This document shows positions 1 through 64,000 of a DNA stretch of 64,000 bases, piece after piece. Source of the stretch: Candidatus Eisenbacteria bacterium (GTDB lineage Bacteria > Eisenbacteria > RBG-16-71-46 > SZUA-252); NCBI GenBank assembly GCA_005893305.1, contig VBOZ01000017.1:77635-141634 (forward strand). Reading direction: 5' to 3'. The notes under the pieces were generated by a model. That model had not been told where the DNA came from. It ran no database searches and worked only from the letters and a program-made list of their open reading frames with translations. The position numbers and the translations under genes are program-made. Each line of letters begins with the position of its first letter. The first letter of the stretch is position 1.

Positions 1-1138
1 CGATCAAGAAGCTATGCGTTCCGTAGGTGTGGAACAGGGACTGCCAGACCAAGATTCGCAAGATCCCGATCGAGGCGAGGATCGCTCCGAGGCCAAGGCC
101 GGACAAGATCTCTCGGTGCATCACACGCCACCAATCGCGGAGCTTCACCTCGCCGAGCGCCATCGCGCGGATCACGAGCGTCGTGGCCTGGCTGCCCGAA
201 TTGCCGCCGCTCGAGATCACCAGCGGAACGAACAGGGCCAACACGACGGCGCGCGCGATCTCGGCCTCGAAGTAGCCCATCGCGGTCGCCGTCAGGCTCT
301 CGCCCAGGAAGAGAACCGCAAGCCAGCCGGCTCTCTTCCGAATCATGTGGCCGATCCCGACGCGTAGATACGGAGCGTCCAGGGCGGCGGTGCCTCCGAT
401 CTTCTGGATGTCCTCGGTCGCCTCTTCCCGGACGACGTCCACGATGTCATCCAGGGTCACGATCCCCTTCATCCGGCCTTCCTCGTCGACGACGGGGAAG
501 GCCAAATACCGGTGCGCGGCGAAGAGGCGGCTCAGCTCCTCCTGGTCCATCTGCTCGGGCACCGTCACCAGATTCGTCCGCATGATCGCGTCGATTTTCT
601 GGTCGGCCTTGGCCGTGATGAGGTCCCGGTACGAGACCACGCCCAGGAGCTTGTGATCCGGGGAGAGGACGTAGGCGTAGGTGAGCGTCGCCCCCCGGTC
701 CGCGGCGTGGCGCCTCAGGTAGGTGATCGCCTCGTCCACGGTCATGTCCGGCCGCAGGCGCGCGTAGCGCGGGTTCATCAGCCCACCGGCGTCGTCCTCG
801 GCATAGGCCAGGAGCCCGCTCACTTCCTGGCGCGTCGGCTCGTCGAGGAGCGACATCAGGGGCTCGCGCTCCTCCGCGGGAACTTCCTGCACCAAATCCG
901 CGGCGTCGTCGGGCGCCAGGAGCCGGATCCAGGAGCGCCGCTCCGCGGGCGGCAGGCCCAGGAGCAGGTCCGCCTGATCGTGCGCGCTCAGGCCCAGAAA
1001 GAAGTCCTCGGCCTGCGTGCGCTCGAGGGCCCGGAAGCTTTCCAAGCGATCCGAAGGGACGAGGAGCGTCCACGCCTCCTTGAGATCGGAGACCGAGAGC
1101 GGCTCTTCGAGTTCCGTGTCCGGGCTGGAAGTCATCAT
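1..1138 (-). CDS. mgtE: Magnesium transporter MgtE (C-terminus outside the window)
   Basis: MgtE forms a gated Mg2+ channel in the inner membrane. About 379 residues are visible. An N-terminal MgtE domain covers roughly residues 15-130 and includes the family motif AEDDAGGLM. A CBS pair follows (about 135-260), which in this family senses cytosolic Mg2+. The first membrane helices carry the signature SSGGNSGSQATT. The gene runs off the left edge, so the remaining membrane helices are missing. Two adjacent ATG codons (1138 and 1135) could start it; the outer one is used here. It is divergent from the sigma54 activator at 1340, leaving about 200 nt for both promoters. The family call is secure; transport of ions other than Mg2+ cannot be excluded from sequence. 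Confidence 0.93.
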   Translation of the reverse strand, partial: MMTSSPDTELEEPLSVSDLKEAWTLLVPSDRLESFRALERTQAEDFFLGLSAHDQADLLLGLPPAERRSWIRLLAPDDAADLVQEVPAEEREPLMSLLDEPTRQEVSGLLAYAEDDAGGLMNPRYARLRPDMTVDEAITYLRRHAADRGATLTYAYVLSPDHKLLGVVSYRDLITAKADQKIDAIMRTNLVTVPEQMDQEELSRLFAAHRYLAFPVVDEEGRMKGIVTLDDIVDVVREEATEDIQKIGGTAALDAPYLRVGIGHMIRKRAGWLAVLFLGESLTATAMGYFEAEIARAVVLALFVPLVISSGGNSGSQATTLVIRAMALGEVKLRDWWRVMHREILSGLGLGAILASIGILRILVWQSLFHTYGTHSFLI

Positions 1139-1298
1139 GTGAGCTCCCGAGTAAGGGGATCTGCGCGGGCTCGACACGAGCCCGCATCGAAGCGCACGCA
1201 TGGTAGAAGATCGCTTCGGTCCCCATCAACCCCCGTGACGGTCCGGGCGCATTCGCCGGGGGCCGTGGGGTACAATTAGGGGTGAGATGAGCGTCTGA

Positions 1299-1319
1299 GC
1301 GCGCCCAGGAAGGGCGCGC
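1299..1319 (+). promoter_or_regulatory. Perfect 8-bp hairpin in the leader of the sigma54 activator gene
   Basis: GCGCGCCC (1299-1306) and GGGCGCGC (1312-1319) are exact inverted repeats around a 5-nt loop. They lie 20 nt before the ATG at 1340, and the GGGAG ribosome-binding sequence follows at about 1328-1332. A TACAAT hexamer at 1271-1276 resembles a -10 element, but no good -35 was found at the right distance. No T-run follows, so this is not an obvious terminator. A role in mRNA stability, translation or protein binding is inference. Confidence 0.4.
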
Positions 1320-1339
1320 CCGCCCTTGGGAGAAACGCC

Positions 1340-2767
1340 ATGCACACCCGGCACCGCCCCGCGATGCTGGTCGTTGACGATGATCCGGGCTCGTCCGGTC
1401 TCCTCCGCGAAGTGTTCGTGGGGGAGGGCTACGACGTCGTGCTCGCATCGAGCGGGACGGCGGCGCTCGATCTGGCCGCCGCACGGCCGTTCGACATCGT
1501 TCTGAGCGACGTGCAGATGCCGGACATCGACGGCATCGAGGTGCTTCGCCGGCTCCGCCGCCTCACCCCCGACCCGACCGTGATCCTGGTCACCGCGTAC
1601 GGGACCATCGAGACCGCGATCCGCGCGCTCCACGAAGGCGCGTTCGACTACGTCCGAAAGCCGTTCAAGCTCGACGAGGTGCGGCTCTGCGTGGAGCGCG
1701 CGATGGAGCGGAGGGGGCTCCGCGACGCCGCGAAGGGCGACGCGCCGGTACCCCGGCCCAGCATGCTCCCGACGACGGGACCCAAGCGGGCGCGGCCGAT
1801 CGTCGGTTCCCACCCGGGCATGATGGAGCTGATCAAGCTCGTGTCGCGCGTCGCGGGGACGAAGAGCTCGGTCCTCGTCATCGGCGAGAGCGGCACCGGA
1901 AAGGAGCTGATCGCGCGGTCCATCCACGAGGCGAGCCCGCGGCGCGATCGCGCCTTCGTCGCGGTGAGCTGCACCAGCCTCTCCGAGACGCTCCTCGAGA
2001 GCGAGCTGTTCGGACACGTCAAGGGCGCCTTCACGGGGGCGATCGAACGTCGTCCCGGGCTTTTCGTGGAGGCGAATCGGGGAACGGTCTTCCTGGACGA
2101 GGTCGGCGACATGTCGCTCTCGATGCAGGCGAAGCTCCTCCGCGTGCTTCAGGAGCAGGAGATCAAGCCGGTGGGCGGGACCGATACGGTGCCGGTCGAC
2201 CTGCGGGTCGTCGCCGCCACGCACCAGGACCTCGAGGCGTTGGTCGAAGCGAAGCTCTTCCGCGAGGACCTCTACTACCGGCTCAACGTCGTGGCGCTCC
2301 ACGTGCCGGCGCTTCGGGAGCGGCGCGAGGACATTCCGCTCCTGGCCGGACACTTCCTCCGCGAGTACGCGGCACGGTCGGGCCGGCCCCTGCGGGGGTT
2401 TTCCCCGGCCGCCATGGATCTTCTGCTCGCCCATCCTTGGCCGGGGAACGTCCGCGAGCTGGAAAACGTCGTCGAGAGAGCGGTCGCCCTCGCCCCCGGG
2501 TCGATGGTTGAAGTCGGAGACCTGCCGGAAAGGGTGACGGGACGTGCGGAGGCGGGGCAATCCGCGTCTCCATCCCAGCCACGACAGACCCTCGATGAGA
2601 TGGCCTGCCAGTACGTGCTGCGCGTGCTCGAGCAGTCGAAGGGAAACAAGTCGGAGGCGGCGCGGGTTCTCGGGGTTCCTCGTAGGACGCTCTATCGAAT
2701 GCTGGAGCGCTACGCGGAGGCGGGAAGAATCTCCGATGTGAGCCACGGAAGTACTTCTGTGCATTGA
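1340..2767 (+). CDS. NtrC-family sigma54-dependent response regulator
   Basis: This is a 475-residue bacterial enhancer-binding protein with the complete three-domain layout. The receiver domain (about 8-120) has the acidic pocket D13-D15, phosphoacceptor D57 in LSDVQMP, T85 and K107. The AAA+ domain has Walker A GESGTGKE (182-189), the sigma54-contacting GAFTGA loop (229-234) and Walker B VFLDE (250-254). The C-terminus carries a Fis-type helix-turn-helix (about 436-456, NKSEAARVLGVPRRTLYR). It should open sigma54 promoters when phosphorylated. No histidine kinase is adjacent, so its partner and input are unknown. A ribosome-binding GGGAG sits about 8 nt before the ATG; an internal ATG at 1364 is less likely. 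A sigma54-like promoter begins directly after its stop, and a near-perfect one precedes the pilin operon at 56.2 kb. Both are candidate targets. Confidence 0.95.
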   Translation: MHTRHRPAMLVVDDDPGSSGLLREVFVGEGYDVVLASSGTAALDLAAARPFDIVLSDVQMPDIDGIEVLRRLRRLTPDPTVILVTAYGTIETAIRALHEGAFDYVRKPFKLDEVRLCVERAMERRGLRDAAKGDAPVPRPSMLPTTGPKRARPIVGSHPGMMELIKLVSRVAGTKSSVLVIGESGTGKELIARSIHEASPRRDRAFVAVSCTSLSETLLESELFGHVKGAFTGAIERRPGLFVEANRGTVFLDEVGDMSLSMQAKLLRVLQEQEIKPVGGTDTVPVDLRVVAATHQDLEALVEAKLFREDLYYRLNVVALHVPALRERREDIPLLAGHFLREYAARSGRPLRGFSPAAMDLLLAHPWPGNVRELENVVERAVALAPGSMVEVGDLPERVTGRAEAGQSASPSQPRQTLDEMACQYVLRVLEQSKGNKSEAARVLGVPRRTLYRMLERYAEAGRISDVSHGSTSVH

Positions 2768-2783
2768 TGGCACATGTCCAGCA
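2768..2783 (+). promoter_or_regulatory. Possible sigma54 (-24/-12) promoter directly after the activator gene
   Basis: TGGCAC at 2768-2773 is followed by five bases and then CAGCA (2779-2783). The GG and GC dinucleotides are exactly 12 nt apart, as in the consensus TGGCAC-N5-TTGC. The -24 half is perfect and the -12 half keeps only GC. It starts on the base after the activator's stop codon. No gene begins soon after it: the next CDS is about 450 nt away. It would therefore drive a long leader, an RNA, or nothing. Confidence 0.35.
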
Positions 2784-3234
2784 ATCTGTCGCCTGGTATC
2801 ATCTTAGCGTGATATACCGTTCTTGGCTGCGCAGATCAGGCACAATCATCCTACGGCGAACAAAGGCGGGCCTTCGCCCCAACATGTCGCGGGGGCTCGT
2901 AACCCTCTCGATCGGAGCAAGTTGAGCTCTCGAATGGAAACCTCCATGCGGCCACGCCGCGTGGCATGGGCTGTGCTACCACGAAGCGGACGTCCACATA
3001 CGGGATTCCGGCCTATCGGCTCGAGCCCAGCGTGGCCTGCACGTGTTAGTCAGACACCCACCGACATCTCTTCCGGACACGAGGCCACGCTCTGGGTTCA
3101 TGCCGATGAGGTCAATGGCCCTTGGCTGCTGACGGCAGCCTCGCGATGCTTCTGCCCCCCACACTTCGCGAGAACCGTCCGCCGGGGGCCTAAATTTTTC
3201 TTCCGCGCGGACGCGGACCATTTCTAAGCCTCCC
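2784..3234. other. Gene-free stretch between the activator and the isomerase gene
   Basis: No convincing gene is seen here. The composition is visibly less GC-rich than the surroundings. An open frame of about 134 codons (2823-3227) has no recognisable domain, no ribosome-binding site and erratic composition. The stretch contains a dyad GCCACGC-C-GCGTGGC (2951-2965), which could be a protein-binding palindrome or an RNA hairpin. It also holds an AT-rich TAAATTTTT run near 3191-3199, 36 nt before the next gene. No tmRNA, RNase P, SRP RNA or 6S RNA landmark was recognised on either strand. It probably holds the promoter of the downstream gene and possibly an untranslated RNA. Confidence 0.5.
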
Positions 3235-6200
3235 GTGTTCGTGATCCGCCCCGTCCACCTCCGTCCCCTCCGCCCGCTTGCCTTCGCGATCCTCTTCGCC
3301 GCGGCGGTCGTGGTATCCGCCGTGACGCTTGGGGGCGCGGAGCCCCCGAAGTCGGCCTCGCCCGCCGCCCCGTCGCCGCGATCGCACGCGCGCAGGTCCT
3401 CGCCCAAGGCCGCGGCGCCCGCGGCGGTGCCGCCGGAGCAGATCGGCATCGTCGACGGGATTCCGATCTTGCAGGTCGAGTGGGATCGCCTCGCGAAGCC
3501 GTACTTCGAGGAGATCCAGGCCCGCGCCGGGCGATCGTTGAACGACGAGGAGCGGAAGCTCCTCCAGAAGAACGTCCTCGACGAGCTTATTCGGGAGCGT
3601 CTGTGGCTCGCGGACGCACAGCGGCGCGGAATGAAGGTGACCGAGGCCGAGATCGACGCCCGGATGAAGCAGAGCGACTTCTTCAAGACCGGCGGCAAGC
3701 TGGATGAGGCCAAGTTCCAAGCCTTCAAGCACTCTACCTCCTCCAACTATCCCGAGCTTCGTTTCCAGGCGGAGCGGGGGCTTCTTCTCGAGGAGTACGT
3801 GCGCTGGATGGAGCGCCGGTTCGGGCCGCGCGAAGCCGAGCTCAAGAAGACGTTCGAAGAGCGGACCACGCAGGCTTCGATCGACTACATCGTTCTCGGT
3901 CCCGACGCGGTCTCGCTCGACCCCGAAGCCACGCCCGCCCAGGTCCGCGCCTATTACGACGCCCACCCCGACGAGTTCATGAGTGGGGAGGAGGCGCGCA
4001 TCCAGTACATCCGCGTTTCGGCCGTGCCCGAGGGCGCCGCGAGCGATTCCGCGCGCGAGGCGGCCGGGCGGGTCGCGATGAAGACCGCCGGCGATCTCCT
4101 CGCCGCGGTGAAGGCGGGCCTGCTCCCTGAGAACGCGGCGAAGCCGCACGGAGGGGTGCACGAGTCCGGATGGTTCCGTCTGAACGAGCCGGTCCGGGGA
4201 CTCGGCCGGTCGGACGCGCTGGTCGCGCTCGTTCGGGCCACCCGACCGGGCGAGTGGGCCGAGGAGCCGATCCGCATCGGACCCTTCGTCGTCGTGGTGC
4301 GCTTGGCCGAGCGCCACGACACGGCCAGACTCCCGTTCCGGGACGTGGTCACGCAGGCAAAGAGGAAGGCCGACGCTGAAGTGCGTGACGCGTCGATCGA
4401 TTCGCTGGCGCGGGCCGAGGTCCGGCTCCATCCCGACGTCTACGCCGTGCCGCGCGTGTCGGCGTCGATCCTGGCCCGCGGCGTCGACTCCTTCGATGCG
4501 GGCCGCCCGCCGACCGCCAAGGACGTGGAGAAGCGCCTCGACCGGCTCCGCCGGGAGCTGAAGCACTCGGGCTCGGAGCGCGCGTGGGCCGACTCGGCGC
4601 GCCCGGGCATTGCCGATCTCATCCGGCGGGAGCGCCGGCTCGACCAGGCGTGGCGCACGCTGCGCGAGGCCGGGGTTCGCCTGAAGGACAGGGAAGATCG
4701 AGCGCGGGTCGCGGCGCGCTACGCGGCGGCGGTCAGGGAGATCACGCTCTATCGGGGCGAGCCGCTTCCCGGACCGCTCCTCGTGGAAGGGAACCTGCTC
4801 GACACGCTCTATACGCTCCGCCCGGGCGATGTCCTCGGGCCGAGGGTGAATGGCGACTCGGTCTTCGTGGTCCGGGTGGATTCCCTCGATCTAGGCTACG
4901 TGCCGCCGTACGAGGCGGTCCGTGCCGCCGCGCGCGCCGCTGCGACGGAGCAGCGGCGTCAGCGCCTCGAGAGCGAAGCGGAGAGCTACTTCCGCGAGCA
5001 CCGCGGCGACTATCGCACCCCGACGCGCTGGGTCATCGACGCCGTGGCCTTCCGGAGGGCGAAACCCCAGGACGTCAAGGTGTCTGCGGACTCGATCGCC
5101 GCCTACTGGCGCTCCAACCCGCTCGAATTCACTGTGCCGGGAAGAGCCCACGTGCGACACATCCTCGTGGCGTTCCGCGCGGCGGACGGCGCCGGCGCCC
5201 GCGAGGCGGCGCGCCAGAAGGCGCTCGCCGCGCGAAAGCGGATCGCGGACGGGGAAGACTTTGCCGCGGTGGCACGCGAGGTCTCCGAGGACACCGGGTC
5301 CGCGTCCAAGGGCGGAGACTTGGGCGAGCTGACGCGAGGGTCGGTGGCGAAGGAGTTCGGCGACGTCGCCTTCACGACTCCCGTCGGTGAGCTGAGCCAG
5401 GTGTTCGAAACCCGGTTCGGATTCCACGTCCTGGAGGTCGAGAGCCGGAAAGCGGAGCGCCTTCGACCGCTCGGCGAATGCGAGGAGGAGATCCAGGGCG
5501 TCCTGGGCGGAGCGGTCGCCGACTCCTCGGCCCGGACCGGCGCGCTAAAGCTGATCGCCGCGGCGTCGGAGCCCGGCGCGAATTTCGAATCGCTCGCGGC
5601 GGCGTACGGCGGCGCGAAGCGGTCGAATCCGGTCGGGGCAAACGAGCCGATCGAGGGGATCGGGGCGGCGCCGTGGCTCGAGAAGACGGTCGGCTCGCTT
5701 CCCGACGGCGGCGTCGCGCCGGAGCCGATCGAGCTCCCCGACGGCTACGTGGTCGTTCGACGCGTGCGGGAGGTGCCGCCCGGTCCGGCCACCTTCGAGG
5801 ATGTGAAGGAACGACTGATGGCGGAGCGGCAGCTCCGCCGCCGCCGCGCGGTCGCGGATTCGCTGGATGCACGGTACCGGGCCGCGTTCCTCGCGGGGGC
5901 GAACCCCGAATCGCTCTTCGCCGGCCTCGGGGGCCTTCGCGTGAGCAAGCAGTTCGGGCGCGAGGGACCGATCCCGGATTTGAGCCGGGATCCCGCCCTC
6001 GCGCGGGATTCCACGTTTCTGAGCCGGGTCTTTTCATCCGAGCCCGGCACGCCGCTCCCGCCGATACGCGGGAGCATGGGGACGCTCTATGCCGTCGTGG
6101 ACACGGTGGAGGTCCAGCCCCCCGCCGAGTTCGCCAAGCACCGCGACACGCTTCTCCGCGAGCTGGTCGACCAGCGGGTGGAGGCCTGGACGCAGCGGCT

Positions 6201-6258
6201 GCGCGCCAAGGCGCCGATCCGGATTCATAGGAAGGAGCTCCGGGCTCAGCTCGGCTGA
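3235..6258 (+). CDS. Exported parvulin-type peptidyl-prolyl isomerase / chaperone (SurA/PpiD-like)
   Basis: The 1007-residue protein starts with a signal/anchor segment (about residues 10-35, FAILFAAAVVVSAVTLGG). A SurA-N-like helical chaperone domain follows (about 55-220). A clear PpiC/rotamase domain lies at about 635-740, with HVRHILV, a KGGDLGEL-type loop and a closing GFHVLEVESR. A degenerate parvulin-like module is visible near 255-375 and a further partial one near 780-860. It should act outside the cytoplasmic membrane on unfolded envelope proteins. At 1007 residues it is far longer than SurA (about 430) or PpiD (about 620). The start is GTG at 3235, with another GTG two codons later; neither has a clear ribosome-binding site. 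It is not in an overlapping operon with its neighbours. Confidence 0.85.
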   Translation: MFVIRPVHLRPLRPLAFAILFAAAVVVSAVTLGGAEPPKSASPAAPSPRSHARRSSPKAAAPAAVPPEQIGIVDGIPILQVEWDRLAKPYFEEIQARAGRSLNDEERKLLQKNVLDELIRERLWLADAQRRGMKVTEAEIDARMKQSDFFKTGGKLDEAKFQAFKHSTSSNYPELRFQAERGLLLEEYVRWMERRFGPREAELKKTFEERTTQASIDYIVLGPDAVSLDPEATPAQVRAYYDAHPDEFMSGEEARIQYIRVSAVPEGAASDSAREAAGRVAMKTAGDLLAAVKAGLLPENAAKPHGGVHESGWFRLNEPVRGLGRSDALVALVRATRPGEWAEEPIRIGPFVVVVRLAERHDTARLPFRDVVTQAKRKADAEVRDASIDSLARAEVRLHPDVYAVPRVSASILARGVDSFDAGRPPTAKDVEKRLDRLRRELKHSGSERAWADSARPGIADLIRRERRLDQAWRTLREAGVRLKDREDRARVAARYAAAVREITLYRGEPLPGPLLVEGNLLDTLYTLRPGDVLGPRVNGDSVFVVRVDSLDLGYVPPYEAVRAAARAAATEQRRQRLESEAESYFREHRGDYRTPTRWVIDAVAFRRAKPQDVKVSADSIAAYWRSNPLEFTVPGRAHVRHILVAFRAADGAGAREAARQKALAARKRIADGEDFAAVAREVSEDTGSASKGGDLGELTRGSVAKEFGDVAFTTPVGELSQVFETRFGFHVLEVESRKAERLRPLGECEEEIQGVLGGAVADSSARTGALKLIAAASEPGANFESLAAAYGGAKRSNPVGANEPIEGIGAAPWLEKTVGSLPDGGVAPEPIELPDGYVVVRRVREVPPGPATFEDVKERLMAERQLRRRRAVADSLDARYRAAFLAGANPESLFAGLGGLRVSKQFGREGPIPDLSRDPALARDSTFLSRVFSSEPGTPLPPIRGSMGTLYAVVDTVEVQPPAEFAKHRDTLLRELVDQRVEAWTQRLRAKAPIRIHRKELRAQLG

Positions 6259-6358
6259 CGCCCGGGTCGAACGCCCTTGCGGCGCGCCGACCCGGCGCGT
6301 AGCATCTCAGTTCCTCGCGTTTCGCCTCGCCGTGGTCCCGCTCCCGAAAGGGGCGGTC

Positions 6359-7045
6359 ATGCAGCGGGAACAGAACCTCAACATTCGTGACATGGAAGAA
6401 GCGGATCGGCCGCGCGAGCGCCTGCTCGAGCTGGGCCCCGGCGTCCTGAGCGACGCGGACTTGATCGCCGTCCTCTTCGGCAGCGGGAGCGCGGGGGAGA
6501 GCGTGCTGGAGACCGCAACCCGAGTCGCGCGCTCCGTCAACCTGCGCCGGCTTCCCCAGGTCGCGGTGGAGGAGCTGCTCGCGGTCAAGAGGATGGAGCC
6601 CGCGCGCGCGGCCCAGCTTCTCGCGGCCGCCGAGATCGGGCGCCGGCTCTGGCCCGAGGGCGATCAGATCCCGCTCATCCGGGGGCCGGAGAGCGTCTAC
6701 GAGCTCACCCACGACATCCGGAGCTCGAACCGCGAGCACTTCGTGGGCTTCTATCTGAATTCCAGAAATCAGGTGCTGCGCCGCGAGATCATCTCGATCG
6801 GGAGCTTGAACGCGAGCATCGTCCATCCTCGGGAGGTCTTCGTCCCTGCCATCGCCGTTTCGGCCGCGAGCCTGATCCTTGCCCACAACCACCCGTCGGG
6901 CGATGCGACACCGAGCGAGGAGGATCTTGCCATCACGCGACGGATTCAGGAAGCTGGGCGCCTGCTCGGGATCGAGCTGCTCGACCACGTCGTCGTCGCG
7001 CGGGAGGCGTACATGAGCTTCAAGGAGCGGAGACTCTTGCGGTGA
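6359..7045 (+). CDS. radC: RadC/UPF0758 JAB-domain protein
   Basis: This is a 228-residue RadC-family protein. The N-terminal helix-hairpin-helix-like part (about 10-90) leads into a JAB/MPN metal-binding domain. That domain contains the family motif EHFVGFYLNSRN and the metal ligands in HNHPSGDATPSEED (about 177-190). The historical DNA-repair role of RadC is weakly supported and the true activity is unknown. The ATG at 6359 is chosen because an AAAGGGG stretch lies 8 nt upstream and the protein then has normal family length. Its stop overlaps the GTG of the next gene (GTGA), so the two are probably co-transcribed. Confidence 0.92.
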   Translation: MQREQNLNIRDMEEADRPRERLLELGPGVLSDADLIAVLFGSGSAGESVLETATRVARSVNLRRLPQVAVEELLAVKRMEPARAAQLLAAAEIGRRLWPEGDQIPLIRGPESVYELTHDIRSSNREHFVGFYLNSRNQVLRREIISIGSLNASIVHPREVFVPAIAVSAASLILAHNHPSGDATPSEEDLAITRRIQEAGRLLGIELLDHVVVAREAYMSFKERRLLR

Positions 7046-8166
7046 GCGCGCCGCGCGCGGAACGCTCCCCGGTCCTGAGGCCCGCTTTCACCCTGGGCCT
7101 CACCCTGGCCCTAGGACTCGCGCTCGGGCTCGCGGGCTGCTCCGGATCGAAGCCCGGCGTTGGGCTGTCGCCCCCGGCTGCCGCGCCCCCGGCTGCCGCG
7201 CCACGCGCCCCCATCGACGACGGGGCCGGCCCCGACGCGCTGGTCGCCCTCGCCGATTCGGCGGTGGCCGCCGCGGAGCCCGATCTTGCGCGGCGCGCCC
7301 TCGAGCGCGCGGTCCAGGCGGCGCCGCAGAGCGCGGCGGTTCACCTGGGATACGGGCGCTACTACACCGCGATCCTGCGTTACAAGGACGCCAAGGCCGA
7401 GCTCGACCGCGCGGCCGAGCTCGAGCCTGCGAGCCCCGAGCCGCCCTACTGGCTCGGCGTCGCCTACCTGAAAGCGGGAGAGAAGGAGCAGGCGTTTCGA
7501 TCACTCTCCCGGGCGCTCCGCCTGGATCCGATCCACGCCGGCGCGCGGGCGGCGATCCGTCCAATACTCGAGGCCCGCTACCGGGGCGCGGGCATCCCCG
7601 GTGAGTACGCCGCGCTCGCCGAGCATTCCACCGTTTCGCGCGGGGAGCTTGGAGTCATGCTCGCGGTGGAGCTGGGAGTCGATCCGGATCGGTCGGTCTG
7701 GCGTGCCGAGGAGGTTCATCGGACCGACTGGGCCGTCCTCGACGGGGCGTGGGGCTCGCGCTGGCTCCGCGCCTCCGTCGCGCGGGGCTGGATCGGCCCG
7801 ATGGCGGACCGGGACCTCCATCTGGACGACCCGGTGACACGCGGCGCGCTGGCCATGCTGCTCACCGAGATCGAGGTGGCCTCGCCGGCACCGGCCCGTC
7901 CGGATACCGCGGCCGTTTCCGCCCGAGCTTCCGGCGTGAGCGCCATTCCGGCGGAGTTCCCGGATCTGGGACCTCGGCATTATCTGGGGCGGGCCGCATC
8001 GGTCGCGGCGCGGCTGGGTCTCCCGCTCCGCGATGGGGGGCGCTTCGAGCCTCAAGCCTTTGCGGCCGGCTTCGAGGCGCTGCTCGGCATTCGTGGCTTG
8101 GCCCGAGCGATCGGGGCGACGCCCATTGTTTCAGGGGAAGCCGACGAGGTCTCTCTGGTAAAATAG
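7042..8166 (+). CDS. Lipoprotein with TPR repeats and SLH-like C-terminal repeats
   Basis: The 374-residue product has a lipoprotein signal: a hydrophobic stretch ending in GLALGLAGC, with the lipid-bearing Cys near residue 33. A low-complexity Ala/Pro linker follows, then TPR-like helices (about 70-170; LGYGRYYTAILRYKDAKAEL and PPYWLGVAYLKAGEKEQAF). The C-terminal half has two to three repeats resembling S-layer homology modules, with VSRGELGVML, then W-x2-A-S-V-A-R-G and PVTRGALAML, then FPDLGPRHYL and GRFEPQ. SLH modules normally bind cell-wall-linked polymers, so a periplasmic or wall-facing scaffold is plausible. The GTG start overlaps the radC stop. No enzymatic motif was seen. Confidence 0.75.
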   Translation: MSAPRAERSPVLRPAFTLGLTLALGLALGLAGCSGSKPGVGLSPPAAAPPAAAPRAPIDDGAGPDALVALADSAVAAAEPDLARRALERAVQAAPQSAAVHLGYGRYYTAILRYKDAKAELDRAAELEPASPEPPYWLGVAYLKAGEKEQAFRSLSRALRLDPIHAGARAAIRPILEARYRGAGIPGEYAALAEHSTVSRGELGVMLAVELGVDPDRSVWRAEEVHRTDWAVLDGAWGSRWLRASVARGWIGPMADRDLHLDDPVTRGALAMLLTEIEVASPAPARPDTAAVSARASGVSAIPAEFPDLGPRHYLGRAASVAARLGLPLRDGGRFEPQAFAAGFEALLGIRGLARAIGATPIVSGEADEVSLVK

Positions 8167-8173
8167 TACCCAT

Positions 8174-10951
8174 ATGCGCCCCTCGGCCGGCCTCCGGGCC
8201 ACGGCCCTCATCCTGCTCCTGCTCCCCGGCGCGCGGGTCGCGCGGGCGGCGTTCCCGCCCCTGGAACGCGGCCCCGGCGACGTGGCGCCGAGAAGCGCCA
8301 TCCTGCAGGACCCCGCGAACCGCTCATCGACACTTCGGACCTACACGTCCGCCGACACGATCACCGTCTTCAACAACGACCTGGAGGGCCTCTCGAGCCC
8401 GGGGAACGAGGGAGGCTGGACCCACTCCGATCAGTCGGGGCAGCCCGCCGCCTGGAACATCTCCAACCTCTACGGGTGCGGCAGCAACGCCTTCTGGTGC
8501 GGTCTCGTCGACTCCTCCTGGACGGGCGATCCGAACCGGCGCGGCTACGCGAACAGCTGGGAGCAGATCCTCGAGAACTTCGTCAATCTCGCGGGAGCGG
8601 CGTCGCCCTACACGCTCTCCTTCAAGGTTCGAATGAACGTCGAGAGCGGGTTCGATCGCGGGTACGTGGAGGTGTCGCACCCGGTCGAGGGCTGGATCCC
8701 CCTGGCCACGCTGACCGGGGTCGTGAACGACGGGGGCGGGACCCTCTGCAACACCTATACGGTCACGATCCCCGACTCGGTCGTCGCCGCCTCGTCCACG
8801 CCTCACTTCCGATTCCGTTTCGTGAGCGACATCGAAGGCTCCTCCGAGGACGGGCTCTACCCAGCGGGTGAGGGGTGGGTGATCGATGACGTGACCGTGA
8901 AGGGAGGCGTGTCCGACATCCGCTTCTTCGACGACATGGAGTCGGGGATGGGGACGTGGACGCGATCCACCTTCCCGCCGGTCGGGGACTACTGGAAGAT
9001 CGTGTCGAATCCGCTGACCCAGCAGGTCTGCACGACCAATACGGGCAAAGTCTGGCAGGTCACGGACAACGTGACGGGCGCGCTCGTCCCGCGGCTCGAC
9101 GACAAGCTCCTGAGCCCCGCCGTCGCCGTGAACCGCTCGGACCAGGTCTTCCTCTTCTTCGACGTCTACCGCGACCTGCCGTTCGAGTCCTGCTTCTACT
9201 ACGGCGTCACCTTCCGGACCCGGAACGCGGGCGCGCCCGCTTGGTCCGCGTGGGCCGATCCGACTGGGCTTCTCTACTACGGCAGCGAGAAGGAATGGCT
9301 TCGCCAAACGGTCGCGCTCGCGGGCGCGGCGGGCGTCGACTCGATCCAGTTCCGCATCGGGGTCAAGGACTATGGACCGGTCTATTGCGGCGGGAGCCAG
9401 GCGGCGAGCGGGACCCAAGTGCTCTTCGACAATTTCAAGGTCGGCGTGATCGCCACGGCGGGTCCGTCGATCAGCGTGGTGGAGACAGATCTCTACAACG
9501 ATACGTTCCGCACGACGGCGTTCTACGGGAACGACAATTTCAACACCCCGCGCGGGGACAGCGTTGCGGTGAAGGTCAGCGCCGCCAAGGGGCTGAAGTC
9601 CGCCTCCTTCCTCTACAGCCTCAACAACGCGTCGTTCACCTCGATCACGCTGACCAAGGTGGGCTCCGGATCGTCCAACAACTACTTCGCGGACGTGCCG
9701 GCCTCGAATTACCCGCGCGGGACGGACCTTCGTTACTATTTCACGGCCACCGACTCGACCAACGCCGTGGTGACGCTCCCAGCGGACGCGCTCGCGGCGA
9801 GCCACTACTATCGAGCGACGATCCTCCCCGCGATCCAGACGAGCTCCGGACTCTGCCCCGACGACACCGCCCGCATCCTTTACGTCAACGCGACCTCCGG
9901 ACCCGACCTCCCGACCGGAATCGGCCAGAGCCTCGCCGCCCTCGGCGCGCGCTACGACCGTTACGACGTGAACGCGCCCGGGTCGGGGGTCGGAAACGCC
10001 CTGGGGGGTGGGAACCCATCCAGTCCCGGGCCGGTGTGGCCGGCGGTGCCGCTCGCGACCCTCGGCATCTACAAGGCGATCCTCTGGGACACCGGCGATC
10101 GGTCGGCGGTGACCTTGAGCGCGCAAGATCAGACGCTGCTCCAGAGCTGGCTCGCCCTCACCGGAAAGAACCGAGGGCTCCTGCTCGCGGGCGACAACAT
10201 CGCTTACGACCTCACGGTGAACGGTCAGGGAATCACGAATTTTCTGTCGTGCACGATCGGCGCCACCTATCTCCGGGACGTCTGGGAGGATTCGCCACAG
10301 GACTCCCTGACGCCGGCCTTGGCCGCGGGATCCGGCACGCGGATCTTCCCCGAGATGTTTTCGATCGACGGAGGGTGTCCCGGGATCAACCGGTTCGACG
10401 GGCTTGGCCTGAGCTCGTGCGCCGGCTCGACCGTGCGCCAGTGGCTCCGCTACCCGAACACGTATTCCGCCGCCACCGAGCGCCGCGACGCACTGGGGCC
10501 GGCCGGCGGGGACAGCGTCCGCGCCATGCTGCTCGGCTTCTCGCTCGATTACATGACCAGCACCGTGCGGCGAAACCTGTTCCTCTACCGCACGCTCGTC
10601 GAGGAATTCGAGAACCCGAGCTGCTACGCCGCGACCGGCGTCCCGGTTTCGCCTCCGGCCGAGCCGAGCGGCCTCGCGCGCCTCTACCCGGCCGTCCCGA
10701 ATCCCTTCAACCCGAGGACCATGATCCGCTTCGAGCTCGCGCGGGGAGCCAGGACCCGGCTCCGGATCTTCGCGGTCGACGGGTCCTTGGTCCGGACGGT
10801 CGTCGATCGGGTCTATCCGGCCGGAGAGCACCGGGTCTACTGGGACGGACAGAGCGACCGGGGCCGCGATGTGGGAAGCGGCGCCTATTTCGTGAGCCTG
10901 GAGGCGGATGGGATCGTGACGCCGGGCCGGAAGGTCATCCTCTTGCGCTAG
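8174..10951 (+). CDS. Large exported multidomain protein with FlgD-Ig-like C-terminal domain
   Basis: The 925-residue product has a signal peptide (ALILLLLPGARVARA, cleavage near residue 26). Two related beta-sandwich modules follow (about 45-245 and 250-430). They resemble the MAM/immune-inhibitor-A accessory folds, with GWTHSDQSGQPAAWNIS and a repeated 'WVIDDVTVKGG / VLFDNFKVGV' ending. A third sandwich lies near 435-560. An alpha/beta module (about 565-790; YKAILWDTGDRS, LLLAGDNIAYDL) resembles ThuA/GATase-like folds. The last 90 residues (YPAVPNPFNPRTMIRFEL, then YPAGEHRVYWDGQSDRG and SGAYFVSL) match FlgD-Ig-like/type-A sorting-like domains of FCB bacteria. Secretion to the cell surface is likely. 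No protease catalytic motif was seen, so the function is unknown. It starts 8 nt after the lipoprotein gene. Confidence 0.8.
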   Translation: MRPSAGLRATALILLLLPGARVARAAFPPLERGPGDVAPRSAILQDPANRSSTLRTYTSADTITVFNNDLEGLSSPGNEGGWTHSDQSGQPAAWNISNLYGCGSNAFWCGLVDSSWTGDPNRRGYANSWEQILENFVNLAGAASPYTLSFKVRMNVESGFDRGYVEVSHPVEGWIPLATLTGVVNDGGGTLCNTYTVTIPDSVVAASSTPHFRFRFVSDIEGSSEDGLYPAGEGWVIDDVTVKGGVSDIRFFDDMESGMGTWTRSTFPPVGDYWKIVSNPLTQQVCTTNTGKVWQVTDNVTGALVPRLDDKLLSPAVAVNRSDQVFLFFDVYRDLPFESCFYYGVTFRTRNAGAPAWSAWADPTGLLYYGSEKEWLRQTVALAGAAGVDSIQFRIGVKDYGPVYCGGSQAASGTQVLFDNFKVGVIATAGPSISVVETDLYNDTFRTTAFYGNDNFNTPRGDSVAVKVSAAKGLKSASFLYSLNNASFTSITLTKVGSGSSNNYFADVPASNYPRGTDLRYYFTATDSTNAVVTLPADALAASHYYRATILPAIQTSSGLCPDDTARILYVNATSGPDLPTGIGQSLAALGARYDRYDVNAPGSGVGNALGGGNPSSPGPVWPAVPLATLGIYKAILWDTGDRSAVTLSAQDQTLLQSWLALTGKNRGLLLAGDNIAYDLTVNGQGITNFLSCTIGATYLRDVWEDSPQDSLTPALAAGSGTRIFPEMFSIDGGCPGINRFDGLGLSSCAGSTVRQWLRYPNTYSAATERRDALGPAGGDSVRAMLLGFSLDYMTSTVRRNLFLYRTLVEEFENPSCYAATGVPVSPPAEPSGLARLYPAVPNPFNPRTMIRFELARGARTRLRIFAVDGSLVRTVVDRVYPAGEHRVYWDGQSDRGRDVGSGAYFVSLEADGIVTPGRKVILLR

Positions 10952-10986
10952 GCGCACCGTTCCCGGTATTCTATCGGTCGAACGCA

Positions 10987-11117
10987 GACATCCTTCGGGG
11001 CGGGGTGAAAATCCCCACCGGCGGTGAAAGCCCGCGAGCTCCGGGTCACGGACCCGGCGCAGATCCCGGTGAAATTCCGGAGCCGACAGTTAAAGTCTGG
11101 ATGGGAGAAGGATCGTC
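10987..11117 (+). promoter_or_regulatory. FMN riboswitch (RFN element)
   Basis: The conserved RFN blocks appear in order: CTTCGGGGC-GGGTGAAAATCCCC, ACCGGCGGTGAAAGCCCGCGA, GATCCCGGTGAAATTCCGGAGCC, GACAGTTAAAGTCTGGATGG and GAGAAGGA. The closing P1 helix pairs TCCTTC (10991-10996) with GAAGGA (11107-11112), extended by GAC (10987-10989) and GTC (11115-11117). RFN elements bind FMN and turn off riboflavin genes. Here the element directly precedes an intrinsic terminator and the rib operon, so control by premature termination is expected. Confidence 0.97.
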
Positions 11118-11153
11118 GCACAGCTAGGGAACGTACGGCCTTGGGCCGAGCGC

Positions 11154-11187
11154 GCCCCGCGGGTGTCTGCCTGCGGGGGTTTTTTAT
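11154..11187 (+). terminator. Intrinsic terminator of the FMN riboswitch expression platform
   Basis: CCCCGC (11155-11160) pairs with GCGGGG (11173-11178), with partial pairing inside the loop, and is followed by six T (11180-11185). It lies 37 nt after the riboswitch P1 helix and before ribD. FMN-bound riboswitch RNA would favour this hairpin and stop transcription; the competing antiterminator was not modelled. Confidence 0.88.
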
Positions 11188-11272
11188 TGTGAGCCTACGA
11201 ACGATATCGAGCGTCTCGGACGGGCACGGGGAATCAAAACACGATGGGCAGGCGGAGGCCGAGGAGCGGGCC

Positions 11273-12364
11273 ATGCGCCAGGCGATTCGCGTCGCCCGGC
11301 GCGGGATCGGATCGACCCACCCGAACCCTCGCGTCGGAGCCGTGGTCCTCCGCGGGCGGGAGGTCGTCGCGAGCGGCTACCACCTCCGCGCGGGCCAAGC
11401 CCACGCCGAGGTGCGGGCGCTCACGCAGGCGGCCGGGCTGGCCCAGGGCGCCACGCTGGTCGTCACGCTGGAGCCGTGCGCCCATTTCGGCCGCACGCCC
11501 CCCTGCGTCGACGCGATCGTGCGAGCCGGCGTCCGCCGCGTCGTGATCGGAATGCGCGATCCGAACCCGCTCGTGGACGGCCGCGGCATCGAACGGCTCC
11601 GCCGTGAGGGGCTGGACGTCGAGGTGGGCCTCCTCGAATCGGAGTGCCGCGCCCTGAATCCGCCGTATCTGAAGCAGCTCGAGACGGGGCTCCCCTGGGT
11701 GACGCTGAAGGCGATGCTCTCCCTCGACGGCAAGATGGCCAGCGAGAGCGGCGAGTCGCGCGGGCTGGGCGGGGAAGCCGAGCAGCGCCTCGCGCACCGG
11801 CTCCGGGCCGAGAGCGACGCGGTGCTCGTCGGAGTGGGCACCGTCCTCGCGGATGATCCGCTCCTCACGGTGCGCCTGGCGCGCGGGAAGACGCCGCTCC
11901 GGGTCGTGCTCGATTCGACGCTCCGAACCCCGAGCGAGGCCCGCCTCCTGGCAACCGCGGAGGAATCGCCGGTCGTCTTCGCGACGACCTCGCGGGGGAA
12001 GTCCCGGGTCCGCGAGATCGAGGCGCACGGTGCTTCGGTCTGGGTCTTCGAGCCGGCGGCCGATGGCCGCGTCCCGCTGGCCCCGCTCCTCCTCCGCCTC
12101 GCTGGCGACGGACGCTACGCGGTGCTGGTGGAAGGCGGCGCGGCGGTCCATACCGCCTTTCTCCGGGAGGGCCTCGCGGACCGGATCGCGGTCGGGATCG
12201 CCCCGGTGATCCTGGGCGGGGCGAGAGCCCCATCGCTCGCCGGAGACCTGGGGCGCTCGCGCCTCTCGGAGGCGATCGCCCTGGAGAGCCTCGTGGTTCG
12301 CCGCGTGGGGCGGGATCTCTGGATCGAGGGAAGCATCGAGCGAAATGGAGCCTCGGATGTTTAG
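11273..12364 (+). CDS. ribD: Bifunctional pyrimidine deaminase / reductase RibD
   Basis: RibD performs the deamination and side-chain reduction steps of riboflavin synthesis in the cytosol. The N-terminal deaminase domain has HPNPRVGAVV, the zinc site HAEV and TLEPCAHFGRTPPC. The C-terminal reductase domain starts near LKAMLSLDGKMA and includes VGVGTVLADDP and VLVEGGAAVH. With ATG at 11273 the protein is 363 residues, the usual length, and an AGGAG lies 6 nt upstream. An in-frame GTG at 11189 would add 28 residues and lies just three bases after the terminator T-run. It would extend the first helix (AEAEERAM) but lacks a free ribosome-binding site. The gene overlaps ribE by 8 nt. Confidence 0.95.
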   Translation: MRQAIRVARRGIGSTHPNPRVGAVVLRGREVVASGYHLRAGQAHAEVRALTQAAGLAQGATLVVTLEPCAHFGRTPPCVDAIVRAGVRRVVIGMRDPNPLVDGRGIERLRREGLDVEVGLLESECRALNPPYLKQLETGLPWVTLKAMLSLDGKMASESGESRGLGGEAEQRLAHRLRAESDAVLVGVGTVLADDPLLTVRLARGKTPLRVVLDSTLRTPSEARLLATAEESPVVFATTSRGKSRVREIEAHGASVWVFEPAADGRVPLAPLLLRLAGDGRYAVLVEGGAAVHTAFLREGLADRIAVGIAPVILGGARAPSLAGDLGRSRLSEAIALESLVVRRVGRDLWIEGSIERNGASDV

Positions 12365-12995
12365 CGGGATCGTCGAGCGGGTGGGCACGGCCGAAGGCGT
12401 CGAGCGCGTCGCGAGCGGGACCCGGCTCAAGATCCGGTCCGACTTCGAGCGCGATCCGGCCGCCGGCGAGAGCGTGGCGGTGAACGGAGTCTGCCTCACC
12501 GTCGAGCGCGCCTCGTCCGGAGTCTTCGAGGCGGTCGTCGTGGGGGAGACGCTCCGCCGCACCACGCTCGGCTCCCTCGAGGTGGGGAGCCGCGTGAATC
12601 TGGGGCGCGCGGTCCGCATCGGAGATCCGCTCGGGGGGCACTGGGTCCAGGGCCACGTCGACGCGGTCGCCACGCTCGGAGCCGTGTCGAGGGACGCCGC
12701 GGACGTTCGGGTGGAGATCGAGATCCCGCCGGCGTTTCGCCGCTACGTCGCGGAAAAGGGATCGCTGGCCGTGGACGGCGTGAGCCTGACGGTGGCGGCG
12801 GCTCGTGAGACCTCGGCCGTCGTCGCGCTCGTCCCGTATACGCTCTCGCACACGATCGCCTCGGAGTACGCGCCGGGCGGTCGCGTGAACCTGGAAGTCG
12901 ACATCGTCGCGCGCTATCTGGAGAAACTCCTGGAAGCGCGCGGATACTTCAACGAAGCGGCGGGCGTTGCGTCCGCCGCGGGGAGGACCCGGTGA
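12357..12995 (+). CDS. ribE: Riboflavin synthase alpha subunit
   Basis: The 212-residue protein catalyses dismutation of two 6,7-dimethyl-8-ribityllumazine molecules to riboflavin. It has the characteristic duplicated lumazine-binding barrel, each half starting from a similar motif: MFSGIVERVG and VNGVCLTVE in the first, GHVDAVATLG and VDGVSLTVAAA in the second. ATG at 12357 gives the canonical MFSGI start with GGAG six bases upstream; an ATG four codons earlier is less likely. It overlaps ribD upstream and ribBA downstream (GTGA), inside the riboswitch-controlled operon. Confidence 0.95.
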   Translation: MFSGIVERVGTAEGVERVASGTRLKIRSDFERDPAAGESVAVNGVCLTVERASSGVFEAVVVGETLRRTTLGSLEVGSRVNLGRAVRIGDPLGGHWVQGHVDAVATLGAVSRDAADVRVEIEIPPAFRRYVAEKGSLAVDGVSLTVAAARETSAVVALVPYTLSHTIASEYAPGGRVNLEVDIVARYLEKLLEARGYFNEAAGVASAAGRTR

Positions 12996-14281
12996 ATCGC
13001 AAGCGGCCGCACCGCGCGGGAACCTTCGCCACGATCGAAGAGGCGCTTCAGGCGATTCGGGCCGGGTCCATGGTCGTCGTGATGGATGATGAAGATCGGG
13101 AAAACGAGGGGGACTTCGTCATGGCGGCGGAGAAGGTGACCCCCGAGGACGTGAACCTCATGACCCGGGAAGGGCGGGGGCTTCTCTGCGTGTCGATGCC
13201 GGGCGGGCGGCTCGAGGAGCTGGGGCTCGCGCTCATGACGCCGCTCAACACCGCGCGCTTCGCCACGCCGTTCACCGTTTCGGTCGATCTCCTTCGCGGC
13301 ACCACGACCGGATCCTCCGCCCAGGACCGCGCGCTCACCATCCGCGCGCTCGCGTCGCCCAAGACACGGCCGGAGCAGCTCGCCCGCCCCGGGCACGTCT
13401 TTCCGCTTCGCGCGGACGATCACGGCGTGCTCCGCCGGGCCGGACACACTGAGGCCGCGCTCGATCTGGTCCGCCTGGCGGGCCTCCGCCACGCCGGCGT
13501 CCTCTGCGAGATTCTCGCGTCCAACGGCAGCATGGCACGGGGGCCGGAGCTGATCCGGCTCGCCCGGAAGCACCGTCTTCCGCTCGTCACGATCCGCGAT
13601 CTGGTGCGCTACCGGTACCGGAAGGAGCGCATGGTGAAGCGCATCGCCGCGTCGCGTCTGCCGACGCGGTACGGCGATTTTCGGATCGCGGTCTACGAGA
13701 GCCAGATCGACGGCCATCACCACGTCGCGCTCGTGAAGGGCTCTCCGCAGAAGGGCACGGGCTTGGCACCGCTCGCTCGCGTTCACTCGCAGTGCTTGAC
13801 CGGCGACGTTTTCGGCTCGCTCCGCTGCGATTGCGGCGAGCAGCTGGCCGCCGCGTTGGCGCGGATCGACGAGGAAGGCGTTGGAATCTTCCTCTACATG
13901 AGGCAGGAGGGCCGGGGGATCGGGCTCGCGAACAAGCTCCGCGCCTACGAGCTTCAGGACTTGGGGCTCGACACCGTGGACGCCAATCTCAAGCTCGGCT
14001 TCGCGCCGGACCTTCGCAACTACGGCGTCGCGGCTCAGATCCTGCGTGACCTTGGCTTCACGCGAGTCCGGCTCCTCACGAACAACCCGCGGAAGATCGA
14101 GGAGCTCGTCGATTACGGGATCGACGTGGCCGCGCGGGAGCCGCTCGAGATCCATCCCAACGCGATCAATCGGAAGTACCTCCAGACGAAGCGGAAACGC
14201 CTGGGCCATCTCCTCAAGCATCCCACGCTGAGCCTCCTCGCGTCGCCGACCTCGAACGGCCGTCGCCGGAGCCGGGGGTGA
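12992..14281 (+). CDS. ribBA: RibBA: DHBP synthase / GTP cyclohydrolase II
   Basis: This 429-residue fusion supplies both precursors of riboflavin. The N-terminal RibB half (about 10-210) has DDEDRENEGDF, the loop GTTTGSSAQDRA and HTEAALDL. The loop is usually GTTTGISAxDRA, so Ser replaces Ile. The C-terminal RibA half (about 215-415) has zinc ligands in HSQCLTGD-x3-SLRCDCG and the arginine motif MRQEGRGIGL. The common form is HSECLTGD, so a Gln replaces Glu next to the first zinc Cys. This is a conservative change and the domain otherwise looks intact. The GTG start overlaps ribE, and the stop overlaps ribH (GTGA). Confidence 0.95.
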   Translation: MNRKRPHRAGTFATIEEALQAIRAGSMVVVMDDEDRENEGDFVMAAEKVTPEDVNLMTREGRGLLCVSMPGGRLEELGLALMTPLNTARFATPFTVSVDLLRGTTTGSSAQDRALTIRALASPKTRPEQLARPGHVFPLRADDHGVLRRAGHTEAALDLVRLAGLRHAGVLCEILASNGSMARGPELIRLARKHRLPLVTIRDLVRYRYRKERMVKRIAASRLPTRYGDFRIAVYESQIDGHHHVALVKGSPQKGTGLAPLARVHSQCLTGDVFGSLRCDCGEQLAAALARIDEEGVGIFLYMRQEGRGIGLANKLRAYELQDLGLDTVDANLKLGFAPDLRNYGVAAQILRDLGFTRVRLLTNNPRKIEELVDYGIDVAAREPLEIHPNAINRKYLQTKRKRLGHLLKHPTLSLLASPTSNGRRRSRG

Positions 14282-14766
14282 GCGCGCCGCGCACGATCGA
14301 GGGGACCATCGACGGGAACGGACTCGCCATCGCGGTCGTGGCCTCCCGCTTCAACGAGATGCTGACGGAACGCCTCCTCGTGGGCGCCCTCGACACCCTG
14401 GAGCGCCGCGGCGTCTCCTCCGCCGACATCGCCGTGGTCCGCGTGCCGGGAGCGTTCGAGATCCCGACCGCGGTCGCGCACCTCGCCCGCTCGGGCCGCT
14501 GGGACGCGGTGGTCTGCCTCGGGGCCGTCGTGCGCGGCGAGACGCCTCATTTTGAATGGGTCGCGGGCGAGGCGGCGCGCGGCATCGCGCGGCTCGGGGT
14601 GGAGACCGGCGTTCCGGTCCTCTTCGGAATCGTGGCCACCGACACCGTGGAGCAGGCGCTCGACCGGGTGGGCGGCAAACACGGGAACCGGGGCGCCGAC
14701 GCTGCCGCGGCCGCGATCGAGATGGCCCACGTCACGCGCGCCTTGGGACGAGAGGCTCCGAAGTGA
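14278..14766 (+). CDS. ribH: 6,7-dimethyl-8-ribityllumazine synthase
   Basis: The 162-residue protein condenses the RibA/RibD product with the RibB product to lumazine, the substrate of RibE. It shows the family landmarks: a SRFNE substrate loop near residue 22, VPGAFEIPTA, GAVVRGETPHFEWV with the catalytic His, and PVLFGIVATDTVEQALDR. Members usually assemble into pentamers or 60-mers. The GTG start overlaps the ribBA stop, and its own stop overlaps nusB. Confidence 0.95.
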   Translation: MSAPRTIEGTIDGNGLAIAVVASRFNEMLTERLLVGALDTLERRGVSSADIAVVRVPGAFEIPTAVAHLARSGRWDAVVCLGAVVRGETPHFEWVAGEAARGIARLGVETGVPVLFGIVATDTVEQALDRVGGKHGNRGADAAAAAIEMAHVTRALGREAPK

Positions 14767-15179
14767 ATCGCCGGCGCGAGGCGAGGGAGATCGCGTTTCG
14801 GGCGACGTACCAATCGGACGTGACCGGGGATCCGATCGACCGCTGCCTCGGGGAGATCGTCGAGGATCTGGACGTGCGCGACGATGTCCGGGAGTTCGCC
14901 GTGCTGCTCGTGCGGACGCTCGCGGACCATCGGGACGAGATCGACGCCGCGGTATCCCGGATCGCCCGAAACTGGTCGCTCGGCCGGATGGCGGCGACGG
15001 ACCGATCGATCATCCGACTCGCGGCCGCCGAGCTCTACTTCCACGCCGATACCCCCACGCGCGTGGCGCTGGATGAGGCGATCGAGATCGCGAAGAAATA
15101 CGGAATGGAGACCTCCGGAGCCTTCGTGAACGGAATCCTTGACCGGATCGCCCACGAAGCGCGACCCTCCGTCGGATGA
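14763..15179 (+). CDS. nusB: Transcription antitermination factor NusB
   Basis: The 138-residue all-helical protein binds boxA RNA with NusE/S10 and supports rRNA antitermination. It is recognised from REAREIAFRATYQ at the N-terminus, the central WSLGRMAATDRSIIRLAAAE and the C-terminal signature KYGMETSGAFVNGILDRI. Placement directly after ribH is a common bacterial arrangement. The GTG start overlaps ribH by 4 nt and its stop overlaps the metallophosphoesterase gene (ATGA). Confidence 0.95.
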   Translation: MNRRREAREIAFRATYQSDVTGDPIDRCLGEIVEDLDVRDDVREFAVLLVRTLADHRDEIDAAVSRIARNWSLGRMAATDRSIIRLAAAELYFHADTPTRVALDEAIEIAKKYGMETSGAFVNGILDRIAHEARPSVG

Positions 15180-15901
15180 CGACCGCACTCATCTCGGACA
15201 TCCACGGAAATCTCGAGGCCCTGGACGCAGTCCTCGCCGAAATCGAGGCGCGCCGGCCCCGTCGGGTGTTCTGTCTGGGCGACGTCGTCGGTTACGGCGC
15301 GAGCCCCAACGAGTGCCTCGCCAAAGTTCGGAAGCACTGCGAGCTCGTTCTGCTCGGGAATCACGACGCGGCGGCGAGCGGCGGGCCGGAGGCGGCGCGG
15401 TTCAACATCTACGCGCGCGTCGCCGCCGAGTGGACCGCCAAGACCTTGACGCGGGAGAACCGCGAATACCTCCAGCGCCTCCCGCTGACCTCGCCGCAGG
15501 GCTCGGCCTTCCTGGTCCATGCCTCGCCCGCGTGCCCGCGGGATTGGGAGTACCTCCTCGACCGCTTCGACGCCGAGCCGCAGTTCCACTACTTCAACGA
15601 GCCGGTCTGCTTCATCGGCCACACGCATCAGCCCGCGGTGTACATGGCGGACCCGTCGGGATGCAAGTCGCTCCCGCTCTCCGACGTCACGCTCGAGCCC
15701 GACCGCCGCTACATCATCAACGTCGGCAGCGTCGGCCAACCGCGCGACCACGATCCGCGCGCCTGCTTCGTTATCCACCATGAGGCGGCTGGAGGGATCG
15801 AATTCGTCCGCGTCCCCTACGACATCGAGGGAGCCCAGGCGAAGATCCGGGCCGCGCAGCTCCCGGAGGTTCTCGCCGCGCGGCTGGCGACGGGCGAGTA
15901 G
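15176..15901 (+). CDS. Metallophosphoesterase family protein
   Basis: The 241-residue calcineurin-like phosphoesterase shows all metal-binding motifs in order: DIHGN (about 8-12), GDVVGYG, GNHD, and GHTHQP, followed by a closing NVGSVGQPRD. It belongs to the YfcE/ApaH-like set of cytosolic phosphodiesterases and phosphatases, whose substrates are often unknown. It overlaps nusB at its start (ATGA) and ends 6 nt before a methyltransferase gene, so it links the riboflavin operon to the glycan genes. The substrate cannot be told from sequence. Confidence 0.88.
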   Translation: MTTALISDIHGNLEALDAVLAEIEARRPRRVFCLGDVVGYGASPNECLAKVRKHCELVLLGNHDAAASGGPEAARFNIYARVAAEWTAKTLTRENREYLQRLPLTSPQGSAFLVHASPACPRDWEYLLDRFDAEPQFHYFNEPVCFIGHTHQPAVYMADPSGCKSLPLSDVTLEPDRRYIINVGSVGQPRDHDPRACFVIHHEAAGGIEFVRVPYDIEGAQAKIRAAQLPEVLAARLATGE

Positions 15902-15907
15902 CGCTTC

Positions 15908-16705
15908 GTGCGAGCTTCCACCGAAGCCCACTGGAGCCGCTTTTGGCGCGAGCGCGCGGCCGTCGACGACGTCTACCCGACCGCGGGACGCGTCGTCGAT
16001 CGGATCGTTGCGGAGGGGCCGGTCCGGGGACGGCGGATTCTCGAGGTCGGTGCCGGCTCGGGACGCGACAGCGTCTCCCTCGCGGAAGCCGGCGCCGTCG
16101 CGGTGATGCTCGACTACTCGATGGCGTCGCTCCAGGTGGCGGGGAGCGTGGCGCGACGCGCGGGCGTCACCCCGCTCCTCGTTCGCGCCGACGCTCTTCG
16201 CATGCCGTTTCGGGAAGGTGCCTTCGACGTGGTGTTTCATCAGGGGCTCCTCGAGCATTTCCGCGACCCGCTCCCGCTCCTTCACGAGAACGTGCGCGTG
16301 CTGAAGCCGGACGCGCTGCTCCTCGTGGACGTCCCGCAGCGGTTTCATCTCTACACCGTGGTGAAGCACGCCCTGATCGCGATCGGGAAATGGTTCGCCG
16401 GATGGGAGACCGAGTTCACGATCAGCGAGCTCGAGGGGCTGATGCGCCGCTCGGGCGTCCGGATCGTGCGCCGGTACGGCGCGTGGATGATCCCGGGGCT
16501 TTTTTACCGCTCCCTCAGGCTGGGCCTCCTCAAGCTGGGCGTGGCGCGGCTTCCGCTCGAGCCGCCGCGCATTCCCCTGGTCACGCCGATGCTCGCGTCC
16601 GTTCGGTCCGTATGGTCGCGGACGCCGTTCGCGTTCTACACGTACTTCGTAATCGGCGCCATCGGGCGGAAGGGCGCGCCGTCGCCGGCCGGCTCTCCGG
16701 GTTGA
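15908..16705 (+). CDS. SAM-dependent methyltransferase
   Basis: The 265-residue protein has a class I methyltransferase fold. Motif I is ILEVGAGSGRDS (about 41-52), an acidic residue follows in MLDYS, and motif IV-like DVVFHQGLLEHF is of the Methyltransf_11 type. The C-terminal region is hydrophobic and aromatic and may touch the membrane. It opens a run of glycan genes and could methylate a sugar or lipid-linked intermediate; this is inference from context. The start is GTG, and the stop overlaps the next gene's TTG. Confidence 0.85.
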   Translation: MRASTEAHWSRFWRERAAVDDVYPTAGRVVDRIVAEGPVRGRRILEVGAGSGRDSVSLAEAGAVAVMLDYSMASLQVAGSVARRAGVTPLLVRADALRMPFREGAFDVVFHQGLLEHFRDPLPLLHENVRVLKPDALLLVDVPQRFHLYTVVKHALIAIGKWFAGWETEFTISELEGLMRRSGVRIVRRYGAWMIPGLFYRSLRLGLLKLGVARLPLEPPRIPLVTPMLASVRSVWSRTPFAFYTYFVIGAIGRKGAPSPAGSPG

Positions 16706-17820
16706 ACCTGATCGCGTTCAACTGGCGGGACCCGAAGCATCCGGAGGCGGGCGGCGCCGAGCTTCACCTCTTCGAGATTCTCCGCCGCGCGGTCCGGGAC
16801 GGCGACCGCGCGGTCTGGCTGGCGGAACGGTTTTCCGGCGCGGCGGCCGAAGACTTAGTCGAGGGGATCGAAATTCATCGCGCGGGTTCGTGGTACAATG
16901 CGCACCTTGCCCTCGGGGCGCTGTATCGGAAGCGGTTCCGGGAGGAGCGATTTGACCTCGTCCTCGAAGACATCAATAAGGTTCCGTTCTTCACCCCGCT
17001 CTTCGCCAGGGCGCCGGTCCTGGCAATCATTCCCCATCTCTTCGGCGGCGCGGCGTTTCGAGAGGCGTCCGCTCCCGTCGCCGCCGTCGTCTGGGCCCAC
17101 GAGAGCCTGATCCCCTTCGTGTATCGGCGCGCTCCCTTTCTCGCGATCTCGGAGAGCACCCGGGACGATCTCGCTCGGCGCGGCATCGATCCGAGCCGGA
17201 TCGCGGTGGTCCGGTGCGGGCTCACCCAGGAGGATTACTCCGTGACCGTTGCGCCGGAGGCCCGACGCGACCCCACGATCATCTTTCTCGGCCGGCTCCG
17301 CCGGTACAAGGGCGCTCAGTACGCGATTCGCGCCCTCCCGCGCATCCTGGCTCACGTGCCCGCCGCCACGCTCATCGTCGCGGGGGACGGGCCCTACCGG
17401 CCCGACCTCGAGGCGATGGCGCGCTCCCTGGGCGTGGCCGAGCGCGTCACCTTCCTCGGCGCGGTCTCGCAGCGCGAGAAGGTCGCGGCGCTGAACCGCG
17501 CGCAGGTCGCGGTCATGCCTTCGCCGAAGGAAGGCTGGGGACTCACGGTCATCGAGGCGAACGCATGCGGTGTCCCGGTCGTCGCGAGCCGAAGCCCGGG
17601 CCTCATCGAGTCGGTCCGGGAAGGGGAGACGGGGCTTCTCACGCCGCACGGCGATGAAGCGGCCCTCGCCGACGGGGTGATCCGGCTCCTGACCGACCAT
17701 GACCTCCGCGTGAGCCAAGCCAAGGCGGCCGTCGCCTGGGCGAAGACGTTCGATTGGGAGACCTGCTACCGCGGGAGCCGCGCGGTGATGGAGCGCGCCG
17801 CGTCGCGGAAGGTCGCGTGA
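16702..17820 (+). CDS. GT4-family glycosyltransferase
   Basis: The 372-residue GT-B enzyme has an N-terminal acceptor half beginning LIAFNWRDPKHPEAGGAE and a nucleotide-sugar half with IIFLGRLRRYKG, LIVAGDGPY, FLGAVSQREK and the GT4 signature PSPKEGWGLTVIEANACGVP. The start is TTG at 16702 in a TTGA overlap with the methyltransferase stop. No better-placed codon exists, because the protein begins at the first beta strand. Donor and acceptor are unknown. It likely works at the inner face of the cytoplasmic membrane on a surface glycan. Confidence 0.88.
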   Translation: MNLIAFNWRDPKHPEAGGAELHLFEILRRAVRDGDRAVWLAERFSGAAAEDLVEGIEIHRAGSWYNAHLALGALYRKRFREERFDLVLEDINKVPFFTPLFARAPVLAIIPHLFGGAAFREASAPVAAVVWAHESLIPFVYRRAPFLAISESTRDDLARRGIDPSRIAVVRCGLTQEDYSVTVAPEARRDPTIIFLGRLRRYKGAQYAIRALPRILAHVPAATLIVAGDGPYRPDLEAMARSLGVAERVTFLGAVSQREKVAALNRAQVAVMPSPKEGWGLTVIEANACGVPVVASRSPGLIESVREGETGLLTPHGDEAALADGVIRLLTDHDLRVSQAKAAVAWAKTFDWETCYRGSRAVMERAASRKVA

Positions 17821-18869
17821 AGGGGGGACTGCGCGGTCTCCTGAGCCGCTACAAAGTCCCGCTCATCGCGGCGAAAATCGTGTTGAGCTTCGCCCTCTTC
17901 GCCTACGTGGTCGCCAAGGTGTCGCCCGGGGACATCTGGGACACGATCCGTCCCGCGGACGAGCGATATCTTCTGGCGGCGGCCGGGCTCTTCCTGCTGT
18001 CGAACCTCATCGGAAGCTGGATTTGGGCCCGGCTTCTCCGCGCGCAGGGCGTCCCCATTCCGTATCGGAAGGCTGCCTCGTACTATTTCGTTGGGCTCTT
18101 CTTCAATAACTTCCTGCCCTCGAACATCGGCGGGGACATCACGCGGATCAGCGACGCCGCCAAGCACGCCGACCACGTGAGCCCCGTGTTCTCCGCGACC
18201 GTGATGGACCGCCTGGTCGGAGTGCTGGCGATGGCGTTGGTCGCGGTCCTCGCGTCATTCGCCGCGATCGATCGGATCCACCTCTACGCGATCTACATGG
18301 CGATCGTGATCACATTCGTGGTCTCCCTCGGCCTCTTTCTCAGCATCTTCAACCGGTCGGTGCTCAAGGCGTTCGAGTGGCCCTTCCGCGTCATCGGGGC
18401 GCGCACGATCGAGCGTGGGATCCGGCGGCTGATGGACGATCTCCACGGCTACAAGCAGCAGGGGAAGGTCCTCCGGTTGGTCTTCGCCGCCTCGGTCGTG
18501 GTCCAGGTGAGCCGGATCCTCGTCCACTACCTGGTGGGCCTCGCGCTTGGCGTGCGCGTCGCCGTGGGATACTACTTTTTGTTCGTGCCCGCGCTCGCCG
18601 CCCTCGTTTCCCTTCCGATCTCGCTCAACGGGCTTGGGATCCGGGAGGGGGCCGGCGTGGTTCTATTCCACATGGCCGGCATGACGAAAGAGCAAGCCTT
18701 CACGGTCCCGTTCCTAACCTATCTGATCTCCGTGTGCATCAGCCTGCTCGGGGGGCTCATCTTCGTCTCCCGCACCCCACGGCGCGCGCTGAAGGGAATC
18801 TTGGAGAAGCGTAGAACGGCGCGCGCGGCCGCCGCGGCGGGCGGACGGGCCCGGAAAGGGATCGATTGA
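17817..18869 (+). CDS. UPF0104 / lysylphosphatidylglycerol-synthase-like membrane protein
   Basis: The 350-residue polytopic protein has about eight membrane segments and the family landmarks NNFLPSNIGGDITRI and LPISLNGLGIREGAGV. This domain is the membrane part of MprF-type proteins and also occurs alone in glycan clusters, where a lipid-flippase-like role has been suggested. No soluble lysyl-transferase domain is attached. The GTG at 17817 overlaps the upstream glycosyltransferase stop; the downstream gene starts with TTG on its stop. Export or flipping of a lipid-linked intermediate is possible but inferred. Confidence 0.85.
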   Translation: MKGGLRGLLSRYKVPLIAAKIVLSFALFAYVVAKVSPGDIWDTIRPADERYLLAAAGLFLLSNLIGSWIWARLLRAQGVPIPYRKAASYYFVGLFFNNFLPSNIGGDITRISDAAKHADHVSPVFSATVMDRLVGVLAMALVAVLASFAAIDRIHLYAIYMAIVITFVVSLGLFLSIFNRSVLKAFEWPFRVIGARTIERGIRRLMDDLHGYKQQGKVLRLVFAASVVVQVSRILVHYLVGLALGVRVAVGYYFLFVPALAALVSLPISLNGLGIREGAGVVLFHMAGMTKEQAFTVPFLTYLISVCISLLGGLIFVSRTPRRALKGILEKRRTARAAAAAGGRARKGID

Positions 18870-21457
18870 GCACTACGAAGCGGTGGCACACCCTCTTCGC
18901 CGCGATCGCGTTCGGCGTGCCGCTCCTGGCCTACATCCGCACGTTGACGCCGACGGTCCCGTTCTGGGATTCGGGCGAATTCATCGCCACATCGCGAATC
19001 CTGGGCCTGCCGCACCCCCCCGGGAATCCCGTCTACACCATGCTCGGGCGGCTGCTCACCCTCATCCCGATCGAGACCGTGGCGTGGCGCGTGAACTTCA
19101 TGAGCGCGCTCGCGTCGGCGCTCACCTGTCTCTTCACGTTCCTCTTCACCGTGCGCGCGCTCCGCCGAACCGTCTCCGGCAGCTCGATGGTCGAATGGCT
19201 CGGCTGCGAGCTGGGGGGGCTGGTGGCGACGTTCTTCCTCGCCTCGGTGAGCGCGTTCTGGGACAGCGCGATCGAGGCGGAGGTCTACTCACTCTCCTCG
19301 TGCATCATCGCCCTGACGGTCTGGCTGGCGTTCAACTGGTGGGACCACCTGGGCGAGCCGGGGAACGACAACCTGCTCGTCCTGATCGTGTACATCCTGG
19401 GCGTCTCGACGGGCGTTCACTTAGGGACCGTCCTCATCGCTCCGGGCCTCCTCGTCCTCTTCATGCTGGCCCGCCCGAGCTATTTCTCGAACCCCAGATT
19501 TCTCCTGCCCGCGATTTTCCTCGCGGTCTTCGTGGCGGTGGTCTTCCTGGCCGGCGCGCTCGAGATCCCCATCCCCGGATTCGTGCTCGCGGCGGTCCTG
19601 GGAATCGCCGTTCTCTACGCGGTGATCAACTACCGCACGTACGTGAAGAACAATCTGGTGGCCTGGTGGGTGGCCGCCGTCCTGATCGGTTTCACGGTCC
19701 AGATCTTCCTCCTGGTCCGCAGCCAGCAGATGCCGAACATCAACGAAGGCGCTCCGGGGACCCTGTCGACGTGGCTCGAGTACCTGAGCCGCAAGCAGTA
19801 CGGCCCCGCCAACCCGTTCGAGCGGCGCGCCGAGGTCTGGTATCAGATCCAGCACATGTACCTCCGCTACGTGGGCCAGCAGTGGCACCTGATCGAGCGG
19901 CTGGGCCGCCTCGACCTCTCGTCCTTCTGGGTCAAGGCGGTGAACGCGATTCCATTCCTCCTGTTTTTCCTGGGCGCATGGTGGAATTACCAGCGCGACC
20001 GGAAGACGTTCTGGTTCTTCCTCACGGTGCATCTCGTGATGGGGCCCGCTCTGATCTTCTACCTCAACTTCACCGACCACGAAGTGCGGGAGCGCGAGTA
20101 CTTCTTCACGAACTCCTATCACTTCATGGCGATCTGGATGGGCATGGGCGCGACCGCCCTCTATCAGCTCCTCGCGAGCGGGCTCGCGCCGTCCGCCGTG
20201 GCGGGAGCGCCCGCGCCCCGACCGGTGCCGGCGAACGGGGCCGCCGTCGATGCCCCCGCGGCGCTCCAGCCCTGGCCCGAATCGACCCCGACGCGGCTGG
20301 GCCTCGGACTCGGAGCCGTCGCCCTGATCGGAATTTCGCTCCTGCCGATGCGGTCGGGTTGGTTCACGCACGACCGCTCCGGGTTCTATATCGCCCACGA
20401 CTATGCCTACAACATGCTCGTGCCGCTGGAGAGGAACGCGGTCGTCTTCACCAACGGCGACAACGATACGTTCCCGCTCTGGTACATCCAGGAAGTGGAG
20501 CACGTCCGCCGCGACGTCCGCGTGGTCAACCTGAGCCTGCTCAACACGGCGTGGTACATCCGCCAGCTGCGCGACCAGGAGCCCAAGGTCCCGATCTCCT
20601 TCACCGACCAGCAGCTGGACGTGATGGGTCCCTACCAGGATGAGAAGACGGGGAAGATCGTCTGGGTGAAGGACCTCGCGGTGCAGGACATCATCAAGAC
20701 GAACGCGTGGAGGAAGCCGCTCTACCTCGCGGTGACGGTCCCCGACCAGATGGGGCTCGACAAGCGGCTCACGCTCGAGGCGCTCGTCTTCCGCATCAAT
20801 ACGCAGGAGTCCGGGCGGACGATCGACATCGAACGGACGCTGCACAATCTCTACGGCGTCTTCCTCTACAAGGGACTCCTCGACAAGAACCGGAACTACG
20901 ACACCACGGTCTACAAGGACGAGAACGCGTATCGGCTGGTGCAGAACTACACGGCGGCCCATTTCCAGGTCGCCTATCAGCTGCAGCTCCTCGGCAAGGT
21001 TCCCCAGGCGATCCGCGTGCTCCAGGACGCCGCGAAGATCTCGCCCGATTTCCCCGGGCTGCTGGAATATCTCGGCCGGCTGTACGAGGACGCGGGAAAC
21101 ATGGGAGAGGCGGAGAGGACCTATCTCCAGGGCGTGAGGCGCTTCCCCGACGCTCCGGAGTTTCATTTCCACCTCGGGGTGACGTACTTCCAGTCCGGGC
21201 GCACAGAGCAGGGGATCGCGGAGCTGCGCCGCGCGGCCGAGCTGAACCAGCAGTACTTCGACTGGTTCAGCGCCCTCTTCACGGCGCTCTGGAAGGTGGG
21301 AAGGCACTCGGAGGCCGTGGACGTGCTCCGCACCTGGATCCGCGCGCATCCCGAGGATCGCGAGGGCGCCGGGTATCTGAAGCAGTACGAGGAATCGCTC
21401 CGCATCCTCTCGGGGAAGCCTTCGCCGGGCGGCGGCCGGCCCCCCGGGAAGGGCTAG
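18866..21457 (+). CDS. DUF2723 membrane protein with C-terminal TPR repeats
   Basis: The 863-residue protein carries the DUF2723 hallmark DSGEFIATSRILGLPHPPGN (about 31-50), which resembles the catalytic acidic loop of GT-C protein O-mannosyltransferases. Around ten membrane helices fill the first ~510 residues. A soluble part follows, with FTNGDNDTFPLWYIQEVE, a motif typical of the family. TPR-like repeats lie at about 700-840 (AIRVLQDAAKISPDFPGLLEYL, then AERTYLQGVRRFPDAPEFHF). It probably uses a polyprenyl-phosphate sugar outside the membrane; the acceptor is unknown. The TTG start overlaps the upstream stop. Confidence 0.85.
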   Translation: MSTTKRWHTLFAAIAFGVPLLAYIRTLTPTVPFWDSGEFIATSRILGLPHPPGNPVYTMLGRLLTLIPIETVAWRVNFMSALASALTCLFTFLFTVRALRRTVSGSSMVEWLGCELGGLVATFFLASVSAFWDSAIEAEVYSLSSCIIALTVWLAFNWWDHLGEPGNDNLLVLIVYILGVSTGVHLGTVLIAPGLLVLFMLARPSYFSNPRFLLPAIFLAVFVAVVFLAGALEIPIPGFVLAAVLGIAVLYAVINYRTYVKNNLVAWWVAAVLIGFTVQIFLLVRSQQMPNINEGAPGTLSTWLEYLSRKQYGPANPFERRAEVWYQIQHMYLRYVGQQWHLIERLGRLDLSSFWVKAVNAIPFLLFFLGAWWNYQRDRKTFWFFLTVHLVMGPALIFYLNFTDHEVREREYFFTNSYHFMAIWMGMGATALYQLLASGLAPSAVAGAPAPRPVPANGAAVDAPAALQPWPESTPTRLGLGLGAVALIGISLLPMRSGWFTHDRSGFYIAHDYAYNMLVPLERNAVVFTNGDNDTFPLWYIQEVEHVRRDVRVVNLSLLNTAWYIRQLRDQEPKVPISFTDQQLDVMGPYQDEKTGKIVWVKDLAVQDIIKTNAWRKPLYLAVTVPDQMGLDKRLTLEALVFRINTQESGRTIDIERTLHNLYGVFLYKGLLDKNRNYDTTVYKDENAYRLVQNYTAAHFQVAYQLQLLGKVPQAIRVLQDAAKISPDFPGLLEYLGRLYEDAGNMGEAERTYLQGVRRFPDAPEFHFHLGVTYFQSGRTEQGIAELRRAAELNQQYFDWFSALFTALWKVGRHSEAVDVLRTWIRAHPEDREGAGYLKQYEESLRILSGKPSPGGGRPPGKG

Positions 21458-21461
21458 AGGC

Positions 21462-22400
21462 GTGAATCGCGCGCTGGTGACCGGGGCGGCGGGCTTCGTA
21501 GGCTCGACCCTGGTCGAGGCGCTGCTGGATTCGGGATGGGAGGTGGTTGGGGCGGACGCCTTCACGGAGAACTACCCGCCGGCGCGGAAGCGCGCGAACC
21601 TCGCCCGGGCGCTCGCGCACCCTCGATTTCGACTCGTCGAGTCGGACCTTCGCACGGCGCCGATCGAGCCCCTGCTCGAGGGCATCTCGCACGTGGCGCA
21701 CCTGGCGGCGCTGCCGGGCGTGCGCTTGAGCTGGGGGGAGCCGTTCCGTGAGTACGCCGAGCACAACGTCGTCGCGACGCAGCGGCTCCTGGAAGGGCTG
21801 CGCGTCCACGCGGTGGAGCGGGCGGTGGTGGCGTCGAGCTCATCGATCTACGGGCTTCCGGCGCGATTCCCGACGCCGGAGGAGGAGCCGCCGCGGCCGA
21901 TCTCCCCGTATGGAGTGACCAAGCTGTCGACCGAGGCGCTCCTCCACGCCTACCGCGCGACCTTTCGGCTCCCGGTCGTCGCCCTTCGCTACTTCACGGT
22001 CTACGGGCCGCGCCAGCGGCCCGACATGGGATTTCACGGATTCTTCGAGGCAGCCCGCCTCGGGACGCCGGTCACGATCTACGGGGACGGCGGGCAGACC
22101 CGCGATTTCACCTACGTCGACGACGCGGTGCGCGGCACCATGCTCGCGATGACGCGACCCGCGCCCGAGCTGGCGTACAATATCGGCGGCGGGCATCGAA
22201 TCTCATTGAACGAGGTGCTGAAGCGAATGGAGCAGGTGACGGGACGAACGATCGATCGGAAGCAGGTCGCTCCGCCGCCGGGCGATCCCCGCGACACCTC
22301 CGCGGACGTGTCGCGCGCGCGGCGCGATCTGGGATACGAGCCGCGGACCGATCTGACCGACGGGTTGAGGCGGCAATGGGAGTGGCAGCGGAATGGCTAA
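21462..22400 (+). CDS. NAD-dependent sugar epimerase/dehydratase
   Basis: The 312-residue extended short-chain dehydrogenase has the Rossmann motif VTGAAGFVGSTL (about 5-16), a catalytic serine region SSSSIYG and the YGVTK Tyr-Lys pair. RYFTVYGPRQRPDMG and IYGDGGQTRDFTYVDD follow, typical of UDP-glucuronate/UDP-glucose 4-epimerase-like enzymes. It likely makes the nucleotide sugar used by neighbouring transferases. The exact substrate is not resolved. The GTG start lies 4 nt after the DUF2723 gene; the end overlaps the next gene by 8 nt. Confidence 0.9.
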   Translation: MNRALVTGAAGFVGSTLVEALLDSGWEVVGADAFTENYPPARKRANLARALAHPRFRLVESDLRTAPIEPLLEGISHVAHLAALPGVRLSWGEPFREYAEHNVVATQRLLEGLRVHAVERAVVASSSSIYGLPARFPTPEEEPPRPISPYGVTKLSTEALLHAYRATFRLPVVALRYFTVYGPRQRPDMGFHGFFEAARLGTPVTIYGDGGQTRDFTYVDDAVRGTMLAMTRPAPELAYNIGGGHRISLNEVLKRMEQVTGRTIDRKQVAPPPGDPRDTSADVSRARRDLGYEPRTDLTDGLRRQWEWQRNG

Positions 22401-23358
22401 CGTCGGAGGAGACGCCGCGCCGGGCCAGGCTCCCGGGCTCGACCTGACGGTGCTCGTGCCGGTCCTGAACGAGGCCGAGAACATGCGGCCCCTGGTCGAG
22501 AAGATCGTTCAGGATCTGAAGCCGCTCGGAAAGAGCTACGAGATCCTCGTGATCGACGACGGCTCGACCGACGGCACGTTCGACCAGCTGCGGGCGCTCG
22601 CGCCCTCGACTCCCGCGCTCCGGGCCATCCGCTTCCGGCGGAATTTCGGAAAATCGGCGGCCCTCTCGAGCGGCTTCCGCGAGGCGCGCGGCCGCGTGGT
22701 CGTCACGATGGACGGTGATCTGCAGGACGACTCGGCCGAGATCGCGCGGCTCCTCGCGAAGATCGATGAGGGATTCGACCTCGTCTCCGGATGGAAGCAA
22801 AACCGGAAGGATTCGATCAGCAAGACGGTCCCGTCCAAGCTCTTCAACGCCGTGACCTCGGCGGTGAGCGGCGTGCCCCTCCACGACATGAACTGCGGGC
22901 TCAAGGCGTATCGAGAGGAGGTCACGCGCACGATCCACCTTCGGGGCGAGCTCCACCGGTTCATCCCGGTCCTCGCGCACTGGAGCGGGTTTCGCGTGGG
23001 GGAGATCCGCACCGTCCACCACCCGCGAATTCATGGAAAGACGAAGTTCGGCGTCTCGCGCTTCTTGAACGGATTTCTCGACCTCACGGCCGTCATGTTC
23101 TTGACGACGAGCAGCAACCGGCCGGTTCATCTGTTCGGACGGGTGGGCATCGCGTTCGCGCTGGCGGGCGCCGCTCTCACGGTGGGCTACACCTGGCCCT
23201 GGTTCCTGGGCGAGGGCTTGAGGCTCCGTCCGGGCCTCCTCTTCGGGCTCGTTCTCGTCATCCTCGGGATTCAATTCCTCTCGCTCGGCTTCCTGGGCGA
23301 GATGATCGCGGGAAGCCGTGCGGAAGAGCCCCACTACGCGATCCGCGAGCGCCTCTAG
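22393..23358 (+). CDS. GT2 polyprenyl-phosphate glycosyltransferase with two C-terminal membrane helices
   Basis: The 321-residue protein has a GT-A catalytic domain (about 16-245) with LVPVLNEAENMRPLV, VIDDGSTDGTFDQL and the DxD-like MDGDLQDD. Two C-terminal membrane helices follow (about 250-315). This layout matches DPM1/GtrB/ArnC-like enzymes that load a sugar onto polyprenyl phosphate. It could make the lipid-linked donor for the DUF2723 or YfhO-type proteins of the cluster; that link is inferred. Confidence 0.9.
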   Translation: MANVGGDAAPGQAPGLDLTVLVPVLNEAENMRPLVEKIVQDLKPLGKSYEILVIDDGSTDGTFDQLRALAPSTPALRAIRFRRNFGKSAALSSGFREARGRVVVTMDGDLQDDSAEIARLLAKIDEGFDLVSGWKQNRKDSISKTVPSKLFNAVTSAVSGVPLHDMNCGLKAYREEVTRTIHLRGELHRFIPVLAHWSGFRVGEIRTVHHPRIHGKTKFGVSRFLNGFLDLTAVMFLTTSSNRPVHLFGRVGIAFALAGAALTVGYTWPWFLGEGLRLRPGLLFGLVLVILGIQFLSLGFLGEMIAGSRAEEPHYAIRERL

Positions 23359-23385
23359 GGCCGGACTCGCGCGGGATCGCGGCCG

Positions 23386-24519
23386 ATGAGGGTCGCGCTC
23401 CTGGGGCCTACCCACCCGTACCGCGGAGGGATCGCCCACTACACGACCCTTCTCGCGCGAGCGTTCGCGAAGTCGCACGACACCCATATCATCTCCTTCA
23501 AGCGGCTTTACCCCGGCCTGCTCTTCCCTGGCGTCACCCAGTTCGACCGGAGCGCGGATGCGCTCCTGCCGCCGGTCGAGCCCGAGCCGATCCTGGACAG
23601 CATCAACCCCCTGACATGGCGGCGGGCGGGAATGAGGCTGCGCGAGCTCGGTCCCGACCTGCTCATCGTGCCGTGGTGGCATCCCTTCTTTGGGCCGTCG
23701 CTCGGCATGGCCGCGCGGCTCGCGCGCGTCGGCGACCGCCCCAAGCGGATCTTCCTGGTCCACAACGTCGAGCCCCACGAACCGACGCCGCTCAACCGTT
23801 GGCTCCGGCACTACGGGTTGTTGGCGGCGGACGGATTCATGGTGCACGCGCAGGCCGAGGCGGAACGCCTCAAGGCCCGGGTGCGCGGCGGCCCCATCCG
23901 CATTCATCCCCACCCGACGTATGAATTCTTCAGCGAGCACCCGCCCTCGCGCGAATCGGCCCGGGCCGCGATCGCCGCGCGGGGGCGCGTGATCCTCTTC
24001 TTCGGCTACGTCCGTCCATACAAGGGACTCGCGGACCTCCTGGAAGGGCTCCGTCTCGCGCGGGGCGACGCATGGGATCAGTGCTACGTCGTGGGCGAGT
24101 TCTACGAGCCCCGCGCCCGGTACGAGCCCGCGCTTCACGACCCGGCGCTCCGAGGCAAGGTGACCGTTGTCGACCGATACCTCGCCAACGAGGAGGTGGC
24201 GACCTACTTCGCGGCCGCCGACGTCGTCGCGCTGCCGTACCGATCCGCGACCGGCTCCGGGATCGTGCAGATCGCCTTCGGGGCGGGCGTGCCGGTGATC
24301 GCGACGAGAACCGGCGGGCTCGATGAGGTCGTCGAGGACGACGTCTCCGGCCTCTTGGTGCCGCCGTCCGATCCGGGCGCTCTCGCGCTGGCGATCGAGA
24401 GGTTCTTCGGGGAAGGCCTGGGCCCGAGGCTTCGGGAGGGGGTGGAGCGCGCGCGCGGCCGCTTCTCGTGGGGCGCGCTCCGGGACGCGCTTCTCGACCT
24501 GTACAAGGAAACCCCGTGA
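23386..24519 (+). CDS. GT4-family glycosyltransferase
   Basis: The 377-residue GT-B enzyme starts MRVALLGPTHPYRGGIAHYT, the common N-terminal strand and glycine loop of GT4 proteins. The C-terminal half has ILFFGYVRPYKGLADLL, YLANEEVATYFAAADVVALP and GVPVIATRTGGLDEVV. In the usual E-x7-E region the first acidic residue appears replaced (SATGSGIVQIAFGAGVP), as in a subset of GT4 enzymes, so activity is likely but not assured. A 27-nt gap separates it from the preceding gene; its stop overlaps the next GTG. Confidence 0.87.
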   Translation: MRVALLGPTHPYRGGIAHYTTLLARAFAKSHDTHIISFKRLYPGLLFPGVTQFDRSADALLPPVEPEPILDSINPLTWRRAGMRLRELGPDLLIVPWWHPFFGPSLGMAARLARVGDRPKRIFLVHNVEPHEPTPLNRWLRHYGLLAADGFMVHAQAEAERLKARVRGGPIRIHPHPTYEFFSEHPPSRESARAAIAARGRVILFFGYVRPYKGLADLLEGLRLARGDAWDQCYVVGEFYEPRARYEPALHDPALRGKVTVVDRYLANEEVATYFAAADVVALPYRSATGSGIVQIAFGAGVPVIATRTGGLDEVVEDDVSGLLVPPSDPGALALAIERFFGEGLGPRLREGVERARGRFSWGALRDALLDLYKETP

Positions 24520-25463
24520 GCGCGGATCCCACGTGGGCGGTCGTGCTCGCCCACAACCAGCACCGGTATACGCGGGAGTGCCTCACCTCGATTCTCGCCC
24601 TCGATCCGCCGGCGGACCGCGTGCTCGTGGTCGACAATGCCTCGACGGACGGAACGCCGGAGCGCGTGCGCGCGGAGTTCCCTTCGGTCGAGGTGCTGGC
24701 CCTCGGGGAGAATCGCTACTTCGCGGGCGGGGTGAACGCGGGCCTCGCGAGGGCGCTCGAGGGAGGCGCGGATTCGATCCTGGTCTTGAACAACGACGTC
24801 GTGCTCGATCGCGGCGCGCTCGGGACCCTTCGCGCGGCGCTCGCGGCCGATCCTGCGCGCGGGGCTGCGAGCCCGAAGCTCTTCTTCTACGACCCGCCCG
24901 ACCGGATCTGGTTCGCGGGCGGCATCGTGTCGCGCGGCTTCGCCCTGCTCAGGCACCGCGGCATCCACAGGACGGCCGGCGCCTTCAAGGACGGCGCCCG
25001 TCCGATCGATTACGTCTCCGGGGCGGCCGCGCTGCTCTCCCGCCGGGCGCTCACGACGGTCGGCCTCCTCGATCCGGACTTCGTCATCTACGTGGAGGAT
25101 GCCGATTGGTCGGCCCGCGCGCGAGAGGCGGGCTTCACCCTCTGGTACGAGCCCGCGGCGCGCGGGTGGCACCACGTCTCGGTGACGAGCGGGGGCGGGC
25201 TCACCCCCCTCAAGGCCTACTTTCGACTCCGGAGCGGCGCTCTTTACCTCACGCGGCACGCCGAGTCGTGGGAGCGCCCGCTCGCGTGGGGGGCGTACGG
25301 GCTCTGGACGGTTGCCCTGCTCGTGCGATCGGCCTTCCGCTCGGATTTCCCTTCGGGCCGCGCGCTTGTCCTCGGCTTCCTCGACTTCACGCGTATTCTC
25401 CTCGGCCTGAAGCCACCCGAGCGTAGACCCGAAGCATTCGCTCCCCGAACTCCTTCGCGCTGA
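24516..25463 (+). CDS. GT2-family glycosyltransferase (rhamnosyltransferase-like)
   Basis: The 315-residue GT-A enzyme shows VVLAHNQHRYTRECLTSI, VVDNASTDGTPERV, ILVLNNDVVLD (the DxD-like site) and the late acidic motif VIYVEDADWSARARE, typical of WbbL-like transferases. It is the last + strand gene before the - strand glycosyltransferase. Its final 77 nt overlap that gene's 3' end tail to tail. GTG at 24516 overlaps the upstream stop. Confidence 0.88.
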   Translation: MSADPTWAVVLAHNQHRYTRECLTSILALDPPADRVLVVDNASTDGTPERVRAEFPSVEVLALGENRYFAGGVNAGLARALEGGADSILVLNNDVVLDRGALGTLRAALAADPARGAASPKLFFYDPPDRIWFAGGIVSRGFALLRHRGIHRTAGAFKDGARPIDYVSGAAALLSRRALTTVGLLDPDFVIYVEDADWSARAREAGFTLWYEPAARGWHHVSVTSGGGLTPLKAYFRLRSGALYLTRHAESWERPLAWGAYGLWTVALLVRSAFRSDFPSGRALVLGFLDFTRILLGLKPPERRPEAFAPRTPSR

Positions 25464-26538
25464 ACCTGCGAACCCGCTCGCGCCCCCGGGCCGCGTAGCC
25501 TGTCAGGGAATCCGGATCGGTCGCGGCCCCGCGCAGGATCCCCGCGAGGGCCCGGACGTCCCCCGCGGGGAAGAGGTGGCCAGCGTCGCCCACCACCTCG
25601 GGCACCGAGCCGCCGTCGCTCGCGACGATCGGTACGCCGGCGGCCATCGCGAAGAGGAGCGGGATTCCGAACCCCTCGTGGAGCGAGGGGTAGATGAAGA
25701 GCGAGGCGCCGGCGAAGAGCGCGGGCAGCTCGGAGTCCGGTACGTGGCCCAAGAACCGGGCGGGCAGCCCAAGCCGGCGCGCCATCCCTTCGCACCTGCG
25801 CGCATACGTGTTCCGGGCGCCGGCCAGGGCCAGCATCGGGGCGGACGTACGATCCGGAAACGCCTGGGAAACCGCCTCGAGTAGGGTCGGAATCGCCTTG
25901 CGCGGGTCAAATCCCCCGAGATAGAGCCAGTACGGGCGGCCGCCGGCCAGGCGGGCTCGAAGCGGCATGCCGTCGGCCTCTTCCGCCGGTCGGAACCAGC
26001 GCGGGAGCGGATTCGGCACGACCTCGACCCGGTGCGCGGCGGTCGGGAGGTGCTCCTCGATGTCGGATCGGCTCGTCTCGCTCACGGTCACGATCGCGGC
26101 CGCTTCGCGGGCCGAGGAGGAGAGAGCACGGCGATAGAGCGCCCTGTGGAGCCACGCTGGCCTCGGCCACGGGACGTCGCGCGGAAAGCGCCAGGGAATC
26201 AGATCGTGGATGGTCAGGATCGACGGAAAGGGGAGCCCCTTCGGCAGCCCATGATTCCACGCAGCGTGAAAGAGATCGGGAGCCGGGTCGATGCGCCGGA
26301 GGAGTCGGGGCAGCGCATTCCATTCCCATCGAATCCGCCCGCCCGCGCCCCGGCGGACGAGAACCGGGACGGTCGGAGGAATCCGGCCATGGGGTACGGG
26401 GCGGTTCGAGACGCCCACAAACGTGGCGCCCTCCCCCTCGAGCTCTTCGAGAATCTGCCCGATGACGACCCCGACGCCCGTAACGGACTCGAGCGCGAGC
26501 GGGCGGAGGTCGATGGCGATTCGAAGATCGCGGGTCAC
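25387..26538 (-). CDS. GT4-family glycosyltransferase, the only - strand gene of the glycan cluster
   Basis: The 383-residue GT-B enzyme begins RDLRIAIDLRPLALESVTGV. It has ILTIHDLIPWRFP, YWLYLGGFDPRKAIPTLLEA, FLGHVPDSELPALFAGAS and the GT4 signature PSLHEGFGIPLLFAMAAGVP. GTG at 26538 is chosen because the protein then starts directly before its first beta strand; the open frame continues upstream without family-like sequence. It is transcribed away from the gene at 26654, and its 3' end overlaps the convergent GT2 gene by 77 nt. Its orientation divides the glycan cluster into two transcription units. Confidence 0.87.
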   Translation of the reverse strand: MTRDLRIAIDLRPLALESVTGVGVVIGQILEELEGEGATFVGVSNRPVPHGRIPPTVPVLVRRGAGGRIRWEWNALPRLLRRIDPAPDLFHAAWNHGLPKGLPFPSILTIHDLIPWRFPRDVPWPRPAWLHRALYRRALSSSAREAAAIVTVSETSRSDIEEHLPTAAHRVEVVPNPLPRWFRPAEEADGMPLRARLAGGRPYWLYLGGFDPRKAIPTLLEAVSQAFPDRTSAPMLALAGARNTYARRCEGMARRLGLPARFLGHVPDSELPALFAGASLFIYPSLHEGFGIPLLFAMAAGVPIVASDGGSVPEVVGDAGHLFPAGDVRALAGILRGAATDPDSLTGYAARGRERVRRFSAKEFGERMLRVYARVASGRGEYA

Positions 26539-26595
26539 CGGCGGCACGCTACGGGAGCCGGCGCCTCCGGTCAACGATCGCTCGCATCCTACGCC

Positions 26596-26625
26596 TTGAC
26601 TTCGCCTTGCGCGGCCCGGTACCCT
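26596..26625 (+). promoter_or_regulatory. Possible sigma70-type promoter for the second half of the glycan cluster
   Basis: TTGACT (26596-26601) and TACCCT (26620-26625) are 18 nt apart in the 115-nt divergent gap between two glycosyltransferase genes. The -35 matches five of six consensus bases; the -10 matches only three. The position suits the GTG at 26654. This is a weak pattern match supported mainly by its location. Confidence 0.35.
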
Positions 26626-26653
26626 CATGGGATGCGCCATCACGGAGGCCCAC

Positions 26654-27805
26654 GTGCGTCCCATCTGGGACGTCGTCTGGCTGAGTGACATCCCATGGGG
26701 GAGCCTCTGGCAGCGGCCGCAACAACTCGCGACCCGCATTCCCGGCGACGCGAGGATTCTCTTCGTGGAGCCGTGGGCCCTTGGCCACGCCCCCGCGGTG
26801 AGGCCCGTCCCGGTCGCTCCCAGGATCGCGCGCGTATCGTTCCCATTCCTGCCCCTTCACGCGCGAGCGCATAGGCTGCGGCGCTTGGCGTACCACTTCG
26901 GGAGCTCGGCGCCGGCGACGGCGGCGTTCTTCGCGCTCCAGCGCGCGTGGGCCCGCGGGCTCCGGGGATTCTTCCGCCCGAATGCCAAGCGGCTCGCCCT
27001 CGTGCAGAACTTCATGAGCGCTCCCGCGCTGGACGCGTGGCGGCCCGATCGGGTCGTCTACGACATGATCGACGCGCCGCTCCACTTCGCGCCGGTCCCG
27101 CCGCGGCTCGTGCCGCTCTGGGAGGGACTGCTGCGCCGGGCGGACCGGGTGGTCGTCACGTCGGGTCCGCTCCAGGCGCTCGCGAAGAGCGGAGGCGCTC
27201 GCGAATCGCTGCTCGTGGGAAACGGAGTGGAAGCGTCCCGGTTCCGCTCGGCGGAGTCCCACCCCGCGACCTTGCCGGGCCCGCCCGACACGCCGGTCCT
27301 GGGCTACGTCGGATCGATCCATGCGTGGTTCGACGTTCCCCTGGTCGCGGCGCTCGCGCGCGCCATCCCCGAGGCGAGGATCGTGCTCGTTGGTCCGGCG
27401 CACCCCGCGACCGCGCGGGAGATCGCGCGCGCCGCGGCTCTGGCGCCGAATCTCCACTGGATCGGACCCAAGCCCTACGCCGAGATCCCGTCGATCGTCG
27501 GGGCGTTCCGCGTGGGGCTCATCCCGTTCCGGAGAACGCCGCTCACGGAGGCGGTCAATCCGGTGAAGCTGTACGAGTACGCGGCCGCGGGCGTTCCGTG
27601 CGTGACGACCCGGTTCAGCGACGAGGTCGACCTCTGGTCCGAGGCGGCCCGCGTCGCATCGACCGAGGAGCAATTCGTGAGCGAGGCGCGGGCGCTTCTC
27701 GCCGCGCCGCCCGACCGGGCGCCGCTCCGCGCCTTCGCCGAGCGGCACGACTGGGATGAGATCGCCCGCCGCTTCACCGCGATCTGCCTGGAGGACGCCG
27801 CGTGA
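26654..27805 (+). CDS. Glycosyltransferase (GT4-like)
   Basis: The 383-residue protein starts WDVVWLSDIPWGSLWQRPQQ. It contains YDMIDAPLHF, VLGYVGSIHAWFDVPLV, IVLVGPAHP and VNPVKLYEYAAAGVP, the last being the acidic donor-binding motif of this GT-B subgroup, often found in exopolysaccharide loci. A GGAGG at 26644-26648 sits five bases before GTG 26654, which decides the start over an in-frame ATG at 26627. Its stop overlaps the YfhO-like gene (GTGA). Confidence 0.87.
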   Translation: MRPIWDVVWLSDIPWGSLWQRPQQLATRIPGDARILFVEPWALGHAPAVRPVPVAPRIARVSFPFLPLHARAHRLRRLAYHFGSSAPATAAFFALQRAWARGLRGFFRPNAKRLALVQNFMSAPALDAWRPDRVVYDMIDAPLHFAPVPPRLVPLWEGLLRRADRVVVTSGPLQALAKSGGARESLLVGNGVEASRFRSAESHPATLPGPPDTPVLGYVGSIHAWFDVPLVAALARAIPEARIVLVGPAHPATAREIARAAALAPNLHWIGPKPYAEIPSIVGAFRVGLIPFRRTPLTEAVNPVKLYEYAAAGVPCVTTRFSDEVDLWSEAARVASTEEQFVSEARALLAAPPDRAPLRAFAERHDWDEIARRFTAICLEDAA

Positions 27806-30255
27806 AGCGACCGGCGGCGCGTGCCGGAGGGAAGGGCGCCGCGGGGTCCCGCGCGCGCGGGCCTTCGCCGGGCGACCGAGAGGGGAAGCCGTTCTCTTGG
27901 ACCTGGGCGTACGCGGCGGTCGCGCTCCTCGTTCTGCTCTTCTTGTATCCGATCGCCATGGGGAAGGTGTTTGTCTCGCCGGACTCCGTCGCGCCGGCCG
28001 GCTTCTCGAAGATCGCGACCGACGCGCTCGTGCACCGGCACGTCTATCCGCTCTGGAATCCGTTTCACTTCCTCGGGATGCCGACCTTCGGAAGCCTCGC
28101 CTTCGTGCCCTACGTCTACCCGCCGGACGCCCTCTTCGGTTTCTTACAGGAGGTTCTCCGGTTTCCGAAGATGACCTGGCTTCTGGCCCACTACATTCTG
28201 CTCGGCCTCGCGATGCTCGCGTTCCTGCGCGCCGCGGGCGCGGCCCCGGAGGGCGCCCTGCTCGGGGCATTCACGCTCGCCCTCACCCCGAATCTCGTGG
28301 CGGTCGGCGCTTTCGGGCACGGAAGCCAGATCATGACCGCGGCCTACCTGCCGCTCCTCCTCCTGCTCTTGGACCGCTTCGCGCGCCGCGGCTCGTGGCT
28401 CGCGCTGGCGGGATTCGCCTTCGCGGCGGCGTTCCAGCTGCTTCGCGCGCACGTGCAGATCGTCTTCTACTCCTGGATCGCGCTCACCCTCTACGCGCTG
28501 TTCCTCGGCGTCACGGCTCTCCGAGAAGGCCGGCGGGCGGAGGGAGTGCGCGCGTTCGCCGGGCTCGCGGCCGGCCTCGCCCTCGGATTCGGGATGAGCG
28601 CGTTCCTCTACCTGCCCGTTCATGAGTACGCGAAGCTCTCGACGCGCGGCGGCGGAGAGGGTGGGGGCGCGGGGCTCGTCTACGCGACCTCGTGGTCGTT
28701 CCATCCGCGCGAGATGCTGACCTTCGTGATCCCCAGCATGTTCGGCTTCGGGGGGAGCACGTACTGGGGCAGCATGCCGTTCACCGACTATCCGAACTAC
28801 ATGGGGATCGTCCCGCTGGCGTTCGCGGTCTATGGGGCCGCGCGCACGAGAGGGGTCACCCGGACGTATCTGGTCGCGCTCGCCGCGGTCGCGCTCCTGA
28901 TCTCCTTCGGGAAGCACCTCCAGCCCCTCTACTCGCTCCTCTACTACCATCTGCCGTTCTTCAACAAGTTCCGCGTCCCGGTCATGATCCTGGTCCTGGT
29001 GCAGTTCGCCACCGCGGCGCTCGCCGCGCTCGGGCTCACGAACGCGCTCCAGTCCCGTTCGAATCCCGCGGGCAAGGGGAGCGATTCCGGTTCGGCGTGG
29101 ATGCGCGGCGCGCTCCTCGCCGCCGTCGCGGGGTTCGGGGTGCTCTTCCTGATCAACCTCCTCGGCCCGGCCGTTCGAGACTACGCGGTTCGCTCCCGGC
29201 AGGGTTTCGACCCGAGCCACGCGCGCATGGCGCTCGACATGGCCTCCATCGACGCGATCAAGTCGGGGCTCTTCCTCGCGGCGGCGCTCGCCCTCGTGGG
29301 GATGGCGCGGAGGGGACGCCTCTCGCGGTCCGTCGCGGCGCTCCTGATCGTGGGCGTCACCGCGGCCGATCTCTGGACCATCGACCGGAAGATCATCGAT
29401 CCCCAGGTCGCGACGCCGCGCGAGTACGACGACAACTTCCGCGAGACGCCGGAGATCGCGTTCCTCAAATCCGATTCGACCCAGTTCCGGGTGTTCCCGC
29501 TCCGCTGGGACGACAGCCGGCTGGCCGCGTTCGGCATCGCGTCGGTTCTCGGCTATCACCCGGCGAAGCCGCGACTCTACCAGGCGTTCGTGGACACGGT
29601 CGGCATCCAGTCGTTCGAGATGCTCCGGCTCCTGAACGTGAAGTACATCCTCGCCGACGGCGCGTTTCCGCCCGGGACCAAGGACGTCGCGCTGAGGTAC
29701 GACGGGGAAGTGAAGGTGTACGAGGTCGAGGGGGTCCTCCCGCGGGCGTTCGTGGCCCACGCGATCCGCCAGGTCCGGGACGACGGGGTCGCCCTCGCGG
29801 TGATCCGGACCCGCGGGTTCGATCCGCACGCGGAGGTCCTCTGGAGCGAGCCGACCGCCGCTTCGCCGGTCTCCGCTCCCGGCGTCCCCGACTCGGTCCG
29901 GACGATTCGCTACGACTTCAACGAGGCCGAGTACCTGGCCTCCTCCTCCGCGCCTGGGCTCTTCGTCGTGATCGACGAGTTCGATCCCGACTGGGTCGCG
30001 ACCGTGGACGGAGCGCCGGCCGCGATCCATCGCGTGAACTACCTGATGCGTGGGGTGGCCCTCTCCCCGGGGGTCCACCGCGTCCGCTTCGCGTACGCGC
30101 CGCGAGCGCTTGCAGCGGGAATCCAGATTTCGCTCGCGTCGGTGCTCGTGGGCCTGCTCCTGGCGGGATGGGGGGCGTGGCGTACGGTGGCGCGACGGGC
30201 CCAGGGCGGATCGCCCGCCGCGGCGGCTCCGGCGGTTCCAGAGGCCAGGGAGTGA
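27802..30255 (+). CDS. YfhO-family membrane protein
   Basis: The 817-residue polytopic protein has about twelve membrane helices in the first ~520 residues. A soluble C-terminal domain follows, then one more helix near the end. The early loop SPDSVAPAGF, HVYPLWNPFHFLGMPTFG, HVQIVFYSW and the late LLRLLNVKYILADG are typical of YfhO proteins. The family has a GT-C-like fold and has been linked to glycosylation of envelope polymers such as lipoteichoic acid in Firmicutes. Here it probably transfers a sugar from polyprenyl phosphate outside the membrane. The next gene encodes a plausible donor-making enzyme, which supports this. Confidence 0.85.
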   Translation: MKRPAARAGGKGAAGSRARGPSPGDREGKPFSWTWAYAAVALLVLLFLYPIAMGKVFVSPDSVAPAGFSKIATDALVHRHVYPLWNPFHFLGMPTFGSLAFVPYVYPPDALFGFLQEVLRFPKMTWLLAHYILLGLAMLAFLRAAGAAPEGALLGAFTLALTPNLVAVGAFGHGSQIMTAAYLPLLLLLLDRFARRGSWLALAGFAFAAAFQLLRAHVQIVFYSWIALTLYALFLGVTALREGRRAEGVRAFAGLAAGLALGFGMSAFLYLPVHEYAKLSTRGGGEGGGAGLVYATSWSFHPREMLTFVIPSMFGFGGSTYWGSMPFTDYPNYMGIVPLAFAVYGAARTRGVTRTYLVALAAVALLISFGKHLQPLYSLLYYHLPFFNKFRVPVMILVLVQFATAALAALGLTNALQSRSNPAGKGSDSGSAWMRGALLAAVAGFGVLFLINLLGPAVRDYAVRSRQGFDPSHARMALDMASIDAIKSGLFLAAALALVGMARRGRLSRSVAALLIVGVTAADLWTIDRKIIDPQVATPREYDDNFRETPEIAFLKSDSTQFRVFPLRWDDSRLAAFGIASVLGYHPAKPRLYQAFVDTVGIQSFEMLRLLNVKYILADGAFPPGTKDVALRYDGEVKVYEVEGVLPRAFVAHAIRQVRDDGVALAVIRTRGFDPHAEVLWSEPTAASPVSAPGVPDSVRTIRYDFNEAEYLASSSAPGLFVVIDEFDPDWVATVDGAPAAIHRVNYLMRGVALSPGVHRVRFAYAPRALAAGIQISLASVLVGLLLAGWGAWRTVARRAQGGSPAAAAPAVPEARE

Positions 30256-30965
30256 AAGCGCTCGTCATCATTCCGACCTACGACGAGAGGGAGAACCTGG
30301 TCGAGCTCTTGGGCCGGGTCTTCGCCCAGAATCTTCCGACTGACGTTCTGATCGTGGACGATAACTCCCCGGACGGAACCGGCGAACTCGCCGACGAGCT
30401 GGCCGCGGCCAACCCGCGGGTGCACGTGATGCACCGCGCGGGAAAACTGGGGCTCGGATCCGCGTACGTGGCGGGCTTTCGGTGGGCGCTCGAGCGCGAC
30501 TACGAGGCCGTGTTCGAGATGGACGCCGATTTCTCCCACAACCCCGACAGCTTGGGAGAATTTCTCCGCGAGCTGGAGAACGCCGATCTCGTCCTGGGCT
30601 CGCGCTACCTGCACGGCGTCACGGTGGTCAACTGGCCGCTCTCGCGGCTGATCCTCTCATACAGCGCCAACGTCTACAGCCGGGTCATCACCGGCATGCG
30701 GGTCAAGGACCTCACCGGCGGGTTCAAGTGTTTCCGCCGCAGCGTTCTCGAGGCGATCGACTGGAGCCGAGTCGGATCGGACGGCTACGCCTTCCAGATC
30801 GAGATCAGCTTCAAGGCATGGAGAAAGGGCTTCCGGATCAAGGAGATCCCGATCATGTTCGTCGATCGTCGCGCGGGCAGCTCGAAGATGTCTCGCAAGA
30901 TCGTCCGCGAGGCGGTCTGGATGGTCTGGCGCCTGCGCCTCCTCGATCTCCTCGGCGCGCTCTAG
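30252..30965 (+). CDS. Polyprenol-phosphate mannosyltransferase-like GT2 enzyme
   Basis: The 237-residue protein is a compact DPM1-type enzyme without membrane helices. It shows VIIPTYDERENLVELL, VDDNSPDGTGELAD, the metal site MDADFSHNPDSL, GSRYLHG and LTGGFKCFRR. It should load a hexose onto polyprenyl phosphate at the inner membrane face. It overlaps the YfhO-like gene (GTGA), so the pair may form a donor-making and donor-using module. The exact sugar is not proven. Confidence 0.92.
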   Translation: MKALVIIPTYDERENLVELLGRVFAQNLPTDVLIVDDNSPDGTGELADELAAANPRVHVMHRAGKLGLGSAYVAGFRWALERDYEAVFEMDADFSHNPDSLGEFLRELENADLVLGSRYLHGVTVVNWPLSRLILSYSANVYSRVITGMRVKDLTGGFKCFRRSVLEAIDWSRVGSDGYAFQIEISFKAWRKGFRIKEIPIMFVDRRAGSSKMSRKIVREAVWMVWRLRLLDLLGAL

Positions 30966-30975
30966 GAGGCCCCGC

Positions 30976-32922
30976 GTGGGCATCTCGCTGGTCGTGGTCC
31001 ACTACAAGACCCGGGAGGCGCTCGCGCGGCTCCTCGATTCGCTGCGGGCCGCGAAGCCGTCCTCGCTCCGCGAGATCCTGATCGTGAACAACTCGGGCGA
31101 ACCCTTGGACGATCTCGCGCGCGGGGCGGGTTGGCCGGCGCGCGTCCTCACGCCCGGGAAGAACCTCGGGTACGCACGCGGCGTGAACGAGGGCATCCGG
31201 GCCGCGTCCGAGGAGGACGTGCTGATCCTGAATCCCGACGTCCAGGTCCCTCCCGGCTCGATCGAGGCCCTCGAGCGGGCGGCGGAGAGCCATCCGCGCG
31301 CGGGAATCCTTGCTCCCAGGCTTCTGAATCCCGACGGGAGCCTTCAGCTTTCCTCTCGCCGATTCTACAATTGGAGGACGCTGCTCCTTCGCCGTGTGCC
31401 CTTGGGAGCGCTCGTGGAGCGGAGCCGCGCGGTGCGCGCGCACCTGATGGCGGAATGGGACCACGAGGAGACCCGTGCCGTCGATTGGGTCTTGGGCGCC
31501 GCGATGTACGTCCGCCGCCGGGCGATGCGGGACGTGGGGCTGATGGATGAGCGGTACTTTCTCTACTTTGAAGACGTCGATTGGTGCCAGCGCATGTGGC
31601 GCCACGGCTTCGAGGTCGTCTACTGCGCCGAGTCGCGGATGGTCCACGACCACGCGCGGGCGAGCGCGCAGGGGCGGCCGCGTTCGGTCCGGGCGCACGC
31701 CGCCGGGCTCCTTCGCTTCACCGAGAAATGGAGCGCGATCGTGTACGCCATGAGCCAGCATCGCCGCCGCGTGGTACAGCTCCTGACCCTCGTCTCGGAC
31801 ATCGTCGCCGCCGCGGCGGCCTGCTTCGCCGCGTACGAGATCCGCGCCGCGCTCAATGCGTACTTCGAGCGGCCGGTCTACCCCATGCAGAGTTACAGCG
31901 GCCTCCTGTTCTTCACGATCGCGGTGACCGTGGCGGCCCTGGCGATGAACGGGCTCTACCGCCGCACGATCTTCAGCGAGGCGATCGAGCGCGGCTTCCT
32001 CATCGGGCAGGCGGTGATCCAAGCCGGCCTTCTCCTCATGGCGGCCACGTTCCTGTTCCAGATGCCACGGTACTCGCGCGTGCTGGTCCTGCTCGTCGGG
32101 CCAATCTTGTTCCTTTTTCTTCTCCTCTCGCGCGGGCTCCTGTCCCGCCTCGGCGCGGGCGCCCGGGCGCAAGGGTTCGCCTTCCGGCGGGTTCTTCTCC
32201 TCGGCTCCGGCTCGGAGGCCGAGCACGCGCGCGCGGCGCTCGAGGCCGCGCGCCGGGACGGATACGAGCCCCTTCACGCGGAGGCTCCGTCGGGCGAGGA
32301 GGAGACGCCGGAGGCGGCTGCGGCGCGCATCCGCGCGCTCGTCGACAGCGAGCGGATCCAGATCGTATGCGTCGTGCCGGAGTCCGACGAGATTCCCTAC
32401 CTGCTCGCGCTGGCCGCGTCCCTTCGCGATTCGGGAGCGGCGGTCTACTGGGCGGGATCGGTCGCGCACCTGGCGTCGGCCGCCGGGGAATCGCGGAAGC
32501 TCGGCCCCCTCCGCGCGGCCCTTCTCTACGCCCCGAGCCGCGGGCTCTCGCTCCGCGCCCGGAAGCGGGTGAGCGACCTCGCCCTGTCGTTTCTGGTCGC
32601 GCCATGGCGTTGGGGCCGTCTCAGGGAATACCTCGCCGCGCAAGGCGAGGCGATCGGGCCCGGCGAAGCCTGGCGGCAAGTTCTGTCCGGGGAGCGGAGC
32701 TGGGTCGGGCGGAGCGCGTACGAGACCGACCGCTGGACCGACGTCCCCGCCTGGGCGCGCCTCGCCCTCGAATCGCTTCGCCCGGGCGTGGTCTCTCCCT
32801 CGAGCGACGCCGCCTCGGACCGCAGGGCCCGTCTCGAATCGGAGCTTGCGTACCTCGCGAGATTCTCGCTCGCCGAGGATCTGCGCATCTTCCTGAGGGC
32901 GACGGCGGGAGGCGCGGGCTGA
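30976..32922 (+). CDS. GT2 glycosyltransferase fused to an eroded WcaJ-like sugar-phosphate transferase
   Basis: The 648-residue protein joins two families. Residues 1-275 are a GT2 domain with LVVVHYKTREALARLL, NLGYARGVNEG, LILNPDVQVPP and the late acidic motif LYFEDVDWCQRMW. Four membrane helices follow (about 277-395), then a CoA-binding-like Rossmann module (FRRVLLLGSGSEAEHA, about 408-525), the order found before the catalytic domain of WcaJ/WbaP-type enzymes. The C-terminal part starts like that domain (RKRVSDLALSFLVAPW, about 528) and ends like it (WRQVLSGERSWVG and LAEDLRIFLRA). The central catalytic motifs KFRTM and DELPQ are missing. Phosphotransferase activity is therefore unlikely. 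The GT2 part looks intact. Confidence 0.82.
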   Translation: MGISLVVVHYKTREALARLLDSLRAAKPSSLREILIVNNSGEPLDDLARGAGWPARVLTPGKNLGYARGVNEGIRAASEEDVLILNPDVQVPPGSIEALERAAESHPRAGILAPRLLNPDGSLQLSSRRFYNWRTLLLRRVPLGALVERSRAVRAHLMAEWDHEETRAVDWVLGAAMYVRRRAMRDVGLMDERYFLYFEDVDWCQRMWRHGFEVVYCAESRMVHDHARASAQGRPRSVRAHAAGLLRFTEKWSAIVYAMSQHRRRVVQLLTLVSDIVAAAAACFAAYEIRAALNAYFERPVYPMQSYSGLLFFTIAVTVAALAMNGLYRRTIFSEAIERGFLIGQAVIQAGLLLMAATFLFQMPRYSRVLVLLVGPILFLFLLLSRGLLSRLGAGARAQGFAFRRVLLLGSGSEAEHARAALEAARRDGYEPLHAEAPSGEEETPEAAAARIRALVDSERIQIVCVVPESDEIPYLLALAASLRDSGAAVYWAGSVAHLASAAGESRKLGPLRAALLYAPSRGLSLRARKRVSDLALSFLVAPWRWGRLREYLAAQGEAIGPGEAWRQVLSGERSWVGRSAYETDRWTDVPAWARLALESLRPGVVSPSSDAASDRRARLESELAYLARFSLAEDLRIFLRATAGGAG

Positions 32923-35159
32923 TGCCGATCGAGCGGACGCGGAGCCGGCCGATCCGGATCTGGCGGAGCGCGGCGCTCGCCGCGTTTCACGCGGCACTGC
33001 TCGCGGCGGCATCGCCCGGGACGGCCTTCGCGACGCGGCTCTTCATCAAGAACCACGTCAACTCGAACCAGATCGTGGGCCTCGCGGCGTGGCAGGGGAG
33101 GCTCGCGGCCGCGACGTTCGGTGGGGTAGTCTTCGCCGATCCGGCCACGGGTGCCCTCACGAAGCTGATCCGGGCCCCGGGCGGCCTCCCCTCGAACCGG
33201 ATCCTCTGCGTCGTATCGAGCCCGAGCGGGTCCCTCTGGGCGGGCACCGCGGACAGGGGGCTCGCGCGGCTCCGTCCCGACGGCGGGTTCCGCCGGACGC
33301 TCACGTCGTTCGACGGCCTGCCGAGCGATCGCGTGCAGGCGCTCTATGTCCACGGCGACAGCGTCTGGGTCGGGACGAGCGGCGGCGTCGCGCTCTTCAC
33401 CGAGAACCCGATCACCGGGCAGTTCGCGCTCCGGCGGTCCGATTCGAGCGCGAGCACGGGAGGCGCGCTCGTCGCCGACGACATCCGCGCGTTTCAGATG
33501 GTGGGCGACACGATCTGGTGCGCCACCTCCGCCGGCCTCTCTGCGTTCGCGGGCGGTACATGGCTCAATCGCGCGGCGGCGCTCGGGGTCCCGGTGCGGG
33601 ACCTCGAGCTCCACGCCGACACGCTCTGGGCGTCCACGGTGGCGGGACCCCGCCGCTACGCGGCCGGCGTCTTCACGACCGTCGCGGCGGGGCATGCGGG
33701 CGAAAGCATCGCCCTCCACTCGACCGGCGGCGTCCTCTATTCGGGCACGACCGGCTCGGGCGTGTACCGCTATTCCCCCGGTGCCGGCTGGACCGCGCTC
33801 GGCTTGGTCGGACTCTCCAACGGCCGCGCGAACGATCTGGAGTCGGCGCCCGACGGAAGGCTCTGGATCGCCACCGACAATGGGCTTGCCAGGGACCTGA
33901 GCCCCGCGGTCGGTTGGGAGCTCCACCTCTCTCCCGGACCGGCGGTGAACGGGACGCAGCGCGCCACGGCCGACGCGCGCGGGGTTTGGTTCGCGACCGG
34001 GAATTCCGTGGAGCCCAGCATTCTCCACTACGACGGGCAGAGCTGGACCGAGCTCACCAACTTCTCGACCGGCGGCTCCCTCCAGCAGGCGAGCGTGTTC
34101 GGCATCTTCTCCGATGGCGCCGGAAAGCTCTGGATCGCTCACTGCTGCAGCGCCGGGGACCCGAAGCCCCGGACGGAGCGGTGGGACCCGGCGACCGGAG
34201 TATGGGACACCCTCGGCGTGACCAACCTCTACGCGTTCGCGCAGACTTCGACCGGCCTGGTCTTCGGGGTGAGCGTCGAGCACGGGAACGGCGCCTATGC
34301 CTTCGACGGCACGACGGCGGCGCTCCTCGACTCGCTGACCCCTTCGAACACACAGGGCGGAACGGGCGTCGGCATCGCGAGCAACAACCTACGCGGGGTC
34401 TCGTTCGACGCCGCGGGGCGCGGCTGGTTCGCCCTGGCCACGAGCGGGCTCAGCATCTGGGATGGGAACGGAACCCTCACCGACCACTCCGACGACCGCT
34501 GGCTTCGCTACACCGGAACCGGATTTCCGAGCGATCAGACCACCGCGGTCGTGACGACCGGGGCTTCCTCCGGATGGGTCGGGACCGTCGGCGGCCTCGT
34601 GCGCATGGTCAACGATTTCGTCGATCCAGCGGCGACGGCCGCGACGAACGCGAAGCTCCCCTCGCCCCAGGTCAAAGACCTCGTCCTCGACTCCGACGGA
34701 AACCTCTGGGTCGCCACGTCCGGGGGCCTCGCCCGCGTCGAGGCCGTGACCGGCGTCGTCGAGAGCTGGAGCGCGCTCGACGGTCTGGCCGGCGACGACG
34801 TTCAGTCGCTCGCCTGGGACTCCGGCCGCGGCGTCCTCTGGGCGGGAACCTCCGACGGCATCTCCGAGATCTTCCCGGGCGCGGGCTCAAGCGGGTTCAG
34901 CGACCGATCGTACCTCTACCCGAGCCCGCTCGGAGCGACCGCGACCGCGCTCCGCCTCGGGGGGATCACCGACGAGGTTTTCGGCGAAGTGCGCGACCTG
35001 ACGGGCGCGCTCATCCGGCGCTTCCGCTGCGATCCGGCGCACAACGAGGTGTGGGACCTCCGCCTCGCGAACGGATCACCGGCCGCACCGGGCGTCTACG
35101 TCGTCGTCTTGAGGGCCGGCGACCGCTCGCGAATTCTTCGAACGGCGGTCGTGCGGTGA
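32922..35159 (+). CDS. Exported beta-propeller (two-component-regulator-propeller-like) protein with sorting-type C-terminus
   Basis: The 745-residue product has an N-terminal signal segment (about 16-36, ending TAFA). Many short propeller repeats of the pattern 'G-L-P-S-x-x-V-x-x-hydrophobic, then h-W-V-G-T-x-x-G-L-x-R-h' follow, for example LPSNRILCVVSSPSGSLWAG, LPSDRVQALYVHGDSVWVG and LPSPQVKDLVLDSDGNLWVA. These resemble the periplasmic sensor propellers of hybrid kinases, but no kinase or membrane helix follows. The last ~85 residues (YLYPSPLGATATALRLGG to APGVYVVVLRAG) resemble FlgD-Ig-like/type-A sorting domains. It overlaps its neighbours by 1 and 4 nt, so it is expressed with glycan genes, but its ligand is unknown. 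Confidence 0.82.
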   Translation: MPIERTRSRPIRIWRSAALAAFHAALLAAASPGTAFATRLFIKNHVNSNQIVGLAAWQGRLAAATFGGVVFADPATGALTKLIRAPGGLPSNRILCVVSSPSGSLWAGTADRGLARLRPDGGFRRTLTSFDGLPSDRVQALYVHGDSVWVGTSGGVALFTENPITGQFALRRSDSSASTGGALVADDIRAFQMVGDTIWCATSAGLSAFAGGTWLNRAAALGVPVRDLELHADTLWASTVAGPRRYAAGVFTTVAAGHAGESIALHSTGGVLYSGTTGSGVYRYSPGAGWTALGLVGLSNGRANDLESAPDGRLWIATDNGLARDLSPAVGWELHLSPGPAVNGTQRATADARGVWFATGNSVEPSILHYDGQSWTELTNFSTGGSLQQASVFGIFSDGAGKLWIAHCCSAGDPKPRTERWDPATGVWDTLGVTNLYAFAQTSTGLVFGVSVEHGNGAYAFDGTTAALLDSLTPSNTQGGTGVGIASNNLRGVSFDAAGRGWFALATSGLSIWDGNGTLTDHSDDRWLRYTGTGFPSDQTTAVVTTGASSGWVGTVGGLVRMVNDFVDPAATAATNAKLPSPQVKDLVLDSDGNLWVATSGGLARVEAVTGVVESWSALDGLAGDDVQSLAWDSGRGVLWAGTSDGISEIFPGAGSSGFSDRSYLYPSPLGATATALRLGGITDEVFGEVRDLTGALIRRFRCDPAHNEVWDLRLANGSPAAPGVYVVVLRAGDRSRILRTAVVR

Positions 35160-36130
35160 GGGTCGCCTCGGAAGTCGGGCTGGTCTCGCCGCCGGACACG
35201 TCGGCGTGGGACGGCTTGGTCGCCGCGTCTCCGGAAGCGACCGTGTTCCACACCTCGGCCTGGGCGAAGCTCTGGACCGAAGAATGGAAAGGCTCCAAGT
35301 GGGAGGCGATCGTCGTACAGGATTCGTCAGGCTACTCGGGCGGGATCGGCATGATCTCCCGCCGGCGGGGAATCTTCCGGACCGTCGAGTCGATGCCGTT
35401 CGGAACCTACGGAGGGCCGATCGTTCGCGAGGGGCATCCGGATCCCTCCGCGGTGCGCCGCCTTCTCATGGAGGCGTATGCCGCCCGAGTGGCCCGGAGG
35501 CTCGTGGCCCGCTCGCGCGTCACCTGGTACGAGGGGACCGCGGGCGATTTCCCGGACAACCTCCGCCCGGAGGAATCGATCACGCACGTGCTTGCGCTCT
35601 CGAGCGACTACGAGAGCGTGGCGAAGGGATTCTCTCCCTCGACGCGGCGTCTCGTCCGGCAGGCCGACGAGAGCGCGCTCTCGATCCGCGTCGCCGAGAC
35701 GTCCGAAGATCTTCACGCGTTCTACGAGATCGCGGTGGAGACCGTTCGCCGCCGCGGCGGAACGCCCAAGCCGTATTCGCTCTACGAGCGAATCTTGAAA
35801 TCCCTCGTGCCGGCCGGGCTCGCCCGGTACCACCTCGTCCTCCACGAGGGGGCGGCCGTCGCGGCGAGCCTCCACCTGTTCCACGAGGGGACCGCGATGA
35901 GCTGGCTCCCGGTCTCGCGCGAGTCGTCGTGGCATCTCCGCCCGAACAACTACCTCATCGCGAGCCTCCTCGAGACCCTCTGCGGGGCGGGCTACCTCGA
36001 GTACAACTTCGGCGCGACGCCTCTCGGCGCCGCCGGTCTCGTCCGGTTCAAGGAAGGATGGGGCGCGCGACCGCGGTCCGTCCTGATCGCGGGGCGCCGA
36101 AGCGCCCTCCACCGGCGACTTCGCTCCTAG
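35156..36130 (+). CDS. FemAB/GNAT-like acyltransferase
   Basis: The 324-residue protein resembles FemAB-type double-GNAT proteins: it has an N-terminal VFHTSAWAKLWTEEW, a central FSPSTRRLVRQADE, then FYEIAVETVRRRGGTPKPY and the late EYNFGATPLGAAGLVRFKEG-type motif. Such proteins attach amino-acyl or acyl groups to peptidoglycan precursors or to surface glycans. In a glycan cluster, acylation of a sugar or lipid intermediate is the more likely role, but this is inference. GTG at 35156 overlaps the propeller gene's stop. Confidence 0.8.
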   Translation: MRVASEVGLVSPPDTSAWDGLVAASPEATVFHTSAWAKLWTEEWKGSKWEAIVVQDSSGYSGGIGMISRRRGIFRTVESMPFGTYGGPIVREGHPDPSAVRRLLMEAYAARVARRLVARSRVTWYEGTAGDFPDNLRPEESITHVLALSSDYESVAKGFSPSTRRLVRQADESALSIRVAETSEDLHAFYEIAVETVRRRGGTPKPYSLYERILKSLVPAGLARYHLVLHEGAAVAASLHLFHEGTAMSWLPVSRESSWHLRPNNYLIASLLETLCGAGYLEYNFGATPLGAAGLVRFKEGWGARPRSVLIAGRRSALHRRLRS

Positions 36131-36137
36131 GACGCCG

Positions 36138-37253
36138 GTGAGGATTCTCCTCCTCGCGCACGCCCCGGCGGTGCACACGCGGCGCTGGGCGCAGGGGCTT
36201 CGGGAGCGCGGTCACGAGCTTCGTCTGCTGACGGCGACCGAATCGGAGGTGCCGTCCGGCGTGCCCACGCGCGTCGTCGGTTGGCCCCTGCCGATCTCGG
36301 CGCTCCGCTACGCGAGCGCCCGCAAGGCGGTCCGGCAGGAACTTCGCGCGTTCCGTCCCGACGTGACCGTCGCGCACTTCCTGCCGAGCTACGGCTTCCT
36401 CGCCGCCCTGGCGGGGGCCACCCCGTGGATGCTCGTCTGCTGGGGCTCCGATCTGCTCCGGAACGCCACGCGCACGCCATTTCATCGCGCTCGGGCGCGC
36501 TGGACGCTCCGCAGCGCGCAATTGATCCACGTCGATGCCGGGAATCTCGAAGAAGCGGCGTTGCGCTTGGGTGCCGAGCCCGAGAAGGTCTGGAAGCGCG
36601 CGTGGGGCGTCAACGTCCGCGCGCTCGAGCCAAAGGAAGCCTGGGCCGCGCGTCGCGCCGGGTCCAGCGCGCTCCGCGTCCTCTGGACACGCCAGCTCGA
36701 GACGCTCTACGACCCCGCGACCTTCGTGCGCGCGCTCGGAATCCTGGGCCGGAAGGGCGTCGCCTTCCGCGCGACCATGGCCGGAGCCGGGCCGCTTCGC
36801 CCCGACCTTGAAGCACTCGCCCGACGCGAGGGAATCGCGGAGCAGGTCGTCTTCACCGGATGGGTCGAGGGCGAGAAGCTCCTCGCGCTCTATCGGGGCC
36901 ACGATGCGTACGTTTCTCTCTCCCGGTCCGACTCGACATCGCAATCGCTCCTCGAGGGAATGGCCGCGGGCTTGGCGCCGGTGGTGACCGACATCGCCGG
37001 AAACCGGGAGTGGGTGACGCATCGGCGCGAGGGCCTGCTCGTGCCGGTCGGCGACGCGGAGGCGGTCGCCTGCGCGTTGGCCGAGATCGCGCGCGACGCG
37101 GCCACCGCCGGCGCCATGGCCGATCGCGCGCGGGCCGCCGTGACCTCCGGCGCGAGATTCGACGACACGCTCGCGGAGACGGAGGAGCGGCTCCGCGCGA
37201 TCGCGGTCACCGCCGCAGGGCGGAACGGCGCGCTCCGCGGAGACCCCGCTTGA
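36138..37253 (+). CDS. GT4-family glycosyltransferase
   Basis: The 371-residue GT-B enzyme begins VRILLLAHAPAVHTRRWAQG. It has WGSDLLRNA, LWTRQLETLYDPATFV, FTGWVEGEKLLALYRGHD and the donor-site signature SDSTSQSLLEGMAAGLAPVV. The start is GTG at 36138, eight bases after the FemAB-like gene. Its stop overlaps the TTG of the next glycosyltransferase. Donor and acceptor are unknown. Confidence 0.88.
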   Translation: MRILLLAHAPAVHTRRWAQGLRERGHELRLLTATESEVPSGVPTRVVGWPLPISALRYASARKAVRQELRAFRPDVTVAHFLPSYGFLAALAGATPWMLVCWGSDLLRNATRTPFHRARARWTLRSAQLIHVDAGNLEEAALRLGAEPEKVWKRAWGVNVRALEPKEAWAARRAGSSALRVLWTRQLETLYDPATFVRALGILGRKGVAFRATMAGAGPLRPDLEALARREGIAEQVVFTGWVEGEKLLALYRGHDAYVSLSRSDSTSQSLLEGMAAGLAPVVTDIAGNREWVTHRREGLLVPVGDAEAVACALAEIARDAATAGAMADRARAAVTSGARFDDTLAETEERLRAIAVTAAGRNGALRGDPA

Positions 37254-38587
37254 AACGGCTCCTCGTCCTCGCCTACTTCTTCCCGCCGATCGGCGGCGGC
37301 GGGTGCCAGCGTTCCCTGAAGCTCGTCCGCTACCTGGACCCGCTGGGCTGGACCTCGACTGTCGTGACCGCGCGCGATCCCGACTACTGGATCCTCGATC
37401 CCACGCTGCTCGAGGAGGTCCCCAACTCGACCGAAGTGATCCGCGCACGCGGGATGACGTCCCATCGTTTGCTCCGGCTCCTCGCGGGCGGGGGCGTGGC
37501 GGTCGAGCGGCGGCAGGGCGGGCGCGACCCGCGCTCGTTTCAAGCATTGAGGAAGCTTCAGTCGTGGCTCCTCATCCCGGACGGATATCTGCCGTGGGCG
37601 CGGGAGGCGGAGCGAGCCGCGGCCCGGCGCATCGAGGCGGGAGGCGTGGATGCGATCTGGACCACGTCGTCCCCGGAGAGCGCCCATCTGGCGGGGAAGG
37701 GTCTCAAGCGGCGCTTCGGCCTCCCGTGGATCGCGGACTTCCGCGATCCCTGGGTCGGGCGCGTAACGTACGCGCCGCCGACGCCGTGGCACGACGGGCG
37801 TCACCGCGCGCTCGAGCGCGCGGTCGTCGAAGCGGCCGACCGAGTCACGCTCGTGAGCGAGGCGATGGTCGCTCTGTACCAGGGGCGATATCCCGGCCTT
37901 CCGCCGGAGCGCTTCGTCTACGTTCCGAACGGCGTCGATTCGGACGACTGGCGCCGGGTCGACCGGCTGACGCCCACGGCCGCGTCGATCGAAGAGGAGA
38001 ATCGCGACCGCGGGAGGCTCGTCCTCCTGCACGCAGGGCAGCTCGCGCATCGTCCCACGGCACGCACGCTGCTCGGGGCCGTGCGGCGGGTGATCGAAGC
38101 GGATCCCTCGGCCGAGGAATGGATCAGGCTCCGGTTCCTCGGTGGGAACGAGGAGCTTCTCCCGGACGATCTCGAAGACCTTCAAGGGATCGTCGAGCTC
38201 GAGCCATCCCGGCCGCACCTCGAGGCCCTCGCCGCCATGAAACGGGCCGGGGCGCTCGTCCTGCTTGGGCACGGCGGAGAAGCCGATGCGCTCCTCTACA
38301 CCGGCAAAATCTACGAATACCTGACAAGCGGGCGCCCCGTGCTCGGGATACTGGACCCCGGCCCGGGCGCCGACCTACTCCGGGCATCGGGCGCGGGTCC
38401 AGTTTGCTCGGCCCGCGACGAGGGGGCCACCGCCGAGGCGATCGGACGCCTGTTCTCCGAGTGGCGCCGCGGCGGGGGTCTCTCCTCCGCGCCGCCCCGG
38501 CCGCAGGCCCCGGAATGGGAGCGAAGCGCCGTCGCGGCGCGGGTCGCAGGGCTCCTCTCCGGCCTCGATTCACACCCCCGCAACTAG
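37250..38587 (+). CDS. GT4-like glycosyltransferase
   Basis: The 445-residue protein starts KRLLVLAYFFPPIGGGGCQR, a common N-terminus for GT-B enzymes of exopolysaccharide loci. It has WIADFRDPW, VYVPNGVDSDDWRR, VLLHAGQLAHRPTARTLL and the donor-binding KIYEYLTSGRPVLG. The TTG at 37250 overlaps the upstream stop (TTGA). It is the last gene of the glycan region; a 194-nt gap with the dcw promoter follows. No terminator hairpin was seen after its stop. Confidence 0.87.
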   Translation: MKRLLVLAYFFPPIGGGGCQRSLKLVRYLDPLGWTSTVVTARDPDYWILDPTLLEEVPNSTEVIRARGMTSHRLLRLLAGGGVAVERRQGGRDPRSFQALRKLQSWLLIPDGYLPWAREAERAAARRIEAGGVDAIWTTSSPESAHLAGKGLKRRFGLPWIADFRDPWVGRVTYAPPTPWHDGRHRALERAVVEAADRVTLVSEAMVALYQGRYPGLPPERFVYVPNGVDSDDWRRVDRLTPTAASIEEENRDRGRLVLLHAGQLAHRPTARTLLGAVRRVIEADPSAEEWIRLRFLGGNEELLPDDLEDLQGIVELEPSRPHLEALAAMKRAGALVLLGHGGEADALLYTGKIYEYLTSGRPVLGILDPGPGADLLRASGAGPVCSARDEGATAEAIGRLFSEWRRGGGLSSAPPRPQAPEWERSAVAARVAGLLSGLDSHPRN

Positions 38588-38667
38588 ACTTTCCCCACCT
38601 CTCCTCAAAATCCCGTAACTCATTACATAACACCATCATATTTTTGTAAAAAAGCCTGGAATCCGCC

Positions 38668-38696
38668 TTGACACCCCTTGGGTGCGGACGTACGAT
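38668..38696 (+). promoter_or_regulatory. Sigma70-type promoter of the dcw cluster
   Basis: A perfect -35 TTGACA (38668-38673), a 17-nt spacer and TACGAT (38691-38696) form the best housekeeping promoter in the window. It lies 86 nt before mraZ. An AT-rich stretch (about 38613-38654) just upstream stands out in this GC-rich DNA and could act as an UP element. Transcription would start near 38703. Confidence 0.85.
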
Positions 38697-38704
38697 GCGG
38701 CGCG

Positions 38705-38729
38705 TGGTGAATTGTGGGACGAAGTGGGG
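38705..38729 (+). promoter_or_regulatory. Triple MraZ-type operator (TGGNN repeats with 10-bp period)
   Basis: TGGTG (38705-38709), TGGGA (38715-38719) and TGGGG (38725-38729) are direct repeats separated by exactly five bases. MraZ of Escherichia coli is known to bind TGGGN repeats with five-base spacing upstream of its own gene. The array lies just downstream of the -10 box, over or after the predicted start of transcription, which suits autorepression of the dcw cluster. The first repeat deviates in its fourth base. Confidence 0.75.
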
Positions 38730-38781
38730 AACGCTTCGATCCCCATAGGCGGGACGTTCGGGGGGCATCAAGGGATCTGGG

Positions 38782-39222
38782 ATGGCGACGTTCCGCGGCA
38801 GTTACAAGCATTCCATTGATCACAAGGGGCGGGTGAGCATCCCTGCTCGCTTCCGGCGCCTCTTGTCGGGAGACGCGAGCGAGACGTTCGTGGTCCTCCG
38901 CGGTCTCGACGCTTGCGTCTCCCTCTTCCCGGCGGACGAGTTCAAGCGGCTCGAGGATCGACTCCGCTCCCGCTCATTCAGCGATCCAACCCATCGCCGC
39001 TACCAGCGCCATATGCTCCTCGACTCGCGCGATGAAACGCTCGACGCGCAGGGCCGCGTCGCGATTCCGCCGAGCCTCATCGCGCACGCCGCGCTGAAAA
39101 AGGAAGTGCTGGTGAACGGCGTGCTCGATCACATCGAAATCTGGAGTCCGGAAGAGTTCGAGAAATACATGGCCTCCTCGGACCGCACGTACGAGGACAT
39201 GGCCGGAGAGCTTCTCCTGTGA
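38782..39222 (+). CDS. mraZ: Transcriptional regulator MraZ
   Basis: The 146-residue protein has two SpoVT/AbrB-type halves: FRGSYKHSIDHKGRVSIPAR with FRRLL at the N-terminus, and MLLDSRDETLDAQGRVAIPP in the second half. MraZ is a ring-forming DNA-binding protein that represses the dcw operon. The TGGNN triple repeat upstream is its probable operator. The start ATG has AAGGGA about 7-12 nt upstream. Its stop overlaps the STAS gene's GTG. Confidence 0.95.
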   Translation: MATFRGSYKHSIDHKGRVSIPARFRRLLSGDASETFVVLRGLDACVSLFPADEFKRLEDRLRSRSFSDPTHRRYQRHMLLDSRDETLDAQGRVAIPPSLIAHAALKKEVLVNGVLDHIEIWSPEEFEKYMASSDRTYEDMAGELLL

Positions 39223-39671
39223 CGCGCGCGACGATCGATTCGCGAGCGGCGGGCGCGGCGGATCGACCCACCTATCAGTGGGAGGCCGCGCGCGGCGGCG
39301 CGCTCAAGCTCCGACTCTTCGGCAGCCTCGGGCGCCGGGAGCTCACGCGCGTCGTCGACGCGATGGTCGAGTCCGGAGGCTCTCCGCGCGACTCCCTTCG
39401 CATCGACTTCGAAGACGTGAGCCATCTGGATTACCGGGGTCTCTCGGAATTCACGTTGGCGCTCCAGCGCCTGCGCGATCGGGGAGCCTCGATCTGGTTT
39501 GTCGGGCTGAATCCGTACCTGCGCGCGCTCTTCCATGTGGCCGGCCAGGCGCCGGCTCTGAGCCGTCTCGAATGGCGCGCGACCGACTTCGAATCTGCGA
39601 GCTTCGCCCGCAGCCCCGCCGGAATTCCGGGGGCCGCCCGGGCGGAAGCCTGGGGCAAGACCAGGTACTAG
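39219..39671 (+). CDS. STAS-domain protein inside the dcw cluster
   Basis: The 150-residue protein has a single STAS fold (about 18-115) of the anti-sigma-factor-antagonist type: LKLRLFGSLGRRELTRVV, then FEDVSHLDYRGLSEFTLALQ and GASIWFVGLNPYLRALFHVAG. In classical anti-anti-sigma factors the phosphorylated Ser lies in D-S-S-G-L; here the site reads DYRGL, so it cannot be switched in the usual way. No anti-sigma kinase is nearby. It lies between mraZ and rsmH with a 4-nt overlap upstream and a 10-nt gap downstream, so it should be co-expressed with division genes. Its partner is unknown. Confidence 0.8.
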   Translation: MTRATIDSRAAGAADRPTYQWEAARGGALKLRLFGSLGRRELTRVVDAMVESGGSPRDSLRIDFEDVSHLDYRGLSEFTLALQRLRDRGASIWFVGLNPYLRALFHVAGQAPALSRLEWRATDFESASFARSPAGIPGAARAEAWGKTRY

Positions 39672-39681
39672 GGGATCGCCG

Positions 39682-40599
39682 ATGCCGGGTCACGTCCCGG
39701 TACTGAGGCAGGAGGCCGTGCGGCTGCTGGTGACCGACCCTGGGGGAACGTATTTGGACGCGACCCTGGGGTTGGGCGGCCACAGCCGCGAAATCGTGGC
39801 GGCGTTGGGAGGGGAGGAGGCTAGGGTCATCGCAATGGATTGCGATCCGGCGGCGGTCGAGCGCGCTCGCGCGAATCCGCCGGCGCCGCCACACCGATTC
39901 ACCGCCGTCCGCGGGCGGTTCTCCGAGATCGATCAGGTTCTCGGGGGGCTCGGCATCACGGGCGTGCATGGCCTGCTGGCCGATCTCGGCATCTCCTCGG
40001 ACCAGCTGGACGATCCGGCGCGGGGTCTCTCCTTCGCCCAGGATGGCCCGCTCGACATGCGCCTCGATCCGTCGCTCCCGATGACGGCGGACGCGTGGAT
40101 CCGGGGAACGGACGACCGCGCCCTCGAGGCGGCCCTCCAATCGTACGGGGAGCTGCCCCGGGCCCGCGCCGCGACGCGCGCGATCCGACGCGCGGCGTCC
40201 GAGCACCATCCGCTCACGACGCGCACGCTTCGAGAGGCGCTCCAGCCGATCTATCCCGGTCCATCGCGGCCCCGCCGGATCGCGCAGGCCTTCCAGGCGC
40301 TCCGGATCGCCGTGAACCACGAGCTCGAGGAGCTCTCCGCGCTGCTCGAGATCGCGGCGCGCGTCGTTCTGCCCGGCGGCACGCTCTGCGTCATCGCCTA
40401 TCACTCGCTCGAAGACCGAATGGTGAAAACCGCCATCCGCCCGCCGCGCCCCATGGACGCGTGGGTGGAGCCGACCCCGTCGCCGTGGGTGCCGTTGACC
40501 CCGCGGCCGATCCGCCCCTCGGTTGAAGAAGTCCGCTTGAACCCGCGTGCCTCGAGCGCGCGCCTTCGAGCGGCACGGAGAAAGGAGACTGGTTCGTGA
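39682..40599 (+). CDS. rsmH: 16S rRNA (cytosine-1402-N4) methyltransferase RsmH
   Basis: The 305-residue enzyme (formerly MraW) methylates C1402 of 16S rRNA using S-adenosylmethionine. It starts HVPVLRQEAVRLL and has the SAM-binding TLGLGGHSREI and MDCDPAAVERA, then GLLADLGISSDQLDDPARGL, QAFQALRIAVNHELEEL and the C-terminal NPRASSARLRAARR. This is its usual dcw position. The C-terminal region overlaps ftsL by 4 nt (GTGA). Confidence 0.95.
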   Translation: MPGHVPVLRQEAVRLLVTDPGGTYLDATLGLGGHSREIVAALGGEEARVIAMDCDPAAVERARANPPAPPHRFTAVRGRFSEIDQVLGGLGITGVHGLLADLGISSDQLDDPARGLSFAQDGPLDMRLDPSLPMTADAWIRGTDDRALEAALQSYGELPRARAATRAIRRAASEHHPLTTRTLREALQPIYPGPSRPRRIAQAFQALRIAVNHELEELSALLEIAARVVLPGGTLCVIAYHSLEDRMVKTAIRPPRPMDAWVEPTPSPWVPLTPRPIRPSVEEVRLNPRASSARLRAARRKETGS

Positions 40600-41144
40600 G
40601 CGTAGCCAGCAACATTCTCGAGATTGTGACCCCCGGCGGAGCGATTTCCGGACGGTCGGGAGGCGCCCCGGCGCGCGCTTCCGCGAGGGCCGATTCCGGC
40701 CGCGTCTACCTGAGGCGTTACTCGGTGCAGGCGCCGCGGCCCCGGTACGGCAAGCTGCTCCTCGCGCTCTTCGTGCTGGGCTCGCTCCTCTTCTCCAAGG
40801 TCTGGGAGAGCACCATCACGAATTCCCTCTCGATGGAGCGGGAGCGGCTGCGGAGGGAAGTGCGGGGCCTCGAGAACCGGATCCGTCTCTCGTCGGAGCT
40901 CCGCGACCAGGCGGCGCTGCGCGAGGGAATCGATTCCCAGACGCTGCGCGCGCAGGGATTCGTCGCCCCCGATCCGGCGCGGATCATCGAGATCGATCTG
41001 GATCAGGCGATCCCGCGCGCCGTTTCGCGACCCGGAGTGGTCGACCGGCTCGGCGCGTTCTTCCGGCGAATTCACAAGGGCCGACCCGCGCCGCTTGACG
41101 CGGACGTCACGGCCGTGCCGGTGCGGGCGGCGGTGGGTCGATGA
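40596..41144 (+). CDS. ftsL: FtsL-like cell division protein
   Basis: The 182-residue protein has FtsL topology: a cytoplasmic N-terminus of about 48 residues, one membrane helix (LLLALFVLGSLLFSKVW, about 51-67) and a coiled-coil stretch (MERERLRREVRGLENRIRLS, about 77-96). A longer tail follows. FtsL connects FtsB, FtsQ and the FtsWI synthase. Sequence conservation in this family is low, so the call rests on topology and on position between rsmH and ftsI. The N-terminus is longer than usual. GTG start and ATGA stop overlaps bind it to both neighbours. Confidence 0.75.
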   Translation: MSVASNILEIVTPGGAISGRSGGAPARASARADSGRVYLRRYSVQAPRPRYGKLLLALFVLGSLLFSKVWESTITNSLSMERERLRREVRGLENRIRLSSELRDQAALREGIDSQTLRAQGFVAPDPARIIEIDLDQAIPRAVSRPGVVDRLGAFFRRIHKGRPAPLDADVTAVPVRAAVGR

Positions 41145-43237
41145 GCCCGCGCGATCTTCGTCGTCTCCGCCTCATCGCGGTTCTCGGCATGGGCGCGTTC
41201 CTCTTTCTCTTCGCCCGCCTCGTCCAGATTCAATTGCTCGACCACGGCCGGTTCGCCCGGGCGGCGAGACAGCAGCAGACGCAGCGCGTGATCCTTGAGC
41301 CGGAGCGCGGCCGGATCTACGACCGTCACCTCCGCTCCCTCGCCGACAACGTCTCGTTGAGCCGGCTTTCGGTCCGTCCGAGCGACGTCAAGAACGCGGG
41401 CGCCACGCAGGCCTTCCTCGCGCAGGCGGCGGGGCCGGCGGCCGCGAGCCGCTTCCGCGCCGGCAAGGCGCGGCACGCGGCCTACGTGCGGCTCTCGCCG
41501 CACCTGACCCCCGAGCAGGAACTCGCGCTTCGCACCACGGCGCTGCCCGAGGGAGTGCACGTCGAGGAGGTGCCCAGCCGCGTCTACCCGCTCGATCTGG
41601 TGGCACGGCCCGTGGTCGGGCTCCTGGGCGGGGAAGGGCTGGGCCTCGAAGGGCTCGAGAAGATGTTCGATCGCGATCTCAGAGGAGGGAGCGGCTGGGC
41701 GACCCTCTTCAACGACAATCGGGGGATCACCTATCAGCTGCCGCAGAGCCTCGTGAAGCTTCCCGAGGCCGGCTCGAGCATCATCACGACGATCGATCTC
41801 GATGCGCAGTCGATCGCCGCGCTGAAGCTGCGCGAGGCGGTCGAGCGGACCGGCGCGAAGAGCGGCATGGCCGTCTTCGCCGATCCCAGGACCGGCGACA
41901 TTCTCGCGATGGTGACCGTGGACGATCCGCGCCGGCCGGGCGGCGACGGACACCGGAACCGTCTGATCGCGGACCAGTACGAGCCCGGCTCCACGTTCAA
42001 GATCCTTGCAGGTTGCGCCGCGCTCGAGGGGCGTGTCTTTGCCCCATCCGATTCCTTCTGGGTCGAGCGCGGCGAAGGTGATTTCGGCGGGTTCACGATC
42101 CACGACTCTCATCCCGAGACCCGGTGGTACTCGGTGCGCAGCGCGACGGCGCTCTCGAGCAACGTCTGCTACGCGCGGATCGGTACCCGCCTTGGCGCGG
42201 CGACGCTCTACGACTTCGCCCGTCTTTTCGGATTCGGCCAGGCCACCCGCATCTCGCTGCCCGGAGAGGCGCCCGGCCAGATCCGGCATCCGGACCGGTG
42301 GTCGAAGCGCTCGCTCGCGACCATCTCGATCGGCCAGGAGGTCCTGGTCACGCCGATCCAGATGCTGATGGCCTACGCCGCGGTCGCGAACGGGGGCATC
42401 CTCCTCCGTCCCCGGATCGTCTCGGCGGTGGTCGACCCGGACGGCGAGCCGATACGGGAGGTCCCGATCGAGCAGGTCCGGCGCGTGATCTCATCGGAGA
42501 CGGCGAGGACGTTCCGCTCGTTCCTGCGCGACGCGGTGACCCAGGGGACGGCCACGGAAGCGGCTCTGCCCTGGTGCGAGGTGGCCGGAAAGACCGGCAC
42601 GGCCCAGAAGACCGTGGAGAACGAGCGCGGTTACGGGGTAGGTCGCTACATCTCTTCCTTCATCGGAATGGCCCCCGCTGCCGACCCGGTCGTGGTCGGG
42701 CTCATCATCCTGGACGAGCCCAGGGGCGCCTATTACGGCGGCTCCGTCGCGGCCCCGGTCTTCCGGGAAATCCTGGCCGCATGGGCGCTCCAGGGACGCG
42801 GACCGATCGCGCTCCCACCCTCCACCGTCGTACGGGTCGATGACGAGGCCCCGGCGGCCGACGCGGTGCCCGACGTACGCCTGCTCGAGCTGAGCCGGGC
42901 GCGGGAGGAGCTGGCCCGGGCCGGATACGGAATGCGCGTCGCCGGGATGGGCGCCGTCGGAGGGCGGGTCTCGACCCAGTTGCCCGAGGCTCGGACGGCG
43001 GCGCGACCCGGAACCGTGGTCGAGCTGACCCTCGCGGCGCTCGAAGAGGAGGATGCGGCGGTGCCCGATCTCCGCGGTCTCGCGCTTCGCCAGGCGCTCT
43101 CGCGGCTCAGCGCCGTGGCCATCGAGATCGGAAGAGTGCGGGGAAGCGGCGTGGTCGTCGATCAGACGCCCGCGCCGGGCGAGCCGGCGCGAAAGGGAAC
43201 CAAGTGCTCGCTGGTCCTGTCTCCGCGGGGCACGTGA
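41141..43237 (+). CDS. ftsI: Septal peptidoglycan transpeptidase FtsI (class B PBP) with two PASTA domains
   Basis: The 698-residue protein has an N-terminal membrane helix (about 12-30) and a PBP dimer domain with ILEPERGRIYDR. The transpeptidase domain carries STFK (nucleophile Ser near residue 284), SSN (about 338-340) and KTGTAQ (about 484-489). Two PASTA modules follow (about 575-635 and 638-698; PDVRLLELSRAREELARAGY and PDLRGLALRQALSRL). It cross-links septal peptidoglycan with FtsW. PASTA tails are typical of PBP2x/SpoVD-type proteins and occur in some Gram-negative phyla. They are absent from E. coli FtsI. Confidence 0.93.
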   Translation: MSPRDLRRLRLIAVLGMGAFLFLFARLVQIQLLDHGRFARAARQQQTQRVILEPERGRIYDRHLRSLADNVSLSRLSVRPSDVKNAGATQAFLAQAAGPAAASRFRAGKARHAAYVRLSPHLTPEQELALRTTALPEGVHVEEVPSRVYPLDLVARPVVGLLGGEGLGLEGLEKMFDRDLRGGSGWATLFNDNRGITYQLPQSLVKLPEAGSSIITTIDLDAQSIAALKLREAVERTGAKSGMAVFADPRTGDILAMVTVDDPRRPGGDGHRNRLIADQYEPGSTFKILAGCAALEGRVFAPSDSFWVERGEGDFGGFTIHDSHPETRWYSVRSATALSSNVCYARIGTRLGAATLYDFARLFGFGQATRISLPGEAPGQIRHPDRWSKRSLATISIGQEVLVTPIQMLMAYAAVANGGILLRPRIVSAVVDPDGEPIREVPIEQVRRVISSETARTFRSFLRDAVTQGTATEAALPWCEVAGKTGTAQKTVENERGYGVGRYISSFIGMAPAADPVVVGLIILDEPRGAYYGGSVAAPVFREILAAWALQGRGPIALPPSTVVRVDDEAPAADAVPDVRLLELSRAREELARAGYGMRVAGMGAVGGRVSTQLPEARTAARPGTVVELTLAALEEEDAAVPDLRGLALRQALSRLSAVAIEIGRVRGSGVVVDQTPAPGEPARKGTKCSLVLSPRGT

Positions 43238-43250
43238 TCGCCGCACCCGC

Positions 43251-43258
43251 AAAGGAGG
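43251..43258 (+). promoter_or_regulatory. Perfect Shine-Dalgarno AAAGGAGG that sets the murE start
   Basis: AAAGGAGG ends eight bases before GTG 43267 and is the strongest ribosome-binding sequence noticed in the window. It lies just after the ftsI stop, so it supports GTG 43267 over the in-frame GTGs at 43204 and 43234. Confidence 0.75.
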
Positions 43259-43266
43259 TTGCCGCC

Positions 43267-44723
<1,457 letters not shown>

Positions 44724-44727
<4 letters not shown>

Positions 44728-46145
44728 GCAGGACCGGCAGCCCTTGGCTCAAGCTGTTCGACGTCCTCGAGGTGACCGGGGGACGTCTCTGGGATCCGAT
44801 GCCCTCGGGAACCGAGCCGCACTTCTCTGGCTGCGCGATCGATAGCCGTGCGCTGGAGGGCGGGGAGCTCTTCATTCCCTTGCCCGGATCGCACGCCGAC
44901 GGCCATGACTTCATCGCGGCGGCGTTGAAGGGCGCGGCGGGGGGCAGCTTGATCCGGGCCGGGAGGGCGTCGTCGGCCGAGTGGCCGCGCGCCGGCAAGC
45001 CGGTGATCGAGGTGAGGGATCCGCTCGCGGCCCTCCAGGCGCTGGGGCGGCACTGCCGGGACCGCGTTTCGATTCCCGTCGTCGCGGTGACCGGGTCGAA
45101 CGGCAAGACGACCACCAAGGAGATGATCGCGGCCGTCCTCGGCACCGCGAGCAAAGTGCACAAGAACGTGGGAAACCTGAACAATCACATCGGCGTCCCG
45201 CTCACGCTCTGCCGGCTCCGCCCGGAGCACGAGGCGCTTGTCATCGAGCTCGGGATGAGCGCGCGCGGCGAGATCGAATTCCTCGCGACGCTCTGCCGGC
45301 CGACCGTGGGCGTCCTCACGAACGCCTCGGCGGCACACCTGGCGCAGCTGGGAACCGTGGAGGAGGTCGCGCGGGCGAAGAGCGAGCTCGCGGCGGCCAT
45401 CGCTCCCGATGGGCTCCTGGTGCTGAACGCCGACGATCCACTTCTCTGGGAGATGAACCGGCGCCGCGCGGTCCCGATCCGGAGCTACGCCCTCGACAAC
45501 GCCGAGGCGGACCTGAGGCCCACCCAGATCTCGACCACCGCGGTGGGGGGCACCCGATTCACGCTCCCCGACGGGACGGTCGTGTCGCTCTCGCTCCTGG
45601 GGCGCCACAACGCCCGGAACGCCCTGGCCGCGATCGCGGTCGGCGATCACCTCGGCGTTCCGCGCGATCGGGCCGCCGCCGCGCTCCATGCGCTGCGACC
45701 GACACGTCACCGCCTCGAGCTGATCGAGTCGAAGCGAGGGGTTTCGATCGTCGACGACGTGTATAACGCCAACCCCGCCTCGATGCGCGAAGCGCTCGCC
45801 CTCCTGGGATCGATGGAGACCGGCGGGGCGCGCCGCGCGGTGCTCGCGGACATGCTGGAGCTGGGCGTGGGCGCCGAGTCGCTCCACGAGGAGGTGGGGC
45901 GCCTGGTGCCGCCGGATTCGTGGCTCTACGTGGCCGGGACTTATGCGACCGCGGTCGAGCGCGGAGCGCGTGACGCGGGGCTTCCGGCGTCGCGCATCCG
46001 GCGTTTCGAGGACGTGCCCGAGATGGCGGCCGCGGTCTCGAAGGACGCGAAGCGCGGCGATCTCATTCTCGTGAAGGCGTCGCGCGGGATGCGCCTCGAG
46101 CGCGTCGTGCAAGCGCTCGAGCCTGGCTCGGCGGGGAAAGACTGA
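44724..46145 (+). CDS. murF: UDP-MurNAc-tripeptide:D-Ala-D-Ala ligase MurF
   Basis: The 473-residue ligase completes the pentapeptide. It has the substrate-side motif GCAIDSRALEGGELFIPLPG, the ATP loop VTGSNGKTTTKEM, the KNVGNLNNHIGVPLTL strand typical of MurF, and the C-terminal DDVYNANPASMREAL. GTG at 44724 overlaps the murE stop (GTGA), and its stop shares bases with the mraY start (TGATG). Its D-Ala-D-Ala substrate needs a Ddl ligase, which is not encoded in this cluster. Confidence 0.94.
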
Positions 46146-47233
46146 TGTTCTACCACTTCCTCTATCCGCTCCACGAGTACTTCGCGCCGTTCAACGTTTT
46201 CCGGTACATCACGTTCCGCTCCGCCTACGCGCTCGCGACCGCGCTCCTGATCGCGCTGGTGCTCGGACGTCCGGTGATCGCCAAGCTCAAGAGCCTGGGC
46301 GTCGGGCAGAAGGTTCGCGACGATGGGCCGAAGACCCATCTTCCCAAAGCAGGCACCCCGACGATGGGAGGAGTCCTCATCGTCATCGCGATCACCATCT
46401 CGACCCTTCTCTGGGGGAATTGGGGCAACCGGAACGTCCTGATCGCCCTCGCCGCGACCCTCTGGATGGGCTCGGTCGGCTTCATCGACGACTACCTGCG
46501 CGTGATGCTCCATTACCGGAAGGGGCTCCTGGGCCGGTACAAGCTGGCGGGCCAGATCCTCTTGGGGATCGGGGTGTTCGTCGCGGTCTACTTCTACCCG
46601 GCGCACGGAATGATCGATCCGGGCGCGACGAACGTTCCGTTCCTGAAGCGCACGGTGATCGATTTCGGGTGGCTCTACCTTCCCTTCGTGATCCTGGTCA
46701 TCACGGGCGCGTCGAACGCGGTGAATCTCGCCGACGGCCTGGATGGCCTCGCCGCGGGGATGACCGCATTCGCCGCGGTCGCGCTCGGCGGCATGTGCTA
46801 CATCACCGGCCACGTCAAGTTCTCCGAGTACCTCCAAGTGCCGTACATCGCGGGCACGGGAGAGCTGACGGTCTTCTGCGCCGCCGTGGTCGGGGCCACG
46901 CTCGGCTTCCTCTGGTGGAATTGCAATCCGGCCGACGTCTTCATGGGGGACACCGGCTCGCTGTCGCTCGGCGCGGCCCTCGGTGCCGTGGCGGTCCTCA
47001 TCAAGCGGGAGTTCCTGCTCGCGATCGTCGGCGCTGTTTTCGTGGCGGAGGCGCTCTCGGTCCTGATCCAGGTCTTCTCGTTCAAGGTCTGGGGGAAACG
47101 GGTCTTCAAGATGGCGCCGTTACACCATCACTTCGAGCTGTCGGGATGGAAGGAGCCGCGCGTGGTCGTCCGATTCTGGATCGCCGCCGCGCTCGCCGCC
47201 CTGGTCGGCTTGAGCACGCTGAAGCTGCAATGA
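46145..47233 (+). CDS. mraY: Phospho-MurNAc-pentapeptide transferase MraY
   Basis: The 362-residue integral membrane enzyme makes lipid I from UDP-MurNAc-pentapeptide and undecaprenyl phosphate. About ten membrane helices are visible. Family motifs are PKTHLPKAGTPTMGG, FIDDYLRV with the Asp pair, ASNAVNLADGLDGLAAG, FMGDTGSLSLG and the histidine cluster PLHHHFELSGW. Length and order are normal for the family. It overlaps murF by one base and murD by four (ATGA). Confidence 0.96.
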   Translation: MFYHFLYPLHEYFAPFNVFRYITFRSAYALATALLIALVLGRPVIAKLKSLGVGQKVRDDGPKTHLPKAGTPTMGGVLIVIAITISTLLWGNWGNRNVLIALAATLWMGSVGFIDDYLRVMLHYRKGLLGRYKLAGQILLGIGVFVAVYFYPAHGMIDPGATNVPFLKRTVIDFGWLYLPFVILVITGASNAVNLADGLDGLAAGMTAFAAVALGGMCYITGHVKFSEYLQVPYIAGTGELTVFCAAVVGATLGFLWWNCNPADVFMGDTGSLSLGAALGAVAVLIKREFLLAIVGAVFVAEALSVLIQVFSFKVWGKRVFKMAPLHHHFELSGWKEPRVVVRFWIAAALAALVGLSTLKLQ

Positions 47234-48621
47234 ACACCACCAAGAGCCCTCCCTGGTTCGCGGGACGGCGCGTCCTGGTGGTGGGCTTGGCGCGGAGCGG
47301 CACGGCCGCGGCGCGGCTGCTTCTCAAGTACGGAGCGAACGTGAGGGCGATCGACCGCCGGCGGCGGGATGAGATTTCGGGCGACGCGGCGGACCTCGAG
47401 CGCCGCGGCATGGAGGCACGTTACGCCACGATGGACCCGTCCGCGCTCGAAGGGCGGGACCTCGTCGTCGCGAGCCCCGGCGTGCCCGCGGACCTTCCGC
47501 TCTTCGTGGAAGCCGAGCGCCGTGGAATTCCGATCGCGCCCGAGATCGAGCTGGGATTCGCCGTGGCGAAGGCCCCTACGGTCGCGGTCACCGGCACGAA
47601 CGGGAAGAGCACGACCGTGGAGCTCTTGGGCGCGATGGGCCGGAACGCGGGCCGGAAGACGGAGGTCTTGGGGAACATCGGGACCGCGCTCTCGGAGCGC
47701 GCGGAGGAGGTGCCCGAGGACGGGTTTCTGGTCGTCGAGGTCTCAAGCTTCCAGCTCGAGCTCTGCACGCGGTTCCGCCCGCGCGTGGGCGTGATCCTGA
47801 ACGTCACGCCGGATCACCTGGACCGCCACGGCACGATCGACCGCTACGCCGAGATCAAGGTGAAGATGTTCGCGAATCAGACCGCGGAGGATTTCCGGGT
47901 CCAGCCGCTCGGCGACCCGCGGCTCACGCGGCTCCTCCAGCCGATGCGCTCCCACCCGATCTGGTTCGGGTTCGCCGATCCGACCGGAGACGGCGTCTGG
48001 GAGTCGGAGGGGTCGATCCGGTACCGCGTCGCGGGCCGCGAGGGAACGCTCATGCGCCGGGACGAGGCCTTGCTCCAGGGGCCGCACAACACCGAGAACC
48101 TCTGCGCCGCCACCGCGGCCGCGATGGCGCTGGGCGTGCCGGCGCGGGCGGTCGTGAAGACGCTCCGGGAATTTCGCGGCCTTCCGCACCGTCTGGCTCT
48201 GGTGGCGGAGGTCGAGGGGGTGCGCTACGTGAACGACTCGAAGGCGACGAACGTCGACGCGCTGCGCCGGGCGCTCGAGTCGTTCGATTCGCCCATCGTC
48301 CTGATCGCGGGGGGAAGGGACAAGGACGGCGACTTCGCGTCGATCGCGCCGCTCGTCCGCGAGCGGGTCCGCCAGGCCGTCTATGTCGGGGAGGCGACGT
48401 CGAAGCTCGAGCAGGCCTGGCCGCGTGTTCCCTCGGTGCGCGCGAAGACGCTGGAAGATGCGGTCCAGCTGGCCCGGACCCACGCGACGGCCGGAGGGGT
48501 GGTCCTCCTCTCTCCCGGCTGCGCGAGCTTCGACATGTTCCGGAATTTCGAAGAGCGGGGCGCCCGGTTCGAGGCCGCGGTCCTTGAGCTGAAGCGCTCG
48601 CTGACGAGGGCGAAACGATGA
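47230..48621 (+). CDS. murD: UDP-MurNAc-L-alanine:D-glutamate ligase MurD
   Basis: The 463-residue ligase adds D-glutamate. The N-terminal domain has VLVVGLARSGTAAARLL and VASPGVP. The ATP domain has VTGTNGKSTTVELLGAM and NVTPDHLDRHGT, and the C-terminal domain has YVNDSKATNVDALRRAL and SPGCASFDMFRNFEERG. These match MurD rather than MurC, MurE or MurF. It overlaps mraY and ftsW by ATGA junctions. Confidence 0.95.
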   Translation: MNTTKSPPWFAGRRVLVVGLARSGTAAARLLLKYGANVRAIDRRRRDEISGDAADLERRGMEARYATMDPSALEGRDLVVASPGVPADLPLFVEAERRGIPIAPEIELGFAVAKAPTVAVTGTNGKSTTVELLGAMGRNAGRKTEVLGNIGTALSERAEEVPEDGFLVVEVSSFQLELCTRFRPRVGVILNVTPDHLDRHGTIDRYAEIKVKMFANQTAEDFRVQPLGDPRLTRLLQPMRSHPIWFGFADPTGDGVWESEGSIRYRVAGREGTLMRRDEALLQGPHNTENLCAATAAAMALGVPARAVVKTLREFRGLPHRLALVAEVEGVRYVNDSKATNVDALRRALESFDSPIVLIAGGRDKDGDFASIAPLVRERVRQAVYVGEATSKLEQAWPRVPSVRAKTLEDAVQLARTHATAGGVVLLSPGCASFDMFRNFEERGARFEAAVLELKRSLTRAKR

Positions 48622-49793
48622 GCTTCGCGATCACGCCGCCGCGGCGCCTCGATCTCACGCTGCTCCTGCCGGTGGCCGCCCTCGTCGCGCTCGGCCTGGT
48701 GATGGTCTATTCCTCGAGCGCGTTTCTCGGCGCCGAGCGATACCAGTCGGAATATTTCTTCCTGAAGCGCCACGCGATCCGGATCGGGATCGGCCTCGTC
48801 GTGCTGCTCCTGGCGGCGCGCGTCGACTATCACGTCTACATGCGCCTGGCGCCGTGGGCCCTCGGCGCCTGCACGGCGCTCCTCGTCGTGCTCCTCGCCG
48901 TCGGCGGCGTGGGTGTCCGGGGCGCGAATCGCTGGCTCTCCTTCGCGGCCATGAACGTGCAGCCGACCGAGCTGGCGCGCATCGCGTGCGTGGCCTACTT
49001 GGCACGGCTCCTCGACCGCAAAGGGGAGCGCATGGCCTCGTTCAAGGACGGCGTTCTGCCCGCGGTCTTCGTGCTGGGCGGTCTTTCGCTCCTGATTCTC
49101 CTCCAGCCCAATCTGGGGAGCACCATCGCGCTTCTCGCCACCGGATTCCTGATGCTCCACCTCTCGGGCACCCGGTTTCGCCACCTGGGGTTTCTCCTCC
49201 TCGGAGGGATATTCCTGGCCTCGATCCAGGTCCTTCGCCATCCGTACATGATGGACCGCGTCGAGGCGTGGTGGGGTCTCTGGGGGAGCGGCTCGATCGA
49301 CTCACTCGGCAAGAACTGGCAGCTCTCCCAGTCGATCATCGCGCTCGGCTCCGGCGGGCTCTTCGGCACCGGGCCCGGGCACGGGCTCCAGAAGGTCTTT
49401 TTCCTGCCCGACCCGCACACCGATTTCATCTACGCCGTGATCGGGGAGGAGCTGGGCCTCATCGGGACAGGCGCGGTCCTTCTCGCCTACGTGGTCCTCT
49501 TCCTTCGTGGCCTCAAGATCGCGGGCATGGCGCCCGACCGCTTCGGCTTCCTGCTCGCGGCCGGGCTGACCGTGAATCTCATCGTCTATGTCGCCATCAA
49601 CGTCGCGGTGGTGACCGGCGTGGTGCCCACCACCGGTCTGCCGCTGCCTTTTCTGAGCTACGGGGGCTCGGCCCTCGTGGTGAACCTGGGGGTAACTGGT
49701 GTCCTCCTCAACATCGCAAGTCAGATGGAAACCGGCATTCGAACGACCTCGGTCGGAGGGAAGGCCGCGGTCCGGCGTGCGGGTGGACGATAG
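48618..49793 (+). CDS. ftsW: Septal peptidoglycan glycosyltransferase FtsW
   Basis: The 391-residue SEDS protein polymerises lipid II into glycan strands together with FtsI. It has about ten membrane helices. Recognisable motifs are LVMVYSSSAFLG, GANRWLSFAAMNVQPTE, QPNLGSTIALLATG, FFLPDPHTDFIYAVIGEELG and the C-terminal TGLPLPFLSYGGSALV. Its dcw position supports FtsW rather than RodA. It overlaps murD (ATGA) and reaches into the murG start. Confidence 0.95.
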   Translation: MSFAITPPRRLDLTLLLPVAALVALGLVMVYSSSAFLGAERYQSEYFFLKRHAIRIGIGLVVLLLAARVDYHVYMRLAPWALGACTALLVVLLAVGGVGVRGANRWLSFAAMNVQPTELARIACVAYLARLLDRKGERMASFKDGVLPAVFVLGGLSLLILLQPNLGSTIALLATGFLMLHLSGTRFRHLGFLLLGGIFLASIQVLRHPYMMDRVEAWWGLWGSGSIDSLGKNWQLSQSIIALGSGGLFGTGPGHGLQKVFFLPDPHTDFIYAVIGEELGLIGTGAVLLAYVVLFLRGLKIAGMAPDRFGFLLAAGLTVNLIVYVAINVAVVTGVVPTTGLPLPFLSYGGSALVVNLGVTGVLLNIASQMETGIRTTSVGGKAAVRRAGGR

Positions 49794-50931
49794 CGCGCGT
49801 TCCGTTCGCATCCTGATCGCGGCGGGTGGGACGGGCGGACACGTCTATCCCGGAATCGCCATCGCCGAGGAGTGGATGCGGATTCATCCCGATTCGACCG
49901 TCACCTTCGTGGGGACGGAACGGGGCGTCGAGGCGAAGGCCGTGCCCGCCGCGGGATTCGCGTTCCGCGCGATCGACGCGCGCGGGTTTCCCCGGCGGCC
50001 GGGGCTGGGCATGATTCGCGCGGCGTGGGGATTTGGGAAGAGCTTCGTTCAGGTGGCCGGGATCATCAAGGACGTCAAGCCGCACGCGGTCATCGCGACC
50101 GGCGGCTTCGTCAGCGGGCCGGTGGGCCTCTGGGCCCGCCTTCTCGGCATTCCCTTGGTGCTCCAGGAACAGAACTCGGTGCCCGGCGCGGCGAACCGCT
50201 GGCTCAGCCTCATCGCGAGCCAGGTGCACATCAGCTTCGTGGAGTCGCGGAACTACTTCCGTCGGAGGAACAACCTGAAGGTCTCGGGAAACCCGATTCG
50301 AAGCTCGCTTCTGCGCGGGGACCGGCAGAGCGCCTACGAGTGGCTCGGCCTCGACCCGTCGCGTCGGACACTCTTGGTGTTCGGCGGCAGCCGCGGCGCC
50401 TCCAGCATCAACCGGGCGCTCTCGGGAGCGCTGCCGCGTCTCTCGCGGGTGCCGCAGCTTCAGATCGTCTGGCAAACCGGCGCGGAGGATTTCGAAGCGA
50501 GCCGGGCCCGGGCCAAAGAGATTTCCATCCCGGTTCGTGCCTTCGCCTATCTCGACCAGATGGAGAAGGCCTACGCGGTCGCGGACCTGGCGGTCTGCCG
50601 CTCCGGGGCCATGACCATCACGGAGCTCACGGCGTGCGGCGTTCCGGCGATCCTGATTCCGTACCCCCACGCGGCGCGGGACCACCAGACGCAGAACGCG
50701 CGCGGCCTCGTCGAACGGGGCGCGGCGGAGATGATCGCGGACAAGGAGCTGACACCGGATAGTCTGGCCGACCAGATCGAGATCCTCTTCCGCGACGAGC
50801 AGCGGCTGCGGCGCATGGGCCGAAACGCGCGCGCCTTCTCGCGAACCAACGCCGCGGAGCGGATCGTTCGATCGATCGGGGAGCTGCCCGAGCTGAGTGC
50901 CGCGGGCTCCGAGTCCCCGAGCGGGGAATGA
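49777..50931 (+). CDS. murG: UDP-GlcNAc:lipid I N-acetylglucosaminyltransferase MurG
   Basis: The 384-residue GT28 enzyme converts lipid I to lipid II at the inner membrane face. It begins with the glycine loop ILIAAGGTGGHVYPGIA. PLVLQEQNSVPGAANR, VFGGSRGASSINRAL and the donor-site region SGAMTITELTACGVPAILIP follow. The start is GTG 49777 or GTG 49783, both inside the last codons of ftsW; neither has a strong ribosome-binding site, so the N-terminus is uncertain by two residues. The stop overlaps murC (ATGA). Confidence 0.94.
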   Translation: MRVDDSARSVRILIAAGGTGGHVYPGIAIAEEWMRIHPDSTVTFVGTERGVEAKAVPAAGFAFRAIDARGFPRRPGLGMIRAAWGFGKSFVQVAGIIKDVKPHAVIATGGFVSGPVGLWARLLGIPLVLQEQNSVPGAANRWLSLIASQVHISFVESRNYFRRRNNLKVSGNPIRSSLLRGDRQSAYEWLGLDPSRRTLLVFGGSRGASSINRALSGALPRLSRVPQLQIVWQTGAEDFEASRARAKEISIPVRAFAYLDQMEKAYAVADLAVCRSGAMTITELTACGVPAILIPYPHAARDHQTQNARGLVERGAAEMIADKELTPDSLADQIEILFRDEQRLRRMGRNARAFSRTNAAERIVRSIGELPELSAAGSESPSGE

Positions 50932-52295
50932 ACGGACGAATTCGGAGGATCCATCTGATCGGAATCGGCGGGAGCGGGATGAGCGGGATCGCGGAGGTGC
51001 TTCTGAACCTGGGGTATGAGGTGTCCGGCTCGGACGTGAAGGAGGGCGAAGTCGTGGCCAGGCTCCGGGAGCTGGGCGCGCGCGTCGCGGTCTCCCACGA
51101 CGCCACGCACGTCGAGGGGGTGGACGTCGTCGTCGCCTCGACGGCGATCGAGGAGTCGAACCCCGAGATCCAGCGCGCCCACCTGCTCGGCATCCCGGTG
51201 ATTCCGCGGGCCGAGATGCTCGCCGAGCTGATGCGGATCAAGCACTCGGTCGCGGTCGCGGGGGCGCACGGAAAGACGACCACGACCTCGATGGTGGGCG
51301 AGATCCTCGCGCGCGGCGACCTGGACCCGACGGTGATCGTCGGCGGGCGCCTCATGGCGATCGGCGCCCACGCGCGTCTGGGACGCGGGCCGTACCTGGT
51401 CGCCGAGGCCGACGAGAGCGACGGCTCCTTCCTGCTTCTCTCGCCGACCATCGCGGTGATCACCAATATCGACGAGGAGCACCTCGATTTCTACAAGGGC
51501 TTGGAGGAGATCCGCGCGGCGTTCCTCCGCTTCGTCAACCGCGTGCCGTTCTACGGGACGGTCGTCCTCCCGATCGACGATCCGAACGCCGCCCTGATCC
51601 GCCACGACGTCAAGCGGCGCGTGCTGACTTACGGCTTCGGGACCGACGGCGACTTCGCGGGGAAGGACCTCGTGGTCGATTCCAAGGGCGTCCGGTTCCG
51701 GCTGGTCGCGCACGGTCGGGACGAGGGATCGATCGAGCTCAAGGTCGCCGGCGCGCACAACGCGAGGAACGCCCTCGCCGCGGCGGCGACAGCATGGGAG
51801 CTGGGCATCCCGTTCCCCACGATCCGCGCCGCGCTCCACGACTTCGCGGGCGTGGGCCGTCGTCTCGAGGTCCGCGGCGACGTATTGGGCGCGCTCTGGA
51901 TCGACGACTACGGCCACCATCCCACGGAGATCGAGGCAGCGCTCCTCGCGCTCCAGGCCTCGTACGGCCGCCGGATCGTCGCCGTGTTCCAACCGCACCG
52001 CTACTCGCGCACGCAGGCGCTCCTCGATCGGTTCGCGCGGTGCTTCACGGGAGTGTCCGAGCTGGTGCTCCTCCCGATCTATCCCGCCGGGGAGAAGCCG
52101 ATCGAGGGAGTCACCTCGGAGGCGCTGGCCGCCGCGGTGGAGGCGGCGGGCGGACCCCGCGTCCGTCGGGCCGCCTCGTTCGACGAGGCCGCGTGCCAGG
52201 TGGGGAAGGCGCTGAAGCGCGGAGATCTCCTCGTGACAATCGGCGCCGGCGACGTCTACCGGGTCGCCGAGATCGCCAGGGGGAAGAGTCGATGA
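50928..52295 (+). CDS. murC: UDP-MurNAc:L-alanine ligase MurC
   Basis: The 455-residue ligase adds the first stem residue. It has the MurC-specific N-terminus HLIGIGGSGMSGIAEVLLNL, VVASTAIEESNPEI, the ATP loop VAGAHGKTTTTSMVGEIL, NIDEEHLDFYKG, DDYGHHPTEIEAAL and FQPHRYSRTQALL. No MurB domain is fused, and murB does not follow, so UDP-MurNAc supply is encoded elsewhere. The start ATG overlaps murG, and the stop overlaps ftsQ (ATGA). Confidence 0.95.
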   Translation: MNGRIRRIHLIGIGGSGMSGIAEVLLNLGYEVSGSDVKEGEVVARLRELGARVAVSHDATHVEGVDVVVASTAIEESNPEIQRAHLLGIPVIPRAEMLAELMRIKHSVAVAGAHGKTTTTSMVGEILARGDLDPTVIVGGRLMAIGAHARLGRGPYLVAEADESDGSFLLLSPTIAVITNIDEEHLDFYKGLEEIRAAFLRFVNRVPFYGTVVLPIDDPNAALIRHDVKRRVLTYGFGTDGDFAGKDLVVDSKGVRFRLVAHGRDEGSIELKVAGAHNARNALAAAATAWELGIPFPTIRAALHDFAGVGRRLEVRGDVLGALWIDDYGHHPTEIEAALLALQASYGRRIVAVFQPHRYSRTQALLDRFARCFTGVSELVLLPIYPAGEKPIEGVTSEALAAAVEAAGGPRVRRAASFDEAACQVGKALKRGDLLVTIGAGDVYRVAEIARGKSR

Positions 52296-53125
52296 GAGCC
52301 GGCTATCAAGAGCAGCCGACGTGGAAGAAGCCGGCGCGGCGGCGGCGGAATCGGAGAATCCTTCTGCTCGTCCTCGGCTCCGCGGCGGCCGCGCTCCTGC
52401 TTCCGCTTCTCGCGCGGCCGACGGCGCGCCTTCTGGGCGTTCTCCCCCCGTTTCGCGCGGGGGGCTTCGAGATCAGCGGCTATCTCTATCTCTCGCCCGA
52501 GGAGATCCGGGCTCAAATCCCGGTCCGCGAGGGAGCTTCCTTGTTCGGGATCGATCCCGCGAAAGTCGAGGCCGCGCTCCGGCTGCATCCGCGGATCGAG
52601 GACGCGCGGGTGACGCGAGCCCCGGGACGTCTCCGGGTGGAGATCCGGGAGCGCCGCACGTTCCTCCTCGTGAACGCCGGGACGCTCCTCGAGGTGGACG
52701 CCACCGGGACGATCCTCTCGCCGCTCGCGCGGGGCCTGGTCGCCGACCGGCCCGTCCTCTCGGGCGTGCCGTTTCCCACCGTGAAGCCGGGCGCGCACGT
52801 CACGAGCGCGCGCCTCGCCGACGTGCTGCGGCTCGTCTCGCTCCTCGAGGCCCCGGAGGTGGGGCTGGTCTCGGATATCTCGGAAATCATCTCGGAGGAC
52901 CGGAACCGCGTGGTGCTTCGCACATCGCGCGATCAGATCCCGATCTATGTCGACCCGGAGCGCGTCACCTTGCCCGCCATGCGGGCCCTGGGCGCCGCGC
53001 TGCGGGACGTACGGGAACGCGACCGCCGTGTCCTCGCGGTCGACACGCGCTATCGGGATCAAGTCGTGGTGCGCTGCGCGCCGGGGGACAGCATGACCGT
53101 CGCGGCGCCGCGCTCGAAGGTCTAG
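52292..53125 (+). CDS. ftsQ: Division protein FtsQ/DivIB
   Basis: The 277-residue bitopic protein has a basic N-terminus (KKPARRRRNRR), one membrane helix (about 24-43) and a periplasmic POTRA domain (FEISGYLYLSPEEIRAQIPV, then LRLHPRIEDARVTRAPGRLR and VEIRERRTFLLV). A beta domain follows, ending in RYRDQVVVR. FtsQ scaffolds FtsL/FtsB and FtsWI. Position between murC and ftsA is canonical. The ATG at 52292 overlaps the murC stop. Confidence 0.9.
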   Translation: MRAGYQEQPTWKKPARRRRNRRILLLVLGSAAAALLLPLLARPTARLLGVLPPFRAGGFEISGYLYLSPEEIRAQIPVREGASLFGIDPAKVEAALRLHPRIEDARVTRAPGRLRVEIRERRTFLLVNAGTLLEVDATGTILSPLARGLVADRPVLSGVPFPTVKPGAHVTSARLADVLRLVSLLEAPEVGLVSDISEIISEDRNRVVLRTSRDQIPIYVDPERVTLPAMRALGAALRDVRERDRRVLAVDTRYRDQVVVRCAPGDSMTVAAPRSKV

Positions 53126-53136
53126 GGAGGGCCGGG

Positions 53137-54366
53137 ATGCCAGAAGGGAGAATGTACGCAGGCCTCGATATCGGCACCACCAAGATCAACGCGATCGTGG
53201 CGGAGTGGGACGAGGAGACCGACGGAATCAGGATCATCGGAGTCGGGACCGCGCCCTCGGACGGGCTGAAGCGCGGGGTCGTGGTGAATCTGGAGAAGAC
53301 GGTCCGCTCGATCCAGCACGCCGTGGACGAGGCGCAGCGGATGTCGGGGCGGACGATCAAAGGAGTCTACGCGGGGATCGCGGGGGATCACATTCGCGGT
53401 ATCAACAGCCGCGGCGTCATCGCGGTCGCGCGCAAGGACTCGGAGATCCGGCCGGGCGACGTGGCGCGCGTGACCGAGGCCGCGAAGGCGGTCGCGATCC
53501 CGACCGACCGCGAGATCCTCCACGTGATTCCGCAAGAGTACATCGTCGACGATCAGGACGGGATTCGCGACCCGGTCGGGATGTCGGGGGTCCGCCTCGA
53601 GGCGGAGGTCCACATCATCACCGGCGCGGCGTCGGCTTGCCGGAACCTGATCCGCGCCGCCGAGCGCGCCGGGCTCTATGTGGAGGAGTTGGTGCTCGAG
53701 CCTCTGGCCTCGGCGCACGCCGTCCTCACGCCCGACGAGCGGGACCTGGGCGTGGTCCTCCTCGACATCGGCGGGGGAACCACCGACGTCGCGGTCTTCT
53801 TCGAGGGCTCGATCCGCCACACGGCGGTGATCGGGCTCGGGGGCTCAAACATCACGAACGATCTGGCCATCGGTCTCCGCACGCCGGTCGAGCGGGCAGA
53901 GGCGCTCAAGCTCACCTGCGGGTGCGCGCTCACCTCGATGGTGCGCCAGGAAGAGTCGGTGCGCGTGCCGAGCGTGGGAGGGAGACCGGATCGGGACATC
54001 TCGAGGCACATGTTGTCGATGATGATCGAGCCGCGCGTGGAGGAGATTTTCGCTCTGGCAAGCAAGGAGGTGCGGAAGAACCACGTCGCCGACCTGCTCG
54101 GCGCGGGTGTGGTCCTGACCGGCGGCGCGTCGTCGCTGCCCGGGATGCCCGAGCTGGCGGAGCAGGTTTTCGACCTGCCCGCACGCCGCGGAATCCCGAT
54201 CGGTTTCAGTGGATTGACGGAAGCGGTTTCCAATCCCCGGTTCGCGACCGGAGTCGGCCTGGCGATGCACGCATTGCTGCACGACGCCAGGCCAAGGGCG
54301 GCGGAGGGGGGAGTCATCGGTCGGATCTCGGTGGGACTCCGACGTTGGATCGAGGAGCTGGTCTAG
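53137..54366 (+). CDS. ftsA: Cell division actin homologue FtsA
   Basis: The 409-residue actin-like ATPase tethers FtsZ to the membrane. It begins with the phosphate-1 loop AGLDIGTTKINAIV. An SHS2 (1C) domain follows (about 85-170, KGVYAGIAGDHIRG). The phosphate-2 motif is LLDIGGGTTDVAVF and the adenosine motif VVLTGGASSLPGM. The C-terminal tail (GRISVGLRRWIEELV) is a plausible amphipathic membrane helix. GGGAGG at 53125-53130 sits six bases before ATG 53137, which favours it over ATG 53152. The gene ends 32 nt before ftsZ. Confidence 0.95.
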   Translation: MPEGRMYAGLDIGTTKINAIVAEWDEETDGIRIIGVGTAPSDGLKRGVVVNLEKTVRSIQHAVDEAQRMSGRTIKGVYAGIAGDHIRGINSRGVIAVARKDSEIRPGDVARVTEAAKAVAIPTDREILHVIPQEYIVDDQDGIRDPVGMSGVRLEAEVHIITGAASACRNLIRAAERAGLYVEELVLEPLASAHAVLTPDERDLGVVLLDIGGGTTDVAVFFEGSIRHTAVIGLGGSNITNDLAIGLRTPVERAEALKLTCGCALTSMVRQEESVRVPSVGGRPDRDISRHMLSMMIEPRVEEIFALASKEVRKNHVADLLGAGVVLTGGASSLPGMPELAEQVFDLPARRGIPIGFSGLTEAVSNPRFATGVGLAMHALLHDARPRAAEGGVIGRISVGLRRWIEELV

Positions 54367-54398
54367 GACCGGCGCAAAACCAGGGAGGCTAGAGTCGA

Positions 54399-55643
54399 AT
54401 GTTCGAGCTGATCGATGATGATGACAAGGATTCGTTGGCGGCATCGATCAAGGTGATCGGCGTCGGAGGGGCCGGTGGGAACGCGGTCAACCGGATGATC
54501 GAGGCGGGGTTGAGGGGCGTCGAGTTCATCGCGGCGAATACCGACGCGCAGGTTCTGGATGCGTCGCTCTGCCCGAAGAAGCTCCAGCTGGGCACGGGCC
54601 TCACGAAGGGCTTGGGCTCGGGCGCGAATCCGGGCGTCGGGCGGGAGGCGGCGGAAGAGGAAGAGGCCCTCATCTCCGAGGCGCTCGAGGGCTCCGACAT
54701 GGTGTTCGTGACTGCCGGGATGGGCGGCGGCACCGGGACCGGCGCCGCGCCGGTCGTGGCGCGCATCGCCCGATCGCTGGGAGCGCTCACCGTGGCGGTG
54801 GTGACGCGCCCCTTCGAGTTCGAGGGAAGGAAGCGGGCGCAGATCGCCGAGGAGGGGCTCCGCGAGCTCCGGGAGAAGGTGGATACCCTCATCGTGATCC
54901 CGAACCAGCGGCTTCTCGCGATCGTCGAGAAGCACACGCCGCTCCGCGAAGCGTTCAAGGTCGCGGACCAGGTGCTCCACCACGCGACGAAGGGCATCTC
55001 CGACCTCATCACGGTTCCGGGTCTGGTCAATCTCGACTTCGCCGACGTCAAGACGGTGATGGCCGAGCGCGGAAACGCCCTCATGGGCGCGGGGCACGCG
55101 ACCGGCCCGAACCGGGCGTACGAGGCGGCCCAGGCCGCGGTCTCGAGCCCGCTGCTCGACGAGATCTCGATCTCGGGTGCCGAGGCGCTCCTCGTGAACG
55201 TGACGGGCGGCGAGTCGATGACGCTGCACGAGATCAATGAAGCGGTGACGGTCGTCGTCGACGCGGCCGGCCACGACGCGAACGTGATCTTCGGCGCGGT
55301 GATCGACGAGTCGATGGGCGATTCGCTTTCGATCACGGTGATCGCGACCGGGTTCGGCAAGGGCGACGCCAAGGCGAAATCGGCCGAGCAGCTGCGCGCG
55401 ATGACGAGTCCGAGGATCTACGAAATCGAGCCGCGCGAGCGGGCGGTGGCGCGCCCGCCGGTCGTGGTCCGGCCGGCTGCCCGCGAGGAAGACGTCGAGC
55501 CCGAGGAAGCGCCGGGTCCGGCTCCGACGGCAAGGCCCGCATTCCGGATGGCGCCCTCCACCACGCGGCGTCCCTTCGGCGGACGTGCCATCACGAAAGA
55601 GAACATGGATGTCCCCGCGTTCATGCGGAAGCAGATGGATTAG
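54399..55643 (+). CDS. ftsZ: Cell division GTPase FtsZ
   Basis: The 414-residue tubulin homologue forms the Z ring. The GTPase domain has [26 protein letters not shown], the tubulin signature [15 protein letters not shown] and the synergy-loop region [14 protein letters not shown] variable Pro/Ala-rich linker of about 60 residues follows. The conserved C-terminal peptide DVPAFMRKQ, which binds FtsA and other tethers, ends the protein. It closes the dcw cluster; two hairpins and a convergent rpmB follow. Confidence 0.97.
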
Positions 55644-55647
55644 GGAG

Positions 55648-55691
55648 TTTCCCCTGCTGGAAGGGGATCCCCCGCCAGGGGGCGGGGTGTA
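55648..55691. terminator. Tandem GC-rich hairpins between convergent ftsZ and rpmB
   Basis: CCCCT (55651-55655) pairs with AGGGG (55662-55666). Just after it, CCCCGCC pairs with GGCGGGG around an AGGG loop (about 55670-55688). Both fall in the 82-nt gap between convergent genes, where transcription must end in both directions. No T-run follows either stem, so classical intrinsic termination is not assured. The stems may instead stabilise 3' ends. Confidence 0.35.
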
Positions 55692-55725
55692 GGGGTGGGG
55701 TGGGGAACGTGCAGCGCGTCCGGAG

Positions 55726-55950
55726 CTAGATCGCCCGGGCGCGCTGCGTTGCTTTTTGGCCCATGTTCTTCTGCACGGAGCCGGTGCGGAGGCACCGCGT
55801 GCAGACGCGGATCCGTTTCGGCCGTCCCGCGACGAGCGCGCGAACCGTCTGGAGATTTACCTCCCAGCGCCGCTTGGTCACGTTGTGGGCGTGGCTGATG
55901 TTCTGCCCGTGCTGAACGCCCTTGCCGCAGATGTCGCAAACTCTCGCCAT
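55726..55950 (-). CDS. rpmB: 50S ribosomal protein L28
   Basis: The 74-residue protein has the L28 layout: ARVCDICGKGVQHGQNISHA, TKRRWEVNLQTVRAL and RIRVCTRCLRTG. Two CxxC pairs (CDIC and CTRC) give the zinc-binding C+ form. Two internal histidines are also seen. GGAGG lies six bases before the ATG. It is convergent with ftsZ and divergent from the pilin operon. Confidence 0.95.
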   Translation of the reverse strand: MARVCDICGKGVQHGQNISHAHNVTKRRWEVNLQTVRALVAGRPKRIRVCTRCLRTGSVQKNMGQKATQRARAI

Positions 55951-55977
55951 GAATTCCTCCAGTGTGAAGAGCGCGCC

Positions 55978-56007
55978 AGTTTACTCGATCCGACCCTTCC
56001 GCCGCAA
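55978..56007 (-). promoter_or_regulatory. Possible promoter of rpmB
   Basis: Read on the - strand, TTGCGG (56007-56002) and TAAACT (55983-55978) are 18 nt apart and lie 28 nt before the rpmB ATG. The match is partial (four of six at each box) but the location is right for a short leader. No other candidate was seen in this gap for the - strand. Confidence 0.35.
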
Positions 56008-56177
56008 CGGTTCGGCCCGTTTCGCAGCGCCACACTGAGATCCCGCCCCGTGCGGTTTGCCCCATTCGACGAGGGCGACCTGCACGGGGCCGCACCGCGC
56101 CTGGAGCCAAAAATCGAGCCTCACGCCGCGCGTATCCCATTGCCATTTAGCTAATTGCGGGAGCCGGCCACAACCCC

Positions 56178-56192
56178 TGGCACATCGGTTGC
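56178..56192 (+). promoter_or_regulatory. Sigma54 (-24/-12) promoter of the minor-pilin operon
   Basis: TGGCAC (56178-56183), ATCGG, then TTGC (56189-56192) matches the sigma54 consensus TGGCAC-N5-TTGC at every fixed position. Transcription would begin near 56204, giving a 45-nt leader before the GTG at 56249. Sigma54 and the NtrC-type regulator PilR control pilin genes in several Gram-negative bacteria, so the location is biologically sensible. The upstream half of this gap (56010-56160) should hold the activator site; a GTGCGG/CCGCAC inverted repeat near 56050-56096 is a weak candidate. Confidence 0.85.
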
Positions 56193-56248
56193 GTCCTATG
56201 GTGTGGAAGAAACTTGACGCGCGACGCGGTGCCGGGGGGCGAACAAGA

Positions 56249-56737
56249 GTGAAGGCGTTCCATCGCAGCGGCTTCACGCTGGTCGAGATCATGGTCGCGG
56301 TCGTGGTGGCCGGCGTCCTGATGGCCGCCGGGCTTCCCTCGTTCATTCATTTCTCCCGCTCCCTCTCCCAGAAACAAGCACGCGACCTCCTCGAAGGATC
56401 GCTCCGACTCGCCCGCCAGCAGGCCGTGACCTCCCACCGGCCGATCGTGGTGGCGTTCGGAAACGGGATCTCCACGGCGGGCGTCACGACCTACAGCGTC
56501 CACACCGACGTGAACGGCGATCGCGTCAAGCAGATCGGTGAGCCATGGAAGTCGTTCACGCTGCCGGGCGGTACCCAGCTGACGTCGGTCTCGCTCTCGC
56601 CGATCGATTCCGTGATCTTCGACTCGAGCGGCGCGCTCGCCCCGAGCGTCACGGGCGGATCGGTCGTCGTCGGCGGCCAAAGCGGCGACCTCGACACGCT
56701 GCTCATCTCGGCGACCGGCCTGGTCTACCGCCCATGA
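56249..56737 (+). CDS. GspH/FimT-like pseudopilin
   Basis: The 162-residue protein has a short basic leader and the type IV prepilin site: KAFHRSG then FTLVEIMVAVVVAGVLMAAG, with cleavage after Gly and the conserved Glu at +5. The mature part resembles GspH/FimT minor pilins (QARDLLEGSLRLARQQAV, then a beta-rich domain). Start GTG 56249 is favoured over ATG 56198 because that ATG would lie upstream of the predicted sigma54 transcription start, and because it gives a normal leader of seven residues. The stop overlaps the PilV-like gene (ATGA). Confidence 0.88.
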   Translation: MKAFHRSGFTLVEIMVAVVVAGVLMAAGLPSFIHFSRSLSQKQARDLLEGSLRLARQQAVTSHRPIVVAFGNGISTAGVTTYSVHTDVNGDRVKQIGEPWKSFTLPGGTQLTSVSLSPIDSVIFDSSGALAPSVTGGSVVVGGQSGDLDTLLISATGLVYRP

Positions 56738-57123
56738 CGCGCCGAGCCCAATCCGGCTTCACGCTCGTCGAAGTGCTCGTGGCGCTGATGGTGTTCGTCA
56801 TCGGCATCCTGAGCATCGCGGCCATGATGCCGTCGGGGTCTCGCAGCGTGAACCGGTCGGGGGACGAGACGCGCGCCTCGGAGTTGGCCTCCGCGCGCGC
56901 GGAGCGGCTGCTCTCCACCAGCTACGCCGACCCGGACTTAACGGCGGGGTCGCATCCCGATCCCGCGAATCCCTACGACGGAAAATATTACGTGAGCTGG
57001 TCCGTGCAGAACGACCAGCCGATGGCTCAGTGCAAGAGAGCCACCGTGGACGTGCGCTGGCCGACGGCGCTCTCCGCCCCGGGCGCGAGCGTCGTCATCG
57101 TGGTTCCGAGATCGGGAGGCTGA
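56734..57123 (+). CDS. PilV-like minor pilin
   Basis: The 129-residue protein has the leader TRRAQSG and the prepilin helix FTLVEVLVALMVFVIGILSI, typical of PilV/GspI-type minor pilins, with +5 Glu. A short soluble domain follows. It overlaps the GspH-like gene and ends one base before the next prepilin gene. Together they should prime type IV pilus or pseudopilus assembly in the periplasm. Confidence 0.87.
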   Translation: MTRRAQSGFTLVEVLVALMVFVIGILSIAAMMPSGSRSVNRSGDETRASELASARAERLLSTSYADPDLTAGSHPDPANPYDGKYYVSWSVQNDQPMAQCKRATVDVRWPTALSAPGASVVIVVPRSGG

Positions 57124-57124
57124 C

Positions 57125-58000
57125 GTGAATCGGGTCGATCGACAGAGGTGGGCGCGCCCGGCTCGCGGATACACGCTCGTCGAGCTCATGGTCACGATGA
57201 CGATCCTGAGCGCCGTCTTGGCCGCGGTCTACTACTCGTTCTTCCGCGCGCAGTCGAGCGCGCGCCGGACCGAGCGGGTCGTGGATGCCCGGCAAGGCTC
57301 CCGCGCTGCGCTCCAGCTGATCGAGCGGGAGGTCCGGATGGTCGGCTCGGGCTGGGGCCGGATTCCGATCTACGGCGCGCTGAACGGCTCCCCGATGACG
57401 ATCCACGCCTTGGTGCCGGGCTTCACGACCGCCGCCGGGAACGATTCCCTGGAGCTCCTCGGCGGCTGGGACGCGTGCACGACGCTTCGCGCCCCGATGA
57501 CCACCCCGAGCTCCGGATCCCCGATTCCGTGCGACAGCACGACGGGGTTTCGCGCCGGCGACTTCGTTCTCGTCACGAACGGATCCACCGCGCACATCTT
57601 CCAGGTCACGGCGGTGCCGAATGCGCCGGCGGATCTGGTGCACGACGCCTCCTCGATCTACAACATGGCGGGAGGACACACGAACTGGCCCGTCGGCGGC
57701 TACCCGACCGGCTCGCGCGTCTATCGGGTCACCTGGGTGACCTACAAGGTGGACGCCACGGGCTTCAGCACGCCCTGCCTGACACGCAGGGATCAGGGAT
57801 CCGCGGCCCAGGTCGTGGCGACCGACGTGAGCGCGTTCCACGTCTGGTACCTGATGCAGGACCTCACGGAGACGCGCGACCCGGTTGATTTCAACGGAAT
57901 CGACAAGATCCGTCCGGTCATCGCAACGCAGGTGGCCGATCGTGGATCACCGTACCTCGCCGACTCGGTGTGGACGCTGGTCCGACCACGAACCTTCTAA
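57125..58000 (+). CDS. PilW/GspJ-like prepilin protein
   Basis: The 291-residue protein has a long basic leader ending ARPARG, then the prepilin helix YTLVELMVTMTILSAVLAAV with +5 Glu (Tyr at +1 replaces Phe). A large soluble domain follows, with RAALQLIEREVRMVGSGWG, a stretch typical of PilW/GspJ minor pilins. It likely sits at the pilus tip complex with the neighbouring minor pilins. GTG 57125 follows the upstream stop by one base. A 13-nt gap precedes the PilX-like gene. Confidence 0.85.
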   Translation: MNRVDRQRWARPARGYTLVELMVTMTILSAVLAAVYYSFFRAQSSARRTERVVDARQGSRAALQLIEREVRMVGSGWGRIPIYGALNGSPMTIHALVPGFTTAAGNDSLELLGGWDACTTLRAPMTTPSSGSPIPCDSTTGFRAGDFVLVTNGSTAHIFQVTAVPNAPADLVHDASSIYNMAGGHTNWPVGGYPTGSRVYRVTWVTYKVDATGFSTPCLTRRDQGSAAQVVATDVSAFHVWYLMQDLTETRDPVDFNGIDKIRPVIATQVADRGSPYLADSVWTLVRPRTF

Positions 58001-58013
58001 GAGGGGGGCCGTC

Positions 58014-59651
58014 ATGTTGAGCCGACCGATTTTGAGCGCCAGGGACGGCGAACGGGGATTCGCGCTGATCAGCGCGCTTCTCGTCGTGCTGCTGGCGTCC
58101 ATTCTCGGCGCGACGTTCATGTCGGCGGTCACCGGGGAGCGGGCGATGTCGTCGAACGTGCACATCGCGCGGGGCGCTCTGCTCTCGGCCGACGCAGGGG
58201 TGCGCGTCACCCAGCAGACGATGGCCAACATGGCCAAGGCGAAGCTCGACAGCCTCGTCGGCGCCTGGAGCGGCGTGGGCCCGATCATCTCGAATCCTCA
58301 GGGTCTCTTCCCGACGGGCGTCATCACGACCACCGGCACGAACCCGAGCTTCACCGCGCAGGCGAAGATCGCCTTCACGGACAGCTCGCTCCAGCCTACG
58401 GCGCAGTCCTACGACTACACGTACACGACGAACGCGACAGGGGGATTTGGCTCGACCGGATCCCGCTCGGTCCAGACGACCGGGGTCCTCCGCGTGAGCT
58501 GCTCCCGCGGCTCCTTCGCGGACTTCCTGGTCTTCACGAACGTCCACCTCTCGCCGGGCGGGAATCAGGTCTGGTTCACGTCGAACACGCGGTTCGACGG
58601 ACGGGTGCACACGAACACGGAGTACCGCTTCGCGTACGCGCCCCAGTTCCAGGACCTCGTGACGAGCGTCAACAACGATGCCTGGTACAACAACGCGGGG
58701 AGCCCGGTCGAGCTGAATGCCGACAACAACGGCTCCGTCGACGTCCCCGGGTTCTTCGGCGGGTTCGACCGCGGCGAGCCGGCGATCACGCTGCCGGCCA
58801 ACAGCTACAGCCAGCAGAACGCGGCGCTCGGGCGGAATCCGTCCGACACGACACCGCCGAGCAACAGCGACATCAACAACGCGCTCGGCCTCGGCTGGGG
58901 CGGCAGCCCGCCGCCCACCGGGGTCTACGTGCTCCACTCCGGGAGCTCTCTGAACGGCGGGATCTACGTTCAGGGGAATCTCGACCGGATGACGACCAGC
59001 CTCGACGCGTACGGCCGCCAGGTCTACACGATGAAGCAGGGTGGCACGACGACCTCGATCACCGTGGACAAGAGCACCAACTCGACGCGCGTCTCCGTGG
59101 GCGCCTCCTCGACGGACTACACGGGCGTCCCCCTGGGCGTCGCATACGTGAAGGGGACGGTGAGCGATCTGCGCGGACCCGACCGCGTGGGCGGGAGCCC
59201 TCCGCCGGCGATCGCACGGGACACGCAGCTCCTCCTCGCCGCGACCGGCGACATCGTGATTCAGCGCGACCTGACGTACGAGGGCTACCCGAACAGCCAG
59301 AACGTGTTTGGGATCTACTCCAGCGGCGGCAGCGTGCGCGTCGGCGGCACGGCGCCCGACAACATGAACCTGGACGCCTTCGTGATGGCCACGGGCGCCG
59401 CGGGGTCGTTCACCGTGGACGGCTACGGGAGCGGCTCGTCGCGCGGAACGTTCAACCTCCGCGGCGGGATGGTCGAGAGCTACTACGGGGCGTTCGGCAC
59501 GTTCAACTCCACGACCGGCCAGCAGGCGACCGGCTACGGCAGAACTTTCATGTACGACCGCCGGGGAATCATCCCCCCGTACTACCCGGTGACGAACCGC
59601 TTCACCGCCAACGCGCCGAGCGCTCGGACGCTGGCTTGGAGGGAATTGTAG
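58014..59651 (+). CDS. PilX-like pilus assembly protein with a large beta-rich C-terminal domain
   Basis: The 545-residue protein has a PilX-type N-terminus: a basic leader ending GERG, then FALISALLVVLLASILGATF without the +5 Glu, as in PilX/GspK proteins. A helical stretch follows (ADAGVRVTQQTMANMAKAKL). The rest is Gly/Ser/Thr-rich and beta-like, with FTSNTRFDGRVHTNTEYRFA, which resembles DUF4900-type regions of PilX-like proteins. It is far longer than typical PilX (about 200). A surface-exposed tip or adhesin role is possible but inferred. GGGGGG precedes the ATG. Confidence 0.78.
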   Translation: MLSRPILSARDGERGFALISALLVVLLASILGATFMSAVTGERAMSSNVHIARGALLSADAGVRVTQQTMANMAKAKLDSLVGAWSGVGPIISNPQGLFPTGVITTTGTNPSFTAQAKIAFTDSSLQPTAQSYDYTYTTNATGGFGSTGSRSVQTTGVLRVSCSRGSFADFLVFTNVHLSPGGNQVWFTSNTRFDGRVHTNTEYRFAYAPQFQDLVTSVNNDAWYNNAGSPVELNADNNGSVDVPGFFGGFDRGEPAITLPANSYSQQNAALGRNPSDTTPPSNSDINNALGLGWGGSPPPTGVYVLHSGSSLNGGIYVQGNLDRMTTSLDAYGRQVYTMKQGGTTTSITVDKSTNSTRVSVGASSTDYTGVPLGVAYVKGTVSDLRGPDRVGGSPPPAIARDTQLLLAATGDIVIQRDLTYEGYPNSQNVFGIYSSGGSVRVGGTAPDNMNLDAFVMATGAAGSFTVDGYGSGSSRGTFNLRGGMVESYYGAFGTFNSTTGQQATGYGRTFMYDRRGIIPPYYPVTNRFTANAPSARTLAWREL

Positions 59652-59963
59652 ATGAGCCCGCAGGGTAAGGATCATCCCGGCAATCGCCGGAAGGCCGCTT
59701 CCGCGCCGGACGAGCCGACGGTGGCACAGTCGACGGGAGCGCCGCTGATCATCGCGATCGTCCTGATCGCCGCGATCGCGATCGGGATCGGCTACTCGCT
59801 CTTCAAGGGAAATCACGAGCCGACCGGGATCGCGATGCCCGCCGGGACGGCGATGGACTCGGCGCCCGGGCAGCCGGTCGGAACGATCGGCTCGGCCGCG
59901 CCCGCGGACAGCGCCCGCCCGGAAAAGCCTGTCAGCTACGGAGCGAACACGCTGATCAACTGA
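59652..59963 (+). CDS. Small single-pass membrane protein of the pilin operon
   Basis: The 103-residue protein has a polar N-terminus of about 33 residues, one membrane helix (LIIAIVLIAAIAIGIGYSLF, about 34-53) and an Ala/Pro/Gly-rich tail predicted outside the membrane. No family was recognised. Its ATG directly abuts the stop of the PilX-like gene, so it belongs to the sigma54-driven operon and may help assemble the minor pilins. No cysteine or catalytic motif is present. Confidence 0.6.
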   Translation: MSPQGKDHPGNRRKAASAPDEPTVAQSTGAPLIIAIVLIAAIAIGIGYSLFKGNHEPTGIAMPAGTAMDSAPGQPVGTIGSAAPADSARPEKPVSYGANTLIN

Positions 59964-60041
59964 TCGGCGAGGCCGCGCCCGGCGGGTCGGAGCGCGGCGC
60001 CGGTTTGACTTGAGTGGCGTACGCCGCCTAGCATCGCGGCG

Positions 60042-62111
60042 ATGGCCTCCTTGACCGATTCGGTTCGCTTCTTGAAAGGCGTGGGCCCCGAGATGGCCGG
60101 CAGGCTCGCGCGCCTCGGGATCCACACGATCCGGGACCTCCTCTTCCACGTCCCGACGGGATACCGCGACCGCAGCGCGACCGTTCCCATCTCGCGCCTC
60201 GCGGCCGGCGCCGAGGCTTCGATCGTGGCGACCCTCGCCGACCTCCGAGCGCGTCCCTTCCGGGGGAGGCGGAATCTCTCGGGGACCCTCCGCGATGAGA
60301 CCGGATTCGTACGGGTCACCTGGTTCAATCAGCCCTATCTCGCCTCGACGCTCCAGGTGGGGGAGCGATACCACTTCTCCGGCACGGTCCAGGCGTTCCG
60401 CGGCCTCGAGCTCCACAACCCCGAATTCGAGCCGGTCGATTCGACGGACGGGCACCTGCACGTGGGGCGTGTCGTTCCGCGTTACGCCCTGACGGAAGGG
60501 GTGGTCGAGCGATGGCTCCGCGCGCGGGTGCGCGGCGCGCTCGACGACCTCCCGCGCATCCCCGACGTGGTTCCCGAGGAGTGGAGGTCCCGTTGCGGGG
60601 TGCCGCCGCTCGCGCAGGCCCTCGAGGAAGTCCACTTTCCTCCGCGCCCCGAGGACGCGGAGCCGGCGCGCCGGCGCCTGGCGCTGGAGGAGCTTCTAAC
60701 CCTCCAGGTTGCGCTCCAGTTCGCCCGGCGGAACCACAGGAAGGGGAGCCGCGCTCCCGCGCTCGATCGAGGCGCGGCGGCGGCGGCGGGCTTCATCGAG
60801 GGCCTCCCGTTTCCGCTCACGCCGGCCCAGCGGCGGGCGGTGGATGCGGTCGGCGCGGATCTCGATCTCGAAACACCGATGCGTCGTCTTCTCCTCGGCG
60901 ATGTCGGCTCGGGGAAGACCGTGGTCGCGCTGGCCGCCGCCGTGCGTGCCGTCGGAGCGGGGCAGCAGGCGGCGATCCTCGCGCCGACGGCCCTTCTCGC
61001 GGAGCAGCACGCGGCCACCGCGTCGCGCTTCCTCGCGGGCACCGGCATTTCGTTCGGGCTCCGCACGGCCGCCACCCCGCCGGCGGAGCGGCGCCGCCTC
61101 GAGGCCGGGTTTCAGTCGGGCGAGATCCCGATCGCCATCGGAACGCACGCGCTTCTCGAGCGCGACGTCTCATTCCGGTCCCTCGCGCTCGTGGTGGTCG
61201 ACGAGCAGCACCGCTTCGGGGTACGCCAGCGGATCACGCTGACGCGGCGCGGCGACGCGCGGGCGTCGGCCCACCTCCTCGTGCTGACCGCGACCCCGAT
61301 CCCCCGCAGCCTGGCGATGACCCTCTACGGCGACCTCGATCTATCGATCCTGGACGAGAAGCCGCCCGGGCGCGTGCCGGTCGAGACGAGGTCGATCGAC
61401 GGCGACCGCCCCGGCGCTTTGGTGGACCTCCTCCGGGACGAGGTCGCGGCCGGAGGAAGCGCATTCGTCGTCTACCCGGTGGTCGAGGAGAGCGAAACCC
61501 TCGACCTGAAGGCGGCGACCGCGATGGCCGCGAAGCTCTCGAAGACGGCCGCCCTCGGCGCGGCCGGCGTCGCGCTGGTGCACGGGCGCCTCAAGGCGGA
61601 GGAGCGGCGCGACGCGCTCGAGCGCATCCGAAGCGGCCAGGCCCGCATCCTCGTCGCGACAACGGTCGTGGAGGTGGGGCTCGATATTCCGGAGGCGACC
61701 CTCATAGCGATCGAGCACCCGGAGCGCTTCGGGCTGGCCCAGCTCCATCAGCTCCGCGGCCGCGTGGGGCGGGCCGACCGGCCGGGGCGCTGCGTCCTCG
61801 TCCGGGGCAAGGGAATCGGGGCCCTGGCGAGGAAGCGGCTCCAGATATTTCAAACGGTCTCGGACGGCTTTCGGCTGGCCGAGGAGGATTTGAGGCTCCG
61901 CGGTCCGGGTGAGATACTCGGGACGTCGCAGCACGGATTTCCGGAGTTCCACGCCGCTGACGTGACCCGCGACACGGACCTGATCGAGGCGGCCCGCGAA
62001 TGGGGCCGCCTCCTTCTCGAGCAGGGGGAAACCGAGGGCGGCGGGCCGGGTCTCAAGGCGTGGATCGAGGCGCATTTCGCCGGCGCCGATCGCTATCTGG
62101 GAAGCGGGTAG
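60042..62111 (+). CDS. recG: ATP-dependent DNA helicase RecG
   Basis: The 689-residue helicase remodels stalled replication forks and branched DNA. The N-terminal wedge domain has LKGVGPEMAGRLARLGIHTI and the OB-like strand VRVTWFNQPYL. The motor has Walker A LLLGDVGSGKTVVA (about 284-297), the DEQH box VVDEQHRFGVRQR (about 386-398), LTATPIPRSLAMT and LVATTVVEVGLDIPEA. The C-terminal RecG motif DGFRLAEEDLRLRGPGEILG is intact. Length is normal for the family. It begins 78 nt after the pilin operon, and no close partner gene is adjacent. Confidence 0.96.
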   Translation: MASLTDSVRFLKGVGPEMAGRLARLGIHTIRDLLFHVPTGYRDRSATVPISRLAAGAEASIVATLADLRARPFRGRRNLSGTLRDETGFVRVTWFNQPYLASTLQVGERYHFSGTVQAFRGLELHNPEFEPVDSTDGHLHVGRVVPRYALTEGVVERWLRARVRGALDDLPRIPDVVPEEWRSRCGVPPLAQALEEVHFPPRPEDAEPARRRLALEELLTLQVALQFARRNHRKGSRAPALDRGAAAAAGFIEGLPFPLTPAQRRAVDAVGADLDLETPMRRLLLGDVGSGKTVVALAAAVRAVGAGQQAAILAPTALLAEQHAATASRFLAGTGISFGLRTAATPPAERRRLEAGFQSGEIPIAIGTHALLERDVSFRSLALVVVDEQHRFGVRQRITLTRRGDARASAHLLVLTATPIPRSLAMTLYGDLDLSILDEKPPGRVPVETRSIDGDRPGALVDLLRDEVAAGGSAFVVYPVVEESETLDLKAATAMAAKLSKTAALGAAGVALVHGRLKAEERRDALERIRSGQARILVATTVVEVGLDIPEATLIAIEHPERFGLAQLHQLRGRVGRADRPGRCVLVRGKGIGALARKRLQIFQTVSDGFRLAEEDLRLRGPGEILGTSQHGFPEFHAADVTRDTDLIEAAREWGRLLLEQGETEGGGPGLKAWIEAHFAGADRYLGSG

Positions 62112-62192
62112 AAAAATGGCCAAAGATGCAGGGCGAGCGGCCGATAGACGGATCGAACGGGCCTCGACCCGTAGCCTTGAGGAGCGGAACGC

Positions 62193-63125
62193 ATGACCCT
62201 CGTATGCCCGAAGTGCAGCGCGCGGTATAACATCCAGGACTCGCTCATCCCTAACCAGGGTGCCCGCGTGAAGTGCAAGAAGTGCGAAACGGTGATGACC
62301 ATTCCGCCCCCGGTGATGGAGCTGGCGCCCCAGGATCTGGAGCTCATCCCGCCGCCGGAACCGGTGCCGTCACCTAGACCATCGTCGATGCGCCGGTCCC
62401 CGACGCCCAGCGCTCCGTCGCCGCGGTCCGCGCCGCCGGCTCCAGCCGCGCCGCCGCCGCCGGCGTCGATCCGGGTGCCCGACGCCCCGTTCGAGCGCGG
62501 CTTCGTAGCCGAGCGGGCTCCCGTCGAATCCGTCGAGTCGGAGATCGTGGTCGATCGGCCGTTCGAAGGCACAGCGAACCTTCCACCGGCCGATCCCGAT
62601 TTCGAGCGAGGCGGGGCGCCGCCGTCGCGTAGCTCCGAGCCGCCGTCGCGAAGTTCCGAGCCGAAGCCGAGGACCCCGCAGCCCCTCCCCGGCATCGACA
62701 CCTCGTTGGCGATGTCCGAGCCGGCCGTCGCGGCCGAGGAGCGCCCGATGTCGATCCCGGTGCCGGAGGCCCCTCCGCGTGCAGCCGCCTCGTTCGAGGC
62801 GCCCGCTCCCGCGCCCGCGGCCGAGTCGACCTCGCCCGCCCCGGCCGGGACGCCGATCCCCGCCGGCCTGTCGCCGGACGATCAGTCGAAACACGAGAAG
62901 GCTCGCCGCCTCGCCCGCGTCCTCGCGTCCGACATCGCGATCTATAACCGCGAGAAACGGGACCGGGGCATCCGGGAAGGGAACCTCGTCGCCATGCTCG
63001 GCTACGAGATCAAGAAGTCGTGGGAGATCTACAAGGAGCGCGTCGGAGCGGAATTCGCCAACTCGACTCCCTACTTCCGAGACGCTCTGAACGAGATGCT
63101 CGCCGAGGGTAAGAAGATCTTCTAG
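62193..63125 (+). CDS. MJ0042-type zinc-ribbon protein with proline-rich linker
   Basis: The 310-residue protein begins with a zinc ribbon: MTLVCPKCSARYNIQDSLIP followed by KCKKCETVM, four cysteines in two CxxC pairs, typical of the MJ0042 family. A long Pro/Ala/Ser-rich region follows (about 40-230), with the near-repeat PPSRSSEPPSRSSEP. A conserved-looking helical domain ends the protein (about 235-310; RARVLASDIAIYNREKRDRG is preceded by KHEKARRL). In related lineages such proteins are widespread, but the role is unknown. No membrane helix was found. The stop overlaps the convergent MFS gene by 4 nt. Confidence 0.75.
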   Translation: MTLVCPKCSARYNIQDSLIPNQGARVKCKKCETVMTIPPPVMELAPQDLELIPPPEPVPSPRPSSMRRSPTPSAPSPRSAPPAPAAPPPPASIRVPDAPFERGFVAERAPVESVESEIVVDRPFEGTANLPPADPDFERGGAPPSRSSEPPSRSSEPKPRTPQPLPGIDTSLAMSEPAVAAEERPMSIPVPEAPPRAAASFEAPAPAPAAESTSPAPAGTPIPAGLSPDDQSKHEKARRLARVLASDIAIYNREKRDRGIREGNLVAMLGYEIKKSWEIYKERVGAEFANSTPYFRDALNEMLAEGKKIF

Positions 63126-64000
63126 GAGTCCCGGGCTTCCGGACCCGCTCGCCCCCGCTTCGCCAGTCGCGTCACCCCGCCCCAGATCCCGCCGAGAAGC
63201 AGGATCGAGCCCGCCGTTCCGACCGTGGCCGCGGGCGAGAGCCAACCTCGCTTCAACATCAGGCCGAGAACCCCGGCGCTGGCCAAGACGCCGGCCCGGG
63301 CCAGGAAATCCCGAAGCGCGAAGACGCGAGCCCGGGCCTCGGGACCGACCGACTCCTGAATGGCGGATTCCGTCGTCACGAGAAGAAACGCGATGAAGAC
63401 TCCCGCGAAGAACGCCGCCGCGGCGAGCGCGGCCGTGTCCTTCAATGCAGCGAAGGAGAGAAGGGCCAGGCCCGCGCCGGCCAGCCCAATGCCGATCCGC
63501 GCCTCGGCCGATCCGGCCTTCCCGCGCCATGCGAGCAGGAGCGTGCCCGCGACCATCCCGGCGGCGGCACACCCGAGGGCCGCGCCGAGCCCCGAGATCA
63601 CGCCGCCCCCCCGCCGCGCGATCACCATCGGCATCGAGACGTGGAGCGCCCCACCCGCCACCCAGAGCAGCGCCACGGTCCCGATCGATCCGAGGACCCG
63701 CGGCGATGCGAGCGCGATCGAGGCCCCCTCGCGGACGTCGCGCGCCAGCGCGCCGTAGATGCGAAGGGGTCCGCCGTCCAGGCGAGGGCGCGTCCGGGGC
63801 TCTATGCGGATGAACGCCAGCGCCGCCACCGAGACGAAGTAGGTCGCCGCGTCGAGGACGAAGCCGATCCTCCACCCGGACCTCTGGATCAGCGCTCCCG
63901 CCAGGAACGACCCGGCGATCGTCGCGAGAATTCCCGCCAGGGTGGCCAGCGAATTCGCCTCGACCAGGGAGTCTTGCGGCACCAGCTCAGGGAGAATCGC
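63122..64000 (-). CDS. MFS transporter, C-terminal part (N-terminus outside the window)
   Basis: About 292 residues are visible and the frame stays open to the right edge. The first residues (AILPELVPQDSLVEANSLAT) match the motif before helix five or six of EntS-like major facilitator proteins. About eight hydrophobic segments follow, including GILATIAGSFLAGALI and FVLDAATYFVSVAALAFI. The C-terminus is short and basic. It is an inner-membrane secondary transporter; the substrate is unknown, with drug or siderophore efflux as the usual roles of this subgroup. It converges on the zinc-ribbon gene. Confidence 0.82.
   Translation of the reverse strand, partial: AILPELVPQDSLVEANSLATLAGILATIAGSFLAGALIQRSGWRIGFVLDAATYFVSVAALAFIRIEPRTRPRLDGGPLRIYGALARDVREGASIALASPRVLGSIGTVALLWVAGGALHVSMPMVIARRGGGVISGLGAALGCAAAGMVAGTLLLAWRGKAGSAEARIGIGLAGAGLALLSFAALKDTAALAAAAFFAGVFIAFLLVTTESAIQESVGPEARARVFALRDFLARAGVLASAGVLGLMLKRGWLSPAATVGTAGSILLLGGIWGGVTRLAKRGRAGPEARDS

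Follow-up and report, generated by a model that had tools for sequence, protein, structure and literature searches.

Two described systems come closest to the protein reported here. SpoIIAA and RsbV are STAS-fold antagonists that depend on a phosphorylatable Ser or Thr at a switch position and on a cognate HATPase kinase encoded nearby or elsewhere in the genome. MlaB, a STAS protein encoded together with MlaF and MlaE, works without the classical sigma switch. The genomic setting is that of a third system, the dcw cluster (mraZ-rsmH-ftsL-ftsI-murE ... ftsZ), which is among the best-studied and most conserved bacterial gene orders and whose inventory is widely treated as closed. A published reconstruction of its fullest form has 17 genes, and the word STAS is absent from the text of that report (PMC8871954). 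In the open literature we found no description of a STAS protein in connection with mraZ, the dcw cluster or Myxococcus; subscription papers lay outside this scope, so we make no claim of priority. While the fold family is already known, this variant and its place in the dcw cluster appear undescribed.

Here we analysed a gene in a 64-kb stretch of Candidatus Eisenbacteria DNA, referred to below as the window. Like SpoIIAA and RsbV, its product has the STAS fold, with PDB entries 6m36, 1th8, and 1tid as best matches by both fold and sequence, and it keeps the Asp that precedes the switch position. Unlike in those antagonists, the phosphoserine is replaced by Tyr or Phe in most dcw-STAS proteins, usually followed by Arg; the window gene has no kinase or sigma factor gene nearby, and its product falls below the cut-off of the ant_ant_sig family. 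It resembles MlaB in being a small, single-domain protein of the STAS_2 type but differs from it in the aromatic residue and in being encoded between mraZ and rsmH rather than beside an Mla transporter. Compared with the canonical dcw cluster, the window carries one additional gene, embedded among the others in the same orientation, with overlaps or short gaps to the genes beside it, and preceded by a predicted promoter and MraZ box.

A STAS gene flanked by mraZ and rsmH in a putative MraZ-controlled operon

The initial annotation singled out a STAS gene as foreign to the textbook dcw order. Profile searches bore this out: the open reading frame at 39219..39671 (+ strand; 150 aa, GTG start) lies between matches to MraZ and RsmH and scores above the cut-offs of two Pfam families, STAS_2 (PF13466; E 8e-8, 32.8 bits against a cut-off of 29.2) and STAS (PF01740; E 7e-6, 26.3 bits against 22.6). 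It falls below the cut-off of NCBIfam TIGR00377, ant_ant_sig (16.7 versus 53.45 bits). An AlphaFold2 model, a single chain built from 29 sequences, has the STAS fold with a pLDDT of 81.5, and its best PDB matches in Foldseek are RsbV and SpoIIAA. By profiles above the curated cut-off and by predicted fold, the window protein is a member of the STAS domain superfamily.

The gene is tightly packed between its neighbours. It overlaps mraZ (38782..39222, + strand; PF02381 E 2e-33, TIGR00242 above cut-off) by 4 bp, the sequence GTGA placing the STAS start codon inside the mraZ stop, and the same overlap was found in 20 of the 30 distinct loci from our first search. A gap of 10 bp separates the STAS stop from the start of rsmH (mraW) at 39682 (39682..40599, + strand; PF01795 E 2.5e-74). 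Next comes an ORF of 182 aa (40596..41144, + strand), which had no match in a Pfam search and is assigned to the ftsL position by its place alone, followed by ftsI with transpeptidase and PASTA domains (41141..43237, + strand). Downstream of ftsI, the cluster runs on through Mur ligases, ftsW, murG, ftsA, and ftsZ, up to 55643. At the flanks, a gene that looks glycosyltransferase-like from its sequence (36860-38587) lies directly 5' of mraZ and is kept there in many Eisenbacteria loci (tblastn), and pilin-like genes with N_methyl and GspH matches lie 3' of ftsZ on the same strand (56057-58000).

A consensus scan placed a predicted sigma-70-like promoter, TTGACA-N17-TACGAT, upstream of mraZ (38668..38696, + strand); it has 10 of 12 consensus matches, with one such site found against 0.3 expected in shuffles. 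Located 7 bp 3' of its -10 element is a predicted MraZ box of three GTGG units (GTGGTGAATT GTGGGACGAA GTGG) with a 10-bp period (38704..38727, + strand). This triple-GTGG pattern is the sole match in the window, against 0.01 expected, and also occurs upstream of mraZ in loci L001-L010 and others. It agrees with the published MraZ site, (AAAGTGKN3)3 (PMC5282649), and is positioned like the E. coli and B. cenocepacia MraZ sites, which are downstream of the -10 (PMC7761207). The predicted promoter and box make the STAS gene the second gene of a predicted MraZ-controlled operon, and together with the overlap and the short gap at its junctions they would be compatible with co-transcription from the mraZ promoter. 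From this operon anatomy and the MraZ box, we infer that MraZ, RsmH, and the STAS protein would be co-expressed from genes that MraZ controls.

The gene order is conserved across phyla

According to the initial annotation, a position not conserved in relatives would mark the gene as a chance insertion, and a synteny survey was proposed. When we carried out that survey, mraZ-STAS-rsmH proved to be conserved across phyla. A first search produced matches in 41 of 99 genomes, and all 30 loci fetched had the order mraZ-STAS-rsmH. Internal stops in some of these matches were considered as signs of pseudogenes, an interpretation we rejected since the matches had overrun the end of the ORF. A contig scan of public genomes returned one named relative, a Candidatus Eisenbacteria MAG, with locus L001 giving the phylum. 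Within Eisenbacteria, the STAS gene adjoins mraZ in 44 of 44 genomes with a located mraZ, six of which (G023, G032, G039, G041, G044, and G046) were judged by same-contig, same-strand coordinates; in the remaining three of the 47 genomes (G012, G029, and G031), all fragmented assemblies, the search for mraZ gave no match.

The phylum of G074 was identified as Myxococcota through genus g379, whose CdnL differs from PDB entry 2lwj at 1 position in 164 and whose CarD N-terminus is identical to 2lt1 (72/72 residues); we take both entries to be M. xanthus proteins. STAS matches at E <= 1e-6 were present in 100 of 146 Myxococcota genomes sampled, with several families mostly lacking a dcw-STAS match at this threshold. 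The Myxococcota loci that were read were all syntenic except in three genomes without mraZ. In the phylum of G176 the order mraZ-STAS-rsmH was found in 10/10 genomes, and in that of G186 a match was found in 65/68, with all 30 loci read being syntenic, two of which end at a contig edge before mraZ. Further carrier families beyond Eisenbacteria are represented by G047, G052, G070, G071/G219, G076, G086, G103, G110/G251, G115/G256, and G138. The gene is thereby documented in four phyla, and sampling rounds that apparently took one genome per phylum suggest about 14.

An additional survey started from mraZ instead of STAS, which removed ascertainment by the motif. Of the 52 distant families covered, 10 proved to carry STAS in the mraZ-rsmH interval. 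Roughly four fifths of the sampled distant mraZ-bearing families are without the gene, indicating that it is not universally needed. Large mraZ-rsmH gaps lacking a profile match (L149, L151, L165, and L168) were set aside, as they hold other genes or no clear ones. A fixed cluster position across lineages, as expected of a dcw cluster gene, was found for dcw-STAS, and on this cross-phylum conservation we rejected a chance insertion. The gene is a conserved, long-retained member of the dcw operon and looks like a member of the cluster that has been overlooked.

An aromatic residue replaces the phosphoserine of the switch site

In a profile alignment to SpoIIAA, the residues F-M-D-S-S align with H69-L70-D71-Y72-R73 of the window protein (codons 39423..39437, + strand), with D-S-S set against D71-Y72-R73 and Tyr (Y72, codon 39432-39434) in place of the phosphoserine. 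The initial annotation had read this site as DYRGL in place of DSSGL, which is correct for the window. Family-wide, the exact string is not constant; what is constant is the aromatic residue at the serine position, usually within H-x-[D/N]-[Y/F]-R. The switch position is occupied by Tyr in 81 and by Phe in 13 of 102 dcw copies (together 94) and by another residue in 8, including one Ser. The 20 STAS proteins encoded elsewhere that our searches also recovered have Ser in 16 cases, Thr in 2, and Ala in 2, the two Ala coming from one protein in overlapping loci. Fisher's test of this contrast gave a value of ~1e-17, computed with 7 rather than 8 exceptions and on sequences that are related; by family, Tyr or Phe occupies the position in 30 of 35. 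Because the profile was built from Tyr/Phe-bearing sequences, the search bias opposes this contrast.

Only the dcw copy of G040 (L116, HMM-aligned site DIESR) has Ser there, and this Ser looks derived, since Tyr or Phe prevails among its relatives within the family. The five copies from the mraZ-first fetch have Phe (G076), His (G047, L152), Gly (G103, L158), Val (G110, L177), and Glu (G086, L182), with Ser or Thr in none; the last four, all from distant families, may represent a separate subgroup. A second conserved motif, GL[S/N]xY, emerged from the conservation table and ends at Y100 (codon 39516..39518, + strand). Tyr is present at this position in 91/102 dcw copies versus 2/20 other STAS proteins, and it is nearly invariant in the alignment of 29 dcw-STAS sequences. 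Since G35 and H69 are the sole strictly invariant residues in that alignment, the gene diverges fast.

Judged from these alignments, phospho-switching has been lost in the dcw-STAS protein. The phosphorylatable Ser or Thr of a SpoIIAA/RsbV-type antagonist is missing, with Tyr72 in the window and Ser in a single dcw copy, and the expectation that the protein could not act as a normal phospho-regulated anti-anti-sigma factor is upheld by Tyr or Phe in 94/102. Tyrosine phosphorylation was considered as a new switch and rejected: the presence of Phe in 13/102 copies makes a required hydroxyl at this position unlikely.

Retention in genomes without a MraZ or a HATPase_c_2 match

No protein matching MraZ at E <= 0.01 was found in G495 (assembled as one contig), G524, or G528, nor is the triple MraZ box intact there, while G466, with the same genus code, retains mraZ. 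The three mraZ-less loci (L070 in G495, L077 in G524, and L074 in G528) are from related large-genome myxobacteria. In all three genomes, the STAS gene has an intact HLDYR and is still 5' of rsmH. Retention of STAS after the loss of mraZ means that MraZ is not its sole partner, if it is a partner at all, and weakens a role involving MraZ only.

The initial annotation also proposed a search for a partner anti-sigma kinase. The window's genome has four other STAS_2 matches, all on other contigs, and three of them are <= 3 kb from HATPase_c_2 matches; the dcw contig, C17, has no HATPase_c_2 match. At E <= 1e-6, HATPase_c_2 went unmatched in seven carriers from three separate lineages (G176, G313, G530, G076, G411, G483, and G520), and an anti-sigma kinase is thus unnecessary for keeping the gene. 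In these searches, the cognate HATPase kinase that characterizes SpoIIAA/RsbV-type antagonists was missing from the dcw contig of the window's genome and from the whole genomes of the seven carriers.

Median dN/dS values for STAS were 0.33, 0.20, and 0.33 in three of the groups compared and 0.05 in the fourth, which lacks mraZ, within the range of the mraZ and rsmH values; partial saturation of dS makes these NG86 estimates rough. They show purifying selection on dcw-STAS. In a tree computed with the motif columns removed, a single dcw clade was not rejected (p-AU 0.888), with little resolution from 105 columns and 92 rows, and the dcw copies are compatible with one origin.

Discussion

We propose that dcw-STAS may be a phosphorylation-independent STAS adaptor for the division or cell-wall machinery, a reading to which we assign a probability of about 0.4. 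The protein would be made alongside MraZ and RsmH under MraZ control, and H69, D71, the aromatic residue at 72, R73, and Y100 may form a fixed docking face at the site where SpoIIAA and RsbV meet their partner. The docking face is suggested by residue conservation, the alignment, and the single-chain model from 29 sequences. Through it, a cytoplasmic adaptor could bind a dcw-encoded or other cell-division or peptidoglycan protein and tune that target in step with MraZ-controlled expression. The earlier suggestion of a structural partner in division is possible and lies near this reading. Operon membership alone is not proof of a division role.

Instead of a division protein, the partner might be a neighbour in the operon. 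STAS could bind RsmH, a 16S rRNA methyltransferase, and modulate its activity or stability, given that rsmH is directly 3' of STAS wherever the contig continues, including in the mraZ-less genomes. We consider this unlikely, as operon order also explains the adjacency and rsmH follows mraZ without STAS in most other families. Binding to the MraZ ring to adjust MraZ control of the dcw operon would fit the predicted MraZ box upstream, the usual position of mraZ as 5' neighbour, and the 4-bp coupled overlap described above, but the genomes without MraZ or an intact triple box keep the STAS motif at a dN/dS of ~0.05, and we regard such a co-regulator as rather improbable.

Other explanations look to the family of the protein. 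The initial annotation raised a constitutive antagonist, which in anti-anti-sigma terms would be an unphosphorylatable factor that permanently sequesters an RsbW/SpoIIAB-type kinase. Its nearest solved structures, RsbV and SpoIIAA, would fit such a factor, and HATPase_c_2 proteins do occur near other STAS genes in the window's genome; the seven carriers without HATPase_c_2, the lack of a match on C17, and the retention of Ser/Thr in STAS proteins outside the cluster nonetheless disfavour it, leaving little probability for this role. It is very unlikely that the protein is an MlaB-type subunit of an ABC lipid transporter whose gene happens to sit in the dcw operon. STAS_2, which we take to include MlaB, is the best Pfam family, and MlaB structures are among the fold matches, but they rank under RsbV and SpoIIAA there and are absent from the PDB sequence search. 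MlaB itself retains Thr at the switch site, and MlaF/MlaE co-encoding was not observed, as no mla gene adjoins dcw-STAS and its immediate neighbours in the loci read are mraZ and rsmH. Wide sequence variation outside the motifs might suggest a neutral passenger or a decaying gene trapped in the operon, an idea made barely credible by cross-phylum retention in place, the fixed altered site, and purifying selection.

The adaptor reading leads to a more far-reaching and more tentative proposal. An ancient, non-phosphorylated STAS protein may be core to the division and cell-wall operon of several phyla, linking the divisome to RsmH or to MraZ-controlled expression in organisms such as Myxococcus, and may have been missed because it is absent from the dcw clusters of E. 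coli and B. subtilis. An extra conserved gene at the regulatory front of the dcw cluster, in the genetically tractable Myxococcus, could lead directly to a new factor in division or wall synthesis or, alternatively, to the reason why mraZ and rsmH sit together. The family, a natural collection of STAS proteins in which the absence of a phospho-switch has become fixed, could help to show what roles the fold has beyond partner switching.
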